Origin: an uncultured bacterium
GTDB lineage: Bacteria > Verrucomicrobiota > Lentisphaeria > Victivallales > UBA1829
Direction of reading: 5' to 3'
Assembly (NCBI GenBank): GCA_902802585.1
Contig: CADCMR010000006.1
Location: 1-64,000, forward strand
Length of the DNA: 64,000 nt
Position numbers and translations under genes: made by a program. This document shows, one piece after another, positions 1 to 64,000 of this stretch. Each line of letters starts with the position of its first letter. Positions within the stretch are counted from its first letter, which is position 1. A model generated the notes under the pieces. That model did not search any database. It saw only the letters and a list, made by a program, of their open reading frames with translations, and was not told the DNA's origin.

Positions 1-1
1 C

Positions 2-109
2 GGCACGGACGACATCGCGTGGGTCAACAACGCCTCCGGCATGGCGGGCTACTGGCAGATCGAGGACAAGAACCTCGCCTCCTGGCAGAACATCGCCACG
101 ATCTCGTAA
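2..109 (+). CDS. C-terminal end of an FG-GAP/VCBS-like repeat protein (5' truncated by the window)
   Basis: Thirty-five in-frame codons run from the window edge to a TAA stop. The visible peptide contains DDIAWVNNASGMAGYWQI, which resembles one blade of FG-GAP/VCBS beta-propeller repeats (pattern D-[IL]-x-W-x-N, then G-x-x-x-Y-W). These repeats occur in large exported or surface proteins, often calcium binding. Only the last blade is seen, so total size, signal peptide and function are unknown. Codon use is GC-rich at third positions, like the other host genes. The assignment rests on one short repeat and is tentative. Confidence 0.55.
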   Translation, partial: GTDDIAWVNNASGMAGYWQIEDKNLASWQNIATIS

Positions 110-136
110 CTCGGACAGCAAACACTCCTTTAACCT

Positions 137-235
137 ATCGAGTAGGAGGTTGCCCCTTAGTGGGGCAACCGACCTCTCACACCACCGTACGTGCCGTTCG
201 GCATACGGCGGTTCAACAAGTTGAGTGAAGCGCGT
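137..235 (-). mobile_element. Group II intron 3' end remnant (domains V and VI)
   Basis: Read on the minus strand, CCGCCGTATGCC-GAAC-GGCACGTACGGTGG forms a domain V hairpin with the CGC triad and a GNAA-like tip. It is followed by GTGTGAGAGG and a domain VI hairpin (GGTTGCCCC / GGGGCAACC, loop ACTAA). The RNA would end at CCTCCTACTCGAT (minus end at 137), which matches the usual end of bacterial group II introns. The segment upstream of domain V translates to a peptide like LLNRRMPNGTYGGVRG, familiar from sequence around the end of intron reverse-transcriptase genes. Everything 5' of about position 235 (reverse transcriptase, domains I-IV) is missing, so the element is dead. The exact 5' breakpoint lies somewhere in 215-247. 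Confidence 0.8.
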
Positions 236-508
236 TGTATCTTCTCAGGATATCGTCGTATCCCACGTTCCCCGGAAACGATCACACTGCTGGAAATCCT
301 GGAGACGATGGAGGGACCGATCTCCGTGGTGGGCTGTGCGACTTCGCCTAAGAAATGCAACCGTCACGCGTTGTGCCCGATGCGGAACGTCTGGCAGCGT
401 CTGAACAACGACATCCGGGAAGTCACGGAAAAGATCACGCTCGAAGACATCCTGGACTCCTATCGTACGCAAAGCGTGGAAGAGGGCTTCTGGGATTATT
501 GCATCTGA
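191..508 (+). pseudogene. Rrf2-family transcriptional regulator, N-terminal DNA-binding half lost
   Basis: From about position 245 the frame encodes the C-terminal half of an Rrf2 regulator: the GGYRL-type wing (seen as SGYRRIPRSPETITLLEIL), then METMEGPI-like and the cluster-ligand region with cysteines in VGCATSPKKCNRHALCPM, then VWQRLNNDIREV and ITLEDIL. Rrf2 proteins (IscR, NsrR, CymR) are usually about 130-160 residues with an N-terminal winged helix. Here that helix-turn-helix is absent and the frame instead runs back into antisense group II intron sequence, with a GTG codon at 191. The three conserved-looking cysteines remain. The gene was probably broken by a rearrangement at the intron. 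A short peptide could still be made, but it should not bind DNA. Confidence 0.75.
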
Positions 509-538
509 GGCGTCGTCCGTACTGCTCCGAGTCCGGAA

Positions 539-823
539 TCACTTCATTTTCAGCAGGGCGTCTCTGCCGGACATTCCGGGAATGACGCCGAGTTTCGCGG
601 CGGCCGACGACACGCTTTTCACCTGGGCGTTCAGCATATCGTCGAAATTTTTCACGCAGCTGACGATGGCAACCGCATCGCCGACTTTTTCAGCGGTTTC
701 AAGCGAGATGTAGCCGCATCCCAGGAATCCGTTCTTCGCCTTGATGACAAGAATGAACGTATTTCCGGACGGGATCGCGTACCCATCGAACTGGTTTCCT
801 TCAAGAATGACTGTATCGTTCAT
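539..823 (-). CDS. DUF1805 (YunC-like) domain protein
   Basis: A compact 94-residue protein made of a single DUF1805 domain. It shows the pattern GYAIPSGNTFILVIKAKNG, then FLGCGYISLETAEKVGDAVAIV, and ends shortly after a VKSVSSAAAKLGV helix. The start at 823 is chosen because GGAAAGG lies just upstream; an upstream extension to 913 lacks such a site and is low in coding character. DUF1805 proteins are small alpha/beta proteins of unknown function found in Bacillus and archaea. The gene converges on the broken Rrf2 regulator, with 30 bases between the two stops. Cellular role is not known. Confidence 0.8.
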   Translation of the reverse strand: MNDTVILEGNQFDGYAIPSGNTFILVIKAKNGFLGCGYISLETAEKVGDAVAIVSCVKNFDDMLNAQVKSVSSAAAKLGVIPGMSGRDALLKMK

Positions 824-1067
824 AGCCTTTCCTTCCCCGGTTATATTGGTAATGATGCCCGGAAAATATACTTGAACTTCCGAGGAATTACAAGCCGAAT
901 TCAGAAAAAACAACCGGAAGAGTCAACATTCTGGCAATTGCAAAAGGAAACGCACGGCAAAAAAACGAAGAAAGCAGAGCTCGTGTGTCAAATGTCAAGC
1001 CATGGAAAGCCGCCGGAATCGCGATGGAAACCGGCGGCGAAAGGATGTCGAAAAAAGGAGCTGGAAA

Positions 1068-1616
1068 TCAGAGCTTTTCGGCGGCTGCCTTGAGCCCGGC
1101 GAGACGTGCGGTGTCCCTCGCCAGGTCGTCGGCAGCGGCGGCGCAGACGGATTCGTCCAGGACGACTTCCCAGCCGAGGAATCCGGCGATGCAGCGGAAC
1201 TGGTCGGAGATGAGCTTGTATTCGGGATTACTCAAGGAATCCGCGCCGCATGCCACGACGCCGATTTTCTTCTTCGTGCGGAGCGTGGGCTTCGCGGAGG
1301 CGTCGTCCCTGGAATAGAACTTGTCGACGACGCTCTTCAGCTGGGCGGAGATGCCCCACCAGTAGACCGGGGAGCCGAAGACCACGAGGTCGGCAGCGGC
1401 GACCTTATTGATGATCTGCACAGTGTCGTCGGGCAGGACGCAGTTGCCGCCGTTGCGTTTGCAGGCGTCGCAGTTGCGGCATGGGCGGAACGTGAAGTCA
1501 TAGACGTTCAGGGATTCGACCGAGTGGCGTGCCTTCAGACCGTCTTCGATGGCGCGCAGGGCGTGGGAAGTGTTGCCGTTCTTGCGGGGGCTTCCGTTCA
1601 GGATCAGGACGTTCAT
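1068..1616 (-). CDS. Flavodoxin-family NAD(P)H-dependent FMN reductase
   Basis: 182 residues. The N-terminus LILNGSPRKNGNT is the FMN phosphate-binding loop of the NADPH-dependent FMN reductase/iron-sulfur flavoprotein group. It is followed by FRPCRNCDACKRNGGNCVL, a cysteine cluster as in iron-sulfur flavoproteins, and by VFGSPVYWWGISAQLKSVVDKFY, the second flavin-contact segment. A cytoplasmic redox protein passing electrons between NAD(P)H or ferredoxin and small acceptors is expected. AGGAG sits 6-8 bases before the ATG. It is transcribed alone, between the DUF1805 gene and the mla cluster. The natural electron partner cannot be read from sequence. Confidence 0.85.
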   Translation of the reverse strand: MNVLILNGSPRKNGNTSHALRAIEDGLKARHSVESLNVYDFTFRPCRNCDACKRNGGNCVLPDDTVQIINKVAAADLVVFGSPVYWWGISAQLKSVVDKFYSRDDASAKPTLRTKKKIGVVACGADSLSNPEYKLISDQFRCIAGFLGWEVVLDESVCAAAADDLARDTARLAGLKAAAEKL

Positions 1617-1691
1617 GGTGGTTCTCCTGTGTGATATGGGATACGGTGAGTGTGTGAGGGCGTGAATCCGGGATGGGCGGAGGCAATGGGG

Positions 1692-2711
1692 TCAGCGCTT
1701 GTTTCCGCCGTCCTTTTCGGGCGCGTCGGATTTCGGCTTTTTCTTGCCCTGGATAAGGGCGGCGGGATCGCTGTCGATGTACAGGATCAGTTCGATCATC
1801 GCGTCGACGCCGTTGTTGATGTTGAACAGTGTCTCGTCGAGCGTCTTGCTGGTGCGGATGGCGGTCGTGAGGAAGGACCGGAGGTTGTCGTTGATCTGGG
1901 CGAAGTCAATGACCTTGATTTCCTCCTCGACGGTCTTGGCGAGGGATTCGACGGCGTTCACGGCGACGCTGACGTTCTGCGAAATGTTGTCGATCTTGTC
2001 CTTGACGTCGGAGCCGGTGAGCTTTTCGAGGTTGTCGATGCTCTTTCTCGCGGACGTGACCATGGCGTTCACATTGTCAATCGTCTCGTCGAATTTCGGG
2101 GAGTTGACGCGTTCGTTGATGGAATCCAGCACGGCGTTCGTGCGGTCGCTGATGCCCTTGTAGTCGATGCTTTCGAGCTTGGCGAGGATGGCGGTGACGC
2201 TGCCGCGGAGGTCGCTGATGAGCGAGGGCTGACTCGGGACGTAGGTGTATTCGAGCCCGAACTCCGAGATATCGTACGAGGTTGGCGCGTCGGTCTTTTC
2301 CATCTGGAGTTCGATGTATTTGCCTCCGGTGATGCCTTCGAGTTCCATGCGGCAGCAGAGCCCTTTCTTCACCGCCTCGGCGACGTGTTCGTTGAAATCC
2401 TCAAGCGGGATGGTGACGGGGGCATGGCCGGACTGCTGGACCTTGAACTTGGAAATATTGATCTCCATGTCGATGCGGATGACGTTGTCGATGGGGTAGA
2501 TCATGATCTCGCAGACATTGCCGATGGGGACTCCCTGGTACTTCACGGCGGACCCGACGGAAAGCCCCTGGACCGATTCCGAAACGAGCGTGGAGATGTG
2601 CGCCTTTTCCTTGAAACGGTCCATAGTGCCGAGGATAAAAAGCCCGGCGAAAAAGACAGCCGCGGCAAAGATGATGAACAGGCCGAGTTTGAATTTGCTG
2701 TTGTCGTTCAT
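1692..2711 (-). CDS. mlaD: MlaD-type MCE-domain lipid-transport protein
   Basis: 339 residues. One N-terminal membrane helix (about residues 9-30, LGLFIIFAAAVFFAGLFI) is followed by the MCE domain (VQGLSVGSAVKYQGVPIGNV) that forms hexameric rings in the periplasm. After it comes a long helical C-terminal region (about 190-320) rich in NVNAMV, IDNLEKL and DNISQNVS patterns, longer than in E. coli MlaD. The family carries phospholipids between inner and outer membrane. It is the last gene of the mlaE-mlaF-mlaD cluster, 48 bases after mlaF, preceded by AGGAAGGAA. The tail ends in a charged stretch (KKPKSDAPEKDGGNKR). No MlaA, B or C gene is in the window. Confidence 0.88.
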   Translation of the reverse strand: MNDNSKFKLGLFIIFAAAVFFAGLFILGTMDRFKEKAHISTLVSESVQGLSVGSAVKYQGVPIGNVCEIMIYPIDNVIRIDMEINISKFKVQQSGHAPVTIPLEDFNEHVAEAVKKGLCCRMELEGITGGKYIELQMEKTDAPTSYDISEFGLEYTYVPSQPSLISDLRGSVTAILAKLESIDYKGISDRTNAVLDSINERVNSPKFDETIDNVNAMVTSARKSIDNLEKLTGSDVKDKIDNISQNVSVAVNAVESLAKTVEEEIKVIDFAQINDNLRSFLTTAIRTSKTLDETLFNINNGVDAMIELILYIDSDPAALIQGKKKPKSDAPEKDGGNKR

Positions 2712-2759
2712 GATACGGGATTCCTTCCTGAAAATGACATGGAAACGGCCGGGGTGTCG

Positions 2760-3590
2760 TCAGGCATGGTCCGGCTCCGTGCTGTTTCTTTGATAGGTTC
2801 CGCCGCGCGAAAGGAACGTGCGGACGTATTCGTCGGCGCTGTGGTCGCGGAGCCAGGCGGGCGGTCCGTCGTCCACGACGCCCTTCTTTTCCGCGGAGAG
2901 CATGATCACGCGGTCGGAGACGCGGAAGATACTGGGAAGCTCGTGCGTGACCATCATGATCGTGGCGTGGGTCTTCTCGCGGATCTCCAGGATCACCTTG
3001 TCCAGCATGTCGGAGGTCAGCGGGTCAAGCCCGGCGGACGGTTCGTCGAAGAACAGGAGTTTCGGGTCGAGGGCGAGGGCGCGCGCGAACGCGGCGCGCT
3101 TGATCATGCCGCCGGACAGGTCCGAAGGCATGTAATTTTCGAAGCCGTTCAGGTGGACGAGCGCGAGCTTTTCTGAGACGCGTTTCCGGATTTCGCCGCG
3201 CTTCCAGTTCGTCAGTTCCTCCATGGGGAGCGCGATGTTTTCGGCTAGGTTCAGCGACCGGAAAAGCGCGCCGCCCTGGTACGCCACACCGAATTCGGAC
3301 ATGATGGAGCGCTTCTCCCGTTCGTCCGCGGTCACGATGCTGCGCCCGTTGATAAGGATGTCGCCGCGGAGCGGTCTGTAGAGACCGATGATGTGTTTGA
3401 GCAGGGTGCTTTTGCCGCATCCGGACCCGCCGAGGATGGTCACGATCTGTCCGGGTTCGATGCGGAAGTTCAGGTTTTGGAGCACGACGCGCGAGCCGTA
3501 GCCGATGGATAGGTCGCGGACCTCGATGGCTGGCGTGGCGCATTGGTTTGCGACGGGGGCGGGCGCTGTGGGACTGGTGTTATCCGGCAT
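2760..3590 (-). CDS. mlaF: MlaF-type ABC transporter ATP-binding protein
   Basis: 276 residues. A 20-residue linker precedes a full ABC ATPase: Walker A GGSGCGKST, Q-loop FGVAYQGGALFRSLNLAENI, signature LSGGMIKRAAFARALALDP, Walker B LLFFDEPSAGLDP and switch histidine in MMVTHELPSIF. The LSGGM signature and the YQGGALF Q-loop are typical of MlaF. It powers phospholipid movement with the MlaE permease. Its ATG follows the mlaE stop by only 3 bases, so the two are co-translated. The Ala/Pro-rich N-terminal extension (SPTAPAPVANQC) is unusual, but ATG at 3590 is the only well-placed start, with GGGGGAT upstream. Confidence 0.92.
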   Translation of the reverse strand: MPDNTSPTAPAPVANQCATPAIEVRDLSIGYGSRVVLQNLNFRIEPGQIVTILGGSGCGKSTLLKHIIGLYRPLRGDILINGRSIVTADEREKRSIMSEFGVAYQGGALFRSLNLAENIALPMEELTNWKRGEIRKRVSEKLALVHLNGFENYMPSDLSGGMIKRAAFARALALDPKLLFFDEPSAGLDPLTSDMLDKVILEIREKTHATIMMVTHELPSIFRVSDRVIMLSAEKKGVVDDGPPAWLRDHSADEYVRTFLSRGGTYQRNSTEPDHA

Positions 3591-3593
3591 GAC

Positions 3594-4424
3594 TCACATC
3601 CCCCACTCGTAGAACACGGTGAAAAGTTTCGCGAGGAAGGCGTCCGCCAGCACGATGAACAGGATGCTGGTCACGACCGCCGAGGTCGTGGAACGTCCGA
3701 CCGCGATGGCGTCGCTGCCAGTGCGGAACCCGCGCCAGCATCCGGTCATGGTGATGATGTATGCGAAAACGATGCTCTTCAGGATGCCTTCGATAAAATA
3801 CTTGACCGCGACGCCCTGCCGGGTCAGGCGCAGAAACACGTCCACCGGCATTCCGAGCTCGCTCCGCATCACCATGTAACCGCCCGCGCACCCGACGAAA
3901 TCGCCGATGACGGTCAGGAGCGGCAGCATGACCAGCATCGCCCAGATCTTCGGGACCACCAGGAACCGAGCGGGCCGGATACCCATGGTGCGGAGGGCGT
4001 CCAGCTCCTCGGATATCTTCATGGTGCCGATCTCGGCGGCGAACGCCGATCCGCTGCGGCCGGTCGCGACGATGGCGACCATCAGGGGACCGAGCTCGCG
4101 CAGGATGGTACAGCCGATGACCATGGGCAGGAAATTGTCCGCGCCGTATTTGTGCGACTGCACTTCCGCCTGGTACGCCAGCACCACGCCCATCAACGCG
4201 CTGATCATGATCGTGATCGGCACACCGTCCGGGCCGCAGGTGTTCATGTAGAACAGGAAATCCTTCCAGCGGAGGCGTTTCGGGTGGCGGATGCCTTCCC
4301 ACAGGGCGGCGGTGACGTCACCCACGAACGAAATCAGGGACATGACCTCGTCCTTGAGCTGAAAGACCATGTCTCCGCACTGAATGATGCTGTCCGTGGG
4401 ATTCTTCATGAAAGATTGACTCAA
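3594..4424 (-). CDS. mlaE: MlaE-type ABC transporter permease
   Basis: About 271-276 residues with several membrane helices. The permease core is recognisable from PITIMISALMGVVLAYQAEVQ, then LRELGPLMVAIVATGRSGSAFAAEIGTMKISEELDALR, the EQ-loop-like segment of the MlaE/YrbE family, and RFLVVPKIWAM. It moves phospholipid across the inner membrane with MlaF and MlaD. The frame opens with TTG at 4424; an ATG at 4409 (FMKNPTD) is the alternative. Neither has a clear Shine-Dalgarno sequence, which is odd for the first gene of the cluster. The stop lies 3 bases before mlaF. Confidence 0.9.
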   Translation of the reverse strand: MSQSFMKNPTDSIIQCGDMVFQLKDEVMSLISFVGDVTAALWEGIRHPKRLRWKDFLFYMNTCGPDGVPITIMISALMGVVLAYQAEVQSHKYGADNFLPMVIGCTILRELGPLMVAIVATGRSGSAFAAEIGTMKISEELDALRTMGIRPARFLVVPKIWAMLVMLPLLTVIGDFVGCAGGYMVMRSELGMPVDVFLRLTRQGVAVKYFIEGILKSIVFAYIITMTGCWRGFRTGSDAIAVGRSTTSAVVTSILFIVLADAFLAKLFTVFYEWGM

Positions 4425-4461
4425 TCCGAAGCCGGACTTTTATTGGTACGCCCGGCGTTTG

Positions 4462-4505
4462 TCCTGTACGTTTAGAAAGGAGGTGATCCCGGTCAGAATG
4501 ACCGG
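4462..4505. other. Perfect Shine-Dalgarno/16S-3'-end look-alike in an intergenic spacer
   Basis: The spacer between the NYN-CSD stop and mlaE carries AGAAAGGAGGTGATCC on the plus strand (about 4475-4490). This is the exact complement of the conserved 16S rRNA 3' end, GGATCACCTCCTTTCT, which therefore appears in the minus-strand transcript. Next to it is a short perfect hairpin CGGTCA-TTC-TGACCG overlapping the NYN-CSD stop. No other 16S-like sequence flanks it and no plus-strand gene begins here. Confidence 0.5.
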
Positions 4506-5506
4506 TCGTCGTTCATTTCATCTTTTTTCTCTTCGTTTTCCGCGTCGGCCGCGGGGGAACTGTAGGGATTCCCGTCGGGATCCAGCCAGACGACCTTCCG
4601 GGCGCATTCGCCGCGGTCGTTGGTCCCGACTTCGAACTCGACTTTCTCGCCGATCTGAAGGTCGTCGAACTCGCAGTTTTCGAGGTCCTCCCACAGGAAG
4701 AAGAAATCGTGGTCGCCCCGGTCCGGCGTGATGAACCCGTATCCGCTCTTCAGCTGGACCACGGTGCCGTAGCGGCGTTCGGCGGGGAGGGTTTCATCGT
4801 AGTCGTCTTCTTCATCGTAGCCGTCCTGCTCGCTGACCTCGGAGGAGGAATAGCTGGAGCCGCCGCCTGAAACGAACAGCGCGTCGATCTTGTCCTGCGG
4901 ATAAAGCTGCTTTTCGATGATGTCCTGCATCCAGATGCCGTAGGTGGCTTCCGCCATCAGGCGTCCGGAGGTCATGGTCTGGCGATGACCGCCGTTGTCG
5001 TCGTCGTAGGAGTATTCCCAGCCGATCACCATGACGCGCGCGCCGAGGGAATTGAGCTTGCGGACGAGCGGGACGTAGTCGCCGTCGCAGGCGACGAGGA
5101 CCACGACGTCGAATCCGACATGGACCATCTGCTCGTACGCTTCCAGGGCGAGCGATATGTTCGCGCCCTTTTCGGAACCGTGGCTGACGGGGAGGAAATG
5201 CGCCACGACGCCTTCACGCGTCAGGACGTCGTCGAAATTGCGTTCGGAGAATAATAAATGCCGCAGGTTGGCCTCGGCGGCGGTCAGGCGACCGCGGAAA
5301 TAATGGCTGTCAACGATGCGGCATAAGTTTTCGCTCACATGCTCGCGTTCCGCCACCATGGTGCGGATGAGGCTGTGAAGCCCCGGGACGCTGATGCGGC
5401 TTTTGCGCGGATGCCCGTGATAGTAGTAGTTGCTGACGTGATAGAAATAATTTCCATCATAGAAAATGCCGATCCGGATTAACTTTGAATCGTTTTTCGC
5501 GTCCAT
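4493..5506 (-). CDS. NYN-domain nuclease fused to a cold-shock domain
   Basis: 337 residues. Residues about 10-190 form an NYN/LabA-like PIN-fold domain: IGIFYDGNYFYHV (first acidic residue), then VVVLVACDGDYVPLVRKLNSLGARVMVIGWE with the second and third acidic residues. Residues about 245-310 form a cold-shock OB fold: GTVVQLKSGYGFITP, then DHDFFFLWEDL and LQIGEKVEFEV, in which RNP1 (GYGFI) is kept. An acidic Ser/Asp/Glu-rich linker joins them and the tail is acidic. NYN domains are metal-dependent RNases and CSDs bind single-stranded RNA, so an RNA-processing or RNA-decay role is likely. ATG at 5506 is preferred over TTG at 5515 because AAGGA is correctly spaced from it. Confidence 0.85.
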   Translation of the reverse strand: MDAKNDSKLIRIGIFYDGNYFYHVSNYYYHGHPRKSRISVPGLHSLIRTMVAEREHVSENLCRIVDSHYFRGRLTAAEANLRHLLFSERNFDDVLTREGVVAHFLPVSHGSEKGANISLALEAYEQMVHVGFDVVVLVACDGDYVPLVRKLNSLGARVMVIGWEYSYDDDNGGHRQTMTSGRLMAEATYGIWMQDIIEKQLYPQDKIDALFVSGGGSSYSSSEVSEQDGYDEEDDYDETLPAERRYGTVVQLKSGYGFITPDRGDHDFFFLWEDLENCEFDDLQIGEKVEFEVGTNDRGECARKVVWLDPDGNPYSSPAADAENEEKKDEMNDDRSF

Positions 5507-5595
5507 GACAGGCAAGTCCTTTCCAAGTTTTGTTCTGTTCAGTTTGTACGGGATGATACTGAAATCGTTTCACACTCGAAACATTTCAAGACCTT

Positions 5596-5623
5596 AACAT
5601 AGCACGTTTTTTTCAAAAATCCA
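5596..5623 (-). promoter_or_regulatory. Candidate promoter for the NYN-CSD gene
   Basis: On the minus strand TGGATT (5618-5623) is followed after 16 bases by TATGTT (5596-5601). The surrounding 5516-5769 spacer is AT-rich and holds no gene. The -35 match is weak, so only the -10 is well supported. Confidence 0.45.
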
Positions 5624-5769
5624 GTGCCTTTGAGAAAAAACGCCGAAACAATTAGATTTTTTCCGTTCTGGTTCCTTTCTTCCAAGTCATTCTGTTCTAT
5701 TCGCTAACATAGTTCCTATGTTGTCGTTTTTTGCGCATTAACCGTTGCAGGAAAACCTCATTTTGCTTT

Positions 5770-6690
5770 TTACCACTTTCCGGATGCGCCGCCTCCGCCG
5801 AAACTTCCGCCGCCTCCGCCGCTCCGGCTGCTTCCGCCGCTCCGGCTGCTTCCGCCGCCTCCGCCTCCGTGCGCCATTCCCTTCAGGACTTCCAGCAGAA
5901 TCCGCAGGACGATGATCATGACAATCAGTCCGACGGACTTTTTGGCGTCCGGGTGAATCATGAGGCGGGCGATGATCGTTCCGATAATCTCAAGGACAAT
6001 AAGGATGGCAATGACGCAGAACAGCACGCCCTCGGCGTCGTTTCCCGCGGAAGCCGTATAGCCGCCGCCCTCCCCGTCTTCTTCAATATCATCGCCTGGT
6101 TTTTCCGGCCCGTTTTCGTTCAGGACGAACGCCGAAACGCTGGCGATGGCAAAGGAAATGGCCTGGGCGTATTTGCCCTGGCGCAGGAAGGGAGCCATAT
6201 CGCGCAGGATGTCGCCAGCACGGGCGTCGTTGATGACGCCTTCCAGCCCGTAGCCGATCTCCAGACGGTTTTCGCGGTCCTCCATGGCGAGGAGCAGCAG
6301 GACGCCGTTGTCCTCGCCCTGCCAGCCAATCTGCCATTTCTCCGCGACGGCGAGAGAGAAATCCTCAATGGCTTCGCCGTGCAGCGACTGGATGATGAAA
6401 ACCGCCATCTGGGCTCCGGATGCCGCCTCGTAGGCGTCAATTTGGGCGGTCAGGGCGGTGACTTCGTCCTGCGTCAGGACACCGGCTTCGTCGACCACGC
6501 GGCGTGTGCCGAGAGCCGGGATGCGCTCGTCCACGGTTTTGAAGGCATCCGGATCGAATACGTTCACGTCGAATCCGGCATGAAGGACGAACATCACAAG
6601 ACCGACCAAAAAGAAAATGAAACACAGGTTCCCCAGCTGGTTCGGAAACATTGATTCCCAAAACCCGAAACGTTTTCCCCGCTTGCTCAT
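5770..6690 (-). CDS. TPM-domain (YgcG-like) membrane protein
   Basis: 306 residues. A membrane helix near residues 22-42 (NLCFIFFLVGLVMFVLHAGF) places the TPM domain outside the membrane: VVDEAGVLTQDEVTALTAQI, QMAVFIIQSL, DNGVLLLLAMEDRENRLEIGYGLEGVI (the conserved R-x-x-x-x-x-G-x-G-L-E-G motif) and ILRDMAPFLRQGKYAQAI. Two further helices follow, then a Gly/Ser tail (SGGGGGSFGGGGASGKW) as in most YgcG proteins. TPM proteins have been linked to phosphatase activity and to photosystem repair in plants. In bacteria they are very often encoded beside LemA, as here. LemA lies upstream on the same strand, so they probably share a transcript. Confidence 0.88.
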   Translation of the reverse strand: MSKRGKRFGFWESMFPNQLGNLCFIFFLVGLVMFVLHAGFDVNVFDPDAFKTVDERIPALGTRRVVDEAGVLTQDEVTALTAQIDAYEAASGAQMAVFIIQSLHGEAIEDFSLAVAEKWQIGWQGEDNGVLLLLAMEDRENRLEIGYGLEGVINDARAGDILRDMAPFLRQGKYAQAISFAIASVSAFVLNENGPEKPGDDIEEDGEGGGYTASAGNDAEGVLFCVIAILIVLEIIGTIIARLMIHPDAKKSVGLIVMIIVLRILLEVLKGMAHGGGGGGSSRSGGSSRSGGGGGSFGGGGASGKW

Positions 6691-6759
6691 CCTGATACCT
6701 TGATAATCTTATCCTGTTCCTGATGCGGAATCCGCGCGCTTCTTCCGGCCGACTTCCGT

Positions 6760-6888
6760 TTAAGGGCGCCTCTCTTCATTGGTTTTCGGAGGCTTTTCCC
6801 ATCTGGGCAAATTCCAATTGGTAAGATTTTCGGTGGTTACCTTCAGATAGCCACACTCAAATCTTCCTGCATTGTCTTGTTTGCTCAT
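6760..6888 (-). CDS. Possible 42-residue small protein between lemA and the TPM gene
   Basis: A short frame opens with ATG (6886-6888) and ends with TAA (6760-6762). GGAAGGAT lies 9-10 bases before the ATG. The peptide begins MSKQDNAGRFECGYLKVTTE and ends in a Pro/Lys/Arg-rich tail. It has one cysteine and no membrane segment or signal peptide. It lies in the lemA-TPM spacer on the same strand. Support is only the ribosome site and the placement. A terminator-like hairpin upstream (6938-6967) argues that it might be poorly transcribed. No family is recognised. Confidence 0.35.
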   Translation of the reverse strand: MSKQDNAGRFECGYLKVTTENLTNWNLPRWEKPPKTNEERRP

Positions 6889-6937
6889 CTGCTGAAAATC
6901 CTTCCGCTCGAATGAATAGAGATACCCTTAAGAAAAT

Positions 6938-6967
6938 CCCGGGCAGACGGCGAATCGTCTGTCCGGG
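6938..6967 (-). terminator. Hairpin terminator after lemA
   Basis: Minus strand CCCGG-CAGACG / CGTCTG-CCGGG with a 6-base loop, followed by ATTTTCTT. It lies 15-44 bases past the lemA stop and may only partly block read-through into the TPM gene. Confidence 0.6.
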
Positions 6968-6981
6968 AAAATGAACTCAAA

Positions 6982-7569
6982 TCAGAATTCGACTTTCGGC
7001 GCTTTGACCACGGCGTCGTGACCCTCCGGGGGCTCGAAATAATCGCGCGGCTCAAGATTCAGGCCGATGAACGGCAGATTTCCGGCGAAGAGGGAGCCGG
7101 GGAACTGGCGGATCGTCCGGTTGAACTTCTTGACGTCGTCGTTATAGCGCTTCCGGGTGACTTTGATGCGGTTTTCGGTGCCGGCGAGTTCGTCCTGGAG
7201 ACGGAGGAATCCTTCGTTCGCCTTCAGTTCGGGGTAGTTTTCCGCGATGGCGAGCAGGCGGCCGAGTCCGGTAGTCAGGGCGGCGTCGGCCTCGGCTTTC
7301 TCCTGCATGGTCGTGGCTCCGGCAAGCCTGCCGCGGGCGTCGGCGATGTTGGTGAAGACTTCCTCCTCGTGTGTGGCGTAGCCCTTCACGGTGGAGACCA
7401 AGTTCGGGATCAGGTCGTTGCGGCGCTGGAGGTCCGCGTCGATGTTCGACCATGACGCATTCACATCCTCGTCCAGGGCGATCAGCGTGTTGCGCTGGCC
7501 GATGATGTAGCAGCCTCCGAAGAGCACGACGACCGCCAGGACGCCGAGAAAGAGCATAAATTGTTTCAT
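6982..7569 (-). CDS. lemA: LemA family membrane protein
   Basis: 195 residues with one N-terminal membrane helix (about 3-22) and a long helical outer domain. Family hallmarks are ALDEDVNASWSNIDADLQRRNDLIPNLV (the W-x-x-I/V-x-x-x-L-x-R-R-x-D-L-I-P-N-L motif), VKGYATHEEEV, FLRLQDELAGTENRI (the L-x-x-E-L-x-x-T-E-x-x-I motif) and RYNDDVKKFN. LemA proteins are of uncertain function; in several bacteria the gene sits beside TPM or M48 peptidase genes and is tied to envelope stress. AAAGGAT precedes the ATG, and a TTGCTT-17-TATTTT promoter lies about 100 bases upstream. Confidence 0.93.
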   Translation of the reverse strand: MKQFMLFLGVLAVVVLFGGCYIIGQRNTLIALDEDVNASWSNIDADLQRRNDLIPNLVSTVKGYATHEEEVFTNIADARGRLAGATTMQEKAEADAALTTGLGRLLAIAENYPELKANEGFLRLQDELAGTENRIKVTRKRYNDDVKKFNRTIRQFPGSLFAGNLPFIGLNLEPRDYFEPPEGHDAVVKAPKVEF

Positions 7570-7667
7570 TGTGAGTTATCCTTTCTTGATTCTAAAATTT
7601 TGGTCGGAAAACACGGGTACGGACGGTACAGGGCGGACGACCTGCCCCAGCCCGAAATCCTCCATAT

Positions 7668-7696
7668 AAAATACAGTCTTAATCAGGGAAAAGCAA
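7668..7696 (-). promoter_or_regulatory. Promoter of lemA
   Basis: Minus strand TTGCTT (7691-7696), 17-base spacer, TATTTT (7668-7673). Confidence 0.6.
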
Positions 7697-7805
7697 GCCC
7701 GTCCGGCTAAAAAAATTGATTTTTTCCATCGACCGCCCCGGACCGCATCATTCCGTCCGTCCAGTGATTTGTTACAAAATTTCGCTGTTAATCAAGCTTT
7801 TGCTA

Positions 7806-7834
7806 TTGACTTTTTCGCATTCGCGCAGTATGTT
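7806..7834 (+). promoter_or_regulatory. Promoter of the esterase lipoprotein gene
   Basis: TTGACT (7806-7811), 17-base spacer, TATGTT (7829-7834). The leader is about 90 bases and ends in GGAGGAACAATC before the ATG. Confidence 0.65.
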
Positions 7835-7930
7835 AACGCATGAATTGCACCTTTCCCGGCATTCCCCCCTCAAAACCATGCCGGGAACCGTGCGGAAACA
7901 CAATCAATCAATTTTCATGGAGGAACAATC

Positions 7931-10297
7931 ATGAAAAAAAGTATCTGCATGCTCGGCTGCGCCATGATCGGCGTGCTGGCTGCATGCTCGTCCGACTCCG
8001 CCTACAAACCGGCCGATCCGGCACTCGTGGCGGCGGCCGACGCGGCCGTGATCACCCCGAGCGAAGAAGTGTCCGCCCAGATCCAGCAGAGATTCGCCAA
8101 TGAACTGCGGATCCTGAGGGAGAACAATATGACGCGGGAAACCATCAAGGACGCAGACGGCAGCATGTGGTACTGCCAGGGCGTCTACAATGAGGACCAG
8201 CCCGGCAAGCCCGCCATCGTCGTCTTCCTGCACGGCATCGGCGAACGCGGCGACGAAAACCTCGCCTCCATCCGTCTCGCCGTCCCCGACATTGTGAAGC
8301 AGATCAAGGACGCCAAGCAGAAAGTCATCCTCCTCGCTCCTGAATGCCCGAGCAGCCAGCTCTGGGCTCCGCTCCATCGCGGCGGCGCCGGCGCGAAGCT
8401 GACCGAGAAGCCCGCGCAGGCGCTCGGACTTGTCCCGGTCCTCATCCAAAAGAAAATCAAGGAATTTGACGCCGATCCCGACCGCGTCTACATCACCGGT
8501 CTCTCCATGGGCGGCTACGGCACGTGGGACCTTATCTCCCGTTACGGCACCGACCTCTTCGCGGCGGCGATGCCCTGCTGCGGCGGCGGTGATCCCGCGC
8601 AGGCGGAAGCCAAGCTGAAAGACCTCCCGATCTGGATCTTCCACGGTGGAGCCGATCCGACCGTGCCCGTGATGCTCTCCCGTCGCATGTACACCGCACT
8701 GAAAGACGCCGGCAACGACGACGTGTTCTACAAGGAATATCCCGGCGTGCAGCATGACTGCTGGACGCAGACCTACCGCAACCCCGAAGCCTGGAAATGG
8801 CTGTTCTCGCAGAAGCGCGGCGTCAAGTCCGACGTCCGCCCGGAACAGGGCGAAGTCGTGAAGGTCACGCAGCAGGAATTTGAATCCGCGGGCGGCTTCG
8901 GCGGTCGCGGCGGTCAGCGCCCCGGCGGTCAGGGCGGACAGCGTCCGCAGGGTCAGGGCGGCTTCGGTCAGGGCGGTCAGCGTCCGCAGGGCCAGGGCGG
9001 CTTCGGTCAGGGCGGTCAGCGTCCACAGGGGCAGCAGGGTCAGAATCCCCAGCGCGCCCGCGACCTCCAGATCATCCGCGACAACGACCTGAAACAGCTT
9101 GAATACACGACCGACGCGGGCCACAAGGTGTGGTATTGCGAAGGCGCCTATAACATGAACGCCACGGGCAAGCCCGCCATCCTGCTCTTCCTCCACGGCG
9201 GCGGCGAACGCGGCAACGACACCGACAACGCCAGCCAGGTCCGCCTGGGCCTCCCAGCCATCATCCGCGCGATCAAGGCCGATCCGTCCCGCAAGGTCGT
9301 CGTCCTCGCTCCGCAGTGCCCGAGCAGCCAGTCCTGGGGCGGCATGGGTCGCCTCCCCGAAGACGGCTCCGCCGCGATCGACATCCTTCCGAAGCTCATT
9401 GAGCAGAAGATCAAGGATTACGGCGCCGATCCGGACCGCGTCTACATCACCGGTTTCTCCATGGGCGGCATCGGCACCCTCGAAATGTGCGCCCGCAGAC
9501 CCGACCTCTACGCGGCGGCAGTCGCGATCTGCTGCGGTGGTTCCCAGTCCCAGGCCGACAAGATGGTCTATATCCCGACCCAGCTCCACCAGGGCGCCGA
9601 TGACCCGACGGTCCAGCCTGCCCGTACCCGCGCATTCTTCGACATGCTGAAGAACGCCGGCAACACCAAGGTCACGTACAAGGAATACCCCGGCGTTGGA
9701 CACAACTCCTGGGACAACGCCTATGCTGATCCGAACACCTGGACCTGGCTCTTCGCGCAGAAGCGTGATCCGCAGCGTCCTGTGCCCCAGATTCAAGCTC
9801 AGGCACAGCCTCAGGGCGGTCAGCGTCCCGCCGGTCAGCCCGGCATGGGCGGCTTCGGACAGGGCGGTCAGCGTCCCGCCGGTCAGCCCGGTCAGGGCGG
9901 CTTCGGACAGGGCGGTCAGCGTCCCGCCGGTCAGCCCGGTCAGGGCGGCTTCGGCGGCGGTCAGCCCGGCATGGGCCAGGGCGGCTTCGGACAGGGCGGT
10001 CAGCGTCCCGCCGGTCAGCCCGGCATGGGCCAGGGCGGTCAGCAGGGGCAGCGTCAGCGTCGTCAGGGTCAGGGCGGCCAGGGCGGCTTCGGTCAGGGCG
10101 GCCAGGGCGGCTTCGGCCAGGGCGGACAGCGTCCGCAGGGCCAGCAGGGTCCCAGAGCCAACGTCAACACCGTGACTGACATCCAGACCAAGTTCCCGGA
10201 AGAGTACAAGGAAGCCCAGAAGCTCCGCCAGACGGATCCTGCGGCGTATCGCGCGAAAATCCGTGAACTCCAGGGCAAGCTCACCACTGCTAACTGA
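7931..10297 (+). CDS. Lipoprotein with two tandem alpha/beta-hydrolase (esterase) domains and Gly/Gln-rich linkers
   Basis: 788 residues. The signal peptide MKKSICMLGCAMIGVLAAC ends in a lipobox (LAAC). Domain 1 (about 60-300) has VVFLHGIGERGD, the nucleophile elbow GLSMGG near residue 192, the acid loop FHGGADPTVP and the histidine in GVQHDCW. Domain 2 (about 380-620) repeats the plan: LLFLHGGGERGN, GFSMGG near 510, GADDPTV and GVGHNSW. Both keep a full Ser-Asp-His triad, as in the PHB-depolymerase/feruloyl-esterase-like family. Repetitive linkers rich in Gly, Gln, Arg, Pro and Phe follow domain 1 (about 320-375) and domain 2 (about 620-735). A helical tail with YKEAQKLRQTDPAAYRAKI closes the protein. 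A surface-anchored esterase acting on plant or mucin polymers is likely; the substrate is unknown. Confidence 0.88.
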   Translation: MKKSICMLGCAMIGVLAACSSDSAYKPADPALVAAADAAVITPSEEVSAQIQQRFANELRILRENNMTRETIKDADGSMWYCQGVYNEDQPGKPAIVVFLHGIGERGDENLASIRLAVPDIVKQIKDAKQKVILLAPECPSSQLWAPLHRGGAGAKLTEKPAQALGLVPVLIQKKIKEFDADPDRVYITGLSMGGYGTWDLISRYGTDLFAAAMPCCGGGDPAQAEAKLKDLPIWIFHGGADPTVPVMLSRRMYTALKDAGNDDVFYKEYPGVQHDCWTQTYRNPEAWKWLFSQKRGVKSDVRPEQGEVVKVTQQEFESAGGFGGRGGQRPGGQGGQRPQGQGGFGQGGQRPQGQGGFGQGGQRPQGQQGQNPQRARDLQIIRDNDLKQLEYTTDAGHKVWYCEGAYNMNATGKPAILLFLHGGGERGNDTDNASQVRLGLPAIIRAIKADPSRKVVVLAPQCPSSQSWGGMGRLPEDGSAAIDILPKLIEQKIKDYGADPDRVYITGFSMGGIGTLEMCARRPDLYAAAVAICCGGSQSQADKMVYIPTQLHQGADDPTVQPARTRAFFDMLKNAGNTKVTYKEYPGVGHNSWDNAYADPNTWTWLFAQKRDPQRPVPQIQAQAQPQGGQRPAGQPGMGGFGQGGQRPAGQPGQGGFGQGGQRPAGQPGQGGFGGGQPGMGQGGFGQGGQRPAGQPGMGQGGQQGQRQRRQGQGGQGGFGQGGQGGFGQGGQRPQGQQGPRANVNTVTDIQTKFPEEYKEAQKLRQTDPAAYRAKIRELQGKLTTAN
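8929..9045 (+). repeat. 39-base in-gene tandem repeat (Gly/Gln linker 1)
   Basis: Near-identical units encode the 13-residue pattern GQRPQGQGGFGQG, at least two full copies plus partial ones, in frame within the esterase lipoprotein. Confidence 0.8.
9814..10050 (+). repeat. 48-base in-gene tandem repeat (Gly/Gln linker 2)
   Basis: Units begin at 9814, 9862 and 9910 with exact 48-base spacing, and a further copy begins at 9994 after a 36-base insertion. Each encodes GGQRPAGQPGQGGFGQ or a close variant. Such arrays can change copy number by slippage without breaking the frame. Confidence 0.85.
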
Positions 10298-10334
10298 TCC
10301 GAATCGGGTTTCCCGATTTAACATCACCTTCGAC

Positions 10335-10371
10335 GCCAACCGGATTTCGACACGATCCGGTTGGCTTTTTT
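10335..10371 (+). terminator. Terminator after the esterase lipoprotein
   Basis: Inverted repeat GCCAACCGGAT / ATCCGGTTGGC with a short loop, then a run of six or more T. Confidence 0.9.
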
Positions 10372-10435
10372 CCGGTTCCTGCCGCGAATCGTGAGGCGGA
10401 ATGACACGGAATCGCGTTTTTTTTCGATTTCCGGC

Positions 10436-10463
10436 TTGTTTTTCCCGAAAAAGGCAATATATT
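10436..10463 (+). promoter_or_regulatory. Promoter of the ferredoxin gene
   Basis: TTGTTT (10436-10441), 16-base spacer, TATATT (10458-10463). Confidence 0.65.
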
Positions 10464-10506
10464 AACTGATGCCTTACCACCTTAACCCTAAACAAGGAGT
10501 ACTACA

Positions 10507-10680
10507 ATGGCTGCAAAAGTCGATAAGAGCAAATGCGCCGGCTGCGAATCCTGCGTCGGAGCCTGCCCCGTCAACGCGATCTCCATGAAAGACGGCGCTG
10601 CCGAAGTCAACGAAGCCGATTGCGTCGGCTGCGGCGCCTGCGCTGGCGAATGCCCCTGCGAAGCGATCACGGTTGAGTAA
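10507..10680 (+). CDS. 2[4Fe-4S] ferredoxin
   Basis: 57 residues. It has two classical cluster motifs: CAGCESCVGACP near residues 10-21 and CVGCGACAGECP near 38-49. This is the clostridial-type low-potential ferredoxin. It starts at ATG with AAGGAG seven bases upstream, has its own promoter and terminator, and is therefore a single-gene unit. In an anaerobe it would collect electrons from pyruvate or similar oxidoreductases and pass them to hydrogenase; the window's [FeFe] hydrogenase operon (58163-62337) is a plausible partner. The partnership is inferred. Confidence 0.95.
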   Translation: MAAKVDKSKCAGCESCVGACPVNAISMKDGAAEVNEADCVGCGACAGECPCEAITVE

Positions 10681-10707
10681 TCATCCAAAAGCTTCCATGC
10701 AAGACGG

Positions 10708-10734
10708 AACCCGGCTGAACGGTCGGGTTTTTTT
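10708..10734 (+). terminator. Terminator after the ferredoxin gene
   Basis: AACCCG-(10 bases)-CGGGTT hairpin followed directly by TTTTT. Confidence 0.85.
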
Positions 10735-10808
10735 GTGTCCGGAGGATGCGTCTTGCGGGATTTTCTCCTCAAAGCTTGTCCCCCGCTCTTGTTTTTTACG
10801 ATTCCGGG

Positions 10809-10836
10809 TTGATTTTTCCTGACAATGCAGTATATT
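10809..10836 (+). promoter_or_regulatory. Promoter of rpsD
   Basis: TTGATT (10809-10814), 16-base spacer, TATATT (10831-10836), continuing as TATATTATAT. Confidence 0.7.
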
Positions 10837-10930
10837 ATATCACTCGTTTTGTGCGGCCGGCCCCCGGGATACTGGAGCTTGACGCCTGCCGCGCAGTAAA
10901 ATAAACCCTTCTTGAGAAAGGACACATGGG

Positions 10931-11542
10931 ATGAAACAAGGTCAAGCAAAACACAAAATCTGCCGCCGTATCGGCTACTGCATCTGGAACATGCCGAACT
11001 GCCCCACCGTGAAGGGCCGCGCCCGTACCTACGCCGCCGGTCTCCAGGGCAAGAACGCGCACCGCAAAAAACTCACCGCCTACGGCGAAATGATGCTTGA
11101 AAAGCAGAAACTCAGAGCCCACTACGCGCTCACCGAAAGCCAGCTCCGCGCCGCGTACCTCTACGCCAAGCGCATCGAAGGCAAGACCAACGAAATCATG
11201 ATGCAGCGCATCGAAACCCGCCTCGACAGCATCGTCTATCACGCCGGTTTCGCGCCCACCATCTTTGCCGCCAAGCAGTACGTCAGCCACCGCCACATCC
11301 TCGTGGACGGCAAGATCGTCGACCGCGCCTCCTACATCGTGAAGCCCGGTCAGGTCATCTCCATCAACGCTGAAAAGTCCCCGAAGATCGCCGAGATCGC
11401 CAAGTCTGTCACGACCGAAGCCCCGGCCTATTTCGAGGTCGACAAGGAACAGCTCAAGATCAAGCTCGTCAGCCTTCCCACCATCGATGCGATTCCGTTC
11501 TCCGTCGAATCCATGCGCGTGGTCGAATACTACGCCCGCTGA
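10931..11542 (+). CDS. rpsD: 30S ribosomal protein S4
   Basis: 203 residues, the normal S4 length. The N-terminal region keeps a cysteine set (KICRRIGYCIWNMPNCPTVKG), suggesting a zinc-binding S4 form. The RNA-binding S4 fold is seen in RLDSIVYHAGFAPTIFAAKQYVSHRHILVDGKIV. S4 is a primary 16S rRNA binder and a translational regulator in many bacteria. Here it stands alone, with its own promoter and terminator, away from the rpsM-rpsK-rpoA cluster where it usually sits. GAAAGGA lies about 11 bases upstream, a rather long spacing. Confidence 0.96.
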   Translation: MKQGQAKHKICRRIGYCIWNMPNCPTVKGRARTYAAGLQGKNAHRKKLTAYGEMMLEKQKLRAHYALTESQLRAAYLYAKRIEGKTNEIMMQRIETRLDSIVYHAGFAPTIFAAKQYVSHRHILVDGKIVDRASYIVKPGQVISINAEKSPKIAEIAKSVTTEAPAYFEVDKEQLKIKLVSLPTIDAIPFSVESMRVVEYYAR

Positions 11543-11567
11543 TCCTGACAGTTTTTTCTGTTTCTTC

Positions 11568-11605
11568 AACCGTTCGGACCATCCCCGTCCGGACGGTTTC
11601 TTTTT
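11568..11605 (+). terminator. Terminator after rpsD
   Basis: AACCGTTCGGAC / GTCCGGACGGTT hairpin (one mismatch) followed by TTCTTTTT. Confidence 0.85.
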
Positions 11606-11796
11606 GGTTGGAAACAGCGGATCGGCTCCCGAAAAAAGCGAAGCGGTCCATGCCCGTCTTATTTGACGGGACATCATTCGGACGGGAGCCCGGCGCGTTT
11701 CTCTTCCGACAGACAGGGAAAAGAGTCAGATCATATTCGGGAATTATAGCTTTTCAAAACCTTTATCCTGCCCTTTTTCTGTATCATCGCAATCCT

Positions 11797-12723
11797 TTAC
11801 GAGCCGAACGCGACCAGCAGGAGCACGACGGGAAAGGAAATCGGGATCAGGATCACGTCCGCGACGACCGCCGACGGGAACCAGAGGACTTTCCAGCAGA
11901 TCACCCCGAACGAAGGGGATCCGCTGGACTCGTCGCCTCCATAACCTATGATTTCCTTCATCGCCAGGGAACGCCAGTAATCCTGCTTCGTTTCCCGAAG
12001 CCATTCCTCGTCGAACGGCATGAGGCTATTACTGCACAGGAGCTCATAACGGTTGCCGTTCATCGCATAGGGGAACATGCGGTACCGATCCCAGCCGCTT
12101 CTTTTTTCCTCCGGGAGTCCCTCGTCGCCCCGATGCCACACGATGAGCCGGAAAGACTGGGACAGGTACGGCAGGTCATTGGGATGCACGCGGAGATGAA
12201 TCGTCTCGCCCTCGCCGACCGGCAATTCGTCGACAAATGCTTCGAACTCGAACTGAACAACGGAAAGATCCGTTACCTCGTCCGGGGAAAGAAATCTCAT
12301 ATCGTTAGAAAATTTTCTCCTATCGTTATCCAAATATTCATCGGGCGGCAGAGGATAAAGCGGCATGACCTTTGCGCGCGGGGCGTCCGGGGCGGTCTCC
12401 ACGACCATATTGCACCGGACCAGGTCTTCCGGCAGGGGAATCAGCGGGATGCGTTTCTCATAGTCCTTGACCGAAGTCCATGCCGGCACCAGGTGAAGCC
12501 CCCCGTAAAACGGCAGATAGTTATACTCCTTCGTCCGCTTGCCCGTGAGGATGATCTCGTCGCAGCCGGGCGACATCTCGTAGCGGTATTCGCTGAAATG
12601 CGTCCGGGTCGTGCCGAGGTTCTGAATGACCGACATCGTGCAGCAGCCGGTGCAATAGAATCCCGCCGCCATGATGAGCACGGCAAAGAGGAAATTGCGG
12701 ACAAGTGTTTTTTCCCAGGTCAT
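11797..12723 (-). CDS. Putative lipoprotein, YceK/YidQ-like, paralog 1
   Basis: 308 residues. The N-terminal hydrophobic segment ends in a cysteine cluster (YCTGCCTMSVIQNLGTT), suggesting lipidation. The middle has ILTGKRTKEYNYLPFYGGLH and WTSVKDYEKRIPLIPLP. The C-terminus VICWKVLWFPSAVVADVILIPI resembles the closing hydrophobic region of YceK/YidQ lipoproteins. It is clearly homologous to the next gene upstream (12862-13857) over its full length. CGGAG precedes the ATG. It has its own TTGTTT-16-TATAGT promoter, copied together with the gene. Function unknown; an outer-membrane or periplasmic location is likely. Confidence 0.7.
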   Translation of the reverse strand: MTWEKTLVRNFLFAVLIMAAGFYCTGCCTMSVIQNLGTTRTHFSEYRYEMSPGCDEIILTGKRTKEYNYLPFYGGLHLVPAWTSVKDYEKRIPLIPLPEDLVRCNMVVETAPDAPRAKVMPLYPLPPDEYLDNDRRKFSNDMRFLSPDEVTDLSVVQFEFEAFVDELPVGEGETIHLRVHPNDLPYLSQSFRLIVWHRGDEGLPEEKRSGWDRYRMFPYAMNGNRYELLCSNSLMPFDEEWLRETKQDYWRSLAMKEIIGYGGDESSGSPSFGVICWKVLWFPSAVVADVILIPISFPVVLLLVAFGS

Positions 12724-12755
12724 GTTATTGCTCCGTATGACTGTGTTGCTGTCAT

Positions 12756-12783
12756 ACTATATCACAATAATCCGAAAAAACAA
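12756..12783 (-). promoter_or_regulatory. Promoter of lipoprotein paralog 1
   Basis: Minus strand TTGTTT (12778-12783), 16-base spacer, TATAGT (12756-12761). Confidence 0.6.
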
Positions 12784-12861
12784 GCTGAACTAAAAAACAG
12801 AGGATTGCGAAAAAAAAGGCGTGAAAGAATGTCTGCCACTGTTGAGAAACCGTCCTCTGCG

Positions 12862-13857
12862 TCAACGGGTGGGCGGATCGATCATGAATGCGATCGGGAT
12901 GATGGCGTAGTACGGCAGGGCAATCACGTCCACGACGAGCGCCGTCGGAAACCACAGGACCTTCCAGCAGACCGCTGCCACCGTGGGAGTGCCGCCGGAA
13001 CCGCTGTATTCGTCCCGTATTTCCGCCGCCTGGTTCTCCCGGAAGGGATACAGGCTGTCCGACGCCAGAAGCTCGCGGCGGTCGCCATCCGAGGTCCGGG
13101 GAAACATGAGATAATCTCTGATGTCCGAATCAGCATAGCCCGTGCTCTCCACAACAGCGTATCCATACGGGAAAAAGTAGATGCTGCTCCGGTCCCGTCC
13201 GCCGAATAAAGGAAATGGAGAACCGATCGCCGCGGCCTCGCCCGTTCCTCCGGCGCGGACCAGCCGGATGCGGAACGGCTTGGCGAGATACGGCAGGTCT
13301 TTCGGGCGCACCTTCAGGCGGAGCGTGTCGCCTTCGCTGAGCGGGAACTTGTCGGCAGTTGCCGTGAACTCGAAGATCCCATCGACATAGCCGGAATGAC
13401 TGCTTCCTTCCATGACATAGAATGGGTCAATCTGGCGCATGACGGGATTTTTGGAGATATTCTCGCCATCGTTTTGAAGGAGGGAAAAAGGCGCCAGGTA
13501 CGTCACGGGCGGAGCGGCCGGGTCGGTCTCCACGATCAGATCGCAATGGCGAAGGTTTCCCGGCATGGGGTCCAGCGGGATGCGTTCTTCGTAATCCGAG
13601 ATGGAAGTCCACGCCGGCTTTCGATGAAGCCACCCGTAAAACGGCAGATAGTTGTATTCCGTTTTCCGTTTGCTCGTAAGGATGACCTCGTCGCGCCCGG
13701 GCGACAGCTCGTAGCGGTAATCGCAGAAAGACGTATACGTCGTGCCGAGGCTTTCGATCACCGACATGCACGCACATCCGCCGCCGAAACACAACAGGAT
13801 GCAGCAGCCGATCGCCGAAAACAGGATGTCGCGGACGCGTGCGTTCTTCCATGTCAT
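12862..13857 (-). CDS. Putative lipoprotein, YceK/YidQ-like, paralog 2
   Basis: 331 residues, homologous to its downstream neighbour. Shared landmarks are MTW at the start, a cysteine-containing signal (FGGGCACMSVIESLGTT), a Y-R-Y-E-L/M-S-P-G segment, EYNYLPFYGWLH, DYEERIPLDP and the C-terminal VCWKVLWFPTALVVDVIALP. It carries an extra stretch near residues 190-260 with GGRDRSSIYFFPYGYAVVES that paralog 1 lacks. The CGGAG ribosome site and promoter are nearly identical to those of paralog 1, so the duplication included the control region. Function unknown. Confidence 0.7.
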   Translation of the reverse strand: MTWKNARVRDILFSAIGCCILLCFGGGCACMSVIESLGTTYTSFCDYRYELSPGRDEVILTSKRKTEYNYLPFYGWLHRKPAWTSISDYEERIPLDPMPGNLRHCDLIVETDPAAPPVTYLAPFSLLQNDGENISKNPVMRQIDPFYVMEGSSHSGYVDGIFEFTATADKFPLSEGDTLRLKVRPKDLPYLAKPFRIRLVRAGGTGEAAAIGSPFPLFGGRDRSSIYFFPYGYAVVESTGYADSDIRDYLMFPRTSDGDRRELLASDSLYPFRENQAAEIRDEYSGSGGTPTVAAVCWKVLWFPTALVVDVIALPYYAIIPIAFMIDPPTR

Positions 13858-13889
13858 TTTTTCGCTCCGTGTGATGATGTCGTCAGCAT

Positions 13890-13917
13890 ACTATATCACA
13901 AAAAACAAAAAAAACAA
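13890..13917 (-). promoter_or_regulatory. Promoter of lipoprotein paralog 2
   Basis: Minus strand TTGTTT (13912-13917), 16-base spacer, TATAGT (13890-13895). The -10 and the bases after it match those of paralog 1. Confidence 0.6.
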
Positions 13918-14027
13918 CCTAAATAAAAAAATCAGCGGATTGCGAAAAAAACGGCGTAAATATGGATATCCATGAACCGAGCAAAAACCTTTACTGTTCC
14001 CCGGTAGTTTCAACGCCGCCGGGCATA

Positions 14028-14378
14028 TCACAGAAGCGTGATTGCAATGCGTTTCCCGCAGGCGTGTGCGAAGCGTGCAATTGTGGAATAGGATACGTTC
14101 TTTCTGCCGCGCTCGATCGCCGCGATGTAGGACTGCTTCGTTCCCATGCGTTTTGCGAGTTCCTCCTGCGTAAGCCCTGCCTCTTTGCGCGCCTTGTGGA
14201 GCTCCATGACGAGCTGCATGTGGGAAAGCTGTTCGTTCACCTCGTCCTTGTTGGCGGGATCGGAGTACCAGGCCCATCTTTCCTCGCTGTCCTTCGTGTA
14301 TTTGTCCGGATGGACCTTCAGGTCGTCGAGGAATGATTCGAGCTGTTTGTCCGTCATTTCATCCGCGCGGTCTTTCAT
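14028..14378 (-). CDS. higA: HigA-type antitoxin (XRE helix-turn-helix)
   Basis: 116 residues. The C-terminal half is an XRE DNA-binding domain: LHKARKEAGLTQEELAKRMG, KQSYIAAIERGRKNVSYSTI and IARFAHACGKRIAI. The N-terminal half is acidic (MKDRADEMTDKQLESFLDDL) and probably wraps the toxin. The start at 14378 overlaps the toxin stop as ATGA, so translation is coupled; a TTG-type start further up would lie inside the toxin gene. It is expected to bind the operon promoter at 14758-14785 and neutralise the toxin. Confidence 0.88.
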   Translation of the reverse strand: MKDRADEMTDKQLESFLDDLKVHPDKYTKDSEERWAWYSDPANKDEVNEQLSHMQLVMELHKARKEAGLTQEELAKRMGTKQSYIAAIERGRKNVSYSTIARFAHACGKRIAITLL

Positions 14379-14725
14379 GATACAAGTCCTTTCTGGATAA
14401 GCCATTTCAACGTTTTTCGCGCGATGGCCATTTCCCGTTGGGGTATTTCCTGGGTTTTCTTGACATATCCGTGAATGGCATAAACCCGGTTTTCGAGTCC
14501 GTAGACATAGAATATCCGGATGTTTCCTGCCTGAATGATACGGATCGCGAACAGGTCCTCTCCCTGGATTTTTTCCGCGTAAGGGTAGGAAAGCGTCCCG
14601 TCTCTTTCAAGGAGAAAAACGATCCCGTTAAGCTCTTTCTTGACGTCTCCCGACTGTTCGCGCATGAAATCTTTCACGGAAGGAAACATGATGAACGTCT
14701 TTTTCTTTTCAGGTTGCGGATTCAT
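14375..14725 (-). CDS. higB: HigB/RelE-like toxin (Gp49 family)
   Basis: 116 residues. The sequence ELNGIVFLLERDGTLSYPYAEKI, DLFAIRIIQAGNIRIFYVYG and VYAIHGYVKKTQEIPQREMAIARK matches the Gp49-like/HigB toxin group, ribosome-dependent mRNA interferases. The K-K-T-Q-E-x-P motif near the C-terminus is typical. The gene comes first and the antitoxin second, the usual HigBA order. No strong ribosome site is seen before ATG 14725; ATG 14689 (FPSVKDF) is an alternative start. Confidence 0.88.
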   Translation of the reverse strand: MNPQPEKKKTFIMFPSVKDFMREQSGDVKKELNGIVFLLERDGTLSYPYAEKIQGEDLFAIRIIQAGNIRIFYVYGLENRVYAIHGYVKKTQEIPQREMAIARKTLKWLIQKGLVS

Positions 14726-14757
14726 AATATGCCGTTTTTTTCTCGTTTATCTCTGTA

Positions 14758-14785
14758 AATATATCCTCGAACATATAAAAATCAA
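14758..14785 (-). promoter_or_regulatory. Promoter of higBA
   Basis: Minus strand TTGATT (14780-14785), 16-base spacer, TATATT (14758-14763). The surrounding ATAT-rich palindromic stretch could hold the HigA operator. Confidence 0.6.
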
Positions 14786-14882
14786 GTCGATTTCCACCTC
14801 TTTTTGTGATTTTAAGAGAAAATGCGTGGCAACGAATCCTTGCGCAGGGGTTGGGGTATCGGCAGTTTTTTCCGTTTCCGGC

Positions 14883-14910
14883 TTTCATTTCCTGAAAAAT
14901 GTAGTATATT
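14883..14910 (+). promoter_or_regulatory. Promoter of hisG
   Basis: TTTCAT (14883-14888), 16-base spacer, TATATT (14905-14910). The -35 is weak and the -10 strong. Confidence 0.55.
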
Positions 14911-14958
14911 ATATACTCCGTTATCATTCAGAGAACAAACCATAGAGGAGACCCTGCT

Positions 14959-15855
14959 ATGCTGGAAGATGAAGAAGATAAAAAGAAACTGATCCTCGGC
15001 ATCCCGAAAGGAAGCCTCGAAGCCGCCACGACCGCGCTTTTCGCGAAAGCCGGCTACAATATCAAGATAGATTCCCGCTCGCTGTATCCCGAAATCAATG
15101 ACAAGACGATTAAGTGCATGCTGCTGCGCGCGCAGGAAATGGCGATGTTCGTGGAGGAAGGCATGCTCGACTGCGGCCTGACCGGATCCGACTGGATCCG
15201 AGAGACCGGGGCAAACGTGGTGGAAGTGTGCGAGCTGGTTTACGGCAAGGTCGGACGCAACCCGCTGCGCTGGGTGCTTGCCGTGCCGGAGCATTCGGAC
15301 ATCAAGAATGCTTCCGACCTGGAAGGCAAGCGCATCGCGACGGAAGCCGTCGGCATGACGAAACGCTATCTGGACGAACACAACGTGAAGAACGTGCGCG
15401 TGGACTTCTCCTGGGGCGCGACCGAAGTTAAGCCGCCTCGTTTCGCCGACGCGATCGTGGAGATCACGGAAACCGGCAGCAGCCTGCGCGCGAACCACCT
15501 GAAGATCATCGACGAAATCTGCACCTCGACGACGCGCTTCATCGCGAACGAGAATGCCATGAAGGATCCCGTCAAATCAGCGAAGATCCAGCGCATCGCC
15601 ATGCTGCTGAAAGCGGTCCTGAACGCCGAAGGCAAAGTCGGGCTCATGCTCAACGTGCAGGAAAAGGACCTGGACAACATCCTGAAGAAACTTCCTGCGC
15701 TCCAGCGCCCGACCGTGTCCCCGCTCTCCGAAAAGGGCTGGTTCGCGCTGAACACCATCGTGGACGAAATGGTGGTGCGCGACCTGATCCCGCAGCTGAA
15801 GGAGCTGAACGCTACGGGCATTGTGGAATTCCCGCTGAACAAGCTGGTCGACTGA
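14959..15855 (+). CDS. hisG: ATP phosphoribosyltransferase, long form
   Basis: 298 residues, the size of the long HisG form with its own regulatory domain. It catalyses the first step of histidine synthesis, joining ATP and PRPP. Landmarks are LGIPKGSLEAAT, LRAQEMAMFVEEGMLDCGLTGSDWI, the PRPP loop ITETGSSLRANHLKI, and the C-terminal ACT-like domain (PALQRPTVSPLSEKGWFALNT). Such forms are usually inhibited by histidine and need no HisZ. It is separate from hisH-hisA at 48484-49853. GAGGAGACC precedes the ATG, and a terminator follows at 15875. Confidence 0.95.
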   Translation: MLEDEEDKKKLILGIPKGSLEAATTALFAKAGYNIKIDSRSLYPEINDKTIKCMLLRAQEMAMFVEEGMLDCGLTGSDWIRETGANVVEVCELVYGKVGRNPLRWVLAVPEHSDIKNASDLEGKRIATEAVGMTKRYLDEHNVKNVRVDFSWGATEVKPPRFADAIVEITETGSSLRANHLKIIDEICTSTTRFIANENAMKDPVKSAKIQRIAMLLKAVLNAEGKVGLMLNVQEKDLDNILKKLPALQRPTVSPLSEKGWFALNTIVDEMVVRDLIPQLKELNATGIVEFPLNKLVD

Positions 15856-15874
15856 GTGCAAAAAAGCAAACATG

Positions 15875-15903
15875 GAGCAGACCTTCAACGGCCTGCTCTT
15901 TTT
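15875..15903 (+). terminator. Terminator after hisG
   Basis: GAGCAG-CC / GG-CTGCTC hairpin followed by TTTTT. It contains an in-frame ATG (15872) for the next gene, which argues that the real start of that gene is downstream. Confidence 0.75.
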
Positions 15904-15955
15904 GTATAAGCCGGAAACAGGCTGTTCCGAACAGAAAAACATCATCATTTCCGCC

Positions 15956-17464
15956 ATGAAAACAATCCCACAGACAGTCCGCGACCTGCCGCCCGTTGTA
16001 CGGTTCCTGGGCATAATCATTCTGCTCCAGCTCGTGCTGTGGACGCTCGTGCCGAGCCTGCTGTATACCGTCCTGCCGCTGGACTCGCTCGAAGCGGCGG
16101 CGTGGGGCAGCGGGTTCTCGCTCGGCAACGCGAAGCATCCGCCGCTCACCGGGTGGATCGCCGGGCTGACGGCGTCCGCGACCGGGCACGCCGACTGGCC
16201 GTTCTACCTTTTGAGTCAGCTGTGCGTGACGGGCGGGATGGCGTGCATCTACTTTATGGCGCGCGAGTTTTTCGGGCGGGAGGAATCCGCGCTGGCGGCG
16301 CTGGCGCCGCAGTTCATTTTCTACTACAACGTCACGACACCGGAGTTCAACGTGAACCTGCCGATGCTGCTGCTCTGGCCGGCGGCGGCGCTGTGCTTCG
16401 TCCGGGCGTACAAACACGACCGGATCCGCGATTGGATCCTGCTGGGCGTCTGCTCCGGGCTGTGCTTCCTCTGCAAATACTATTCCGTGCTGCTTTTCCT
16501 GTCGTTCGGGGTGTTCCTGCTGATCTCGAAGGAACGCCGCCGCCTCATCCTGGGCGCGGGTCCGTGGATCGCCGCCGCGAGCGCATGCCTGGTAGTCCTG
16601 CCTCACATGATGTGGGCGCTGACCGGCGGCCTCGCGATGATGGAGGAATACGTGGAGAGCCGCATGACGTTCTCGCCGGACGCCTCGTGGTTCCATCGGC
16701 ACATCGCCGGAGTGCTGGTCATCCTCGGCAACGCCGCATTGGTCGTTCTGATCCCGTTCGGGACGTTTCTGCTGGCGCGGGCGGGCTTCCGTCCGGCACA
16801 ACTGGAGCGTCCCCGTTTGCCCGCCGATCCGTCATGCCGCGAAGCCGCGCTTTTCTCCGTCGTCATGATGGGCGTGCCGCTGCTCGTTCTGACCGGGATC
16901 GGACTCTCCGGCAACGCGGTCCGCGCGATGTGGCTGGTGCCGCTCTTCTTCCCGCTCGGTATCCTGATGACGGCGCTGTATCCTGCGGAATGGACGCCGA
17001 AGCAGACCTGGTGGTTCCGCCTGGAAATCGCCGCGTTCTTCACCGCGTGCCTGATCGGCGTCGCGGTCGCCGGGACGGTGCACTCCACCAACCGCAAGAA
17101 CTTCCCCGCGAAACGGTTCGCGGCGGACGTGTCGCGCCTGTACGAGGAAAAGACGGGTCGCAAGCTGGAGATCATGATCGGCGACGCGTGGGCGTCCGGG
17201 CTGATGCGCCACTACGCGCCCGGCCATCCGCAGGGGTGCATCTGGGACAACCGCGGCGAAGTGGAACGTCTCGGTCCGATGCTGAGGCGGTGCGGCGGGC
17301 TTGCCGTTTCGGACGATCCGAAGGACATCGAATTTGCCGTGGAGCATTTCGGGACGCCGGACTCGCCGCGCATGTCGCTGGAAATCGAATACAGCGCCCT
17401 GCTCGGGCAAAAACGCACGAAAACAATCAATCTGGCGTTTTTAGACAGTTCGGCGGCAAAATAA
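15956..17464 (+). CDS. GT39/ArnT-like membrane glycosyltransferase
   Basis: About 502 residues with roughly ten membrane helices. The first periplasmic loop LPLDSLEAAAWGSGFSLGNAKHPPLTGW holds the acidic and HPP elements typical of GT-C enzymes of the ArnT/PMT family, which use polyprenyl-phosphate sugars outside the inner membrane. A soluble C-terminal part (about 400-500) follows. ATG 15956 is chosen because the upstream ATG at 15872 lies inside the hisG terminator; no strong ribosome site is present. The probable product is an envelope lipid or glycan modified with a sugar. Acceptor and sugar are unknown. Confidence 0.8.
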   Translation: MKTIPQTVRDLPPVVRFLGIIILLQLVLWTLVPSLLYTVLPLDSLEAAAWGSGFSLGNAKHPPLTGWIAGLTASATGHADWPFYLLSQLCVTGGMACIYFMAREFFGREESALAALAPQFIFYYNVTTPEFNVNLPMLLLWPAAALCFVRAYKHDRIRDWILLGVCSGLCFLCKYYSVLLFLSFGVFLLISKERRRLILGAGPWIAAASACLVVLPHMMWALTGGLAMMEEYVESRMTFSPDASWFHRHIAGVLVILGNAALVVLIPFGTFLLARAGFRPAQLERPRLPADPSCREAALFSVVMMGVPLLVLTGIGLSGNAVRAMWLVPLFFPLGILMTALYPAEWTPKQTWWFRLEIAAFFTACLIGVAVAGTVHSTNRKNFPAKRFAADVSRLYEEKTGRKLEIMIGDAWASGLMRHYAPGHPQGCIWDNRGEVERLGPMLRRCGGLAVSDDPKDIEFAVEHFGTPDSPRMSLEIEYSALLGQKRTKTINLAFLDSSAAK

Positions 17465-17477
17465 TTGCGAATCCGGG

Positions 17478-17506
17478 TTGATTCCGACGCAGGAGTGTGT
17501 TATATT
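17478..17506 (+). promoter_or_regulatory. Promoter of the aas-queC-queE-folE unit
   Basis: TTGATT (17478-17483), 17-base spacer, TATATT (17501-17506). Confidence 0.7.
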
Positions 17507-17602
17507 ATATAGATATACCAAACCGGCGCATGAGTTCCTTGCGGCCGGGTCCCGGGTCCGGAAACTTCAACCAATGCCAACGATCATCAGGAGTCCCCTC
17601 CT

Positions 17603-19879
17603 TTGAATACTCTGCTTATTGTCCTGAGCTGTCTTACGGCGGTCCTGCTCGTGTGGGCCGTCCTGCTGGTCTGTTTTCCGTACGAAGTCTTCAAGTTCAT
17701 CATCATGATCCTGCGCCACACGTGCTTCGTGGAGCGGTTCGACGGGGAGGAAAATGTTCCGAAGACGGGTCCGGCGGTCTTCGTGGCAAACCATGTCTCG
17801 ATCTTCGACTCGTTCATCATGATGGCGATCACGAAGCGGAAGATCCACTTCATGATGCACACGGAGTTCTACCACATGAAGTTCTGGGGACCGCTCTTCC
17901 GCCGGATGGGTGTGATCGAGGTGCCCGGTCCCGGTCCCAAGAAGATGCAGGCGTTCATGCAGCGGACCAAGCAGCTGCTCCAGGACGGCGAACTGATCTG
18001 CATGTTCCCCGAGGGCGGCGTGTCCGGCAACGGCCTGATTCTGCGGTTCAAGAAAGGTCTTTCGCGGATTCTTCCCGCGGACCGCGACGTGCCGGTCCTG
18101 CCGGTGCGCATCGGCATGCTCTGGGGCAGCATGTTCCCGTACTACAAGGGGCATTTTCACTTCATCATGCCGCGCCAGTTCCCGATCCCGGTGGCTGTGG
18201 CAATCGGCAAGCGCATCAGCCCGGACATCACGCCGTTCCAGCTCCGCCAGCTCATCTCCGAGATGGGCGCGGACGTGGAGAGCGAGGGATTCCCGAGCGA
18301 ACGCACCATCCACTACGCCTTCGCGCGCCAGGTGCGCCGCCACCCGTTCCACTGCATGTACAAGGACGCGGACAAGGAGGGGCCGAAGGACCTGGACACG
18401 CTCATCAAGGCGCTGATTTTCTCTCGCGTGATCCGGAAGCTGGACGAGAAGAACGACAGCAAGTACATCGGCGTGCTCCTGCCGAACTGCGTGAACGCCG
18501 CCATCGTGCTTTACGGCGTGCTGTTCGCCGACCGCATCCCGGCAATCCTGAACTATTCCGTTGGCGAGGCGGTGCGCCGGGCGTCCGTCGAGAAGGCGGG
18601 CATCAAGCTCATCCTCACAAGCCGGAAATTCCTCGACAAGCTGAAACTCCAGCCGACGCCGGAAATGTTCCTGCTGGAGGACATCCGCCCGTACATTACG
18701 AAGGGCATCAAGTACACGGCAATCCTCGACGCCATCCTGCTGCCCTCGCGCCTTCTGATGTGCCAGTATGCGCCAAAGACGTGGCGCGACAGCCTGAACG
18801 ACGCCGTGCTGCTGTTCTCCAGCGGATCCACCGGAATGCCGAAGGGGATCATGCTGACCCACCACAACCTGAACTCGAATTTCTTCAATTTCTGGCGCAC
18901 CGTGAACTGGACGCCGCACGACACGACCGTCGGCAACCTGCCGCTCTTCCACGCGTTCGGGTTCATGATCGGGTTCGTACTGCCGAGCCTGTGCGGCACG
19001 CGCGTGACGTTCCTGCTGAATCCGCTGGACGCGCAGGGCGTGTGCAACGCGGTGGAGAAAGACAAGCTGACGCTTCTGATCGCCACGCCGACGTTCCTGC
19101 AGACCTACATGCGCAAACTGAAGCCGGGCCAGTTCAAGTCGCTCCGCTTCATCATCACCGGCGCGGAGAAGCTCCGCAGCGACATTTCCGAGAAGGTCAA
19201 GGAGATGACCGGGCTGACCGTGACCGAGGGCTTCGGCTGCACCGAACTCTCCCCCATCGTCGCCATCAACCTCGCGCCGTCCATCTTCACGCTCGGCCGC
19301 GAGTGCGGCCGCCCCGGCAGCATCGGCGCGCCTCTGCCCGGCATCCACGTGAAAATCGTCGATCCCGACACGTTCGAGGAGCTGCCGGAGAACACGCCCG
19401 GCCTGATGCTCGTGAAGGGGGGTCTTGTGATGAAGGGCTACCTCGGCGAACCCGAACTTACAGCGAAAGTCATCAAGAACGGCTATTACAACACGGGCGA
19501 CATCGCCACGATGGCGTCGGACGGCTACATCACGATCACCGGCCGCCTCTCGCGCTTCTCCAAGATCGCCGGCGAAATGGTCCCGCACGAGCTCGTCGAA
19601 ATGACCGTGAGCGAGATCATCGGCAGCGAATCGCACGACGTGGCTGTGACCGGCGCGCCAGACGCGAAACGCGGCGAACGCCTTGTGGTGTTCTATTCGA
19701 ATCCGAATCTGGTCCCGGAAAAGGTCATCGAGGAGCTTCAGAAGAAGAACGTGCCGCCGCTCTGGATCCCGAAGGTCCCGGATTTCGTCAAGCTCGAACG
19801 CATCCCGCTGCTCGGTTCCGGTAAGCTCGACCTCCAGACCATCAACAAGCTCGCCCGCGAACACGGCGACAAGATCTGA
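17603..19879 (+). CDS. aas: Aas-like fusion: lysophospholipid acyltransferase plus acyl-ACP/CoA ligase
   Basis: 758 residues. After an N-terminal membrane segment (about 1-30) comes a PlsC-type acyltransferase (about 40-230) with NHVSIFD (the HX4D catalytic motif, near residue 64) and FPEGGVS. A second part (about 270-758) is an AMP-binding ligase with LLFSSGSTGMPKG near 403-415, GFGCTELSP, YYNTGDIA and the C-terminal lysine in GSGKLDL. E. coli Aas has the same two-part plan and re-acylates lysophosphatidylethanolamine. The start is TTG at 17603, supported by AGGAG eight to nine bases upstream. It is followed after 15 bases by queC. Confidence 0.9.
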   Translation: MNTLLIVLSCLTAVLLVWAVLLVCFPYEVFKFIIMILRHTCFVERFDGEENVPKTGPAVFVANHVSIFDSFIMMAITKRKIHFMMHTEFYHMKFWGPLFRRMGVIEVPGPGPKKMQAFMQRTKQLLQDGELICMFPEGGVSGNGLILRFKKGLSRILPADRDVPVLPVRIGMLWGSMFPYYKGHFHFIMPRQFPIPVAVAIGKRISPDITPFQLRQLISEMGADVESEGFPSERTIHYAFARQVRRHPFHCMYKDADKEGPKDLDTLIKALIFSRVIRKLDEKNDSKYIGVLLPNCVNAAIVLYGVLFADRIPAILNYSVGEAVRRASVEKAGIKLILTSRKFLDKLKLQPTPEMFLLEDIRPYITKGIKYTAILDAILLPSRLLMCQYAPKTWRDSLNDAVLLFSSGSTGMPKGIMLTHHNLNSNFFNFWRTVNWTPHDTTVGNLPLFHAFGFMIGFVLPSLCGTRVTFLLNPLDAQGVCNAVEKDKLTLLIATPTFLQTYMRKLKPGQFKSLRFIITGAEKLRSDISEKVKEMTGLTVTEGFGCTELSPIVAINLAPSIFTLGRECGRPGSIGAPLPGIHVKIVDPDTFEELPENTPGLMLVKGGLVMKGYLGEPELTAKVIKNGYYNTGDIATMASDGYITITGRLSRFSKIAGEMVPHELVEMTVSEIIGSESHDVAVTGAPDAKRGERLVVFYSNPNLVPEKVIEELQKKNVPPLWIPKVPDFVKLERIPLLGSGKLDLQTINKLAREHGDKI

Positions 19880-19894
19880 AGGAGACGGGGCAGC

Positions 19895-20560
19895 ATGGAC
19901 AGCCGGTACGCGCTCGTCGTTTTCTCAGGCGGGATGGACAGCACCACGGCGTTGCTGTGGGCGCGCCGCGAGTTCGCCGGCGTCTCCGCGGTCTCATTTT
20001 CCTACGGCGCCAAGCACAACGCGCGCGAACTGGCGGCGGCGAGCATAATCTGCCGCAAGCTCAACATTCCGCGCCTCGAAATCCCGCTCGACTTCATCGG
20101 AAAATACTTCCATTCGTCCCTGCTCAAGACGGGCGGCAGCATCCCGGAGGGCGCGTACAACGAGGCAAACATGGCGTCGACCGTGGTGCCGTTCCGCAAC
20201 GGCATCATGCTGGCGGCGGCCGCGGGGCTCGCGGAGGATTCCGGGTATTCCGCGGTTATTCTCGGCAACCACACCGGCGATCATGCGATCTACCCCGACT
20301 GCCGTCCCGAGTTCATCGACGGCATGGCGCGCGCGATCGGGACGGGGACCGCGGGCAAGGTGAGGCTCCTGTCGCCGTTCTGCAATATGACGAAGGGACA
20401 GATTGCTTCGCTCGGCGCTTCGCTCGGCGTCGATTTCTCCCTCACCTGGAGCTGTTACAACGGCCGCGAGAAACACTGCGGCAAATGCGGCACCTGCCGC
20501 GAACGCAAGGACGCGTTCCGCGAGGCGGGAATCCCCGATCCGACCGAGTACGAGGACTGA
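19895..20560 (+). CDS. queC: 7-cyano-7-deazaguanine synthase
   Basis: 221 residues. It converts 7-carboxy-7-deazaguanine to preQ0 with ATP and ammonia in queuosine synthesis. The PP-loop VVFSGGMDSTTAL binds ATP. FSYGAKHNARE, VVPFRNGIMLAAAAGLAE and the C-terminal zinc site (TWSCYNGREKHCGKCGTCRERKDAF, four Cys) are all complete. It is six bases from queE. GGAG precedes the ATG. Confidence 0.96.
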   Translation: MDSRYALVVFSGGMDSTTALLWARREFAGVSAVSFSYGAKHNARELAAASIICRKLNIPRLEIPLDFIGKYFHSSLLKTGGSIPEGAYNEANMASTVVPFRNGIMLAAAAGLAEDSGYSAVILGNHTGDHAIYPDCRPEFIDGMARAIGTGTAGKVRLLSPFCNMTKGQIASLGASLGVDFSLTWSCYNGREKHCGKCGTCRERKDAFREAGIPDPTEYED

Positions 20561-20566
20561 CGCGCC

Positions 20567-21145
20567 ATGTACAAATACCGCGTCAACGAGCTTTTCTATT
20601 CCATCCAGGGCGAAGGCGAGTTCGCCGGGGCTCCCGCCGTCTTCGTGCGGTTCTCCGGCTGCAACCTCAGCTGCCCCTGGTGCGACACCGACCATTCGCA
20701 CGGCGAGGAAATGACGCGCGACGAGCTGGAATCCGCCGTGCGCAAGCTTCTTGCGGGGCGCGACGGCGCGATCATCGTGCTGACCGGGGGCGAACCCGCG
20801 CTCCAGCTTCACGACGACGAGCCGCTCTTCCAGGGCTTTGCCCGTTTCCTCTGCATTGAAACGAACGGCACGCTGCCCGTGCCCGGCTGGGTCGACTGGG
20901 TCACGGTTTCCCCGAAAAATGAACTCAAGCCCATCGTCCCGCGCCCAAATGAACTGAAATTCGTGTTCGAACCGGAACACATCCCGTATTATCTCTCCAT
21001 GCGGGAGGCTGACTGCATCCTGAACATCCAGCCTCTCGCCCGGAAGGACGGCACCAGCAACCTGCCCGAAGCGATTGATTTCGTGCTCGCCCATCCGCGT
21101 TTCAAATTATCCGTGCAGCTGCACAAAATGATAGGAGTTCGTTGA
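20567..21145 (+). CDS. queE: 7-carboxy-7-deazaguanine synthase (radical SAM)
   Basis: 192 residues, a compact QueE. It converts 6-carboxytetrahydropterin to 7-carboxy-7-deazaguanine. The N-terminus [20 protein letters not shown] precedes the cluster motif [13 protein letters not shown] (CX3CX2C), and [10 protein letters not shown] is the SAM-binding GGEP segment. LKFVFEPEH and the short C-terminus are normal for the family. The stop abuts the folE ribosome site. No queD is found between or beside these genes. Confidence 0.95.
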
Positions 21146-21146
21146 T

Positions 21147-21755
21147 ATGCCCAGAAAGGCAGTTACCCCGCGTCCGGCGGCGACCGAACGCGACCGGCGG
21201 ATGGAACAGCTCGTGTCGAGCTTCTTCCAGATCATCGGCGAGGACGGTTCCCGCGAGGGGCTCGTCGAAACGCCTGCCCGTGTCCGGCTGGCCGCGGACG
21301 AGATCTTCTCCGGCTACCGCCAGGACCCGAAGAAAATCCTGAAGACCTTCACCCAGGACGTGTGCAAGGAGATGGTCATCCTCAAGAACTGCGAGTTCTA
21401 TTCCACGTGCGAACACCACCTGTTCCCGTTCTTCGGCCATATCTCCGTCGCGTACCTGCCGAACGGACGCATCGTCGGCATCTCGAAGCTCGCCCGCCTC
21501 GTGGACTGTTTCGCGCGCCGGTTGCAGATCCAGGAACGCATGACCGCCCAGATCGCCGATGCCATCGAGGACGTGCTTGGCGCGCGCGGCGTGTACGTGA
21601 TGTGCGAAGCCACCCACTTCTGCATGACCAGCCGCGGCATCCGCAAGCAGGACGCCAGCATGGTGACATCCGCCATCCGCGGCGCCTTCGAGAAGAGTGA
21701 ATCGCTCCGCCTGGAGTTTCTCGCCGCCGTGACCGGAAGCATCTCCGTCAAATAA
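21147..21755 (+). CDS. folE: GTP cyclohydrolase I
   Basis: 202 residues. It forms dihydroneopterin triphosphate from GTP, feeding both folate and queuosine synthesis. The zinc and catalytic residues are in [20 protein letters not shown], with the second zinc cysteine in [21 protein letters not shown], and the [20 protein letters not shown] helix is intact. AGGAG lies inside the end of queE. Its place behind queC-queE suggests it serves queuosine precursor supply. Confidence 0.96.
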
Positions 21756-21833
21756 CTTTTTCTGAACAGAAAAAGGGAGCCGCGCGCCGCGATAATGCGA
21801 TGTGACGCGGGAACGCCGGACGCCGGCAAAAAG

Positions 21834-21858
21834 CGGAAAGAACACTTTTCCGTTTTTT
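21834..21858 (+). terminator. Terminator after folE
   Basis: CGGAAA / TTTCCG hairpin followed by TTTTTT. A second palindrome, CTTTTTCTG-AA-CAGAAAAAG, lies just after the stop (21756-21775). Confidence 0.6.
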
Positions 21859-21883
21859 CAGCGAAAGAAAGCCGGAAAACGAC

Positions 21884-21912
21884 TTGATTTTGCTCCGGGA
21901 AGACTGTATATT
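21884..21912 (+). promoter_or_regulatory. Promoter of thyX
   Basis: TTGATT (21884-21889), 17-base spacer, TATATT (21907-21912). Confidence 0.7.
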
Positions 21913-21968
21913 GATGCGGAACTTTTTAAAATCGTTTTTTATCTCTTCAAGCGGAAGGATCGACTGAA

Positions 21969-22670
21969 ATGGCTCTGACACATGTGAACGTGCCACCGGA
22001 AAACCATGTGAAGGTACTCGACGGACAAGGCTGGGTGGGACTCATCGACACGCTCGGCACCGAAACCACGATCGTGAACGCCGCGCGTGTTTCGTTCGGC
22101 AAGATCCGGCAGGAAATGGACGAGCGCGACGTGGCGCTGCTGCACTACCTGATCGAAAACCGCCACACCAGCCCGCTGGAGCACATCGTCTTCACGTTCA
22201 GCGTGCACTGCCCGCTCTTCGTGCGCGGCCAGTGGCACCGCCACCGCACCTGGTCGTACAACGAGATTTCGCGCCGCTACACGGAGATCGATATGGAATT
22301 CTACGTGCCGCCGAAACTCCGCAAGCAGGCGGAGAACAACCGCCAGGCGTCCGTCGCCTGCGAGGACTTCGACGACGCCGCGCTCCGCGACCTCATCCGC
22401 GCCCAGAACGAACAGTCGCTGAAAGCCTACGAATCCCTGCTCGCCGCCGGCGTCTGCCGCGAACAGGCGCGCGGAGTGCTCTCCCAGAACATGATGGTCA
22501 CGTTCTGGGGCACGGTCGACCTGAGCAACCTGATCCATTTCCTGGAGCTGCGCGACAGCGAACACGCCCAGTGGGAAATCCGCGAATACGCAAAAGCTAT
22601 CAAGAAGCTGATCAAGCCCGTGGTCCCGCACGTCGCCGAATACTACGAATCCAAGGGCGAAGTCTGGTGA
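21969..22670 (+). CDS. thyX: Flavin-dependent thymidylate synthase
   Basis: 233 residues. It makes dTMP from dUMP using FAD, NADPH and methylene-THF. The ThyX signature RHRTWSYNEISRRY (RHRxxSxNExSxRY) is complete. The flavin/nucleotide contacts ARVSFGK and SPLEHIVFTF and the C-terminal NLIHFLELRDSEHAQWEIREYA segment are present. Because ThyX does not make dihydrofolate, organisms with it often lack DHFR. GGAAGGA lies 10 bases upstream. It probably co-transcribes the membrane glycosyltransferase 25 bases downstream. Confidence 0.97.
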   Translation: MALTHVNVPPENHVKVLDGQGWVGLIDTLGTETTIVNAARVSFGKIRQEMDERDVALLHYLIENRHTSPLEHIVFTFSVHCPLFVRGQWHRHRTWSYNEISRRYTEIDMEFYVPPKLRKQAENNRQASVACEDFDDAALRDLIRAQNEQSLKAYESLLAAGVCREQARGVLSQNMMVTFWGTVDLSNLIHFLELRDSEHAQWEIREYAKAIKKLIKPVVPHVAEYYESKGEVW

Positions 22671-22695
22671 CGCCCATTTTCCACGGGGCGGCTGA

Positions 22696-24585
22696 ATGAC
22701 CGAATATCTGGCGCAGCTCTGCGGCGGAATCCTCCCCGCCATGCTCGTGGCGCTCGCCTTCACGGCGGGATTCGCGGGGACCGGCTACGGGTTCCTGCGC
22801 GTCTGCGGCCTCGGACGCGGCATGATGCACAGACTGACTCTTTGGCTGGTCTCGGTCGCCGCCGGATTCGCCGTCTGCGCGTTCTTCTGCGCCGCCGTCC
22901 TGATGAGCCTCGGCACGGGCACGCTCCCGTGCGTCCTCTGCCTGTTTCCCGTCCTCGCCGGAGTCGGCTGCCTGGTCCGCTTCCGCAAAGAGATTATTCC
23001 GCCTTTTTCCGTCCGGAACCGGATGCCGTTCGCGGTCCTGATCGTCCTGGTCCCCCTGCTCTTCCTGTCGATCGGGGCATTCCAGTATCCCGCGAGCTGG
23101 GATGAATGCGTGTACCAGCTCGCCGTGCCGGAACGCTGGCTCGCCGACGGACGCGTCCTGCTGTACCGCGACCTGCCGTATTCCGGATTCCCGATGCTTC
23201 CGCAGTTCCTGTACGTACCGATGATGAAGTTCGGCGGGCTTGCGGCGGTCAAGTTCCTGCTGTACGGCGGCGCGGCGAGCTTTTTCGCCTCGCTGACGCT
23301 TCTGGCGTGTGGCGGTATCCGGCGTAACCTGTTCGCGGCAAGTGTCTTCGCTGGGTCGTTCCTGATTGCGCCGCTGATGGTCCATGTGCTGATCTCCGGC
23401 TATGTCGAGCCTCTGATGGGGTCGCTCCTTGCCGCCGGGCTTCTGCTCGCGGACGCCGCGTTGAAAGCCCCCGGCAAACGCTCCGAATCGCCCGGATTCG
23501 CCGCCGCGTGCGGGATTCTGGCGGGAGCAATGGCGGCGATCAAGCTGACCGGAGGATTCGCCGGAGCCGCGCTGCTGCTGTACATCCTGCTGCGGAAACG
23601 CTCCGGGCACATCCGGTTCGCGCTCGTTTTCGCGCTTGCGAGCGCGCTCTTTGCCCTGCTCTTCTACCAACGCCCGTGGATTGCGACGGGCAATCCGTGC
23701 TATCCGTACCTCGCGAATATCTTCGGTTCGCCGGAGGCGATGACCTCGGAATTCCATCATCAGCTCGGCACGGCAAAGTTCGCCGGTGTCTCCGTCGTGA
23801 CCGTCATCCTGCTCCTGCCGGGGTTGACGTTTCCCGCGCTTTCCCGGATGTTCGACGGCGTGTACGGTCTCCAGGTGCTGCTGTGGGCGTTCCTCGCCCT
23901 GACCGCGCTCTGGCGCCGCCCGAAACGCGTATGTGCCGCGCTCCTGCCGCTGCTGTTCCTCGTCGGCTCATGGATGCTGAGCTCCCCGCAGGCTCGCTTC
24001 CTGATCCCCGCGCTGGCGTTACTCGCGCTGGTCATGCGCGACACATTCCCGATCGTTCGCGGACGCGCCGGACGCATCGTCCTGTGGACCGCCGTCGCGT
24101 TTTCCGTGTTCTCCTTCCCGCCGTCCGTCGTTTCCTCCTACGGCGCGAATCTGCGCGCGACGGCTTCGGGCGGGGACGGACGGCGCGACGTCCTGTACGG
24201 ACGCACCGGAGACAGCATGCTGCCCGCCGTGTACCTATTGAACGAACAGCTCGCGGAAGACGGCGGGAAATGCCTGCTGGTCCTGGAGGAGCGCACGCTG
24301 TATTTTCCGCGCGTTTGCGAGATCGGCACGCCGTTTTTTCAGGACAAGTATTTCCCCGGCGGCACGATCCCGGACGCCGACGGCATGTTGAAACTTCTCG
24401 ACGATGGCGGATTCACGTGTCTGTATGTCCGGCAGCCCGAGCGTAACCCGGATTATCTGCCGCAATTCGCGGCGCTTTGGGCGGACGACATGCGGGCGTC
24501 GCTGGATACGCTGGTAAAACGCGGCGCCCTTAAACGCGAGGAGATGCCAGGCGGCGCGGAATTGTTCACGCGGATCCGCCGCTGA
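22696..24585 (+). CDS. GT-C-fold membrane protein, probable glycosyltransferase
   Basis: 629 residues with about a dozen membrane helices over the first 460 residues and a soluble C-terminal domain. The first large loop, FQYPASWDECVYQLAVPERW, has an acidic pair (WDE) where GT-C enzymes keep their catalytic aspartate, and LPYSGFPMLPQFLYVPMM follows as in GT39-like proteins. The C-terminal part contains CLLVLEERTLYFPRVCEIG, resembling the periplasmic domains of such enzymes. Donor and acceptor are unknown. It converges on the MATE gene, with 32 bases between stops. Confidence 0.7.
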   Translation: MTEYLAQLCGGILPAMLVALAFTAGFAGTGYGFLRVCGLGRGMMHRLTLWLVSVAAGFAVCAFFCAAVLMSLGTGTLPCVLCLFPVLAGVGCLVRFRKEIIPPFSVRNRMPFAVLIVLVPLLFLSIGAFQYPASWDECVYQLAVPERWLADGRVLLYRDLPYSGFPMLPQFLYVPMMKFGGLAAVKFLLYGGAASFFASLTLLACGGIRRNLFAASVFAGSFLIAPLMVHVLISGYVEPLMGSLLAAGLLLADAALKAPGKRSESPGFAAACGILAGAMAAIKLTGGFAGAALLLYILLRKRSGHIRFALVFALASALFALLFYQRPWIATGNPCYPYLANIFGSPEAMTSEFHHQLGTAKFAGVSVVTVILLLPGLTFPALSRMFDGVYGLQVLLWAFLALTALWRRPKRVCAALLPLLFLVGSWMLSSPQARFLIPALALLALVMRDTFPIVRGRAGRIVLWTAVAFSVFSFPPSVVSSYGANLRATASGGDGRRDVLYGRTGDSMLPAVYLLNEQLAEDGGKCLLVLEERTLYFPRVCEIGTPFFQDKYFPGGTIPDADGMLKLLDDGGFTCLYVRQPERNPDYLPQFAALWADDMRASLDTLVKRGALKREEMPGGAELFTRIRR

Positions 24586-24617
24586 TTCCCACTTCTTTCC
24601 CCTCCGGGAACCCGCCG

Positions 24618-26033
24618 TCAAGTCGGACGGGAGCTCTTCGCGCACTTGCAGGAACGCCCGAGTCCGACGGGATGCTTTGCCCCGAGATGGGTGCGTTTCC
24701 CCTTCAGACGGGCGCGGATTTCGTAAACGTAATAAACCAGCAGCATCACGCCGGTGATTGTCCAGGTGATGCCGGACGCGAAGCACGCCCCGGTATAGCC
24801 GAACCATTTCGCCAGGAAAACCGCAGTGAAGATGCGGCTGAGCGTCTCCATGGCGCCGCCGAGCAGAGGCACGAGCGAACAGCCCATGCCCTGAAGCGTA
24901 TTGCGGAAGATCAGGATCATGCCGAGCGAAATGTACGCGGGCGCGACCGTGTAGATGTACTGGCGTCCGGCGCGCAGGATCTCCGGCGACGCCTCCACAT
25001 CCAGGAACATTTGGAGCAGATGCGCGCTGAACATCATCATCAGAATCGCCCCGACCGCCGAAATAAATGCCGTGATCAGCCAGCCGCTTCGCACCCCGAC
25101 CAGGATGCGCCGGTAATTGTTCGCGCCGCTGTTCTGCGCAGTGTACGCCGCCAGGGTCGTACCGATCGCGAAGAAGGGGATGCAGATCAGCCCCTCGAGG
25201 CGGCCGGCGGCCGTCGTCGCCGCCACCGTGCCGGGACCGAACTGGTTGAACGCGCTCTGCAGGATCACGCAGCCGAGCCCGGTCACGGAGAACTGGAGCG
25301 ACATCGGCACCGCCACGCGCAGATGCTCCCAGTAGAAACGCCAGTCGATGCGCCAGTCGGACCGTCCGGACGGCAGGAGCTCCGGGAATTTCTTCAGGAT
25401 GATCCACAGGCAGATCAGGCCGGAGATGAACTGCGACACGATCGTCGCGTACGCCGCGCCCGCCACGCCCATATCGAACTTACAGACCAGAAGCAGGTCG
25501 AGCCCCACGTTCAGGAACGACGAGAACACGATCACGTACAGCGGGCGTTTGCTGTCGCCCAGCGAACGCATCAGGAACGACATCAGCAGGTAGAACGTCA
25601 TGGACGGGGTGCCCGCCACGATAATCCGAAGATACTTCAGCGAATCCTCTTTGATCTCAGGCGGCGTGTTCATCGCATCAAGGATCGGCTCCAGATACGC
25701 CAGAAACACCAGCGTCACCGCCGCCACCAGCGCGGAACACAGCACCACCGCCGCGCAGAACGAACGCCGCACGCCGGACGCGTCCTTCGCGCCGAACCTC
25801 TGCCCCGTGATGATCGTAAGCCCTGCGGGAAGCCCCCAGAAGAACCCGAGCAGCATGAAAATGACCGACCCGGCGTTGCCGACCGCGGCCAGCTTCTCCG
25901 GTCCGCACCAGCGCCCCACGACCATCGAGTCCACCATGCTGTACAGCTGGTTGCAGGCGTTTCCGATTGCCAGCGGAATCGAAAAGAGCAGAATGATTTT
26001 CAGGGGATTTCCCCTCGTAAGGTCTTTTGCCAT
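24618..26033 (-). CDS. MATE-family multidrug/metabolite exporter
   Basis: 471 residues and about twelve membrane helices. Family landmarks are GNPLKIILLFSIPLAIGN, MVDSMVVGRWCGPEKLAAVG and FFWGLPAGLTIITGQRFGAK in the first half, repeated as VILQSAFNQFGPGTVAA and IGTTLAAYTAQNSGANNY in the second. It would exchange Na+ or H+ for cationic compounds. The start at 26033 has a GGGGGG-type ribosome site upstream. The C-terminus is extended and cysteine-containing (GRSCKCAKSSRPT), beyond the last helix. Substrate unknown. Confidence 0.9.
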   Translation of the reverse strand: MAKDLTRGNPLKIILLFSIPLAIGNACNQLYSMVDSMVVGRWCGPEKLAAVGNAGSVIFMLLGFFWGLPAGLTIITGQRFGAKDASGVRRSFCAAVVLCSALVAAVTLVFLAYLEPILDAMNTPPEIKEDSLKYLRIIVAGTPSMTFYLLMSFLMRSLGDSKRPLYVIVFSSFLNVGLDLLLVCKFDMGVAGAAYATIVSQFISGLICLWIILKKFPELLPSGRSDWRIDWRFYWEHLRVAVPMSLQFSVTGLGCVILQSAFNQFGPGTVAATTAAGRLEGLICIPFFAIGTTLAAYTAQNSGANNYRRILVGVRSGWLITAFISAVGAILMMMFSAHLLQMFLDVEASPEILRAGRQYIYTVAPAYISLGMILIFRNTLQGMGCSLVPLLGGAMETLSRIFTAVFLAKWFGYTGACFASGITWTITGVMLLVYYVYEIRARLKGKRTHLGAKHPVGLGRSCKCAKSSRPT

Positions 26034-26077
26034 AAAAAAAGCCCCCCTCGTCTTGCTTCTATGAAAGGGCAAATAAT

Positions 26078-26106
26078 AATATACACTCGTTTTCAGTGTT
26101 TTTCAA
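26078..26106 (-). promoter_or_regulatory. Promoter of the MATE gene
   Basis: Minus strand TTGAAA (26101-26106), 17-base spacer, TATATT (26078-26083). Confidence 0.65.
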
Positions 26107-26257
26107 ACAGAAACATCCGCTTGCCTCAAAAAGAATCCGGCATTGACTCGCGGTGCGGGAATCCGTCGCTGAAGACATAACCGGGAGGTTTCCACACGAT
26201 GAGACGCTATTGATTCAAAAAATGTCCGGAAATCTTGAAAACCATTTCCTTTTCCGC

Positions 26258-26286
26258 TTGCATTTTAGGACAATGCGGAGTATTAT
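26258..26286 (+). promoter_or_regulatory. Promoter of the GH9 gene
   Basis: TTGCAT (26258-26263), 17-base spacer, TATTAT (26281-26286). Confidence 0.65.
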
Positions 26287-26364
26287 ACTATAAAGACTAA
26301 AATATCCATTTCCAACAATCCCCCAAAACATGGCGGTTTCACCCGCCGGATAAGGATCATCAGC

Positions 26365-29022
26365 ATGAACGTCCGCTCTTGTTCCCTCCTCGTCGCGGCA
26401 GCTCTGGTCGCGTTTCCCGTCGTCTATGCCCATGCTCAAGCCCCCGTCAACGGACAGCAGCCGGGACAAGTTCAAACCCAACAGCAGTCCCGGCAGGGGC
26501 AGGGTCAGCGCCAGCGGCAGGGTCGCCAGGGACAGGTCCAACGTCAGCCGCAACAGCAGCTGCCGCCGCGTCCCGCTGGCAGGGAAAAGGAACTCCTCCT
26601 GAACGACAAGGGGTATTTTGAACGGCAGGGCGTTAATGTCCTGGTGTTCAGCAATGCGTTCACGGGCGGGTTCAACGACGAGAAGAATTCCGGCATCGAG
26701 ATCATCCACCACGGCGTGCGGACCGTCCAGGGCGGCGCGGTCAGGCTTGGCAAGACGCCCGAGCAGTGGGACCTTGTTCCCGCGTCGCCGTCGCGCAGGG
26801 TGAATCCGGAGAACAACTCCATCGAGGTCACGATGCGCTACAACGACTACCGGTTCGATTCCCGCGTGGTCGTGACCGGGAAAGGCAGCGCCGTGGAAAT
26901 CGCGGTCTATCTGGACCGTCCGATTCCTGAAGAACTGGTCGGACAGGCGGGATTCAACCTGGAGTTCCTGCCGTCCCAGTACTGGAACAAGACCTATGTC
27001 ATGGACGGCAGGTTCAACCGTTTCCCGCGCTACGCCGCCAGCGATACCCAGGCTGTGCCCAACGAGAAAAAGCCCATGCAGTACCGGGGGTTCCGCACAT
27101 ACGACGACCGCGGTACCGGCAAGTTCGTTGACCCGCTCCCGCTTGAGAAGGGCAATTCCATCATCATCGCGCCCGACGCGCCCGAACGCATGATCAAGAT
27201 CACGTCGGAGGAAGCCACGCTGGAGCTGTACGACGGACGCATCCTCGCGCAGAACGGCTGGTATGTGCTGCGCAGTCCGCTGCCCGCCGGAAAGACCGGC
27301 AAGGTGATCAGCTGGACCGTGGAGCCGCACGCCGTGCCGGGATGGATCCGCGAGCCGAACATCGGGTTTTCCCAGGTGGGATACGTCCCGGACCAGCCGA
27401 AAGTGGCTGTGGTTGAGCTCGACAAAAACGACCGGGTGATCGCGAACGCGGCGATTTTCCGGATTGCCGAGGACGGCACGGAGAAGCTCGCATACCAGGG
27501 CAAGACCTCCGTCTGGGGCGAATACTACAAATACAAGTACGTGAAGTTCGACTTCAGCGAGGTGAAAAAGCCCGGAATCTACTACATCCGGTACGGCGAG
27601 CACAAGACAGGCAACTTCATCATCGACGATTCGGTCTACAACTGGATCACCAACGCCACCAGCGACGTCTGGATCCCCATCCACATGAACCACATGACGG
27701 TGAACGAGGCGTACCGCATCTGGCACGGCGAACCGTTCAAGGAAGGCTATCTCCAGGCTCCGCCGAGCAACCACTTCGACAACCATTTCCAGGGGCAGCT
27801 TACCGGCATCAAGCCCGACGGGACCCACTACGAGCCATACGAGCTCATCCCCGGGCTGAACGTGGGCGGCTACTTCGACGCGGGCGACTTCGACATTGAG
27901 ACCGGCGCAAACATCAACGTGGTCTCGACCCTGATCTCCGCCTGGGAACTCTTCAAGAACAGGCGCGACGAAACGTTCGTGAGCGAGGAGCAGCGCTATG
28001 TCGACCTGCATCGTCCGGACGGCAAGCCCGACCTGCTGCAGTACATCGAGCACGGCGTGCTGAACCTGGTCGCGCAGGCGGAAAACATCGGGTTCATGTC
28101 CTCGACGCTCTCCAACTCGGTCCTCGACAACTACCACCACCTGGGCGACGCCGCCGCCATCACCGACGGTCTGCACTATGATCCCTCCCTGAAACGGTAC
28201 GAGGTTTCCGAGGACGGCAAGCGCAGTGGCACCCCGGACGACATGTGGGCGTTCACCAACCGCAACCCGGGTCCCGACCCCAATACCGCCGCCATGTTCG
28301 CCGCCGCCGCACGCGTACTGAAAGGTCACAATGACGAGCTGGCGGAACGCTGCATGAAACAGTCGCAGAAACTCATGGGCACGAACCCGCGCGGCAACAT
28401 GAACCTCATCCTCCAGCTGTACCGCACGACCGGCGAAAAAGAATACCGGGACATGTTCGAACAGCAGATATGGCAGTCCCTGGGACGCAGCGCGAACGGC
28501 GGCATCCGGACTGCGCTTGACGCGATCCCGTTCATGGACGCCGAGTACAGGAAAAAACTCGAGCCCTACGTGAAGCAGTTCAAGGAGTACATGGACAACT
28601 TCGACAGGCTCAACCCGTACGGCGTGCCGATCGGCGAGGGCAACTGGGCGGGCAGCGGATCCGTGGTCAGCTTCGGCGCCACTGCGTGCCTCGCCAACAT
28701 CTATTTCCCGGAGATCATCGACAAGAGCTACGCCTACAAAGCCGCCGCGTTCATGTTCGGCTGCCATCCGTACCACAACTACTCCCTCGTCGCCGCGGTC
28801 GGGGCAGCGCGCCCCAAGGAGGTCTTCTACGGCAACAACCGCGCCGACTTCTCGTTCATCCCCGGCAACGTGGCGCCCGGCGTGCTGTTCCGCAGACCCG
28901 ACCACTTCGAGAACTTCGACGACTGGCCGTTCCTGTGGGGTCAGAACGAGGGCACGATCGCCGGCAACTGCGGTTATCTGATCTTTGGCGAGGCGCTCAA
29001 GACCATGGCGAAGAAAAAATAA
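26365..29022 (+). CDS. Secreted GH9-family glycoside hydrolase (endoglucanase-like)
   Basis: 885 residues. A signal peptide (about 1-25, ending AHA) is followed by a Gln/Arg/Gly-rich low-complexity stretch (about 28-70). A beta-rich N-terminal region precedes a cellulase N-terminal Ig-like domain (FSQVGYVPDQPKVAVVEL near 330-350). The (alpha/alpha)6 catalytic domain has GGYFDAGDFDIETG, the GH9 catalytic aspartate motif near 505-515, the HPYHNYSLVAA segment near 795, and a C-terminal acidic residue in WGQNEGTIAGNCGYL near 860-870 that would be the proton donor. GH9 enzymes cut beta-glucans such as cellulose or xyloglucan. The long region before the Ig-like domain is unusual. AAGGAT precedes the ATG. 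Confidence 0.85.
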   Translation: MNVRSCSLLVAAALVAFPVVYAHAQAPVNGQQPGQVQTQQQSRQGQGQRQRQGRQGQVQRQPQQQLPPRPAGREKELLLNDKGYFERQGVNVLVFSNAFTGGFNDEKNSGIEIIHHGVRTVQGGAVRLGKTPEQWDLVPASPSRRVNPENNSIEVTMRYNDYRFDSRVVVTGKGSAVEIAVYLDRPIPEELVGQAGFNLEFLPSQYWNKTYVMDGRFNRFPRYAASDTQAVPNEKKPMQYRGFRTYDDRGTGKFVDPLPLEKGNSIIIAPDAPERMIKITSEEATLELYDGRILAQNGWYVLRSPLPAGKTGKVISWTVEPHAVPGWIREPNIGFSQVGYVPDQPKVAVVELDKNDRVIANAAIFRIAEDGTEKLAYQGKTSVWGEYYKYKYVKFDFSEVKKPGIYYIRYGEHKTGNFIIDDSVYNWITNATSDVWIPIHMNHMTVNEAYRIWHGEPFKEGYLQAPPSNHFDNHFQGQLTGIKPDGTHYEPYELIPGLNVGGYFDAGDFDIETGANINVVSTLISAWELFKNRRDETFVSEEQRYVDLHRPDGKPDLLQYIEHGVLNLVAQAENIGFMSSTLSNSVLDNYHHLGDAAAITDGLHYDPSLKRYEVSEDGKRSGTPDDMWAFTNRNPGPDPNTAAMFAAAARVLKGHNDELAERCMKQSQKLMGTNPRGNMNLILQLYRTTGEKEYRDMFEQQIWQSLGRSANGGIRTALDAIPFMDAEYRKKLEPYVKQFKEYMDNFDRLNPYGVPIGEGNWAGSGSVVSFGATACLANIYFPEIIDKSYAYKAAAFMFGCHPYHNYSLVAAVGAARPKEVFYGNNRADFSFIPGNVAPGVLFRRPDHFENFDDWPFLWGQNEGTIAGNCGYLIFGEALKTMAKKK

Positions 29023-29033
29023 GCCTGTGCTTC

Positions 29034-29094
29034 CGGTCAGGCGCACCGCGCCGTACAGCGACGCAACATCCCGCCTGACCGCCCCTGTTCAGGG
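29034..29094 (+). other. Two strong hairpins downstream of the GH9 gene
   Basis: A perfect 10-base stem, CGGTCAGGCG (29034-29043) with CGCCTGACCG (29072-29081), is followed at once by CCCTG-TT-CAGGG (29083-29094). There is no T run. They may protect or end the GH9 mRNA. Confidence 0.5.
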
Positions 29095-29299
29095 CATGCA
29101 CCGGGGGGACCGGTTCCGGGCAGCGCTCATCGGATGCCCGGCACCGTTTCCCGGTTACCCTTCCCTCATCGTGACACAAAACATGTTCCGGAACAGACAG
29201 GACCCTCTGCTTTAGATTGCCTGGATTTGCCCGTTGCGGCGGAATTACAATCGCGTAGCGTCAATCGTGATAAAAGGGATGTTCTTTTATATTTTGCGC

Positions 29300-29328
29300 T
29301 TGACATTCGCGGGGACTGTCGCTATATT
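29300..29328 (+). promoter_or_regulatory. Promoter of the topA unit
   Basis: Consensus TTGACA (29300-29305), 17-base spacer, TATATT (29323-29328). The best -35 match in the window. Confidence 0.75.
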
Positions 29329-29415
29329 AATAGAATAAGCAAAAGCAACCCTGCCGGACTTGAGCGGAACATGGAAAAACCGCGCGGATTTCCGGCATTT
29401 CCCGGAGTATACAGC

Positions 29416-31965
29416 ATGAGCAAACAACTGGTTATCGTGGAATCCCCCGCGAAAGCGCGCACGATCGGGCGCATCCTGCCGTCCGAATACATCATCAAGG
29501 CATCAATGGGCCATATCCGCGACCTGCCCGAGAATTCGTTCGGCGTGGACATCGAACACAATTTCGCGCCGCAGTACGAAGAGAGCAAGGCGCGCGGCCA
29601 CAACCTCGGCGAGCTCAAGACCGCCGCGAAGAACGCGGTCGACATCTATTTGGCGTCGGACCCTGACCGCGAAGGGGAAGCTATCGCGTGGCACCTGCAG
29701 GAAGTCCTGCGCAAGATCAACAAGAAGGCGCATTTCCACCGCGTCTCCTTCCACGAAATCACCCGCAGCGCCATCAACCGCGCATTCCAGTCGCCCGGCG
29801 AGATCGACATGAACCGCGTGGACGCCCAGCAGGCGCGCCGCGTGCTTGACCGCATCGTCGGCTACCAGATCAGCCCGCTGCTGTGGTCTCGCATCGAACG
29901 CGGCATCAGCGCCGGACGCGTGCAGTCCGTGGCGCTCCGCCTGGTCTGCGAACGCGAACGTGAGATTCTGGCGTTCATCCCGAAGGAATACTGGGTCTTC
30001 GAGGCGCTCTTCCGTCCGGAAGCGGCGCCGGGCCGCTCCTTCCGCGCAAAACTGGCAAAGGTCGACGGCAAGAACGCCGACGTGCCGGACAAGGAGCAGG
30101 CGGAAGCCCTTCGCAAGCTGATCGACGACGCATCCGCATGGCATATCGCCGACCTGGAGACGTCGCCGCGCCGCAAGTTCGCGCCGCCTCCGTTCATCAC
30201 CAGCACACTCCAGCAGGCCGCCAGCTCCGCCATGGGGTTCACCGCGAACCAGACCATGCAGACCGCCCAGCAGCTTTATGAAGGCATCACGCTCGACAAC
30301 GGACCCGTCGGCCTCATCACCTACATGAGAACCGACGCGGTGAACATCGCCGCCGAAGCCCAGGCCGCGTGCCGCGCCTACATTGAGGCGACGTTCGGTC
30401 AGGACTACGTCCCGCCGAAGCCCAATATCTACAAATCCAAGGCGAACGCGCAGGCTGCGCACGAGGCGATCCGTCCGACCGACGTCAACCTGACCCCGGA
30501 CAAGCTCCGTCCGTTCCTGAATCCCGCCCAGTTGAAACTCTACACGCTGATCTGGCGCCGTTTCGTGGCGTGCCAGATGAACCCGGCGCTGCTTGAGACC
30601 ACGACCGTCACCGTCGAAAACGCCGCGTCCGCGCCGCATGTCTTCTCGTTCCGCTCCTCCGCGACCGTGACCAGGTTCCCCGGATTCCTCGCCGTCTACA
30701 ACGTCAAGGACGAAACGCACACGGCGGAGGATGACCAGGACGAGTCCGCGCCCGATCCCGAACTCCTCGGCATGCTCCGCACCGGCACGAAGTGCGAACT
30801 CGCCGGATGCAAGCCCGAACAAAAATTCACCGAGCCCGCGCCGCGCTACTCCGAAGCCACGCTCATCAAGGAACTCGAATCCAACGGCATCGGACGTCCG
30901 TCCACGTATGCCACGATCGTGAACACCATTCAGGTGCGCAAGTACGTGAACCGCGAGAAGGGCAAGCTCATCCCGACCGAACTCGGCTTCCGCGTGAACG
31001 ACTACCTCGTGAAGTCGCTGCCCGAGCTCTTCCAGGTCGGATTCACCGCCGACATGGAAAAGAAACTCGACAACGTCGAGGACGGCGAGGTCGAATGGAC
31101 CGCCATGCTCCGCGATTTCTACGGCGTCTTCTCCGACTGGCTCAAGGAGGCGAAATTCGCCGACGCCCCGGACGACGACAAGGCCGCCGCGCTCATCGGC
31201 ATCCTTTCCGGATTCCAGGGCTGGGAAAAGCCGGTCGCGCAGCCCGGCGCAAAGCGCCCGTTCAACGAAAAGACATTCTTCAACTCGGTCGTCTCCAAGA
31301 AGCAGTCCGGCGTTCCGGTCACGGTCAAGCAGTGGAACGCCCTCCTCTCCATCGCGGCGAAATACCGCGACAGACTTCCCGGTCTGGAGAAAGCCGCCGC
31401 AAAGTACGGCTTCACCGGCGAGCTGGACGAGGCGCAGGCGAAACTGAACGCGCATCTTCAGGCGATCCGGGAACGCCAGGCAGAACAGGTCGAAACGCCG
31501 AAGTTCGAGGCGGATCCGCGCCTGGAAGCAGTGTTCCAGGCGGCGGAGAAGGTCAAGTGGAACAAGGCGGAGCGCATCCGCGGACGCGTTTACGACGATG
31601 CCGCGTTCGTGGAATCCCTCCGCAAGCAGTACAAGGCTGGCAAGACGCTCAGCGCCAAGCAGATCGCCGCGCTCGTCCGCGTCATCCGCAAATACCCGGG
31701 ACAGTTCCCCGAAGGCGACCTCACCGCCGCAGCGCCCGCGCCCGAGCAGAACCCCGCCGCGAAGGCGCAGATCGACGCCCTGCTGAACGCGTTCAAGTCG
31801 TTTGAAAGCTGGAACGAGCCCACGGTCCGCCGCGGACGCACGTTCAGTGACCGCGACTTCATCGCGTCGCTCGCAAAACAGCACGCATCCGGCAAGGTCC
31901 TCAGCGAAAAACAGGTCGCCGCGCTCGAGCGCATGGCCGCCAAGTACAACCTGAAACCGGTATGA
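29416..31965 (+). CDS. topA: DNA topoisomerase I with an atypical C-terminal repeat region
   Basis: 849 residues. The type IA core is complete: Toprim start LVIVESPAKARTIG, acidic triad ASDPDREGEAIAW, FHEITRSAI, TSTLQQAAS and the active-site tyrosine in GLITYMRTD (near residue 303). It relaxes negative supercoils. After about residue 600 there are no cysteines and hence no zinc ribbons. Instead three related segments occur (about 600-655, 705-770 and 788-849), each with a W-containing lead, a RPFNEKTFFNSVVSKKQSG-type block and a V-K-Q/S-x-K-Q-x-x-A-L turn. The start at 29416 has GGAG upstream. Its stop overlaps the next gene as ATGA. Confidence 0.95.
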   Translation: MSKQLVIVESPAKARTIGRILPSEYIIKASMGHIRDLPENSFGVDIEHNFAPQYEESKARGHNLGELKTAAKNAVDIYLASDPDREGEAIAWHLQEVLRKINKKAHFHRVSFHEITRSAINRAFQSPGEIDMNRVDAQQARRVLDRIVGYQISPLLWSRIERGISAGRVQSVALRLVCEREREILAFIPKEYWVFEALFRPEAAPGRSFRAKLAKVDGKNADVPDKEQAEALRKLIDDASAWHIADLETSPRRKFAPPPFITSTLQQAASSAMGFTANQTMQTAQQLYEGITLDNGPVGLITYMRTDAVNIAAEAQAACRAYIEATFGQDYVPPKPNIYKSKANAQAAHEAIRPTDVNLTPDKLRPFLNPAQLKLYTLIWRRFVACQMNPALLETTTVTVENAASAPHVFSFRSSATVTRFPGFLAVYNVKDETHTAEDDQDESAPDPELLGMLRTGTKCELAGCKPEQKFTEPAPRYSEATLIKELESNGIGRPSTYATIVNTIQVRKYVNREKGKLIPTELGFRVNDYLVKSLPELFQVGFTADMEKKLDNVEDGEVEWTAMLRDFYGVFSDWLKEAKFADAPDDDKAAALIGILSGFQGWEKPVAQPGAKRPFNEKTFFNSVVSKKQSGVPVTVKQWNALLSIAAKYRDRLPGLEKAAAKYGFTGELDEAQAKLNAHLQAIRERQAEQVETPKFEADPRLEAVFQAAEKVKWNKAERIRGRVYDDAAFVESLRKQYKAGKTLSAKQIAALVRVIRKYPGQFPEGDLTAAAPAPEQNPAAKAQIDALLNAFKSFESWNEPTVRRGRTFSDRDFIASLAKQHASGKVLSEKQVAALERMAAKYNLKPV

Positions 31966-32621
31966 GCCGTGTCCGCCGCATCAGCCGCACCAGGATAATC
32001 GTTCTCTTCTGGACAGCGGCGACCCTGCTCGCCGCACTGGAGGCCGTCCTGGTCGCGAACTGGCTGGTCGGCAAAACGTCTCCGCGTATTTATTCCTCTG
32101 TGGAAGACATCCCGGCACGCGAGATCGGGATGGTCCTCGGCACACCGGAGTTTTCCGGCGGACGCCCGAGTCCCGTGCTCGCCGGACGGCTTCAGGCGGC
32201 GGCGGAACTCTATCACGCGGGCAAGGTGAAGACGCTGGTCGTATCCGGCGCAAGCCGTCCGGAGCAATTTTACGACGAGATTTCAGCCATGACGCGGGGG
32301 TTGATCGCGCTGGGCGTCCCGGAGGACGCCATCGTCGGTGACGGCAAGGGGCTCCGGACGCTTGACTCCATTCTCCGCATGAGGGACGTCTTCGGATACG
32401 ACGACTTCATTTCCGTCTCCCAGCGGGACCACCTCGAACGCGCGCTTTATCTGTCGGACCACCACGGCATTTCGACGATCGGGTTCGAGTCGGGGATTCA
32501 GCCGCCGGGACTATATCCGGATGAATGGCTCGGATCCGCAATCCGCGCGCCGCTGTCCAACGTGAAAGCGATTCTGGACATCGCGGTCAACCGTCGTGCG
32601 AAATACCCGACCGAACGGTAA
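31962..32621 (+). CDS. SanA/YdcF-like DUF218 membrane protein
   Basis: 219 residues. One N-terminal membrane helix (about 12-34) anchors a DUF218 domain: GMVLGTPEFSGGRPSPVLAGRL, AAELYHAGKVKTLVVSGA, GVPEDAIVGDGKGLRTLDSI and ISVSQRDHLERALYLSDHHG. SanA affects vancomycin exclusion and envelope integrity in E. coli; the biochemical activity of DUF218 is unsettled. The ATG overlaps the topA stop by 4 bases, so the two are co-translated. ispD follows after 27 bases. Confidence 0.88.
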   Translation: MSRVRRISRTRIIVLFWTAATLLAALEAVLVANWLVGKTSPRIYSSVEDIPAREIGMVLGTPEFSGGRPSPVLAGRLQAAAELYHAGKVKTLVVSGASRPEQFYDEISAMTRGLIALGVPEDAIVGDGKGLRTLDSILRMRDVFGYDDFISVSQRDHLERALYLSDHHGISTIGFESGIQPPGLYPDEWLGSAIRAPLSNVKAILDIAVNRRAKYPTER

Positions 32622-32648
32622 ACCAGCAAACGGACAAGGAGCGGAAAA

Positions 32649-33374
32649 ATGAATCCTGTTTCCGATACGGCATTGATCCTGGCGGCGGGCGGAGCCTCCA
32701 CCCGGTTCGGCGGCGGCTCCAAGCTCTTCGCGGAACTCGACGGCATTCCGGTTTTCCTGCACGCCGTCCGCACCGCCGCGTCCGTACTCGCGCCCGGCTC
32801 GATCATTTTATCGGTTCCGGCGGCGGGCGAAGCGGATTTCCGCGCCGCCGCGAAAACGCATCTTCCCGACGTTCAGCTTCATTTCACACATGGCGGAGCG
32901 ACCCGCACGCTGTCCGTCCTGAACGCCCTCGAAGCCGCCGCGAAACTCGGCGAAACGCGGTTCAAGCTCGCCGCCGTCCACGATGCCGGACGCCCGATGC
33001 TCACGCCGGAACTCCTGCTGGCGTGCCTGGATGCCGCCCGCATCCACGGCGGTGCGATGGCGTGCCGCAAAGTCGCCGAAACCGTCAAGCGCATCACCCC
33101 GGACGGATTCCTCGGCGAGACCGTCCCGCGCGACGAACTCCGCACGGCGGAAACACCGCAGGTCTTCCGGTTCGATGCTCTCCTGGATGCCTACCGCCGC
33201 GCCGCCGCGTCCGGCGAAGTCTTCACCGACGACGCGCAGGTCATGGAACGGTTCGCCCCGGTCCGCGTGTTCCCGGTCGAACACGAATTCCCGAATCCGA
33301 AGATCACATACCGTCCCGACCTGGAGCTGTGCCGCACCCTGCTGCGGCTCCGCCGCGAGGAATCCGGCGCATGA
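32649..33374 (+). CDS. ispD: 2-C-methyl-D-erythritol 4-phosphate cytidylyltransferase
   Basis: 241 residues. It joins CTP and MEP in the non-mevalonate isoprenoid pathway. The nucleotide-binding start ALILAAGGASTRFGGGSKLFAEL, the VHDAGRPMLTPELL segment and ETVPRDELRTAETPQVFRFDALLDAY are standard. AAGGAG lies eight bases upstream. The stop overlaps the next start as ATGA. The polyprenyl products feed lipid-linked sugar donors used by the GT39 enzyme coded next to it. Confidence 0.95.
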   Translation: MNPVSDTALILAAGGASTRFGGGSKLFAELDGIPVFLHAVRTAASVLAPGSIILSVPAAGEADFRAAAKTHLPDVQLHFTHGGATRTLSVLNALEAAAKLGETRFKLAAVHDAGRPMLTPELLLACLDAARIHGGAMACRKVAETVKRITPDGFLGETVPRDELRTAETPQVFRFDALLDAYRRAAASGEVFTDDAQVMERFAPVRVFPVEHEFPNPKITYRPDLELCRTLLRLRREESGA

Positions 33375-35269
33375 AGCCGAAGGCAAAAGCCGCTAAAACC
33401 TCCTCCGGCATCCCGCCCGTACGCCGCCGGAACACCCTGTATTTCCCGGTCGTCCTCGCAATTCTAGCACTTGTCGCCGTTGTGCTCCGCATCGTCATGT
33501 CGGTCCAGGTCGTCAACACGGATCCCTTCGCGTACAATCCGCCGGACGTCACGGACATGGCAACGTACCACGCGCTTTCACGCGGCATCCTGAACGGCGT
33601 TTTCCCGGCGGAGTTTGTCTACCAGCCGTTCTATTATTCGGTCTTTCTCCCGGCGGTGAAATTCCTGCTCCGCTCCGAATACCTGGGCGTGGGCATCGCA
33701 CAGTCCGTCTGCGTCGGCGTCATCGTGTGGTTTGCGGGGCTCACCGGGGCGATGCTGAGGTCGCGCATGACCGGTCTCGTGGCGGCGGCACTGTGCGCGT
33801 TCTCCACGATGCTGTTTTTCTACGTGCCGTACGCGCTGATCGAGATCCAGCAGGCGATGTGGTTCACGCTGCTGCTGTATTTCACGCTGCGGGCGATGCG
33901 GACCGGGCGCGCGGGTTTCTTCGCGGCGGCGGGTTTGATCCTGTCGTTCGCGATCCTGTCGCGCGGCAATGCCTGGTGCTTCCTGCCCGCGCTGGGATTC
34001 GCGTACTGGACGGCTCTGCGCAGAAAACGCTTTCCCTCGCGCCGCAGAGCCGTTCTGGCGGCGGTTCTCTGTCTTGCCGCGATTCTGTTGCCCCAGGCGC
34101 CTTTTGCCGTCAGAAATACCCTTGCGACGCATTCGCTGTCCGGCCCCTCGACCGCTGGTCCCGCGGTCCTGACGCTCGGCAACAACCCGGAATCCGCGCC
34201 CGGCGGCCTCCCGATCCCGTATCCGCCGACCTACGACGAGTGGATGGACCACGAATCCGAGTATTCCATTCCGTGCCGCATCCTAGACTGGTTCCGCGCG
34301 GAGCCAATGGCGTTCCTTCAGCTCCAGGCGGAGAAGTTTTTCCTGTTCTTCGATTCGGGCGAAATCCCGAACAACATCCAGCTGGGCGTGAACGCAAAAG
34401 AAAGCGGCGTCTTCCGCTTGTTCGGCTTCGTTCATACCGGGTTTGTCATCGTCCTCGCGCTCGCCGGGTTCTTCCTGTATTTCCTCCGCCTGAAGTCGCA
34501 CCCCGGACGCCTTCTGCTGTATCTGTTCCTTTTCCTGTACGCGCTCGCTACCGTGGCGTTTTACGTGCTGGCGCGTTTCCGCGTGCCTGCCATCCCGTTC
34601 TTCGCGGTCGGCGCGGCGCTGTTCGTCATGGACTACATTCGGGCAGTGCTTGGCGGATGCGGGAACAGACGCCGGATCCTGTTGCGATTCTGTCCGGCGC
34701 TGCTCGCGGGCATTTGTTTCACGGTGTTTTTCTATCCGGTTTACAGGGATTCGTACGAACCCGGTCTGACGAAACTGACGCGGCCGGACGGCGTGCGGCT
34801 GGAGACGGCTTCAATACTGCTGGCACATGACAACGGTCCGAACTATCTCGACGGCTGGGCGGCGGCGAAGCTCGACGGCGCCGTGACGTTCACCAAGACG
34901 TTCTCACCCCATAATCTTGACCTGAGCAAATACGCGAAAGCATACGTGACGTTGTCATTTTTCACGGAACAGCCTCGAGAAATCGAGGTCGTCTGCAACG
35001 GCAAACGCGAAACCGTCAATCTGATTCCATACAATCTGTATCGTCTGCCGCTCATCCCGGTCCGACTCGGACCGTTCCCCGTGCCGGATGACCTGACGTT
35101 CACGTTCTCGTTCCCCGGGCTCGCGCCGGACCTGGTCGGACTTGCGGTCGATTTCCACCGCGACTACGGACGCACGACGTATCAGGGGAAAGTCTTCCCC
35201 GCGGAGGCGGTCGTAAGCATTGAACTTGAAAAGGACGCGCCGCCACAATCCGACGACGCGCCCAAATAA
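33371..35269 (+). CDS. GT39-like membrane glycosyltransferase
   Basis: 632 residues. A basic N-terminus (MKPKAKAAKTSSG) is followed by about eleven membrane helices and a C-terminal beta-rich periplasmic domain (about 470-632). The first loop MSVQVVNTDPFAYNPPDVTDMATYHALSRGI carries aspartates in the place of the GT-C catalytic site, and LLRSEYLGVGIAQSVCVG follows. The start at 33371 is fixed by ATGA overlap with ispD; an open frame further upstream is antisense or out-of-frame noise. It probably transfers a sugar from a polyprenyl carrier at the outer face of the inner membrane. Target unknown. Confidence 0.78.
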   Translation: MKPKAKAAKTSSGIPPVRRRNTLYFPVVLAILALVAVVLRIVMSVQVVNTDPFAYNPPDVTDMATYHALSRGILNGVFPAEFVYQPFYYSVFLPAVKFLLRSEYLGVGIAQSVCVGVIVWFAGLTGAMLRSRMTGLVAAALCAFSTMLFFYVPYALIEIQQAMWFTLLLYFTLRAMRTGRAGFFAAAGLILSFAILSRGNAWCFLPALGFAYWTALRRKRFPSRRRAVLAAVLCLAAILLPQAPFAVRNTLATHSLSGPSTAGPAVLTLGNNPESAPGGLPIPYPPTYDEWMDHESEYSIPCRILDWFRAEPMAFLQLQAEKFFLFFDSGEIPNNIQLGVNAKESGVFRLFGFVHTGFVIVLALAGFFLYFLRLKSHPGRLLLYLFLFLYALATVAFYVLARFRVPAIPFFAVGAALFVMDYIRAVLGGCGNRRRILLRFCPALLAGICFTVFFYPVYRDSYEPGLTKLTRPDGVRLETASILLAHDNGPNYLDGWAAAKLDGAVTFTKTFSPHNLDLSKYAKAYVTLSFFTEQPREIEVVCNGKRETVNLIPYNLYRLPLIPVRLGPFPVPDDLTFTFSFPGLAPDLVGLAVDFHRDYGRTTYQGKVFPAEAVVSIELEKDAPPQSDDAPK

Positions 35270-35277
35270 TCACCATC

Positions 35278-37572
35278 TCAGTTTTTCTCTTTCACGCACA
35301 TCACGTGGTACACGCCGTCGATGGTTTCGGCGCCCTCGGTGACGTGTTCGAATCCGGGGAACTCGGCGTCCCACGTTTCGAGCTGGCGCAGATACCGGAT
35401 CTGCGGGCAGTTTTCGTCGCCGAAGACCTCGCCGGACATCAGCATCGGGATCCCCGGCGGATACGGGATCACGGCGTTCGCCGCGACGCGTCCCGCGAGG
35501 CTGTGCGACGGGACAGCCTCCACGTCGCCAGTCACGATGCGGCGGTATGCTTCGCGCGGCGTGAGTTTCTGGCGCGGGAGCTCGTTGAACGCACGATCGA
35601 GCATGGCTTCAGGTGTCTTCTCGCGGATGTAGCGGAACATGCGTTCGGAGAGGGTGCGGACGCCGTCTTTGCCGTAGTGCCTGGGATGCGCGGCGGCGAG
35701 CTCGGGGAAGACCTCGGCGACGGGCGCGTTCGCCTCGTAGAGCCGTTTGAAGTTCAGGAGCGTGTTCAGGAGCGTGCCCCATTTGCCCTTCGTGATGCCC
35801 ATGGAGAAGAGGAACATGATTTGGAAATCCGTGGTGCGCGTGGGGACAATGCCCTCACGGTACAGGTAATACGACACGAGCGCCGCCGGAACGCCGTGTT
35901 CCTGAACAGTTCCGTCGTCGCCCATGCCGGGCGTGAGGATGCTGACCTTGATGGGGTCAAGCATGACCCAGTCTTCCTCAATACCGGAGAACCCGTGCCA
36001 TGCCGCGCCCTCCTCAATCCGCCAGCAGCGCTGGTCGGTCGCGAGGAGCTCGCGCGGCGCGTCGGCGAAGGCGTACGCGCGCCCGGTCTTCGGCTCCGTG
36101 ACCGTGTCGGCGTTCCACGGCCTGAAAAACCAGCTCCCGTCCTTTTCCGCCTGGCGGCAAATGCGCGCGAGCGCCTGCCGGAAGTCCACCGCCTCCTCAA
36201 TGACCTCCTGCGTGAGGGAGCGACCGCAGCGCGCCATCATGGCGGCGGAGATGTCGTTCGAGGCGCAGATGGCGTAGAGCGGCGAGGTGGTGGCATGGAG
36301 CATGTACGCCTGGTTGAAGCTTTCGAACGGGACAGGGCGGCGTCCCTCGCGGACGTGGATGTAGGACGCCTGCGAAAGGGCGTTCAGGAGCTTGTGCGTG
36401 GAGTGCGTGGCAAAGACGGTCGCGCCCTTGTGTCCGGCGGGATCGCCGCGCATGGCGAAATGGTCCGTGTACATGGGGTTGAAGCGCGCGTAGCCGTACC
36501 ACGCCTCGTCCATGTGGATCACGTCGACCGACTTGTCAAGCTCGGTCTCGACCTTCGCGCTGTTGTAGCAGAGGCCGTCGTAGGTGCAGTTCGTGACGAC
36601 CGCGTAGGCGGGACGCGCGCCCTTCGGCACAATCGTGCTGGCGGCGATCTTCGCGCAGATTGCGTTGGGCGTCATCTCCGGGCGCAGGATCGGACCGATG
36701 ATGCCGTAACGGTTGCGCGTCGGGACCATGTAGATCGGGGCCGCTCCGGTGAGGATAAGTCCCTGTTCGATGGACTTGTGGCAGTTGCGGTCGCAGACCG
36801 CCACGTCGGCGTCGGTCAGCATGCCCTGGATCACGGTGCGGTTGCTGCCGGAGGTGCCGACGACCACGGAGTACGACCGGTGCGCGCCGAACGTCTTCGC
36901 GGCGAGCGCCTCGCTCTTCTCGAACGCGCCCTCGTGATCGAGCAGGGACCCGATGCTGCCGCGTTCGATCCCGGTGTCCGTGCGGAAGAGGTTTTCGCCG
37001 TAGAAATCGAAGAATTTCTTGCCCTCGGGCGACTTGGTGAAGCCGACTCCGCCCTGGTGGCCGGGCGCCGCCCAGGAGTACTCGTGGCTGGACTCATTGT
37101 AATCCCAGATCGCCCGCATGAGCGGCGGGAGCAGGTTGTCGCGCCAGCGCCGGATCGCGGCTTCGATACGCCCGGCGATGAACCGCGGGCTGTCCTCGAA
37201 GATCCAGACGAACTCGTTGGCGAGCGCCATCAGGGATTCGCTGAGGTTGCGGCTGGTCGCGGCGCGATCGGCGAGCAGGAAGACCGGAACGCCCGCCTGA
37301 CGTTCCCGGACGTGCTTCAGGAAATCGAGCGTTCGGCGTTCGGCGGTCTTCCCGAACTCCATGTCGGTGGCGACGAGGAAAGCGTCGAGGTCCATGTTCG
37401 TGGCGGCGACCGGGAACGCCTCGCACACGCTCTGCGCGAACTGGACGGCGATGCTCCGGTCGGCGAGCGCGTCGGCGAGGCGCATGACGGCGTTGTGCAA
37501 TGTGGAATCGTTTTCGGAAACAATGTCCTCGACGACGAGGACCTGCCTGAGCTGCAGTTCGGACTTGTTCAT
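35278..37572 (-). CDS. adiA: Biodegradative arginine decarboxylase
   Basis: 764 residues, fold type I PLP enzyme. Residues about 1-140 form the wing/receiver-like domain. The PLP lysine is in ATHSTHKLLNALSQASYIHV. IHMDEAWYGYARF holds the cofactor aspartate. The C-terminal half (GIVPTRTTDFQIMFLFSMGI, NAVIPYPPGIPMLMSGE, GFEHVTEGAETIDGVYHVMC) closely follows AdiA rather than CadA or SpeC. It turns arginine into agmatine and CO2, consuming a proton. AGGAGGG precedes the ATG. The antiporter gene lies 39 bases upstream on the same strand, forming an acid-resistance pair. Confidence 0.93.
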   Translation of the reverse strand: MNKSELQLRQVLVVEDIVSENDSTLHNAVMRLADALADRSIAVQFAQSVCEAFPVAATNMDLDAFLVATDMEFGKTAERRTLDFLKHVRERQAGVPVFLLADRAATSRNLSESLMALANEFVWIFEDSPRFIAGRIEAAIRRWRDNLLPPLMRAIWDYNESSHEYSWAAPGHQGGVGFTKSPEGKKFFDFYGENLFRTDTGIERGSIGSLLDHEGAFEKSEALAAKTFGAHRSYSVVVGTSGSNRTVIQGMLTDADVAVCDRNCHKSIEQGLILTGAAPIYMVPTRNRYGIIGPILRPEMTPNAICAKIAASTIVPKGARPAYAVVTNCTYDGLCYNSAKVETELDKSVDVIHMDEAWYGYARFNPMYTDHFAMRGDPAGHKGATVFATHSTHKLLNALSQASYIHVREGRRPVPFESFNQAYMLHATTSPLYAICASNDISAAMMARCGRSLTQEVIEEAVDFRQALARICRQAEKDGSWFFRPWNADTVTEPKTGRAYAFADAPRELLATDQRCWRIEEGAAWHGFSGIEEDWVMLDPIKVSILTPGMGDDGTVQEHGVPAALVSYYLYREGIVPTRTTDFQIMFLFSMGITKGKWGTLLNTLLNFKRLYEANAPVAEVFPELAAAHPRHYGKDGVRTLSERMFRYIREKTPEAMLDRAFNELPRQKLTPREAYRRIVTGDVEAVPSHSLAGRVAANAVIPYPPGIPMLMSGEVFGDENCPQIRYLRQLETWDAEFPGFEHVTEGAETIDGVYHVMCVKEKN

Positions 37573-37611
37573 GGTATGTGCCCTCCTTTTTCGGCTTGGA
37601 TGAACGTGGTG

Positions 37612-39090
37612 TCAGATTTTGATCTTTCCGGTCGCGGCGAGCACGACGGCGATGATCGCGACGACGACCATGGCGATCGCGCACACGGCTTCCGTCGGCG
37701 TGAACGACGGCTTTTCCTTCAGTGCGCGGTCGGAGGCGTCCTCGCGTGCCTGGGCGCATGCGCGGATGTACACCGGGATGCCGAGCACGAGGAAGCAGAA
37801 CGCCATCAGCAGGTACGTCAGACCGGCGGCGTAGATCATCCAGAGCGCGTACAGCGTGCCGGCGACGCCGCAGAGCATCGCGAAGGGGCGTTTCACGGGC
37901 AGGTTGTTCGGGTATTCCCCGGTCATGCAGAGTTTCCACAGGTACGCCGTACACGCGAGGTAGGGCGGCAGGATCATCACGGATGTGACCGAGAGCATCG
38001 TGTTCCAGGCGTTGTTCTCGAAGTAGACGAAGACCATGGTGAGCTGCATGAGACCGCTGGTGACCCAGAGCGAGGCGGACGGGCTTTCGTGCGCGTTTTC
38101 GCGGCGGAAGAACCTCGGGAACGTACCGTCGAGCGCGGCGGCGTACGGGATCTGCGCGATCATGATCGTGAACGCCAGCCAGCTCGTCAGGAGCGCGACG
38201 ATCACGCCGAGGTTCATCACCCAGCCGCCCCACGAACCGACGACTTTCGCCAGGATCGGCGCGGTCGAAGGGTTCTGCAGCGCGGCAAGATGACCCTGCG
38301 ACATGTAGCCGAACGGCAGCATGGAGAGCAGGAAATAGATCGTGAGGCACGAGAAGAAGCCGAGCACGGTCGCCCGCCCGACGTCGCGCTGGCTTTTCGC
38401 CCGACCGGAGATCACTACGGCGCCCTCGATGCCGATGAACGCCCACAGCGTGACGAGCATGGTCGACTTGATCTGGGGCAGGATGCCGCCCAGCGGCTTG
38501 TCCGCGAGCGCCTTCGAGCACGCGCGCCCCCAGAAGTCGAACTTGAACGTGTCGAACCGGAAAACGAACAGCATCACGACGATGAAGAGGACGATCGGGA
38601 CGAGTTTGCAGACCGTGCCGACCACGTTCAGAAACGCCGCCTGCTTCACGCCGCGCAGCACGAGGAAGTTCATGAGCCAGATCACGCAGGAGCCGCCGAT
38701 GATCGACGGGATGTTGTTGCCGTGCGTGAACGTACCGGGGAAGAAATAGTCGAGCGCGTCCATCAGCAGTACGGCGTACGCCACGTTCCCGAAGACGTTG
38801 CAGAGCCAGTAGCACCATGCCATCTGGAATCCGGCGAACCTGCCGAACCCGAGGCGGGCGTAGGCGTAGATGCCGGCCGTGGCGTCCGGACGCGCGTCGG
38901 CGAGGATCCGGAACGTGTTGGCGAGGAAAAAGATGCCGACGCCGGTGATGATCCACGCGACCAGCACGGCTCCGGCGCCCGCCCCCTGCGACATGTTCTG
39001 CGGCAGGCTGAATATACCGCCGCCCACCATGGCGCTGACGACCAGCGCCGCCAACATCATCACGCCAAGTTTCTTCGATTGTTCTCCCAT
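37612..39090 (-). CDS. APC-family arginine antiporter (ArcD/AdiC-like)
   Basis: 492 residues and about twelve to thirteen membrane helices. The first helix carries the substrate-carboxylate loop VSAMVGGGIFSLPQNMS, and WAFIGIEGAVVISGRAK is the helix-6 segment of the arginine:ornithine/agmatine antiporters. Length and sequence are closer to ArcD than to the 445-residue AdiC. Placed directly before adiA it most likely exchanges outside arginine for inside agmatine. ATG 39090 is chosen for its GGGAGGGG site; an upstream TTG-type extension is less likely. Confidence 0.88.
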   Translation of the reverse strand: MGEQSKKLGVMMLAALVVSAMVGGGIFSLPQNMSQGAGAGAVLVAWIITGVGIFFLANTFRILADARPDATAGIYAYARLGFGRFAGFQMAWCYWLCNVFGNVAYAVLLMDALDYFFPGTFTHGNNIPSIIGGSCVIWLMNFLVLRGVKQAAFLNVVGTVCKLVPIVLFIVVMLFVFRFDTFKFDFWGRACSKALADKPLGGILPQIKSTMLVTLWAFIGIEGAVVISGRAKSQRDVGRATVLGFFSCLTIYFLLSMLPFGYMSQGHLAALQNPSTAPILAKVVGSWGGWVMNLGVIVALLTSWLAFTIMIAQIPYAAALDGTFPRFFRRENAHESPSASLWVTSGLMQLTMVFVYFENNAWNTMLSVTSVMILPPYLACTAYLWKLCMTGEYPNNLPVKRPFAMLCGVAGTLYALWMIYAAGLTYLLMAFCFLVLGIPVYIRACAQAREDASDRALKEKPSFTPTEAVCAIAMVVVAIIAVVLAATGKIKI

Positions 39091-39189
39091 AAAAGCCCCT
39101 CCCGGTTGTGTTTGTTTTTTTGAGCCGGGAAAGGACATGCGGACGCAATCGGATGCGGACGCCCCTCCCCGGAAGTCCGTTGTCAGATT

Positions 39190-39217
39190 AACATAACACG
39201 GTCCGGGAGAAAAGCAA
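39190..39217 (-). promoter_or_regulatory. Promoter of the antiporter-adiA unit
   Basis: Minus strand TTGCTT (39212-39217), 16-base spacer, TATGTT (39190-39195). Confidence 0.6.
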
Positions 39218-39274
39218 ATGGCGAAAAGGTCCGGCGGAACCCGAAAAAAAGCCCGGAATGACGGGAAAATGCGC

Positions 39275-39302
39275 TTGCTTTTTGGCGAAGATGATGTATA
39301 AT
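39275..39302 (+). promoter_or_regulatory. Promoter of mraY
   Basis: TTGCTT (39275-39280), 16-base spacer, TATAAT (39297-39302). Confidence 0.7.
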
Positions 39303-39371
39303 ATTCCGCATAAAATCAAGCACCCTGTTTTTTTCTAAATTTCATCCCACCCCCCATCCTCAGCCGCCGCC

Positions 39372-40469
39372 ATGCTCTATTACCTCGTCTCCCTCGTCCC
39401 CGACTTCGAAAAGACCCCCCTCCGCCTGTTCAACTACTTCACCTTCCGCGCCGCCGCCGCGCTCCTCACCGCCACGCTGCTGGGCATCCTGCTCGGCCCG
39501 CTGACGGTGCGCCTGCTGAAGAAGGCCGTTGCGCCGCCGCGCCTGGAGGGGATCGTGGAGGAGAAATTCATCGACCACTCGAAGGACAAGACGCCGAGCA
39601 TGGGCGGACTGCTGGTGGTGATGTGCATCATCTTGGCGACGCTGCTGTGGGGCGACCTCACGAACCGTCTGCTCCTGCTCTTCCTGTGCACGCTCACGGC
39701 GTTCAGCGCCATCGGGTTCGTCGACGACTTCACGAAGGTCAAAAGCAAGAAGGACGGCGTGTCCGCCAAGTACAAGCTCGTCTGCCAGTTCGCCGTCTCC
39801 ACCATGGCGATCCTGATTTATTCCCACCTCACGCCCGAGATTGCAAAGACGTTCTGCCAGCTCTACGTGCCGTTCATCAAGGAGCCGGTCTGGACCATGC
39901 CCTACTCCGTGGCGGTCGCATTCGCCGTGATCGTGCTGGTCGGCACGTCCAACGCCGTGAACCTGACGGACGGGAAGGACGGTCTCGCGACGGGCTGCAC
40001 GGTCTGGTGCATGCTGACGTACGCGCTGATCGCGTACCTGTGCACGAACTCAATCTTCGCCTCGCACCTGGACCTGCCGTTCATCCGCAACGGCGCCGAA
40101 ATCGTCGTGTTCGCCGCCGCGATCATCGGGGCGTGCGTCGGATTCCTGTGGCACAACTGCAAGCCCGCGTCCATGTTCATGGGCGACACCGGCAGCCTCG
40201 CGCTCGGCGGCATCATCGGGTTCATCTCCATCCTCGTGAACCAGGAACTCCTGCTCATCCTCGTGGGCGGGGTCTTCGTAATGGAGATCGTATCCGTCAT
40301 GATTCAGGTCCCGGTTTTCAGGCTGACCGGAAAGCGCATCTTCAAGTGCACCCCGATCCATCACCATTTCGAACAGCTCGGGTGGACGGAAACGCAGATC
40401 GTGACGCGGTTCTGGATCCTTGCGGGGCTCTTCGCGCTCGCCGGAGCCGCGACGATGAAACTGCGCTGA
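39372..40469 (+). CDS. mraY: Phospho-N-acetylmuramoyl-pentapeptide-transferase
   Basis: 365 residues, ten membrane helices. It attaches phospho-MurNAc-pentapeptide to undecaprenyl phosphate, making lipid I. Hallmarks are HSKDKTPSMGG, GFVDDFTKVKSKKDGVSAK (the DDxxK catalytic aspartates), NAVNLTDGKDGLATGC and the histidine triad region CTPIHHHFEQLGW. It stands alone with its own promoter, not in a mur/fts cluster. No ribosome site is evident before the ATG. A GC-rich hairpin (40492-40515) follows the stop. Confidence 0.96.
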   Translation: MLYYLVSLVPDFEKTPLRLFNYFTFRAAAALLTATLLGILLGPLTVRLLKKAVAPPRLEGIVEEKFIDHSKDKTPSMGGLLVVMCIILATLLWGDLTNRLLLLFLCTLTAFSAIGFVDDFTKVKSKKDGVSAKYKLVCQFAVSTMAILIYSHLTPEIAKTFCQLYVPFIKEPVWTMPYSVAVAFAVIVLVGTSNAVNLTDGKDGLATGCTVWCMLTYALIAYLCTNSIFASHLDLPFIRNGAEIVVFAAAIIGACVGFLWHNCKPASMFMGDTGSLALGGIIGFISILVNQELLLILVGGVFVMEIVSVMIQVPVFRLTGKRIFKCTPIHHHFEQLGWTETQIVTRFWILAGLFALAGAATMKLR

Positions 40470-40491
40470 GGGCGGCGGCGCCTCCTGCGGT

Positions 40492-40515
40492 TGTGCCGTG
40501 CTTCGCGACGGCACA
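40492..40515 (+). terminator. Hairpin after mraY
   Basis: TGTGCCGT / ACGGCACA stem with an 8-base loop; no T run, so termination strength is uncertain. Confidence 0.45.
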
Positions 40516-40533
40516 GGGAAAACAAATCAATCG

Positions 40534-40551
40534 GACCGTTTACAAACGGTC
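40534..40551 (-). terminator. Hairpin after the zinc-ribbon gene
   Basis: GACCGTTT / AAACGGTC stem with a 2-base centre. On the minus strand it is followed by GATTGATTTGTTTTC. Probable end of the long minus-strand operon. Confidence 0.55.
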
Positions 40552-40574
40552 AATCAAACAACGCCCGACGGTTT

Positions 40575-41003
40575 TTACTTTCCGAAATCCAAAATGGATT
40601 TCGAGGAAGAAGGGGACTGGTCTGGACGTTTTTCGTAGTCCGGACAGTCGTCCATCGGCTGAACCTCGCAGTGTTTGCGCGTGCAGATCACGGCAAAGGC
40701 GTTCACGAGCGAATGGGCGCAATCCCGGCAGAAACGGTGTTCCGACGGGGTGTCCATGTCCAGAATCGAAGTTTTCTTTTCTGCGGATTCATCGTTGCCG
40801 AACAGCGCGTCCAGCGCCTTGCGTCCGGCGGAAACCGGGGCGGAGTCTTCGGACTTCGGAGCGTCGGGAGCGCCCGCGTCCGCGCCGCAGACCGAGCAGA
40901 CCAGATGCTCGCCCTTCACGTCCCAGCCGTCGAGGATCTTTTCGAGCTTCGCGAACGCGGTGAAGCCGCAGGCGGGACAGGTGAACTGTTCGCCGGGTTT
41001 CAT
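40575..41003 (-). CDS. Small protein with two zinc-ribbon-like cysteine clusters
   Basis: 142 residues. The first cluster is split: FTCPACGF near residue 9 and LVCSVCGAD near 35. A linker rich in Pro, Ser and Asp follows. The second cluster is EHRFCRDCAHSLVNAFAVIC with TRKHCEVQPMDDCPDY, five cysteines and a histidine near 88-122. No catalytic domain is seen. The start overlaps the AI-2E-family stop as ATGA, so the two proteins are made together. It is the last gene of the long minus-strand operon. No named family is recognised; a metal-binding or nucleic-acid-binding role is possible. Confidence 0.75.
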   Translation of the reverse strand: MKPGEQFTCPACGFTAFAKLEKILDGWDVKGEHLVCSVCGADAGAPDAPKSEDSAPVSAGRKALDALFGNDESAEKKTSILDMDTPSEHRFCRDCAHSLVNAFAVICTRKHCEVQPMDDCPDYEKRPDQSPSSSKSILDFGK

Positions 41004-42484
41004 GCGCCGGGATCCGTGCTGCTCTGCGCCTGCATCGCCTTACGGCGTCTGCGGGCGTTCAAGGTCTGGTAGAAGAGCGGGACGAGGAGCTTCAGGAGGG
41101 CGGCGGCGGGCACGGCGAGGATCATGCCGGAGATTCCTGCGACGACCGCGCCGAGCAGGACCACGATGATCGTTTCCACGAGCGTCAGTCCGATCGCCTC
41201 GCCGACCAGCACGGGGTACAGCAGGAGCTGTTCCAGGATCACATGGATCAGCAGGTAAGCCAGCGAGATACCGATGATGGGCATCACGATGCCTTCCCGC
41301 GCGAAGATGATCGCCACGACAATGGACAGGATGGCGGCGAGCACGGGTCCGAGGAACGGCAGCAGGATCGTGGAGCCCGCGATGAGCGAGAGTACGGGCC
41401 AGAACGGGACGTTGAACGGGATGAAGAACAGCGCGTACAGGATCGTCTCCAGCACGATGATCCAGAAATAGCCGACCAGCCACGCCCGGAACATCTTGTA
41501 GATATGGTTGATAATGTGCGCGGCGCCGGTGCGTTCGTGTTCAGAGGCGTCCGGGAGCCAGCCGCTTTCGTAAATGCTGCTCACGGTCCATTCGCCGAGG
41601 TTCTGCCCGGAATCCGCGCTTCCGGCGGCGAAGAGCGCCATCCTGAGCAGGAAATAGTAGTAGAAGAACAGGAACATCACGAGGTCGAACGCGAATGTGC
41701 CAACCCAGCCCGTGATACGGAACGCGTTTTTGACCAGTTCGTTGCCCGCCTTGAGCGTGTATTTCGCGAAGTCGGCGTTGTGCTCCTCCATCGCCTCGGT
41801 GATCCGGTTCCGCAGGCGTTCGCGGACGTTCATGCCCTCTTCCTCTTTCGAGGGCGGGTCGAGGCGGTCCAGCAGTTCGCCGAGCTTCTGCTCCAGCTTC
41901 TCGACCGCGTGGTTGTTCTGCGCCCACTGGGACAGGGAATCGCCGGACATGGCGGCGAACGGGCGGATGAAATGAACGAGCGTCCAGGAAAGCAGGACGG
42001 TCACGATCACGACGAGGATGACCGCCAGGGCGGAGGACTGGGTCGCGATGCGGCGGCGTTCACCCTCGGAGAGCCCGCCGGGCTGTTCCGGCGGACACAC
42101 CTCCTCAGCCTCGGACGGCTGTGCCGATTCGTCGCCGAAACGGCGCGTGATGCGCTTACGGAAGGCGGTGAACGGGGCGGTCAGCCTCACGAGGAAGTCA
42201 TGCAGGCCGAGCATGCACTTCGTCCCGAAGAAACGGCGTTCGAGGAACTGCTCGAACTGGAACGTCAGAACGGCGGCCAGGATGCCGAAGAAAAGCGACT
42301 TGACGAAAACTGCGGCCAGTACAAACAGGACCAGGATCACGAAGACCGGGATGAACCCGTGCGCGGGCGCGACGAACGTGTCCGCCTTCGGACGGCGGAG
42401 GAACTTGCGCGCCCCGGAACCGGAAGAGACGGAAGCCGCCTGTTCCTCGGGCCGTGCCGCTGCCTTGTCCTGTTCGGCGTCCAT
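41000..42484 (-). CDS. AI-2E family transporter (YdiK/PerM-like)
   Basis: 494 residues, larger than the usual 350-400 because of an N-terminal extension and a long first loop with EEVCPPEQPGGLSEGERRR. The membrane core has the family signature in VPFWPVLSLIAGSTILLPFLGP and EQLLLYPVLVGEAIGLTLVE, and the C-terminal MILAVPAAALLKLLVPLF. Members include the proposed AI-2 exporter TqsA and Na+/H+ antiporters, so the name does not fix the substrate. It follows purM by six bases. Confidence 0.88.
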   Translation of the reverse strand: MDAEQDKAAARPEEQAASVSSGSGARKFLRRPKADTFVAPAHGFIPVFVILVLFVLAAVFVKSLFFGILAAVLTFQFEQFLERRFFGTKCMLGLHDFLVRLTAPFTAFRKRITRRFGDESAQPSEAEEVCPPEQPGGLSEGERRRIATQSSALAVILVVIVTVLLSWTLVHFIRPFAAMSGDSLSQWAQNNHAVEKLEQKLGELLDRLDPPSKEEEGMNVRERLRNRITEAMEEHNADFAKYTLKAGNELVKNAFRITGWVGTFAFDLVMFLFFYYYFLLRMALFAAGSADSGQNLGEWTVSSIYESGWLPDASEHERTGAAHIINHIYKMFRAWLVGYFWIIVLETILYALFFIPFNVPFWPVLSLIAGSTILLPFLGPVLAAILSIVVAIIFAREGIVMPIIGISLAYLLIHVILEQLLLYPVLVGEAIGLTLVETIIVVLLGAVVAGISGMILAVPAAALLKLLVPLFYQTLNARRRRKAMQAQSSTDPGA

Positions 42485-42490
42485 GCGCGC

Positions 42491-43534
42491 TTACTCGGTG
42501 ACGACGGACTTGCCGGAGCCTTCCGTGACCTCGCCGACGACGAACGCGCGGATGCCGGCGGATTCGGCGGCGTCCATGGCGGCCTTTGCGGCGTCGGGAC
42601 GGACGAACCAGACCATGCCGACGCCCATGTTGAACACGCGGTAGGCTTCCTGCACGGGGAGGCTTCCGATCTTGACCATAAGGTCGAAGATGGCGGGACG
42701 GAACGGGATCATCGCGGTGTGGAAGACGGCATCAACGGTCTTCGGCAGGATGCGCGGGACGTTGTCGATGAGACCGCCGCCGGTGATGTGGGCGATGCCG
42801 TTGATCGCGACGCCCGCGGCCTTTGCTGCCTTGATGGCGGGGAGGTAGCAGGTATGGGGTTTCAGGAGCGCTTCGCCGACGGATTCGCCGCCGAGCTCCG
42901 ACGGAGTGGATTTCACCGTGTATCCGGCTGCATCGAAAAGGAGCTTGCGGGCGAGGCTGAAACCGTTGGTGTGGAGACCGTTGGACGCGAGCCCGATGGC
43001 GACGTCGCCGGGGGCGATGTTCTCGCCGGTGATAATCTCGCTCTTCTCGACGATGCCGGTGATGATGCCGACCAGGTCAAAGTCGTTGCCGTACATGCCG
43101 GGCATTTCCGCGGTCTCGCCGCCAAGCACGGCGCAGTTTGCGGCGCGGCAGGCATCGGCGATGCCGCCGAGAACGTCTTCATAGAGCGGGCTGCGGAGTT
43201 TGCCGATGCCGATGTAGTCGAGGAAATAGATGGGCTCCGCGCCCTGCACGGCGATATCGTTGATGCAGTGGTTCACGATGTCGAAGCCGACCGTGTCGTA
43301 TTTCTGCATTTCCGCGGCGACCATGAGCTTGGTGCCGACGCCGTCGATGCTGGCGACGAGGACTGGTTCGCGGTAGCCGGGGAAACCCGCCTGGAAGAGA
43401 CCGCCGAAGCCGCCGATAGGGGCGAGCATTTCGGGGCGGCGCGCGGCAGCGAGACGGGGCTTGACGCGGCCGAGGAGTTCAGTAGCGAGGTCGATGTCGA
43501 CGCCGGCTTCTTTGTAGGAGGAAGGAGTTTGCAT
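42491..43534 (-). CDS. purM: Phosphoribosylformylglycinamidine cyclo-ligase
   Basis: 347 residues. It makes AIR from FGAM with ATP, the fifth step of purine synthesis. It starts with SYKEAGVDIDLATELLGRVK, then VASIDGVGTKLMVAAEM, the nucleotide region LGGETAEMPGMY, LASNGLHTNGFSLARK and NGIAHITGGGLIDNVPRILP, all typical of PurM. The C-terminus shows MGVGMVWFVRPDAAKAA. No clear ribosome site precedes ATG 43534, so translation may rely on the rph stop 32 bases upstream. Confidence 0.96.
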   Translation of the reverse strand: MQTPSSYKEAGVDIDLATELLGRVKPRLAAARRPEMLAPIGGFGGLFQAGFPGYREPVLVASIDGVGTKLMVAAEMQKYDTVGFDIVNHCINDIAVQGAEPIYFLDYIGIGKLRSPLYEDVLGGIADACRAANCAVLGGETAEMPGMYGNDFDLVGIITGIVEKSEIITGENIAPGDVAIGLASNGLHTNGFSLARKLLFDAAGYTVKSTPSELGGESVGEALLKPHTCYLPAIKAAKAAGVAINGIAHITGGGLIDNVPRILPKTVDAVFHTAMIPFRPAIFDLMVKIGSLPVQEAYRVFNMGVGMVWFVRPDAAKAAMDAAESAGIRAFVVGEVTEGSGKSVVTE

Positions 43535-43566
43535 GCGGCAGGGGTGCTTTCGTGTTGTATGTGAAG

Positions 43567-44370
43567 TTATTTGAGTTTGAGATTGGAGAACGCGGCTCCG
43601 AGGCTGCCGAAGGGTTCGTTGCTCGACGGAAGCGGATAGGCGGAAAGGATCTTGTTCTGCGCCTCGAAAACCGGGGCGAGCCCGACCTGCGCCAGCTCAA
43701 GGATTTTGTCGAGCTGTTCACGGTCGAACGGGACCTCCTCGGCGGTGCCCTGAAGCTCGATGAACTTGCCGGACTCGGTCATGACGACGTTGAAATCGAC
43801 GTCCGCGCCGGAATCCTCCTCGTAGCAGAGGTCGAGCAGCGGCACGCCGCCACGGATGCCGACACTGATCGCGCCGACGTTCTCGCGCATGGGGAACCGC
43901 TGGATCTTTTTCCCGGCGAGGAGCTTGCGGAACGCGATCTGGAGCACGACGCTGGCGCCGCAGATGGAGGCGCAGCGGGTGCCGCCGTCCGCGTCGATCA
44001 CGTCGCAGTCGATGTACAGCGTGTTCTGACCGAGCGCCTGCAGGTCGATGACGGAACGGAAGGAACGCCCGATGAGGCGCTGAATCTCCATGGTACGTCC
44101 GGACTGCTTGCCGCGGGAGGCTTCGCGCGCGACGCGCGTATTGCCCGCGCCGGGGATCATGCCGTATTCGCTGGTGACCCAGCCGCCGGAAACGCCCTGC
44201 TGGCGCATCCAACCGGGGACGCCCTGTTCGAACGAGGCGGAGCAGATAACCTTGGTACCGCCGACTTCGATGAGCGCGGAGGCGATCGGGTGGGCGAGGT
44301 AGTCCGGGGTGATGCGGAATTTGCGCGGCTGGGACGGCGCGCGACCGTCGATGCGTCTGGTGTTGTTCAT
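43567..44370 (-). CDS. rph: Ribonuclease PH
   Basis: 267 residues, about 30 longer than the usual 238 because of a Ser/Pro-rich tail (KILSAYPLPSSNEPFGSLG). It trims tRNA 3' ends with phosphate. The core begins with RAPSQPRKFRITPDYLAHP, and has GWVTSEYGMIPGAGNTR, QSGRTMEIQRLIGRSFR, IDCDVIDADGGTRCASI and DFNVVMTESGKFIELQGTAE. It begins 22 bases after the 3' end of the SRP RNA gene on the same strand. Confidence 0.95.
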   Translation of the reverse strand: MNNTRRIDGRAPSQPRKFRITPDYLAHPIASALIEVGGTKVICSASFEQGVPGWMRQQGVSGGWVTSEYGMIPGAGNTRVAREASRGKQSGRTMEIQRLIGRSFRSVIDLQALGQNTLYIDCDVIDADGGTRCASICGASVVLQIAFRKLLAGKKIQRFPMRENVGAISVGIRGGVPLLDLCYEEDSGADVDFNVVMTESGKFIELQGTAEEVPFDREQLDKILELAQVGLAPVFEAQNKILSAYPLPSSNEPFGSLGAAFSNLKLK

Positions 44371-44392
44371 GCGGAATCCATTGGTTCAAAAG

Positions 44393-44508
44393 AAAAGCCG
44401 CCGCCCGACAGATGACCTACGCGCAAGGTCTTAACGCTTAGAGCTGCTTTGTTCCCAACCTGACTCGGTTCACGCAATTCCATCGCACAGGGTCCGGCGG
44501 ACGACGGC
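44393..44508 (-). ncRNA. ffs: Signal recognition particle RNA (small bacterial type, 4.5S)
   Basis: On the minus strand GCCGTCGTCCG at the 5' end pairs with CGGGCGGCGGC at the 3' end (U-G wobbles included), leaving TTTTC as a terminator tail. The conserved apical part reads GTGAACCGAGTCAGG-TTG-GGAA-CAA-AGCAGC followed by TCTAAGCG. The GGAA tetraloop and the CAGG/AGCAG symmetric loop that bind Ffh are intact. The usual closing stem UCC/GGA is replaced by UUG/CAA, a compensated change. About 112-116 nucleotides, the normal size. It lies between accD and rph and may be cut out of their transcript; a CATAAT box ends just before it but no good -35 is seen. Confidence 0.88.
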
Positions 44509-44513
44509 AAATA

Positions 44514-45464
44514 TTATGCTGGTTTCTGTTTGCGGGAAGATTTTCCCGCCTTATTTACTTTACACCGTTTTGTGAAATATTCAAGGCAAAGTGTGAGTTC
44601 CGCCCGTAAATTTTTCCGTTCGATGATCCGGTCGACGAAGCCCTTCTGGAGCAGGAACTCCGAAGTCTGGAATCCCTCCGGAAGCTGCGCCTGCGTGGTC
44701 GCCTCGATCACGCGGCGTCCGGCGAAGCCGACCATCGCGCCCGGTTCGGCGAGGATCAGGTCGCCGAGCGAGGCGAAACTGGCGGTGACGCCGGCGGTGG
44801 TGGGATGGGTCAGGATCACGATGTACGGCAGACCGGCCTCCTTGTGGCGGTACAGAGCGCCGCTGGTCTTCGCCATCTGCATGAGGCTGATGAGCCCCTC
44901 GTACATGCGCGCGCCGCCGCTGGCGGTGACGATCACGAGCGGGAGGCGCTTCGCGGTGGCGGTCTCGATGGCACGCGTAATCTTCTCGCCGACGACTGCG
45001 CCCATGCTGGCTCCGAGGAAGCGGAAGTCCATGACGGCGAGGACGTACGGGATGAAGTTGATGGCGGTAACGCCGGAGATCACGGCATCGCGGAGACCGG
45101 TCTTCTCGTGGTTGGCGCGGAGCTTTTCGACGTAGGGGGACACACCCTCGAACTTGAGCGTATCGACGGATTCGAGCTTCGGGTCGAGCTCCTGGAAACT
45201 GCCGAGGTCGGTCAGCAGGTCGATGCGCTCCAGCGCGGTCAGCGGGTAATGGTAGCCGCACTTCGGGCAGACCTGCAGGTTTTCCTCCTTGCGGCTGGAG
45301 AAGATCAGTTCATTGCAGTTTTTGCATTTTTCCCAAAGCCCCTGCGGGATGTCCTTCCGTTTCGCGACCTCGGCCTGTTTCTGGATGCCGTGATGCGCGA
45401 TGACGCCGACCGGAACCGCGGAGGTCGTCGGCAGAGGTTTGACTTTTTTGGTAAAAGCAGCCAT
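44514..45464 (-). CDS. accD: Acetyl-CoA carboxylase carboxyltransferase subunit beta
   Basis: 316 residues. The N-terminal zinc ribbon is complete: WEKCKNCNELIFSS and LQVCPKCGYHYP. The crotonase-fold domain has ASGGARMYEGLISLMQMAKT and VILTHPTTAGVTASFASLGD, with EPGAMVGFAGRRVIEATT and KGFVDRIIER. It forms malonyl-CoA with AccA. The protein ends in a basic tail (KSSRKQKPA). AAGGTG lies upstream of the ATG. accA, accB and accC are not in the window. Confidence 0.96.
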   Translation of the reverse strand: MAAFTKKVKPLPTTSAVPVGVIAHHGIQKQAEVAKRKDIPQGLWEKCKNCNELIFSSRKEENLQVCPKCGYHYPLTALERIDLLTDLGSFQELDPKLESVDTLKFEGVSPYVEKLRANHEKTGLRDAVISGVTAINFIPYVLAVMDFRFLGASMGAVVGEKITRAIETATAKRLPLVIVTASGGARMYEGLISLMQMAKTSGALYRHKEAGLPYIVILTHPTTAGVTASFASLGDLILAEPGAMVGFAGRRVIEATTQAQLPEGFQTSEFLLQKGFVDRIIERKNLRAELTLCLEYFTKRCKVNKAGKSSRKQKPA

Positions 45465-45511
45465 GGCAGCACCTTATCTTTAGGTTGATTCCGGCTTGTA
45501 ATTCATATTTC

Positions 45512-46231
45512 TCAGCGGCGGGCAGCCGAAACGGCGAAGACCCTGGCGGCTCCCGCGTCAAGCAGGACAGACGCCGCGGTGGCAAGCGTGGTGCCCGTCG
45601 TCAAAACATCGTCTACAATTAATATAGCACGTTTTTCGCATTTTGTCGAATCCGTCGGCGAAAAAGCGCCCGTTAAATTCAAAATTCTTTCCCTGCGGCT
45701 CAGACGCGCCTGCTGGCGGGTGCGCCGGACACGTCGGAGCGCCCGGACCACCGGGATGCCGAGCTCCGCGGAAATGCCCTGGCTGATCAGGTCCGCCTGA
45801 TTGAATCCGCGCTGGACGAAGCGCGTCCAGTGGAGCGGGACGGGAGCGATCATGTCGGCGGGGCAGGGCAGCTCGCGTTTCAGCTTGGACCCGAGCAGTC
45901 GTCCGAGCGAACGCGCGAACTCCGGGCGGTTGCGGTATTTCAGCATCATGACCGCGAGGCGCGCGTTTCCCTCCATGTGGAAGAGCGAAAACGCCTGGCT
46001 CCAAGGACGCTGCGGCTGGTGAAGGCATTTCGGACAGACGTCCAGGATGCCGTCCATCGGACCGCCGCAGCCCGGGCAGTACGGCGGCGCAATGAAGGGC
46101 AGCGACTCCAGACACTCCGCGCAGAACATCCCCGGCGTGCCGTCGAACGGCGGTTTCCCGCAAACAGGACAGCGGAACGGCGCGACCGCGGAAAGGCACG
46201 GCATGAGCAGGGATTCGAGGCGGAACGGCAT
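45512..46231 (-). CDS. comF: ComF-family phosphoribosyltransferase-like protein
   Basis: 239 residues. A double zinc-finger start (FRCPVCGKPP, MFCAECLESLP, YCPGCGGPM, VCPKCLHQP) is followed by the phosphoribosyltransferase fold with LVPLHWTRFVQRGFNQADL-type sequence and the PRPP loop AILIVDDVLTTGTTL. ComF acts in DNA uptake during natural transformation. It sits nine bases after dprA, another competence gene, which supports the call. Confidence 0.92.
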   Translation of the reverse strand: MPFRLESLLMPCLSAVAPFRCPVCGKPPFDGTPGMFCAECLESLPFIAPPYCPGCGGPMDGILDVCPKCLHQPQRPWSQAFSLFHMEGNARLAVMMLKYRNRPEFARSLGRLLGSKLKRELPCPADMIAPVPLHWTRFVQRGFNQADLISQGISAELGIPVVRALRRVRRTRQQARLSRRERILNLTGAFSPTDSTKCEKRAILIVDDVLTTGTTLATAASVLLDAGAARVFAVSAARR

Positions 46232-46240
46232 GGCGCTGCC

Positions 46241-47398
46241 TCAGCGTTTTTTCGAGTAGGTGCCGTCCGGATTCTTGCGGACGCGGTGGAGGATCTCAAG
46301 GCCGATCATCGTGGAGATCACGGTGGACGGTGGGATGTCCGTCGATTCGGAGATCGCGTCGACGTTCGCCGGGCCTTTCGCCAGCACGTTCAGGATCGCC
46401 GTCTCCTCCTCGGAGAACATGGAGTCGTCGAGCGCGTCCGGTTCGCACTGCGAGGCGTCGGCGTCGTCCGCGCCGAACGGGCTGACGGGCGTTTCCTTGA
46501 GCGCGGCGGGATGGAATCCGGGCAGGAAATCGAATTCGTCCAGGATGTCGTCGAAGTTCATGACGAGTTTCGCGCCCTGCTTGATGAGTGTGTTGCATCC
46601 CGCCGCCGAGGGGTTGTCCGCCTCGCCCGGCACGGCAAACACGTGACGGCCCTGTTCCAGCGCCTGCGCCGCCGTGATCAGCGAACCGCTGTTGACGCCC
46701 GCTTCGACCACCAGCGTGCCGCAGGACAGCCCCGCGATGATGCGGTTGCGCATCGGGAACGTGTGGCGCGTGGGCACGGTGGTCATGGGGAACTCGGAAA
46801 TGACCGCGCCGCCGGACCGGATGATGGCGCGGGCGAGGTCGAGGTTTTCGACGGGGTGAAGCTTGGCGAGGCCGCCGCCGAGCACGGCGATGGTTTTGCC
46901 GCCCGCGTCGACCGTCGCCTGGTGCACGATCGTGTCGATGCCGACCGCCAGTCCGCTGACAGTGGCCCAGCCGCCGTACGCGGCGGATTCCGAGAGGTGG
47001 CGCGCCATGCGTGCGCCGTAGTTCGAGGCGTTGCGCGTGCCGACGATGGAGATGGAGCGGACGGCGAGGTCGGCGGGCAGGCTTCCGCGCATGTAGATGC
47101 AGAGCGGGGCATCGCGGAGTTCGCGCAGAGCCGCCGGATACTCGTCGTCGGTGCGGCAGAGGATGGTCACGCCGCCGTTCCGCGCGATCTCAAGCTCGCG
47201 GTCGAACTCGACGAAATCGCGCCAGCGGAGGATGCGTTCGGCGAGTCCGGAACTGATGCCGCGGATACGGGAAAGCGAGGCGGCGTCCGACTCGAAGATG
47301 GCGGAAACGGAGCCGCAGAATTCGATCAGGGCATTGGCGCGGGAACCGCCGATGCCGTTCAGCATGTTCAGGATAATGCAGCCGTCATGGTCGTTCAC
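46241..47398 (-). CDS. dprA: DNA processing protein DprA
   Basis: 385 residues. It loads RecA onto incoming single-stranded DNA in transformation. An N-terminal helix-hairpin region (LNGIGGSRANALIEF) precedes the Rossmann core: SIVGTRNASNYGARMA, TVSGLAVGIDTIVHQ, TIAVLGGGL, FPMRNRIIAGLSCGTLVVEA and GCNTLIKQGAKLV. A C-terminal winged helix (ILNVLAKGPANVDAISEST) completes it. The start is GTG at 47398, with GGGAGGAAG six bases upstream, inside the end of aroB (14-base overlap). Confidence 0.95.
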   Translation of the reverse strand: MNDHDGCIILNMLNGIGGSRANALIEFCGSVSAIFESDAASLSRIRGISSGLAERILRWRDFVEFDRELEIARNGGVTILCRTDDEYPAALRELRDAPLCIYMRGSLPADLAVRSISIVGTRNASNYGARMARHLSESAAYGGWATVSGLAVGIDTIVHQATVDAGGKTIAVLGGGLAKLHPVENLDLARAIIRSGGAVISEFPMTTVPTRHTFPMRNRIIAGLSCGTLVVEAGVNSGSLITAAQALEQGRHVFAVPGEADNPSAAGCNTLIKQGAKLVMNFDDILDEFDFLPGFHPAALKETPVSPFGADDADASQCEPDALDDSMFSEEETAILNVLAKGPANVDAISESTDIPPSTVISTMIGLEILHRVRKNPDGTYSKKR

Positions 47399-48482
47399 AG
47401 ACTTCCTCCCAGACGGCTTCGATCGCCTCGCGCGGCACATCCGTGCGGACCTCGGCGTGCCCGATTTCGAGCGGCAGGACGATGCGCGGCACCCCGGAAA
47501 CAGCCTTCTTGTCCGACGCCATCGCCGCCAGCAGCGCGGCGGGTTCGCAGCCGGAGACCGTGACGGGCAGACGGTACTGGCGGAGCAGCGCGGCGATCTT
47601 TTCGGCGGAATCCGCGTCGAGTTTGCCGAGCCGGACCGAGAGCCGGGCGGCGGCGGCGGTCCCGACCGCGACCGCTTCGCCATGCTCCAGCCCGCGGTAG
47701 TCCTGCACTTTTTCGATCGCGTGTCCGAAAGTATGCCCGAGGTTGAGCAGCATGCGTTCGCCGCGTTCCTGTTCGTCACGGGAAACCACGGCGGCTTTCA
47801 GAGTGCAGGAACGCGCCACGAGGGACGCGAGGCGGGCATGGTCATGGAACAGGGAATCTCCGGCGGCTTCCAGTTCGTCGAAGAGTGTGCGGTCGAAGAG
47901 AACGGCGTGCTTGATGAGCTCGGCGAAACCGTTCGCCATCTCGCGGGGCGGGAGCGACGCCAGGAACGAGGTGTCCATCAGGACGGCTTTCGGCTGGTAG
48001 AACGTGCCGACCAGGTTCTTTCCCTCGGGCAGGTCCACGCCGGTTTTGCCGCCGACGCCGGAGTCGATCATCGCCAGCAGAGACGTCGGGACCTGCACGC
48101 AGCGGATCCCGCGCATGTAGACCGACGCGGCAAACGCAGCCATGTCGCCGGCCACGCCGCCGCCCAGTCCGACGATCAGCGAACCGCGGTCAAGCCCGGC
48201 GCGTGCAGCGTCCTGGCAGATGTCCCCGATCGTGGCGAGGTGCTTGGAGGTCTCGCCGGCGGGGAAGACGGATTCGGACACGCCGGAAGCACCGGCGTCA
48301 AGAAGCGTACGGGACAGGAGTCCGCCGTACAGCGGAAAAACGTTGGAATCGGAGACGACCAGGACTTTCACGCCCTTCGCGAACGGCGCAAGCAGTCCGG
48401 AGGCGGCGCCCGAAGCGAAGAGGTCCCGCGCCACGGAAATATCGTAGGAGCGCGCACCGAGGCTGACTTGCACGGTCTCCAT
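47385..48482 (-). CDS. aroB: 3-dehydroquinate synthase
   Basis: 365 residues. It converts DAHP to dehydroquinate, the second shikimate step, using NAD+ and a divalent metal. The NAD region VLVVSDSNVFPLYGG, the signature GGGVAGDMAAFAASVYMRGI, SLLAMIDSGVGGKTGVDLPEGKN and the metal ligands in ELIKHAVLF and NLGHTFGHAIE are all present. One base separates it from hisA. Confidence 0.96.
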   Translation of the reverse strand: METVQVSLGARSYDISVARDLFASGAASGLLAPFAKGVKVLVVSDSNVFPLYGGLLSRTLLDAGASGVSESVFPAGETSKHLATIGDICQDAARAGLDRGSLIVGLGGGVAGDMAAFAASVYMRGIRCVQVPTSLLAMIDSGVGGKTGVDLPEGKNLVGTFYQPKAVLMDTSFLASLPPREMANGFAELIKHAVLFDRTLFDELEAAGDSLFHDHARLASLVARSCTLKAAVVSRDEQERGERMLLNLGHTFGHAIEKVQDYRGLEHGEAVAVGTAAAARLSVRLGKLDADSAEKIAALLRQYRLPVTVSGCEPAALLAAMASDKKAVSGVPRIVLPLEIGHAEVRTDVPREAIEAVWEEVCERP

Positions 48483-48483
48483 G

Positions 48484-49227
48484 TCAGCGGGCGTCCTTGT
48501 CCTGCGCGGCGGCGAGAAGCTCGGCGTAGGTGGTACGGCCGTCGTAGAGCGCCTTGCCCACGATCGCGCCTTCGAGGTTTGCGCAGCCGAGCGAGACCAG
48601 GTTGCGCACGTCCGCGGACGAGCTCACGCCGCCAGACGCGATGATCTTGCAGTCAGGGAGCTGTTCGCAGAAGCTCCGCATGAACGGGAGGTTCGGCCCT
48701 TTCAGCGCGCCGTCGGTGGCGATGTCGGTGAAGATGAAGCGCTCGATACCGAAGAGGAACAGCGACCGTGCGAGCGCCGCGGCGTCGACCGTGGAGGTCT
48801 CGACCCAGCCGCGCGTCGCGACCTTGCCGTCGCGGGCGTCAATTCCCGCCACGATCTTCTCCTGCCCGAACGCGTTGATGAAGTCCTCGGCGCTCTTCGG
48901 ATCGTCGCAGACCGCGGTCCCGAGGATCACGCGGGACACGCCCAGGTCGAACGCCCGTTTTGCGTCGTCGACGGTGCGGATGCCGCCGCCGAGCTCGCAC
49001 GGGATGGAGACGCGGGCGCAGACCGCGCGGATCGCTTCGGAATTGGTCATCGCGCCGGATTTCGCGCCATCGAGGTCGACGAGGTGGATCAGCGGCGCAC
49101 CGGCCTGTTCCCAAACAGCGGCCTGGTCGGCGGGCGTGCTCTCGTAAACCGTCTCCTTCGCGTAGTCGCCCTGGAAGAGGCGGACACAGTTGCCGTGAAG
49201 CAGATCAATGGCGGGGAATAATTTCAT
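48484..49227 (-). CDS. hisA: ProFAR isomerase (phosphoribosylformimino-AICAR isomerase)
   Basis: 247 residues, TIM barrel. The fourth step of histidine synthesis. The N-terminus FPAIDLLHGNCVRLFQGDY has the first catalytic aspartate; LGGGIRTVDDAKRAFDLG and the phosphate loops IFTDIATDGALKGPN and IASGGVSSSADV are typical. ATG 49227 overlaps the hisH stop as ATGA and has AAAGGAGAG upstream. Confidence 0.95.
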   Translation of the reverse strand: MKLFPAIDLLHGNCVRLFQGDYAKETVYESTPADQAAVWEQAGAPLIHLVDLDGAKSGAMTNSEAIRAVCARVSIPCELGGGIRTVDDAKRAFDLGVSRVILGTAVCDDPKSAEDFINAFGQEKIVAGIDARDGKVATRGWVETSTVDAAALARSLFLFGIERFIFTDIATDGALKGPNLPFMRSFCEQLPDCKIIASGGVSSSADVRNLVSLGCANLEGAIVGKALYDGRTTYAELLAAAQDKDAR

Positions 49228-49853
49228 GGCTGATTCTCTCCTTTGCACAGGGCCGAAAATCCGCGCAGGATCGCCAGCCCGTTTTCCTGGCTTTTCTCCG
49301 GATGGAACTGCGTCGCCGCCAGGTTGCCGCGCGACACAGCCGAAGTGAAACCGCAGATATAATCCGTTTGTCCGGCGGTCACGGACGCGTCATCCGGCAC
49401 AACATAGAACGAATGGACGAAATAGAACCATTTCGGTTCCTTGAACGAAGCGAAGCACGGGTGCGCCGAACGGAAGGAAACCGTGTTCCAGCCCATGTGC
49501 GGCACTTTCTCCGTCGCGGACTCGAACTTGCGGCAGCAGCCCTTCAGGATCCCGAGCCCCGGCACGCCCGGTGCTTCCTCGCTGGATTCGAACAGCATCT
49601 GGAGCCCCAGGCAAATCCCGAGGAACGGCTTGTCCGCCGCGGTCCAGTCGCGCAGGAAGCCGACAAAACCGGCGCGGTCGAGATTCTTCATCGCGTCGTG
49701 GAAATTCCCGACGCCCGGCAGGACCACGCCCGCCGCACCGGCGGCCTCGGCCGGCGCGCGCACGATGCGGACTTCGGCGCCCGCATAAATCAAGGCTCTC
49801 TCCACGTTGCGGAGATTGCCCATGTCGTAGTCGATGAGTGCGATCAATGCCAT
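49224..49853 (-). CDS. hisH: Imidazole glycerol phosphate synthase glutaminase subunit
   Basis: 209 residues. A class I glutamine amidotransferase giving ammonia to HisF. The nucleophile is in KPFLGICLGLQMLFESS, with LPGVGNFHDAM and the His-Glu pair in LAATQFHPEKS. The oxyanion-loop region and the VPHMGWNTV motif are normal. It begins the long minus-strand operon and has its own promoter. hisF is not in the window. Confidence 0.96.
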   Translation of the reverse strand: MALIALIDYDMGNLRNVERALIYAGAEVRIVRAPAEAAGAAGVVLPGVGNFHDAMKNLDRAGFVGFLRDWTAADKPFLGICLGLQMLFESSEEAPGVPGLGILKGCCRKFESATEKVPHMGWNTVSFRSAHPCFASFKEPKWFYFVHSFYVVPDDASVTAGQTDYICGFTSAVSRGNLAATQFHPEKSQENGLAILRGFSALCKGENQP

Positions 49854-49891
49854 ATTGATCCATCCTTATTTACAAAATAGAACCGTCATTT

Positions 49892-49920
49892 AATATACGC
49901 CTTTTTCTTAAAAAAGTCAA
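49892..49920 (-). promoter_or_regulatory. Promoter of the hisH-to-zinc-ribbon operon
   Basis: Minus strand TTGACT (49915-49920), 17-base spacer, TATATT (49892-49897), about 40 bases before the hisH start. Confidence 0.7.
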
Positions 49921-50067
49921 ATAACACCCTCGATTTCGCCGTGAAGAGCTTTCCATCTCATTGTCCAGGGACAGTCTTTTCCTATGTTTTTTCAAGTTTT
50001 TCTGAAAAAGTGTATCTTTTTTTAAATTTTTTTTGATTTTCGGCTTTCTTTTTTTAAAATCGGGGTT

Positions 50068-50292
50068 ATGTTTACGGTAAGGGTTTTTGCCATTCGGCAG
50101 GAACGTTCACATATCACATTTGGAATTTGCTGCGAAAACGAGGCCGCGCTCCTGAAAAAAGCGCCGCCCGAAACAACCGCGCATTGCGGATCGAACGGGA
50201 AATATGACTTGGAGTTTGGACAAATCAAGGCTGACGGCAGGTCGGAACGCATCATCGGCGGTCCGACGCCGCCGCTGTCGCATTTGATTTGA
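50068..50292 (+). CDS. Weak open frame, possible 74-residue protein
   Basis: Begins ATG TTT ACG and ends TTG ATT TGA. A GGGG is four bases before the ATG, too close for a good ribosome site. The peptide (MFTVRVFAIRQERSHITFGI at the start) shows no known domain, signal or membrane helix. Codon use is less GC-biased than in neighbouring genes. It may be non-coding. Confidence 0.2.
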   Translation: MFTVRVFAIRQERSHITFGICCENEAALLKKAPPETTAHCGSNGKYDLEFGQIKADGRSERIIGGPTPPLSHLI

Positions 50293-50408
50293 TACCGGGA
50301 AGTCGGGCGGAATGCCGTCCGGTCCGGGTTCCTTTTCCACATGTTCCCGCCCAGTCCCCGGCGCGGATGCCATTCGTTTTCGCCGCTTCGCAGAAAACGC
50401 AGTGGTTC

Positions 50409-51068
50409 ATGTACGACGAACAGACAGTCGATCATGCCGGTCCGGTCTGCGGCACGCCCTCCGCGGCGACCACGGATGCTGTAACATTGCATGATCTGAA
50501 AAAAGCCGTCCGGCGCGAGAAAATCGCGCTGCGCCGCGCGATGCCGCCCCACATACGTTCGGCGGCGGACGACGCGATCAACGGCACGCTTCTGGACATC
50601 GTCCGGACGGAGAAACCGTCCGGGCTCGTCGCGTATGTCAGCGACGGCACGGAACCCGATCTCGCACCGGTCATGCGGTACGCGCTTCAGGCGGGCATCA
50701 CGCTCTGCCTGCCGCGTTTCGAGCAGTCCGGCGCATATTCCATCGTGACGGTGCGTTCCCTGGACTTTCCGGTGTCCCACTGGGGCATCCCGGAACCGTC
50801 CGCCGATGCCCCGGCGGCTCCATCGGAACTGCTTGCGGAAGCCCTTTGGCTGGTACCCGGCGTGGCATTCGATCCCGCCTGCCGCCGTCTCGGACGCGGC
50901 AAAGGCGTTTACGACCGCCTGCTTGCCCGGGGAGCCGGAAAAACCATCGGTATCTTTTATGAACTCCAGAGATGCGCGGAGCTGCCCTGTGAGCCCACGG
51001 ACCAGCCCGTCGGCCGCGTCGTCACCGAATCCGGCGTCTTTGGTTGCAAAAACAATGTCAGGAGTTAA
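50409..51068 (+). CDS. fau: 5-formyltetrahydrofolate cyclo-ligase
   Basis: About 219 residues from ATG 50409. The enzyme core begins near a TTG at 50487 (LHDLKKAVRREKIALRRAMP), so a 193-residue form is equally possible; neither start has a clear ribosome site. The family signature PGVAFDPACRRLGRGKGVYDRL is complete, and LVAYVSDGTEPDLAPVMRYAL and ITLCLPRF match the fold. It converts 5-formyl-THF to methenyl-THF with ATP. It is the first gene of fau-rny-HD-oppF, five bases before rny. Confidence 0.88.
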   Translation: MYDEQTVDHAGPVCGTPSAATTDAVTLHDLKKAVRREKIALRRAMPPHIRSAADDAINGTLLDIVRTEKPSGLVAYVSDGTEPDLAPVMRYALQAGITLCLPRFEQSGAYSIVTVRSLDFPVSHWGIPEPSADAPAAPSELLAEALWLVPGVAFDPACRRLGRGKGVYDRLLARGAGKTIGIFYELQRCAELPCEPTDQPVGRVVTESGVFGCKNNVRS

Positions 51069-51073
51069 TTCCC

Positions 51074-52681
51074 ATGTTTTCCAATGTCATCATTGCCGCC
51101 TTCGCATGGAGGGAGCCTCTGGAATTGATCGCCGGTTTTCTTATCGGCACCGCCCTCTATCACATCATCGTCGCCATCCTTTCCAAAAAAGGAAAGACCA
51201 AAGCCACCCGTGATGCCGCAAAAATGAAAGAGGACGCCGAGCGCGAAGCCTCCCAGATCCTCCGCGAAGCCCGCGTCACCGCCAAGAGCGAGGCTCTCAA
51301 GATCAAGGACGACGCCCTGAAAATCAAGGATGAAGTCGAAAACGAGATCAAGGAACGCCGCCGCGAGATCGCCCAGCAGGAAAAACGCCTCACGCAGAAA
51401 GAGGAAAACCTCGACCGCAAGAACGATTCCCTCGACGCCAAGATTAAGAACAACGAGCGCAGGGAAGCCGAACTCGTGCAGCAGCGCGAACGCCTCGTCC
51501 AAAAGGAGGAGGAGCTCAAGAGCACGATCGACCGACAGATCAACGAACTGGAACGCATCGCCGAGCTCGACCGCGAGACCGCGCGCGGCATGATCCTCGA
51601 CAAGCTCAAAGGCGAGGTCGAAAACGAATCCGGTCTCCTCATCCGCAACATCGTTGAGGACGCCCGACAGCGCGCCGAACGCGAATCCCAGAAGCTCCTC
51701 GCCTACGCCATCCAGCGCTACGCCGGCGACTGCACCTACGAACGCACCACCGCCACCATCCCGCTCCCCAACGACGAGATGAAGGGCCGCATCATCGGCC
51801 GCGAAGGCCGCAACATCCGCGCGCTTGAGGCGGCGACCGGCGTCAACATCCTCATTGACGATACCCCGGAAGCCGTCGTCATCAGCTGTTTCGACCCCGT
51901 CCGCAAGGAAGTCGCGCGCCGCATGATGGAGAAGCTCATCGGCGACGGACGCATCCACCCGACCCGCATCGAGGAGCTCGTGAAGAAGATGCGCAAGGAG
52001 GTCGACGAGGAAATCTTCAACGCGGGCGAACAGGCGGTGCTGGACTGCGGCCTGCAGGGCGTCCCGAAACCGCTCATCACCCTCATCGGCACGCTCCAGT
52101 TCCGCTACAGCTTCTCCCAGAACGTGCTCAAACACTGCATCGAGACCTCGGCGTTCATGGGCGCAATCGCCGCCGAGCTCGGACTTGATGAACAGCGCGC
52201 GCGCCGCATCGGACTCTTCCACGACATCGGGAAGGCGGTCGACCACGAGATCGAGGGCACGCACGCCCAGATCGGCGCCGATCTGCTCCGCAAATACGGC
52301 GAGAACAAGGACGTCATCAACGCCGTCGCCGCCCACCATGGCGAGGTCGAAGCCACCAGCATCTACGCCATCCTCGCCAACGCCTGCGACGCCCTCAGCG
52401 CGTCACGCCCCGGCGCACGCAGCGAAACCACCGAACTCTACCTCAAACGCCTTGAACAGCTCGAATCCATCGCCAAGGACTTCCCCGGCGTGGACACCTG
52501 CTACGCCCTCCAGGCGGGTCGCGAGGTCCGCGTGGTCGTCGAGCCGGAGAAGATCAACGAGGCGCAGGCGCAGGTCATCGCCCGCGACATCTGCAACCGC
52601 ATCGAGAAGGAAATGACCTATCCCGGCCAGATCAAGGTCACGATCATCCGCGAGACCCGCTCCGTGGAATACGCCAAGTAA
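51074..52681 (+). CDS. rny: Ribonuclease Y
   Basis: 535 residues. A short N-terminal membrane segment (about 14-32) is followed by a long coiled coil (about 40-220, rich in K, E, A, R), a KH domain (PLPNDEMKGRIIGREGRNIRALEAATGVN) and an HD domain with IGLFHDIGKAVDHEIEGTHA and NAVAAHHGEV. It starts bulk mRNA decay at the membrane in bacteria that lack RNase E. ATG 51074 has AGGAG about eight bases upstream, inside the end of fau. Confidence 0.96.
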   Translation: MFSNVIIAAFAWREPLELIAGFLIGTALYHIIVAILSKKGKTKATRDAAKMKEDAEREASQILREARVTAKSEALKIKDDALKIKDEVENEIKERRREIAQQEKRLTQKEENLDRKNDSLDAKIKNNERREAELVQQRERLVQKEEELKSTIDRQINELERIAELDRETARGMILDKLKGEVENESGLLIRNIVEDARQRAERESQKLLAYAIQRYAGDCTYERTTATIPLPNDEMKGRIIGREGRNIRALEAATGVNILIDDTPEAVVISCFDPVRKEVARRMMEKLIGDGRIHPTRIEELVKKMRKEVDEEIFNAGEQAVLDCGLQGVPKPLITLIGTLQFRYSFSQNVLKHCIETSAFMGAIAAELGLDEQRARRIGLFHDIGKAVDHEIEGTHAQIGADLLRKYGENKDVINAVAAHHGEVEATSIYAILANACDALSASRPGARSETTELYLKRLEQLESIAKDFPGVDTCYALQAGREVRVVVEPEKINEAQAQVIARDICNRIEKEMTYPGQIKVTIIRETRSVEYAK

Positions 52682-52688
52682 ACACGGT

Positions 52689-53495
52689 ATGGAAACGGAT
52701 ACATTCACACTGGCACGTGCGGCATTCGAGCGTCATGTCGCGAGATTCCGCGACGACGTCGGCACGTTGCCGTTCGCGCTCGAAGCCAAGTTCAAACACA
52801 CCGGCGAAGTCTGCGAGATCACGGAGAAGATCGTGGCGGGAGAAGCCCGTTTTTCCCCGCGCGACACGCTCGTCTTCCGCCTCTGCGCGCTCTTCCACGA
52901 CATCTCCCGTTTCGAGCAGTTCGCCCAGTTCAAGACCTTCCTCGACCGCAATTCGTTCGACCACGGCGAACGCAGCGCAGCCCTGGTCGAAGAGCTCGGG
53001 CTCGTGCCGGAACTCCTCGCCGAAGACCGCGCGTGCATCATCGACGCCGTGCGCGTTCACAACAAGTTCGCGATCCCGGCGGACTTCCCCTCTGCGCACC
53101 TCGACGCCGCGAAGATGGTCCGCGACGCAGACAAGCTCGCCATCCTGCGCCTCATCATCCGCTTCTTTACCGGCGACTATTCCGACCCGACCATCAAGCT
53201 CGAACTCCCCGACACGCCCGGCTGGACACCATCCATCCTCGAAACCGCCATGCGCGGGGAATGCGTGGTCTACACCGACATGAAGAACGTCAACGATTTC
53301 AAGCTCGGGCTCTTCGCGTGGTCCTGCGACATCAATTATCCCGCGTCCGCCGCCCTCGCGCTCGACGAGGACCTCTTTGGACGCATCCGCGCCACGCTTC
53401 CCGAATCGGACCAAGTCGATTCCCTGCTGAAATCCGCCCGGATCCGCCTCGCCGCGCTCCGGGATTCCAACCCGTCCCTCCGACAGAATCCCTGA
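52689..53495 (+). CDS. HD-domain phosphohydrolase-like protein
   Basis: 268 residues. The metal-binding pattern of an HD domain is seen: FKHTGEVCEIT (first His), LCALFHDISRFEQF (HD pair), DHGERSAALV (DHG) and VRDADKLAIL (late Asp). Such proteins hydrolyse nucleotides or phosphate esters. The C-terminal half (about 165-268) is not recognised. It begins seven bases after rny and ends three bases before the ABC gene, so it belongs to that operon. Substrate unknown. Confidence 0.85.
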   Translation: METDTFTLARAAFERHVARFRDDVGTLPFALEAKFKHTGEVCEITEKIVAGEARFSPRDTLVFRLCALFHDISRFEQFAQFKTFLDRNSFDHGERSAALVEELGLVPELLAEDRACIIDAVRVHNKFAIPADFPSAHLDAAKMVRDADKLAILRLIIRFFTGDYSDPTIKLELPDTPGWTPSILETAMRGECVVYTDMKNVNDFKLGLFAWSCDINYPASAALALDEDLFGRIRATLPESDQVDSLLKSARIRLAALRDSNPSLRQNP

Positions 53496-53498
53496 CCG

Positions 53499-54500
53499 AT
53501 GCCGCTCCTCACCGCCTCCCACCTGAAAAAATACTACCCCGTCGCGCGGGGCTTCTTCGGCAAGCCCGACTTCGTGCGCGCCGTGGACGACGTCTCCTTC
53601 ACGCTGGAACAGAGCGAGACGCTCGGCCTGGTCGGCGAATCCGGCTGCGGCAAGTCCACGCTCGCGCGGCTCCTGCTCCGACTGGAGGACCCGACCGAAG
53701 GCTCCATCCTGCTCGACGGCGTGGAGATGACCGGCATCCGCGGCGAGGAACTCCGCCGGATGCGCGGGAAATTCCAGATGATCTTCCAGGACCCGTACGG
53801 CTCGCTGAACCCGCGCATGAGCATCTTTTCCATCCTGGAGGAGGCGCTGAAGCTCCACACGAAGCTCGACGCTGCCGGACGGGACAAGCGCATCCGCGAG
53901 CTCATGAAGCTCGTCGGGCTCAATCCCGACTACGCCATGCGCTATCCGCACCAGTTCAGCGGCGGTCAGCGCCAGCGCATCGGCATCGCCCGCGCGCTCG
54001 CCGTCAATCCGGCGTTCATCATCGCCGACGAACCCGTCTCCGCGCTCGACGTCAGCGTTCAGGCGCAGATCGTGAACCTCCTGCAGGACATCCAGAAACA
54101 GACCGGCGTGGCATTCCTCTTCATCGCGCACGATCTCGCCGTCGTGGAGCACATCTGCCACCGCATCATGGTCATGTACCTGGGACGCATCATGGAGATC
54201 GGTCCGTCGGAGGAAGTCTGCTCCAATCCGCTCCATCCGTATTCCCTCGCCCTCCTCTCCAGCGTCCCGCAGATCGACCAGTCGCGACGCCGCGACCGCA
54301 TCATCCTGAAAGGTGACGTCCCGTCTCCGCTGAATCCGCCGTCCGGATGCCGTTTTCACACCCGCTGTCCCTTCGCACAACCGCGCTGCGCCACGGAAAT
54401 TCCCGCGCTTCAGGAGGTCTCGCCAGGTCGTTTCTGTGCCTGTCACGCTCCCGGCGTCTTCCGGAAGTTGGAAACCGCACAACAAGATGCAATATATTGA
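53499..54500 (+). CDS. oppF: Oligopeptide/dipeptide ABC transporter ATP-binding protein
   Basis: 333 residues. Walker [11 protein letters not shown]-loop [14 protein letters not shown], signature [15 protein letters not shown], Walker [14 protein letters not shown] and the switch histidine in [12 protein letters not shown] are intact. The C-terminal oligopeptide/dipeptide extension is present, with [15 protein letters not shown] and four cysteines in [15 protein letters not shown] and FCACH that could form the iron-sulfur site known in some OppD/DppD-type subunits. No permease or binding-protein gene is nearby. The symbol follows family usage; DppF is equally possible. Confidence 0.85.
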
Positions 54501-54614
54501 TAATCATGGATATGACGGAATAACGAATAGATTTGACGGTTCGACGGCTGATCGGTTCTTTCCTGGTTTTGCGACAATTCGCTACAAATAAATTCAGCTC
54601 ATAAAAACAAATAA

Positions 54615-54651
54615 TTGCAAGTGTCATTCTGACACATTCAAACATTATAAA
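54615..54651 (+). promoter_or_regulatory. Palindrome and -10-like box before the GT2 gene
   Basis: A perfect palindrome GTGTCA-TTC-TGACAC (54621-54635) lies next to CATTATAAAAT (54643-54653). A TTGCAA is at 54615-54620, but the spacing is too long for a normal promoter. An alternative TTGGAA-19-TATATT (54468-54498) overlaps the end of oppF. The palindrome could be an operator. Confidence 0.35.
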
Positions 54652-54667
54652 ATACCGGATTCATTCC

Positions 54668-55441
54668 ATGGACCAGCCTGTTTCCATCATCCTGCCGAAC
54701 TACAAAACCCCGGAACTGACGCGCCTTTGTCTGCGTTCCCTCCGCAAATTCACGCCGCACGACGCCATCCGCATCATCGCCGTCGACAACGCGTCCGGCG
54801 ACGAATCGGTGGAGTATCTGCGGTCGCTCGGCTGGATCCGGCTGATCGAACGCACCCCTGCGGACATCGCCGGCATGGCACCCGCGCTGATGCACACCAC
54901 CGCCATGGATCTGGCGCTGAAAGAAGTCGACACGCCGTTTGTCCTGTCGTTCCACACGGACACCATCGTGTACCGCCCGGACTGGCTGGATTTCCTGCTC
55001 GGGCGCATCAACCGCGATGAAATGATCGCGGGCGTCGGCAGCTGGAAACTCGAATTCGTGCCGCCGCTGAAACGCTTCGGCAAGGAAATCGAGGACGGAA
55101 TCCGGCAGCTCCTCGGCATAAGGAAGAAGGAATACCGGTTCCTGCGGAGCCATTGCGCGCTGTACCGTACCGAGCTGCTGAAACGGCACACGCGCGGATT
55201 CGGCGACGGCGAATGCGCCGGCAGCTCCATCCACAGATGCCTGACCGCCGCCGGGTACGATATGGAGTTCATCCCGCCGGAAGTCCTGATCAAGTACATG
55301 GACCACCTGAACCACGCCACCATGATCCTGAACCCGGCAATCGGCTCCCGCAAGACCGCCGCCCCGAAGGCGCGCCAGTCGCTCGAATCCCGCCTGGCAC
55401 GCTACCGCGCCGTCCTCGCCGACGATTCCCTCGACAAGTGA
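54668..55441 (+). CDS. GT2-family glycosyltransferase
   Basis: 257 residues. The GT-A fold begins with VSIILPNYKTPELTRLCLRS, then IIAVDNASGDESVEYL. The usual metal motif is replaced by FHTDTIVYRPDWLDFL, where the DxD-like element is T-D-T. It is probably a cytoplasmic enzyme building surface glycans. The N-terminus matches rhamnosyl/galactofuranosyl-type GT2 members, but the donor cannot be assigned. It is the first of four genes in a plus-strand cluster with a membrane protein and a GT1 enzyme. Confidence 0.82.
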   Translation: MDQPVSIILPNYKTPELTRLCLRSLRKFTPHDAIRIIAVDNASGDESVEYLRSLGWIRLIERTPADIAGMAPALMHTTAMDLALKEVDTPFVLSFHTDTIVYRPDWLDFLLGRINRDEMIAGVGSWKLEFVPPLKRFGKEIEDGIRQLLGIRKKEYRFLRSHCALYRTELLKRHTRGFGDGECAGSSIHRCLTAAGYDMEFIPPEVLIKYMDHLNHATMILNPAIGSRKTAAPKARQSLESRLARYRAVLADDSLDK

Positions 55442-55478
55442 CGAAGACAGACGCAAATAGATTGATACAGAGACTGTT

Positions 55479-56024
55479 ATGGAATTGGATGCTTTGCGAA
55501 AGGATTGTGCCCGGAAACAGAAAAAGGGGCTGCCGTTCATCCTGACATCCGTGCCCATCTGGACGGGGATCCTCTGCGTCCACCTGACCGGGCTGCCGAT
55601 CGTGACCCAAAACCTGCTGACATTCTGCTGCGCCGCGCCGCTGGTCCCGATTGCATTTCTCGTCTCGAAGCTGATCGGGGTGGATTTCCAGGGGAAGGAC
55701 AACCCGCTGACCAAACTCGGGCTGATCTTCACCGTGAACCAGATCGTATATCTGCTGATCGCCATGTGGGTTTACAATGCCATGCCGGAGAAAATGCTCA
55801 TGGTCTTCGCCATGATCTTCGGCGCGCACCTGATGCCCTATAGCTGGCTTTATCTGTCAAAGAGTTACTTCGCATTTTCCATCGTCGTGCCGCTCCTCTC
55901 CCTGATCGTCGGACTGATGTTTCCGCCGTTCGTGCTCGCCGCCGTGATGATCGGCGTGGAGATTCTGTTCTGCATCCTGCTCTGCCTCGAAGTCAGGAGC
56001 TTGAAACATGACAACGCCAAATGA
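55479..56024 (+). CDS. DUF7010-like membrane protein
   Basis: 181 residues with about five membrane helices. Landmarks are LIGVDFQGKDNPLTKLGLIF and FGAHLMPYSWLYLSKSYFAFS, which resemble a small family of uncharacterised membrane proteins labelled DUF7010. The end overlaps the start of the GT1 gene by 17 bases, so they are translated together. No function is known. Confidence 0.7.
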   Translation: MELDALRKDCARKQKKGLPFILTSVPIWTGILCVHLTGLPIVTQNLLTFCCAAPLVPIAFLVSKLIGVDFQGKDNPLTKLGLIFTVNQIVYLLIAMWVYNAMPEKMLMVFAMIFGAHLMPYSWLYLSKSYFAFSIVVPLLSLIVGLMFPPFVLAAVMIGVEILFCILLCLEVRSLKHDNAK

Positions 56025-57456
56025 ATCCGCCCCTCAGACCGCCCCGCTGAAAAAGCGCATCGCGTTCTTCTGCATCCCGGCGCACGGCCACACCAACCCG
56101 ATGCTCCCGGTCGCCGCCGAGCTGATCCGGCGCGGAAATACGGTCAGGTTCTATTCATTCGGGGGCGCAGGCGGTCTGCCCGATTTCTCGGAGAAGATAC
56201 GGAAGACGGGCGCGGAGTTCGTCTCCTGCGACGCCTACATGCCGGCGGTCTCGGCGGAGGAGGTCGCCGGGCTGAAACGCGTCTCAATCACGGAAATGAC
56301 CGTGCAGGCGATTCGCATCACACTCGCCATGGACGCGTTTCTGGATGCGGAGTTCAAATCGTTCCTGCCGGACGTCGTATACACGGACTCCGCGTGTTTC
56401 TGGGGCAAGCTGAACGCCTGGAAACATCATGTGCCGATGGTCGTCTCCACCAGCACGTTCGCGTTCAACCAGCTGTCCTCGACCTACATGAAGCATCCCC
56501 CTGCGGAGCTCGTGGACATGATCTTCGGGTTGGCGCGCATCGGGAAGGCGCTGAAGTCGATGGAACCGTACGGGTACAAGGTGAAAAACCCGCTGACGCT
56601 GGTCCAGAGCGACAACAAAACGGATTCCGTGGTCTACACCTCGCGGCGGTTCCAGCCGTACGCGGAGAGCTTTTCCGGGCATTACGTGTTTGTCGGCCCG
56701 TCGGTGTTCTCGAATGCAGTCCCAAATAAGATTAAGAAACGTCCGCTCATGTACATCTCCCTCGGCACGGTCATCAACGACCGCCCGGATTTCTACAACA
56801 AGTGCATCAAGGCGCTGAAGGACATGGACGTCGACGTCCTGATCTCCTGCGGCATGGCGCTGAACCGCGAAAAGCTGGGCGTCCTGCCGGAGAATGTCCG
56901 GGTGGAGCCGTATGTGGACCAGCTCGACGTCCTGTCCCGCGCGGACGTCTTCCTCACGCACTGCGGCATGAACAGCGTGTCGGAGAGCCTGTACATGGCG
57001 ACGCCGATGGTGCTCTATCCGCAGACCGGCGAACAGTACGCCGTGGCGAAGCGCGCCGCCGAGCTCGGCGCGGGCGTCCTGCTGAAGGACGATTCCGTCG
57101 CGGGAATCCGCGCCGCCGTGCAGAACGTGCTGGAAAATGCGTCGTACCGGGACGCCGCGGCGGAGTGCAGCCGGGATTTCCGGGCGTGTTCCGGGGTCGC
57201 CGGCGCGACGGAATTCATCGAAAACGCCCCGCATGAATGGGATGGCATCGACGTCCTGAAAGAGCTGAACAAAACCAATATCAGGTTCCAGATCGTTTAC
57301 TGGAGCATCGTCTCCGTCCTGATCTTTCTTGCTGGTTTTTATGTCGACAGAAAATACCTCTGGATCCTCGGTCTCGCCGCCGGAATCATCTCCAAGCCGA
57401 TCGGCAAGCGCTTGCAGAACCGCCGCTATGCCCAGCTTGTCCCGGATGAAAAGTAG
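56008..57456 (+). CDS. GT1 (UGT/MGT-type) glycosyltransferase with a C-terminal membrane anchor
   Basis: 482 residues. The GT-B start IAFFCIPAHGHTNPMLPVAA and the donor-site segment VFLTHCGMNSVSESLYMATP with LYPQTGEQYAVAKR are classical for UDP-sugar enzymes of the macrolide/diacylglycerol type. Two hydrophobic segments near the C-terminus (about 430-465, IVSVLIFLAGFYVDRKYLWI) are unusual and would fix it to the membrane. A lipid acceptor, such as diacylglycerol or a carotenoid, is plausible. AGGAG lies nine bases upstream, inside the DUF7010-like gene. Confidence 0.85.
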   Translation: MTTPNESAPQTAPLKKRIAFFCIPAHGHTNPMLPVAAELIRRGNTVRFYSFGGAGGLPDFSEKIRKTGAEFVSCDAYMPAVSAEEVAGLKRVSITEMTVQAIRITLAMDAFLDAEFKSFLPDVVYTDSACFWGKLNAWKHHVPMVVSTSTFAFNQLSSTYMKHPPAELVDMIFGLARIGKALKSMEPYGYKVKNPLTLVQSDNKTDSVVYTSRRFQPYAESFSGHYVFVGPSVFSNAVPNKIKKRPLMYISLGTVINDRPDFYNKCIKALKDMDVDVLISCGMALNREKLGVLPENVRVEPYVDQLDVLSRADVFLTHCGMNSVSESLYMATPMVLYPQTGEQYAVAKRAAELGAGVLLKDDSVAGIRAAVQNVLENASYRDAAAECSRDFRACSGVAGATEFIENAPHEWDGIDVLKELNKTNIRFQIVYWSIVSVLIFLAGFYVDRKYLWILGLAAGIISKPIGKRLQNRRYAQLVPDEK

Positions 57457-57478
57457 CTTTTCAGGCAGGGAAACAGAC

Positions 57479-57997
57479 ATGACAACGGACGCGACGAAAA
57501 TGAACTGGAAGCGGATCCTCTTCTGGGGATCCATCCTGGTGCTCATCATCCTTCTCCCGTTTTTCATCGACGAGCCCGTCTGCGTCCGCACCTATCTCAA
57601 TACCAGAACGTTCGAATACGAGTCGTATGTCCGGGTCGGACCGCTCGTGTTCAAACAGGACAGCGCATCCTTCTTTCAAGGCGATCTCGAACCGTACCGG
57701 AACGCGGTACAGCAGGAACGCCTCCCGGAATACTGGCTCCTCATCTACATGCAATCCTACACTCTTCTGGGCAGCCCGGTCTTCTACGACATGAGAGGCG
57801 GCAAATACCCTGTCAAAGTGAAATACTTCCTTTGGGAACACTATCAGGAGATGTTTGACCCGGATTATAAAGAAACCGAGGAGGAGTTCTCCAACCGGTT
57901 TACCGACTTCATCCTGTCCCTCAATGCGGATGAAAGATTCAAAGGTGCCCTGCTCCCCGCGGACACGGATCTCCGTGCCCGTTCCAGAGAGTTCTGA
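57479..57997 (+). CDS. Unrecognised protein with one membrane helix
   Basis: 172 residues. One N-terminal helix (about 12-30, ILFWGSILVLIILLPFF) precedes a mainly soluble region with VRTYLNTRTFEYESYVRVGP and YWLLIYMQSYTLLGSP. AGGGA lies upstream of ATG 57479. It is the last gene of the glycosyltransferase cluster, 22 bases after the GT1 gene, and is followed by a terminator. Nothing in it points to a family. Confidence 0.65.
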   Translation: MTTDATKMNWKRILFWGSILVLIILLPFFIDEPVCVRTYLNTRTFEYESYVRVGPLVFKQDSASFFQGDLEPYRNAVQQERLPEYWLLIYMQSYTLLGSPVFYDMRGGKYPVKVKYFLWEHYQEMFDPDYKETEEEFSNRFTDFILSLNADERFKGALLPADTDLRARSREF

Positions 57998-58031
57998 CCA
58001 CCCTTGATTCTCCCTTTTTTGAACGCGAAAA

Positions 58032-58069
58032 ACCCGGATGGCTTTGAGGTCCATTCCGGGTAATTTTTT
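58032..58069. terminator. Bidirectional terminator between converging units
   Basis: ACCCGGA / TCCGGGT stem with a T run on the plus side (TAATTTTTT) and an A run on the other, so it can serve both the glycosyltransferase cluster and the hydrogenase operon. Confidence 0.8.
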
Positions 58070-58078
58070 GCTCGCGGG

Positions 58079-58115
58079 GCGCACTCTGTCAGGTTCGAGT
58101 CCTGACAGGGTACGC
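58079..58115. other. Long hairpin with a tRNA T-loop-like tip
   Basis: GCGCACTCTGTCAGG pairs with CCTGACAGGGTACGC (13 of 15, plus one wobble) around the loop TTCGAGT. The tip has the form of a tRNA T-arm, but no D-arm or anticodon arm can be built upstream. Confidence 0.5.
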
Positions 58116-58162
58116 TTTGTCCGGGGCGCCACGTTTTACGGTGACGCCCGGTTTACGCCGCC

Positions 58163-59905
58163 TCAGAATTTCTTGCGGGCGGTGTAGGATGTGTGGAGGA
58201 GCTTGTGCGCCAGGTGGCTGCCGGGCTCGCCGAGGTATTCTTCGTAGAGCTTCTGGATGGACTTGTTCTGGTGGGACTTGCGAATCGGGTGATTCAGGTC
58301 GTCCTGGTAGAGCGCTTCCATACGCTTCTTGATGATCTCGGTATTGCCGTGGTGGTAGGGCTGGCCGCCGCCATCGATGCAGCCGCCGGGGCAAGCCATG
58401 ATCTCAATAGCATGGTACTTGGCTTCGCCGGCTTTGATCTTCTCGAGGAGCTTGCGGGCGTTGCCGAGACCGGAGCAGATCGCAGCTTTGAGCTTGATGC
58501 CGCCGACGTCGACTTCGGCTTCCTTGATGCCTTCGAGGCCGCGGACAGGCGTGTAGTCGATCTCCTGCACGTCCTTGCCGGAGAGGATGTCGGCCGCGGT
58601 ACGGAGCGCGGCTTCGAGCACGCCGCCGGACGTACCGAAAATGGTGGCGGCGCCGGTGCCTTCTCCGAGCGGAGAATCGTATTCGGAATCCTCAAGCTTG
58701 TCGAACTGGATGCCGGCTTCGTGGAACATCTCGGCGAGTTCACGGGTGGTCAGGACGATATCGACGTCGCGGACGCCGTCGCGGGTGAACTCGGGACGGG
58801 CGGCCTCGTACTTCTTGGCGAGGCAGGGCATGACGGAGACGACGATGAGGTCTTCCGGCTTGATGCCGGTCTTCTCGCAGTAGTAGCTCTTGGCGATCGC
58901 GCCGAACATCTGCTGCGGAGACTTGGCGGTGGAGGGCATGTAGGTGAGTTCGGGGAACTGGTGTTCGAGGAATTTGACCCAGCCGGGGCAGCAGCTGGTA
59001 AGGATCGGGAGGTTCTCGTTCTTCTTGATGCGTTCGATCAGCTCGGTACCCTCTTCCATGATGGTGAGGTCGGCGGAGAAGTTGGTGTCGAACACCTTGT
59101 CCGCGCCGAGCATCTTCAGGGCGGTGACCATCTTGCCGGTGCTGATGGAGCCGGGCTCCATGCCGAAGGCTTCGCCGATGGCGACACGGACGGCGGGAGC
59201 GGTCTGGAAGACGACGGTCTTGGTCTTGTCGTTGAGGGCGCGCCAGACATCGTACTTGTAGTTGATCTCGGTGAGCGCGCCGACGGGGCACGCCTGGACG
59301 CACTGGCCGCAGAAGACGCACTGCGTGTCGGCAAGCTTCTTGAGACCGGCGGGAGCGACGACGGCGTGGAATCCGCGGCCGACGCCGGAGAGGACGCCGA
59401 CAGTCTGGATATTGTTGCAGGCGTTTTCGCAGCGGCGGCACATGATGCACTTGTCAAGGTCGCGGCGGATGGCGGCGCTGCTCTCGTCGAGCTCGTACGT
59501 GGACTGCTCGCCGCTGTACTGCAGGTTGTGGACGCCGAGCTCTTCGGCGATCTTCTGAAGTTCGCAGTTCAGGCTCTTCGGGCAGGTGAGGCAATCTTTC
59601 GGATGGTCCGAAAGGAGCAGGTCGAGGATGGCGCGGCGCGCGTTGATGGCGCGGAGCGTGTTGGTGTGGACGACCATGCCTTCCATGACGGGCGTGCAGC
59701 AGGCGGGCGCCAGGTTGGGGCGCTTTTCGACCTCGACGACGCAGATACGGCAGGAACCGCATCTGTGCTCGACGTGGAATGCATCCATCTTGAAATGGCA
59801 GAGAGTCGGGATTTTGATATCGAGTTTTTCCGCGGCTTCGAGGATGGTGGAACCGGCCTCGACAGCAACGGCTTTATCGTTGATGGTAAGATTGACGGTG
59901 CTCAT
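58163..59905 (-). CDS. hydA: [FeFe]-hydrogenase catalytic subunit (HydA/HndD type)
   Basis: 580 residues. An N-terminal [2Fe-2S] domain (IPTLCHF, RCGSCRICVV) is followed by the His-Cys3 cluster (HPKDCLTCPKSLNCELQ), two [4Fe-4S] motifs (CIMCRRCENACN, CVFCGQCVQACP) and the H-cluster domain with L1 TSCCPGW, L2 MPCLAKKYE and L3 EIMACPGGCIDGGGQP. A small-subunit-like tail (LYEEYLGEPGSHLAHKLLH) ends it. It makes H2 from electrons of NADH and ferredoxin together with the two upstream subunits. ATG 59905 has GAGGAG upstream. Maturases HydE, F and G are not in the window. Confidence 0.96.
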   Translation of the reverse strand: MSTVNLTINDKAVAVEAGSTILEAAEKLDIKIPTLCHFKMDAFHVEHRCGSCRICVVEVEKRPNLAPACCTPVMEGMVVHTNTLRAINARRAILDLLLSDHPKDCLTCPKSLNCELQKIAEELGVHNLQYSGEQSTYELDESSAAIRRDLDKCIMCRRCENACNNIQTVGVLSGVGRGFHAVVAPAGLKKLADTQCVFCGQCVQACPVGALTEINYKYDVWRALNDKTKTVVFQTAPAVRVAIGEAFGMEPGSISTGKMVTALKMLGADKVFDTNFSADLTIMEEGTELIERIKKNENLPILTSCCPGWVKFLEHQFPELTYMPSTAKSPQQMFGAIAKSYYCEKTGIKPEDLIVVSVMPCLAKKYEAARPEFTRDGVRDVDIVLTTRELAEMFHEAGIQFDKLEDSEYDSPLGEGTGAATIFGTSGGVLEAALRTAADILSGKDVQEIDYTPVRGLEGIKEAEVDVGGIKLKAAICSGLGNARKLLEKIKAGEAKYHAIEIMACPGGCIDGGGQPYHHGNTEIIKKRMEALYQDDLNHPIRKSHQNKSIQKLYEEYLGEPGSHLAHKLLHTSYTARKKF

Positions 59906-59927
59906 AGTAGTATAATGCTCCTCTCGG

Positions 59928-61769
59928 TCAGATCTTGGCGATGGCATGGAACTTGCAGGCGTTGAAGCACGCGCCGCACTTGATGCACTTTGCCTGGTTG
60001 ATGACGTGTTTCATCTTCTTCTCGCCGGAAATCGCGCCGACCGGGCAGCGCTTGGCGCAGAGACCGCAGCCGACGCACTTGTCGGTCACGTTGAACTGGA
60101 TGAGGTTGGCGCAGACGCCGGCGGGGCAGCGGTGGTCCTTCACGTGCGCGAGATATTCGTCTTCGAAGTTCGCGAGCGTGGAGAGCACCGGGTTCGGGGC
60201 GGTCTGGCCGAGGCCGCAGAGGGCGGTGTCCTTGATGGTGGCGGAGAGCGTCTTGAGCTTTTCGAGGATCTCCATGTTGCCTTCGCCGGAGGTGATCTTG
60301 TTGAGCAGCTCGAGCATACGGCGGTTGCCAACGCGGCACGGGGTGCACTTGCCGCAGGATTCGTCGGCGGTGAAGTCGAGGAAGAACTTGGCGATGTTGA
60401 CCATGCAGTCATCCTCGTCCATGACGATCATGCCGCCGGACCCCATCATGGAGCCGATAGACTTGAGGGCTTCGTAGTCGATCTGGAGGTCGAGGTTCTT
60501 CTTGGTGATGCAGCCGCCGGACGGACCGCCGGTCTGCACGGCCTTGAATTCGCGGCCGTCCTTGATGCCGCCGCCGATCTCGTAGATGATCTGGCGGAGG
60601 GTCATGCCCATCGGGACTTCGGCGAGACCGACCTTGGAGATCTTGCCGGCGAGGGCGAAGACCTTCGTGCCCGGGGAACCGGCTGTGCCGAGGCCCTTGA
60701 ACCAGTCGGGGCCCTTGCGAATGATCGCCGCGATGCAGGCGTAGGTTTCGACGTTGTTCACGACGGTCGGGCGCTTCCAGAGTCCCTGGATGGCGGGGAA
60801 CGGGGGCTTGAACGTGGGTTCGCCGCGCTGGCCTTCGATGGAGTGGATGAGGGCGGTTTCCTCGCCGCAGACGAACGCGCCCGCGCCGAACTTGATCTCA
60901 AGCTTGAAATCGAAGCCGCTGCCGAAGATGTTCTTGCCGAGGAAGCCCTTTTCCTCCGCCTGTTTGATGGCGTTTTCGAGGCGCTTCACAGCAAGCGGAT
61001 ATTCCGCGCGGATGTAGATGACGCCGTTGTGCGCGCCGATCGCGTAGCCGCCGATCGCCATTGCTTCGAGGACGGCGTTCGGGTCGCCTTCGAGCACGGC
61101 GCGGTCCATGAACGCGCCCGGGTCGCCTTCGTCGGCGTTGCAGATGATGAACTTTTCGCCTTCGGGCTGGGCAGCGGCGAAGGACCATTTCTTACCGGTG
61201 GGGAAGCCCGCGCCGCCGCGACCGCGGAGGTTGGAGGCGGAGATCACGTCGATGACATCCTGGGGCTTCATGGTGGTAACGACCTTGGCGAGGGCGGAAT
61301 AGCCGCCTTCTGCGACGTACTGGTCGATGTCTTCGGGATTGATGCGGCCGGTGTTGCGGAGGACGATGCGCGCCTGGAGTTCGCCTTCGGCGGGGGATTC
61401 ATCTTCGGGATAGTACCAGCAGCGGTCGATGGTGTGAGTGCCGGTGGCGGGGGCTTCGAGTCCGGCCTGCATGATAGCGGGGATCTGGTGCGGAGTCACG
61501 TCGCCGTAGATGATGCGCTTGCCCTTGTCGTCGGTGAGCATGATGACGGGCTCGGCATAGCAGAGACCCATGCAGCCGACTTCAACGACGTCGAAGGCTT
61601 CTTCGAGCTTGTTCTCGGTGATGTAGTCGTTGATTGCCTTCAGGACTTCGCCGGTACCGGCGGCGATGCCGCACGTTCCCATGGAAACGAGCAGTTTGAC
61701 GGGCGCGTGCTTACGCGCCTTGAGGGCGGCCGCGTAATCCGCGAGCGCCGCGGGAGACTCAATTCTCAT
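59928..61769 (-). CDS. hydB: Bifurcating hydrogenase NADH-binding subunit (HydB/HndC, NuoF-like)
   Basis: 613 residues. The N-terminus is a thioredoxin-like [2Fe-2S] domain (SMGTCGIAAGTGEV, EVGCMGLCYAEP). The NuoF core has NADH and FMN sites: RGRGGAGFPTGKKW and ICNADEGDPGAFMDR, then the cluster motif ESCGKCTPCRVGNRR. The C-terminus adds two ferredoxin-type [4Fe-4S] motifs (CVGCGLCAKRCP, CIKCGACFNACK). This is the flavin subunit thought to split electrons between NADH and ferredoxin. It lies 40 bases after the NuoE-like gene and 22 before hydA. Confidence 0.95.
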   Translation of the reverse strand: MRIESPAALADYAAALKARKHAPVKLLVSMGTCGIAAGTGEVLKAINDYITENKLEEAFDVVEVGCMGLCYAEPVIMLTDDKGKRIIYGDVTPHQIPAIMQAGLEAPATGTHTIDRCWYYPEDESPAEGELQARIVLRNTGRINPEDIDQYVAEGGYSALAKVVTTMKPQDVIDVISASNLRGRGGAGFPTGKKWSFAAAQPEGEKFIICNADEGDPGAFMDRAVLEGDPNAVLEAMAIGGYAIGAHNGVIYIRAEYPLAVKRLENAIKQAEEKGFLGKNIFGSGFDFKLEIKFGAGAFVCGEETALIHSIEGQRGEPTFKPPFPAIQGLWKRPTVVNNVETYACIAAIIRKGPDWFKGLGTAGSPGTKVFALAGKISKVGLAEVPMGMTLRQIIYEIGGGIKDGREFKAVQTGGPSGGCITKKNLDLQIDYEALKSIGSMMGSGGMIVMDEDDCMVNIAKFFLDFTADESCGKCTPCRVGNRRMLELLNKITSGEGNMEILEKLKTLSATIKDTALCGLGQTAPNPVLSTLANFEDEYLAHVKDHRCPAGVCANLIQFNVTDKCVGCGLCAKRCPVGAISGEKKMKHVINQAKCIKCGACFNACKFHAIAKI

Positions 61770-61809
61770 ATTGGTTATTCTCCATGATTAATCGGTGGAA
61801 GGGGGTCGA

Positions 61810-62337
61810 TCAGTCTTTGCAGTCGTCCAGGAGTCCCTGGACTTTTTCCGGGGTCATGTGGCCGTAGACTTTGCCGTTGACCATGACGACGGGAGCCATG
61901 CTGCATGCGCCGAGGCAGCGGAGGACGCCGAGGAAGTATTTTCCATCGGCAGTAGTCTCGCCCTCGGAGACGCCGAGCTTGCGCTTGAGTTCGTCGACGA
62001 CCTGCGCCGCGCCCTTGACGAAGCAGGCGGTGCCGGTGCAGACGTTGATGGCGTAGCGGCCGATTGGCTTGTCCGTGAAGAAGCTGTAGAAGCTGATCAC
62101 GCCGTAGACTTCCGCGAGGGAGATGCCAAGGCGTTCGGCGACGAACGACTGGACTTCGACCGGGAGATAGCCGAAGAGGGACTGTGCCTTGTGAAGCGTC
62201 TGGATCAGGAATCCGCGCTTACGGGTCGGGTTGTCCGCGAGAGGCAGACTTTTGATGTAGGCGTCGAGTGCCTCCATCTGGGAGGATTTGCGGGAGGACA
62301 TCTCGCAAACTCCGTTCACGCAATGCATTTCACCCAT
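61810..62337 (-). CDS. hydC: Bifurcating hydrogenase NuoE-like subunit (HydC/HndA)
   Basis: 175 residues. The thioredoxin-like [2Fe-2S] domain has all four cysteines: NVCTGTACFVKG and GVLRCLGACSMAPVV. The preceding helical part (LIQTLHKAQSLFGYLPVEVQ) is typical. The start at 62337 is chosen because GGAGG lies 11 bases before it; an upstream TTG at 62355 would place that GGAGG inside the gene. A small extra N-terminal piece holds two cysteines (HCVNGVCEM). First gene of the operon. Confidence 0.93.
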   Translation of the reverse strand: MGEMHCVNGVCEMSSRKSSQMEALDAYIKSLPLADNPTRKRGFLIQTLHKAQSLFGYLPVEVQSFVAERLGISLAEVYGVISFYSFFTDKPIGRYAINVCTGTACFVKGAAQVVDELKRKLGVSEGETTADGKYFLGVLRCLGACSMAPVVMVNGKVYGHMTPEKVQGLLDDCKD

Positions 62338-62416
62338 GTTTGAATGAGCCTCCAATGTAGAGAGTTAGGGATATGGTTTAAGGTTGTGAAAAGGGTCTCA
62401 CGATAAATCGTTCCGT

Positions 62417-62445
62417 AATATACTCCGCACTTAGGATAAAAGCAA
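62417..62445 (-). promoter_or_regulatory. Promoter of the hydrogenase operon
   Basis: Minus strand TTGCTT (62440-62445), 17-base spacer, TATATT (62417-62422), about 75 bases before the first start. Confidence 0.7.
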
Positions 62446-62592
62446 GCCCAATTCGATAAAAAAATATTGAATTCTTCGACTTTTTTATTTAATATTTAAA
62501 ATGCGAAGATTCCGGAATACCTTCCAGAACAAAAGAATCGCGACGGAAGGGGATGCTCCGCCGTGAACATACGGGAAAATGCGTTAGGACAC

Positions 62593-63285
62593 CTAAATAC
62601 CGGATTCTGTTTCTCCGTTTTCGTCCAGGATCTCGAAATTCGGCTCAAGGAAAGCGTAGAGGTAATCCACTTTTTTCTTTTCCATTTCCATCGTGCCGTC
62701 TTCCCACGCCGCGACATTCTCTTCTGTCTCGTCCATCATGGACGCCGCTTCTTTTCTTGTTTTGCCCCCTTCATACATCATCGCCATGATTTCTTTCGGA
62801 CTCGGCCTGATTTCCCTTTTCCTGATGGCAAATGGGATTTCGACCGGCTCCAGCACATCGCCCAGAACAACCCTTAAACGGGGCTTTCCCGAAATTGATG
62901 AATACCGGATATCCAACACTTCCGTACAAAGGTTCGGATAATTCCTGTATTTCCGGAACATGAGAGTGAAAACGACGAGATTTTCTCCTTTCTGGTACTC
63001 GTCCGCCGTCGATTCGGATTCATCATCCAGTATTTCTTCGGGTACGGGGAGACCGCGAACCGCATAGTTCCAAGCGGTCATACCCATTCTCCAAAGATTC
63101 ATGCGCCCATTGAAATCAAGCCTGAATTTGTCATTCACCAGCCTATACTCCAACGGAGCACAAATATCCATAATGGCATCGGCTATGTGATCGACCCTTG
63201 CCTGCTCCAGTTTCGCCGAAGCAGCCTTCTGTGCCTTCAGTTTTGCCCGGCGTTTTGCTTCCCTGTCGTGTCCGGATTTTGGCAT
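62593..63285 (-). CDS. Unrecognised soluble protein
   Basis: 230 residues. A strongly basic N-terminus (HDREAKRRAKLKAQKA) precedes a mixed region with YRLVNDKFRLDFNGRMNLWRM and an acidic patch (LDDESESTADEYQKGEN). The C-terminal third has PSPKEIMAMMYEGGKTRKEA, perhaps a helix-turn-helix. No signal peptide, membrane helix or catalytic motif. No strong ribosome site is seen before ATG 63285. It is less GC-rich than its neighbours, and the 255 bases between it and the hydrogenase operon are AT-rich, so recent acquisition is possible. Confidence 0.6.
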   Translation of the reverse strand: MPKSGHDREAKRRAKLKAQKAASAKLEQARVDHIADAIMDICAPLEYRLVNDKFRLDFNGRMNLWRMGMTAWNYAVRGLPVPEEILDDESESTADEYQKGENLVVFTLMFRKYRNYPNLCTEVLDIRYSSISGKPRLRVVLGDVLEPVEIPFAIRKREIRPSPKEIMAMMYEGGKTRKEAASMMDETEENVAAWEDGTMEMEKKKVDYLYAFLEPNFEILDENGETESGI

Positions 63286-63337
63286 GATAGCTCATTTCAT
63301 TCAGCTTGTTTTTGTACGGAAGTACGTCGCATTCCGC

Positions 63338-63946
63338 CTACTGAAGCTGGTTCAGGAAGGATTCGCTCAAATTGCGGATTGCCTGGACCGTGCCGCCGAG
63401 CGTCTGCCGCTCATCGTCGTTCATGTCCGGGATCACTTCCTGTTCGATGGCGCTGATGTTCTGCAGGGCGGACTGGGCGCGCGCAACGGCGTCGGCGCGT
63501 TGCTGGTCGTTCATTCCCGCGGCGAGCTGCCCCGCGTTGGCGGTGACGGCGTTGAGGATGACGTTCACGATGCCGAGCGCGAACTTCGTCTTGTTCTTGT
63601 CCTCCTCGGACTGTTCGCGGTAGGTATCGAGCGCCTGCCAGGCGGATTCGACCGCCTCCTCGGGGGTCTGATTGTGGAACTCCTTGGGCTGCTCGCCTCC
63701 GTTGTCCGCGGCGTTGTTCTGCTGGACGGGAGCCATGCCGGAGAACGTGGAGCCGATGTCGACTTTGCGGCGGACTCTCGGTCCGTGGCGGCGTTCGGGC
63801 TCGGGCTGTTCGACCTCCGCCACGGTCTCTTTCTCCGCGGGCGGAGGCGTATTGGTGTTCTGGAGGATCTTGACCGTGGCGACGGCGAGGAAGGCAATGA
63901 GGATGACGCCGCAGACGGCGACAAGGATCGTGTTTCTCTTTTCCAT
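63338..63946 (-). CDS. Unrecognised membrane-anchored protein
   Basis: 202 residues. One N-terminal helix (about 7-27, ILVAVCGVILIAFLAVATVK) is followed by a Pro/Glu/Arg-rich linker (about 30-65) and a helical outer region with EEAVESAWQALDTYREQSEE and DAVARAQSALQNISAIEQEV. It looks like a periplasmic coiled-coil protein held to the inner membrane. No family recognised. Codon use is typical of the host. The next gene upstream lies outside the window. Confidence 0.65.
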   Translation of the reverse strand: MEKRNTILVAVCGVILIAFLAVATVKILQNTNTPPPAEKETVAEVEQPEPERRHGPRVRRKVDIGSTFSGMAPVQQNNAADNGGEQPKEFHNQTPEEAVESAWQALDTYREQSEEDKNKTKFALGIVNVILNAVTANAGQLAAGMNDQQRADAVARAQSALQNISAIEQEVIPDMNDDERQTLGGTVQAIRNLSESFLNQLQ

Positions 63947-64000
63947 GGGGGTTCTATGTCCTTTTCCCGATAGGTTCGACTCAGAAAAGCGCGGAGTTCA

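Follow-up and report, generated by a model that had tools for sequence, protein, structure and literature searches.

The stretch of DNA analysed here (the window, 64,000 nucleotides) comes from an uncultured bacterium of the class Lentisphaeria and forms positions 1 to 64,000 of contig CADCMR010000006.1. It carries a gene for an SRP RNA of the 4.5S type between accD and rph, all on the minus strand. Both neighbours were named by NCBIfam equivalog models, which bears out the placement given in the original prediction. The features discussed below are listed from upstream to downstream.

44514..45464, minus strand: accD, acetyl-CoA carboxylase carboxyltransferase subunit beta; upstream neighbour (TIGR00515, 373 bits)
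44579..44584, minus strand: predicted -35 element TTGAAT, within accD codons (recurrence at relatives' loci; codon conservation)
44557..44562, minus strand: predicted -10 element TAAAGT, within accD codons (recurrence at relatives' loci)
44397..44508, minus strand: SRP RNA gene (ffs, 4.5S-type), about 112 nt (RF00169 match, fold, covariation in 31 relatives)
44459..44464, minus strand: 5' strand of the symmetric internal loop region, GUCAGG
44449..44458, minus strand: apical hairpin UUG-GGAA-CAA
44444..44448, minus strand: 3' strand of the symmetric internal loop region, AGCAG
44388..44396, minus strand: T tract after the basal stem, resembling an intrinsic terminator, TTTTCTTTT (sequence; terminator-scan site)
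43567..44370, minus strand: rph, ribonuclease PH; downstream neighbour (TIGR01966, 308 bits)

Identity and fold of the SRP RNA

A covariance-model search of the window with Rfam models matched RF00169 (Bacteria_small_SRP; curated cut-off 40 bits) to positions 44403-44499 of the minus strand at 56.7 bits (E 8.9e-10), the model being covered end to end (positions 1-97 of 97), in full agreement with the identity first assigned to this locus; the match listed there is to the small-type model and not to the large type. Folded as a single sequence, the RNA forms one hairpin of 112 nt (-47.9 kcal/mol), in which the basal stem pairs 44508 with 44397 and runs into UUUUCUUUU. The energy is unremarkable, lying only 1.5 sd below shuffles (z -1.5), and the structure therefore rests on covariation and on the Rfam match. 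Among 31 aligned relatives, changes on both sides were seen in 25 of the 32 pairs, and standard pairs filled 94.5% of the cells, compared with 84.6% for shuffled alignments and 35-45% where the partners were slid; relatedness of the sequences inflates the shuffle statistics. The molecule forms one extended hairpin, lacks an Alu-type domain and has helices that covary; its internal loop strands are GUCAG and AGCAG, and its tetraloop, GGAA, is of the GNRA form. It shares with the E. coli 4.5S RNA (ffs, RF00169) the full-length model match, the one long hairpin of about 112 nt, the internal loops and the GGAA tetraloop; it differs in its apical pairs, which are UUG/CAA here and UCC/GGA in E. coli, and in a predicted promoter that would lie within the upstream accD gene.

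The GUCAG and AGCAG strands are invariant in the 31-row alignment, which leaves out two relatives whose AGCAG strand differs. Several departures from the common form were noted among the relatives. At one locus (L049, genome G021) GGCAG replaces AGCAG beside GTCAGA, so that the Ffh-binding internal-loop region differs; this change is more unusual than the UUG/CAA tip. Another locus (L057, genome G044) reads AGCATC instead of AGCAGC in the same strand and scores 39.9 bits, just below the cut-off. At 26 of 55 SRP RNA loci across the order, A and not G follows GTCAG, so that two A residues face each other next to the apical stem. Within the host's own genus, the SRP RNA of locus L051 (genome G006) scores 39.5 bits, its basal stem having diverged strongly; the tip and the promoter-like element are unchanged.

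Elsewhere in the window, the 3' domains of a group II intron (RF00029, 47.6 bits) were matched at 137-213, minus strand, near the beginning of the window, where the contig begins as well. One open reading frame of at least 120 aa is listed between this match and position 1000 (539-913, minus strand); by eye it is unlike a reverse transcriptase, and the intron may therefore be a fragment.

Gene neighbourhood and a promoter-like element within accD

The order comF-accD-SRP-rph is kept through most of the host's order, and the adjacency of accD and the SRP RNA is found also in several further families of the class; at 30 loci examined from other classes, no matches to accD, rph, purM or comF were obtained. 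The genes are all co-directional, and the accD stop lies 5 nt ahead of the RNA. This arrangement would fit an SRP RNA that has no promoter of its own and is cut from a comF-accD-rph operon transcript, as had been suggested for this locus, with RNase PH perhaps trimming the 3' end. We consider such processing unlikely. A conserved element upstream of the RNA, the constancy of the codons that contain it, and a T-rich octamer downstream make an own promoter and terminator the likelier arrangement.

The element emerged from comparing relatives; TTGAAT-N16-TAAAGT was not listed by a generic promoter scan. It occupies the last accD codons, upstream of the SRP RNA, in the host's genus, and its counterpart in genome G016 is TTGACT-N16-TATAGT. 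Loci of family f6 that have no accD match beside the RNA carry TTGACA-N16-TATTGT, a recurrence that speaks against operon processing. The general pattern TTGA-N16-TA...T precedes the SRP RNA at 36 of 54 loci, compared with 9 of 1078 control windows, and is missing in its exact form in genera g3, g4 and g8 and in families f3 and f8. Measured against the E. coli consensus, the element of this genome scores 8/12. Constancy at the codon level also argues against operon processing: across ten loci at greater distance, conserved residues of the promoter stretch were encoded by the same codons as in the window in 55 of 62 cases, compared with fractions of 0.36-0.54 in the accD body (the comparison was anchored on the first codons and gives 28/35 without CTT, GAA and TAT; the loci are related and share one reference, and the counts are not independent). 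At the other end of the gene, a T-rich octamer follows the SRP RNA at 46 of 54 loci, compared with 110 of 1536 control windows.

The SRP RNA thus probably has its own promoter. Its expression would be driven by a sigma70-type promoter lying within the final codons of accD, and the transcript would end at the RNA's own basal stem and T tract; about 40 nt of 5' leader would then need trimming, and some read-through from the operon may occur. With the promoter placed inside the last accD codons, the same stretch of DNA would carry both protein-coding and promoter information. More tentatively, this double use may hold through most of the order, and the comF-accD-SRP-rph arrangement may couple lipid synthesis, membrane targeting and RNA trimming, although we consider this extended reading doubtful.

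Variation of the apical tip

The tip region reads GUCAGG-UUG-GGAA-CAA-AGCAG at 44464-44444 of the minus strand, letter for letter as originally described and with pairing kept; the three apical pairs are standard here and in all 31 aligned relatives (100% of cells), and each of the three shows both-side changes among them. It had been proposed that three base pairs were changed at this tip. This is correct when the UCC/GGA form is taken as the norm, but not when the relatives are: the usual tip of the host's order is UGG-GGAA-CCA, from which UUG/CAA is one pair away. At the 55 loci of the order with a readable tip, the states were UGG/CCA (27), UUG/CAA (17), CGG/CCG (7), UGA/UCA (3) and UCG/CGA (1), with UUG/CAA present throughout the host's genus and in some neighbours. 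Other Lentisphaeria SRP RNAs resemble this one in neighbourhood (in most of the order), in the GGAA loop, and in a closing pair that is mostly G-C and not C-G; they differ in that their tips are mostly UGG/CCA or CGG/CCG, with few UGA/UCA or UCG/CGA, and families f14 and f18 have C-G closing. Beyond the class but within the phylum, C-G closing prevails among matches to a pattern search that demanded GTCAGG and GGAA and so missed other tip forms.

In a tree of Ffh proteins, the UUG/CAA genomes of the host's family form one group (branch support 96); the same tip is found separately in family f10, in two genomes, the other tips sampled from that family being UGG/CCA. UUG/CAA is a single compensated change on one branch of the host's family, with a second origin elsewhere in the class (f10). 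On the branch within the host's family the middle apical pair went from G-C to U-A, turning UGG/CCA into UUG/CAA.

The substitution had also been thought rare, a view that does not survive a wider search. In a collection with one genome per species, a 22-base core with the exact tip, GTCAGRTTGGGAACAAAGCAGC, was found in at least 119 stretches, so that the tip is present letter for letter in about 100 or more other bacterial species, a figure that sets a lower bound on its frequency across bacteria and is not a rate. By title, 92 of the stretches listed are Lachnospiraceae, and the remaining listed matches are Eubacteriaceae, Clostridiaceae, Erysipelotrichaceae, Leptotrichiaceae (Oceanivirga), Synergistaceae, Gastranaerophilales and Lentisphaeria, together with one titled as an archaeon; Fusobacteriota, Synergistota and Melainabacteria are among the groups with the exact core besides Lachnospiraceae. 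All 18 of the core loci tested with Rfam proved to be SRP RNAs (11 large, 7 small). Searches of the literature brought up no survey of how the apical stem varies among bacterial SRP RNAs. The Lachnospiraceae RNAs have the same letters as the present one from GUCAG through AGCAGC, including UUG-GGAA-CAA, with G or A as the sixth base; in contrast to it, those tested are mostly of the large type (RF01854). Since theirs is an unrelated lineage, the tip is either of independent origin or an old state that recurs.

Protein partners and copy number

The cognate Ffh is encoded in the same genome (TIGR00959, 550 bits; G000:C23:43466-44731), and its RNA-binding segment, SRRRRIAKGSG, is canonical, aligning with SRKRRIAAGSG of the solved Ffh chain 2xxa_A. 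This Ffh (L238) has a long C-terminal tail, rich in glycine and methionine (GGMGGMGSFGGMGGFGG...) and basic at its end. The original prediction placed the changed pairs next to the Ffh site and looked to the Ffh M domain for matching changes. The location holds loosely: the M domain binds the internal loops, which are kept here, and the apical stem is capped by the tetraloop that contacts the NG domain of the receptor SR/FtsY (PMC4737761, PMC5115805). Such changes were not seen, since no residue of the RNA-binding segment systematically separates UUG from UGG genomes among the aligned relatives (a comparison that misses nine Ffh genes because of a simple ORF filter), and this absence fits the published division between M domain at the internal loops and tetraloop at the receptor. 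No obvious UUG-specific change was seen in the one C-terminal stretch of FtsY that was inspected.

A functional specialisation of the tip, matched by changes in Ffh or FtsY, has some physical grounds, in that the tetraloop adjoining this stem makes contact with the NG domain of the receptor (PMC4737761), and changes in the tetraloop can have an effect on the internal loop nearby (PMC5115805). We nevertheless regard it as highly improbable, because the GGAA loop is unchanged, the segments compared show no systematic difference in Ffh and no obvious UUG-specific one in FtsY, and unrelated phyla have the identical tip in SRP RNAs of both the large and the small type. We favor instead an ordinary tip, in which the three-pair apical stem would serve as a spacer, its pairing constrained and its letters changeable in a compensated way; Ffh would be held at the conserved internal loops of the hairpin, and the GGAA tetraloop would be presented to the receptor in co-translational targeting.

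A second, canonical SRP RNA gene was sought throughout the genome (92.85% complete), and none was found above the cut-off: the gene at 44397-44508 is the sole such match, the next-best scoring 14.4 bits (E 6.8). The missing part of the assembly could in principle hold a working SRP RNA, but the chance that the present locus is a decayed second copy is negligible, since its loops and pairs are conserved and a near-identical RNA lies at the same place, one copy each, in nearly all other members of the genus with a match. The locus is almost certainly the genome's ordinary bacterial small SRP RNA, and its tip is ordinary too.

In the apical stem of the SRP RNA the base letters are free to vary while pairing is maintained, and a compensated tip should therefore not be flagged as unusual. 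The kept neighbourhood, together with the promoter-like element in accD, provides a small testable point on how the SRP RNA may be transcribed in Lentisphaeria.
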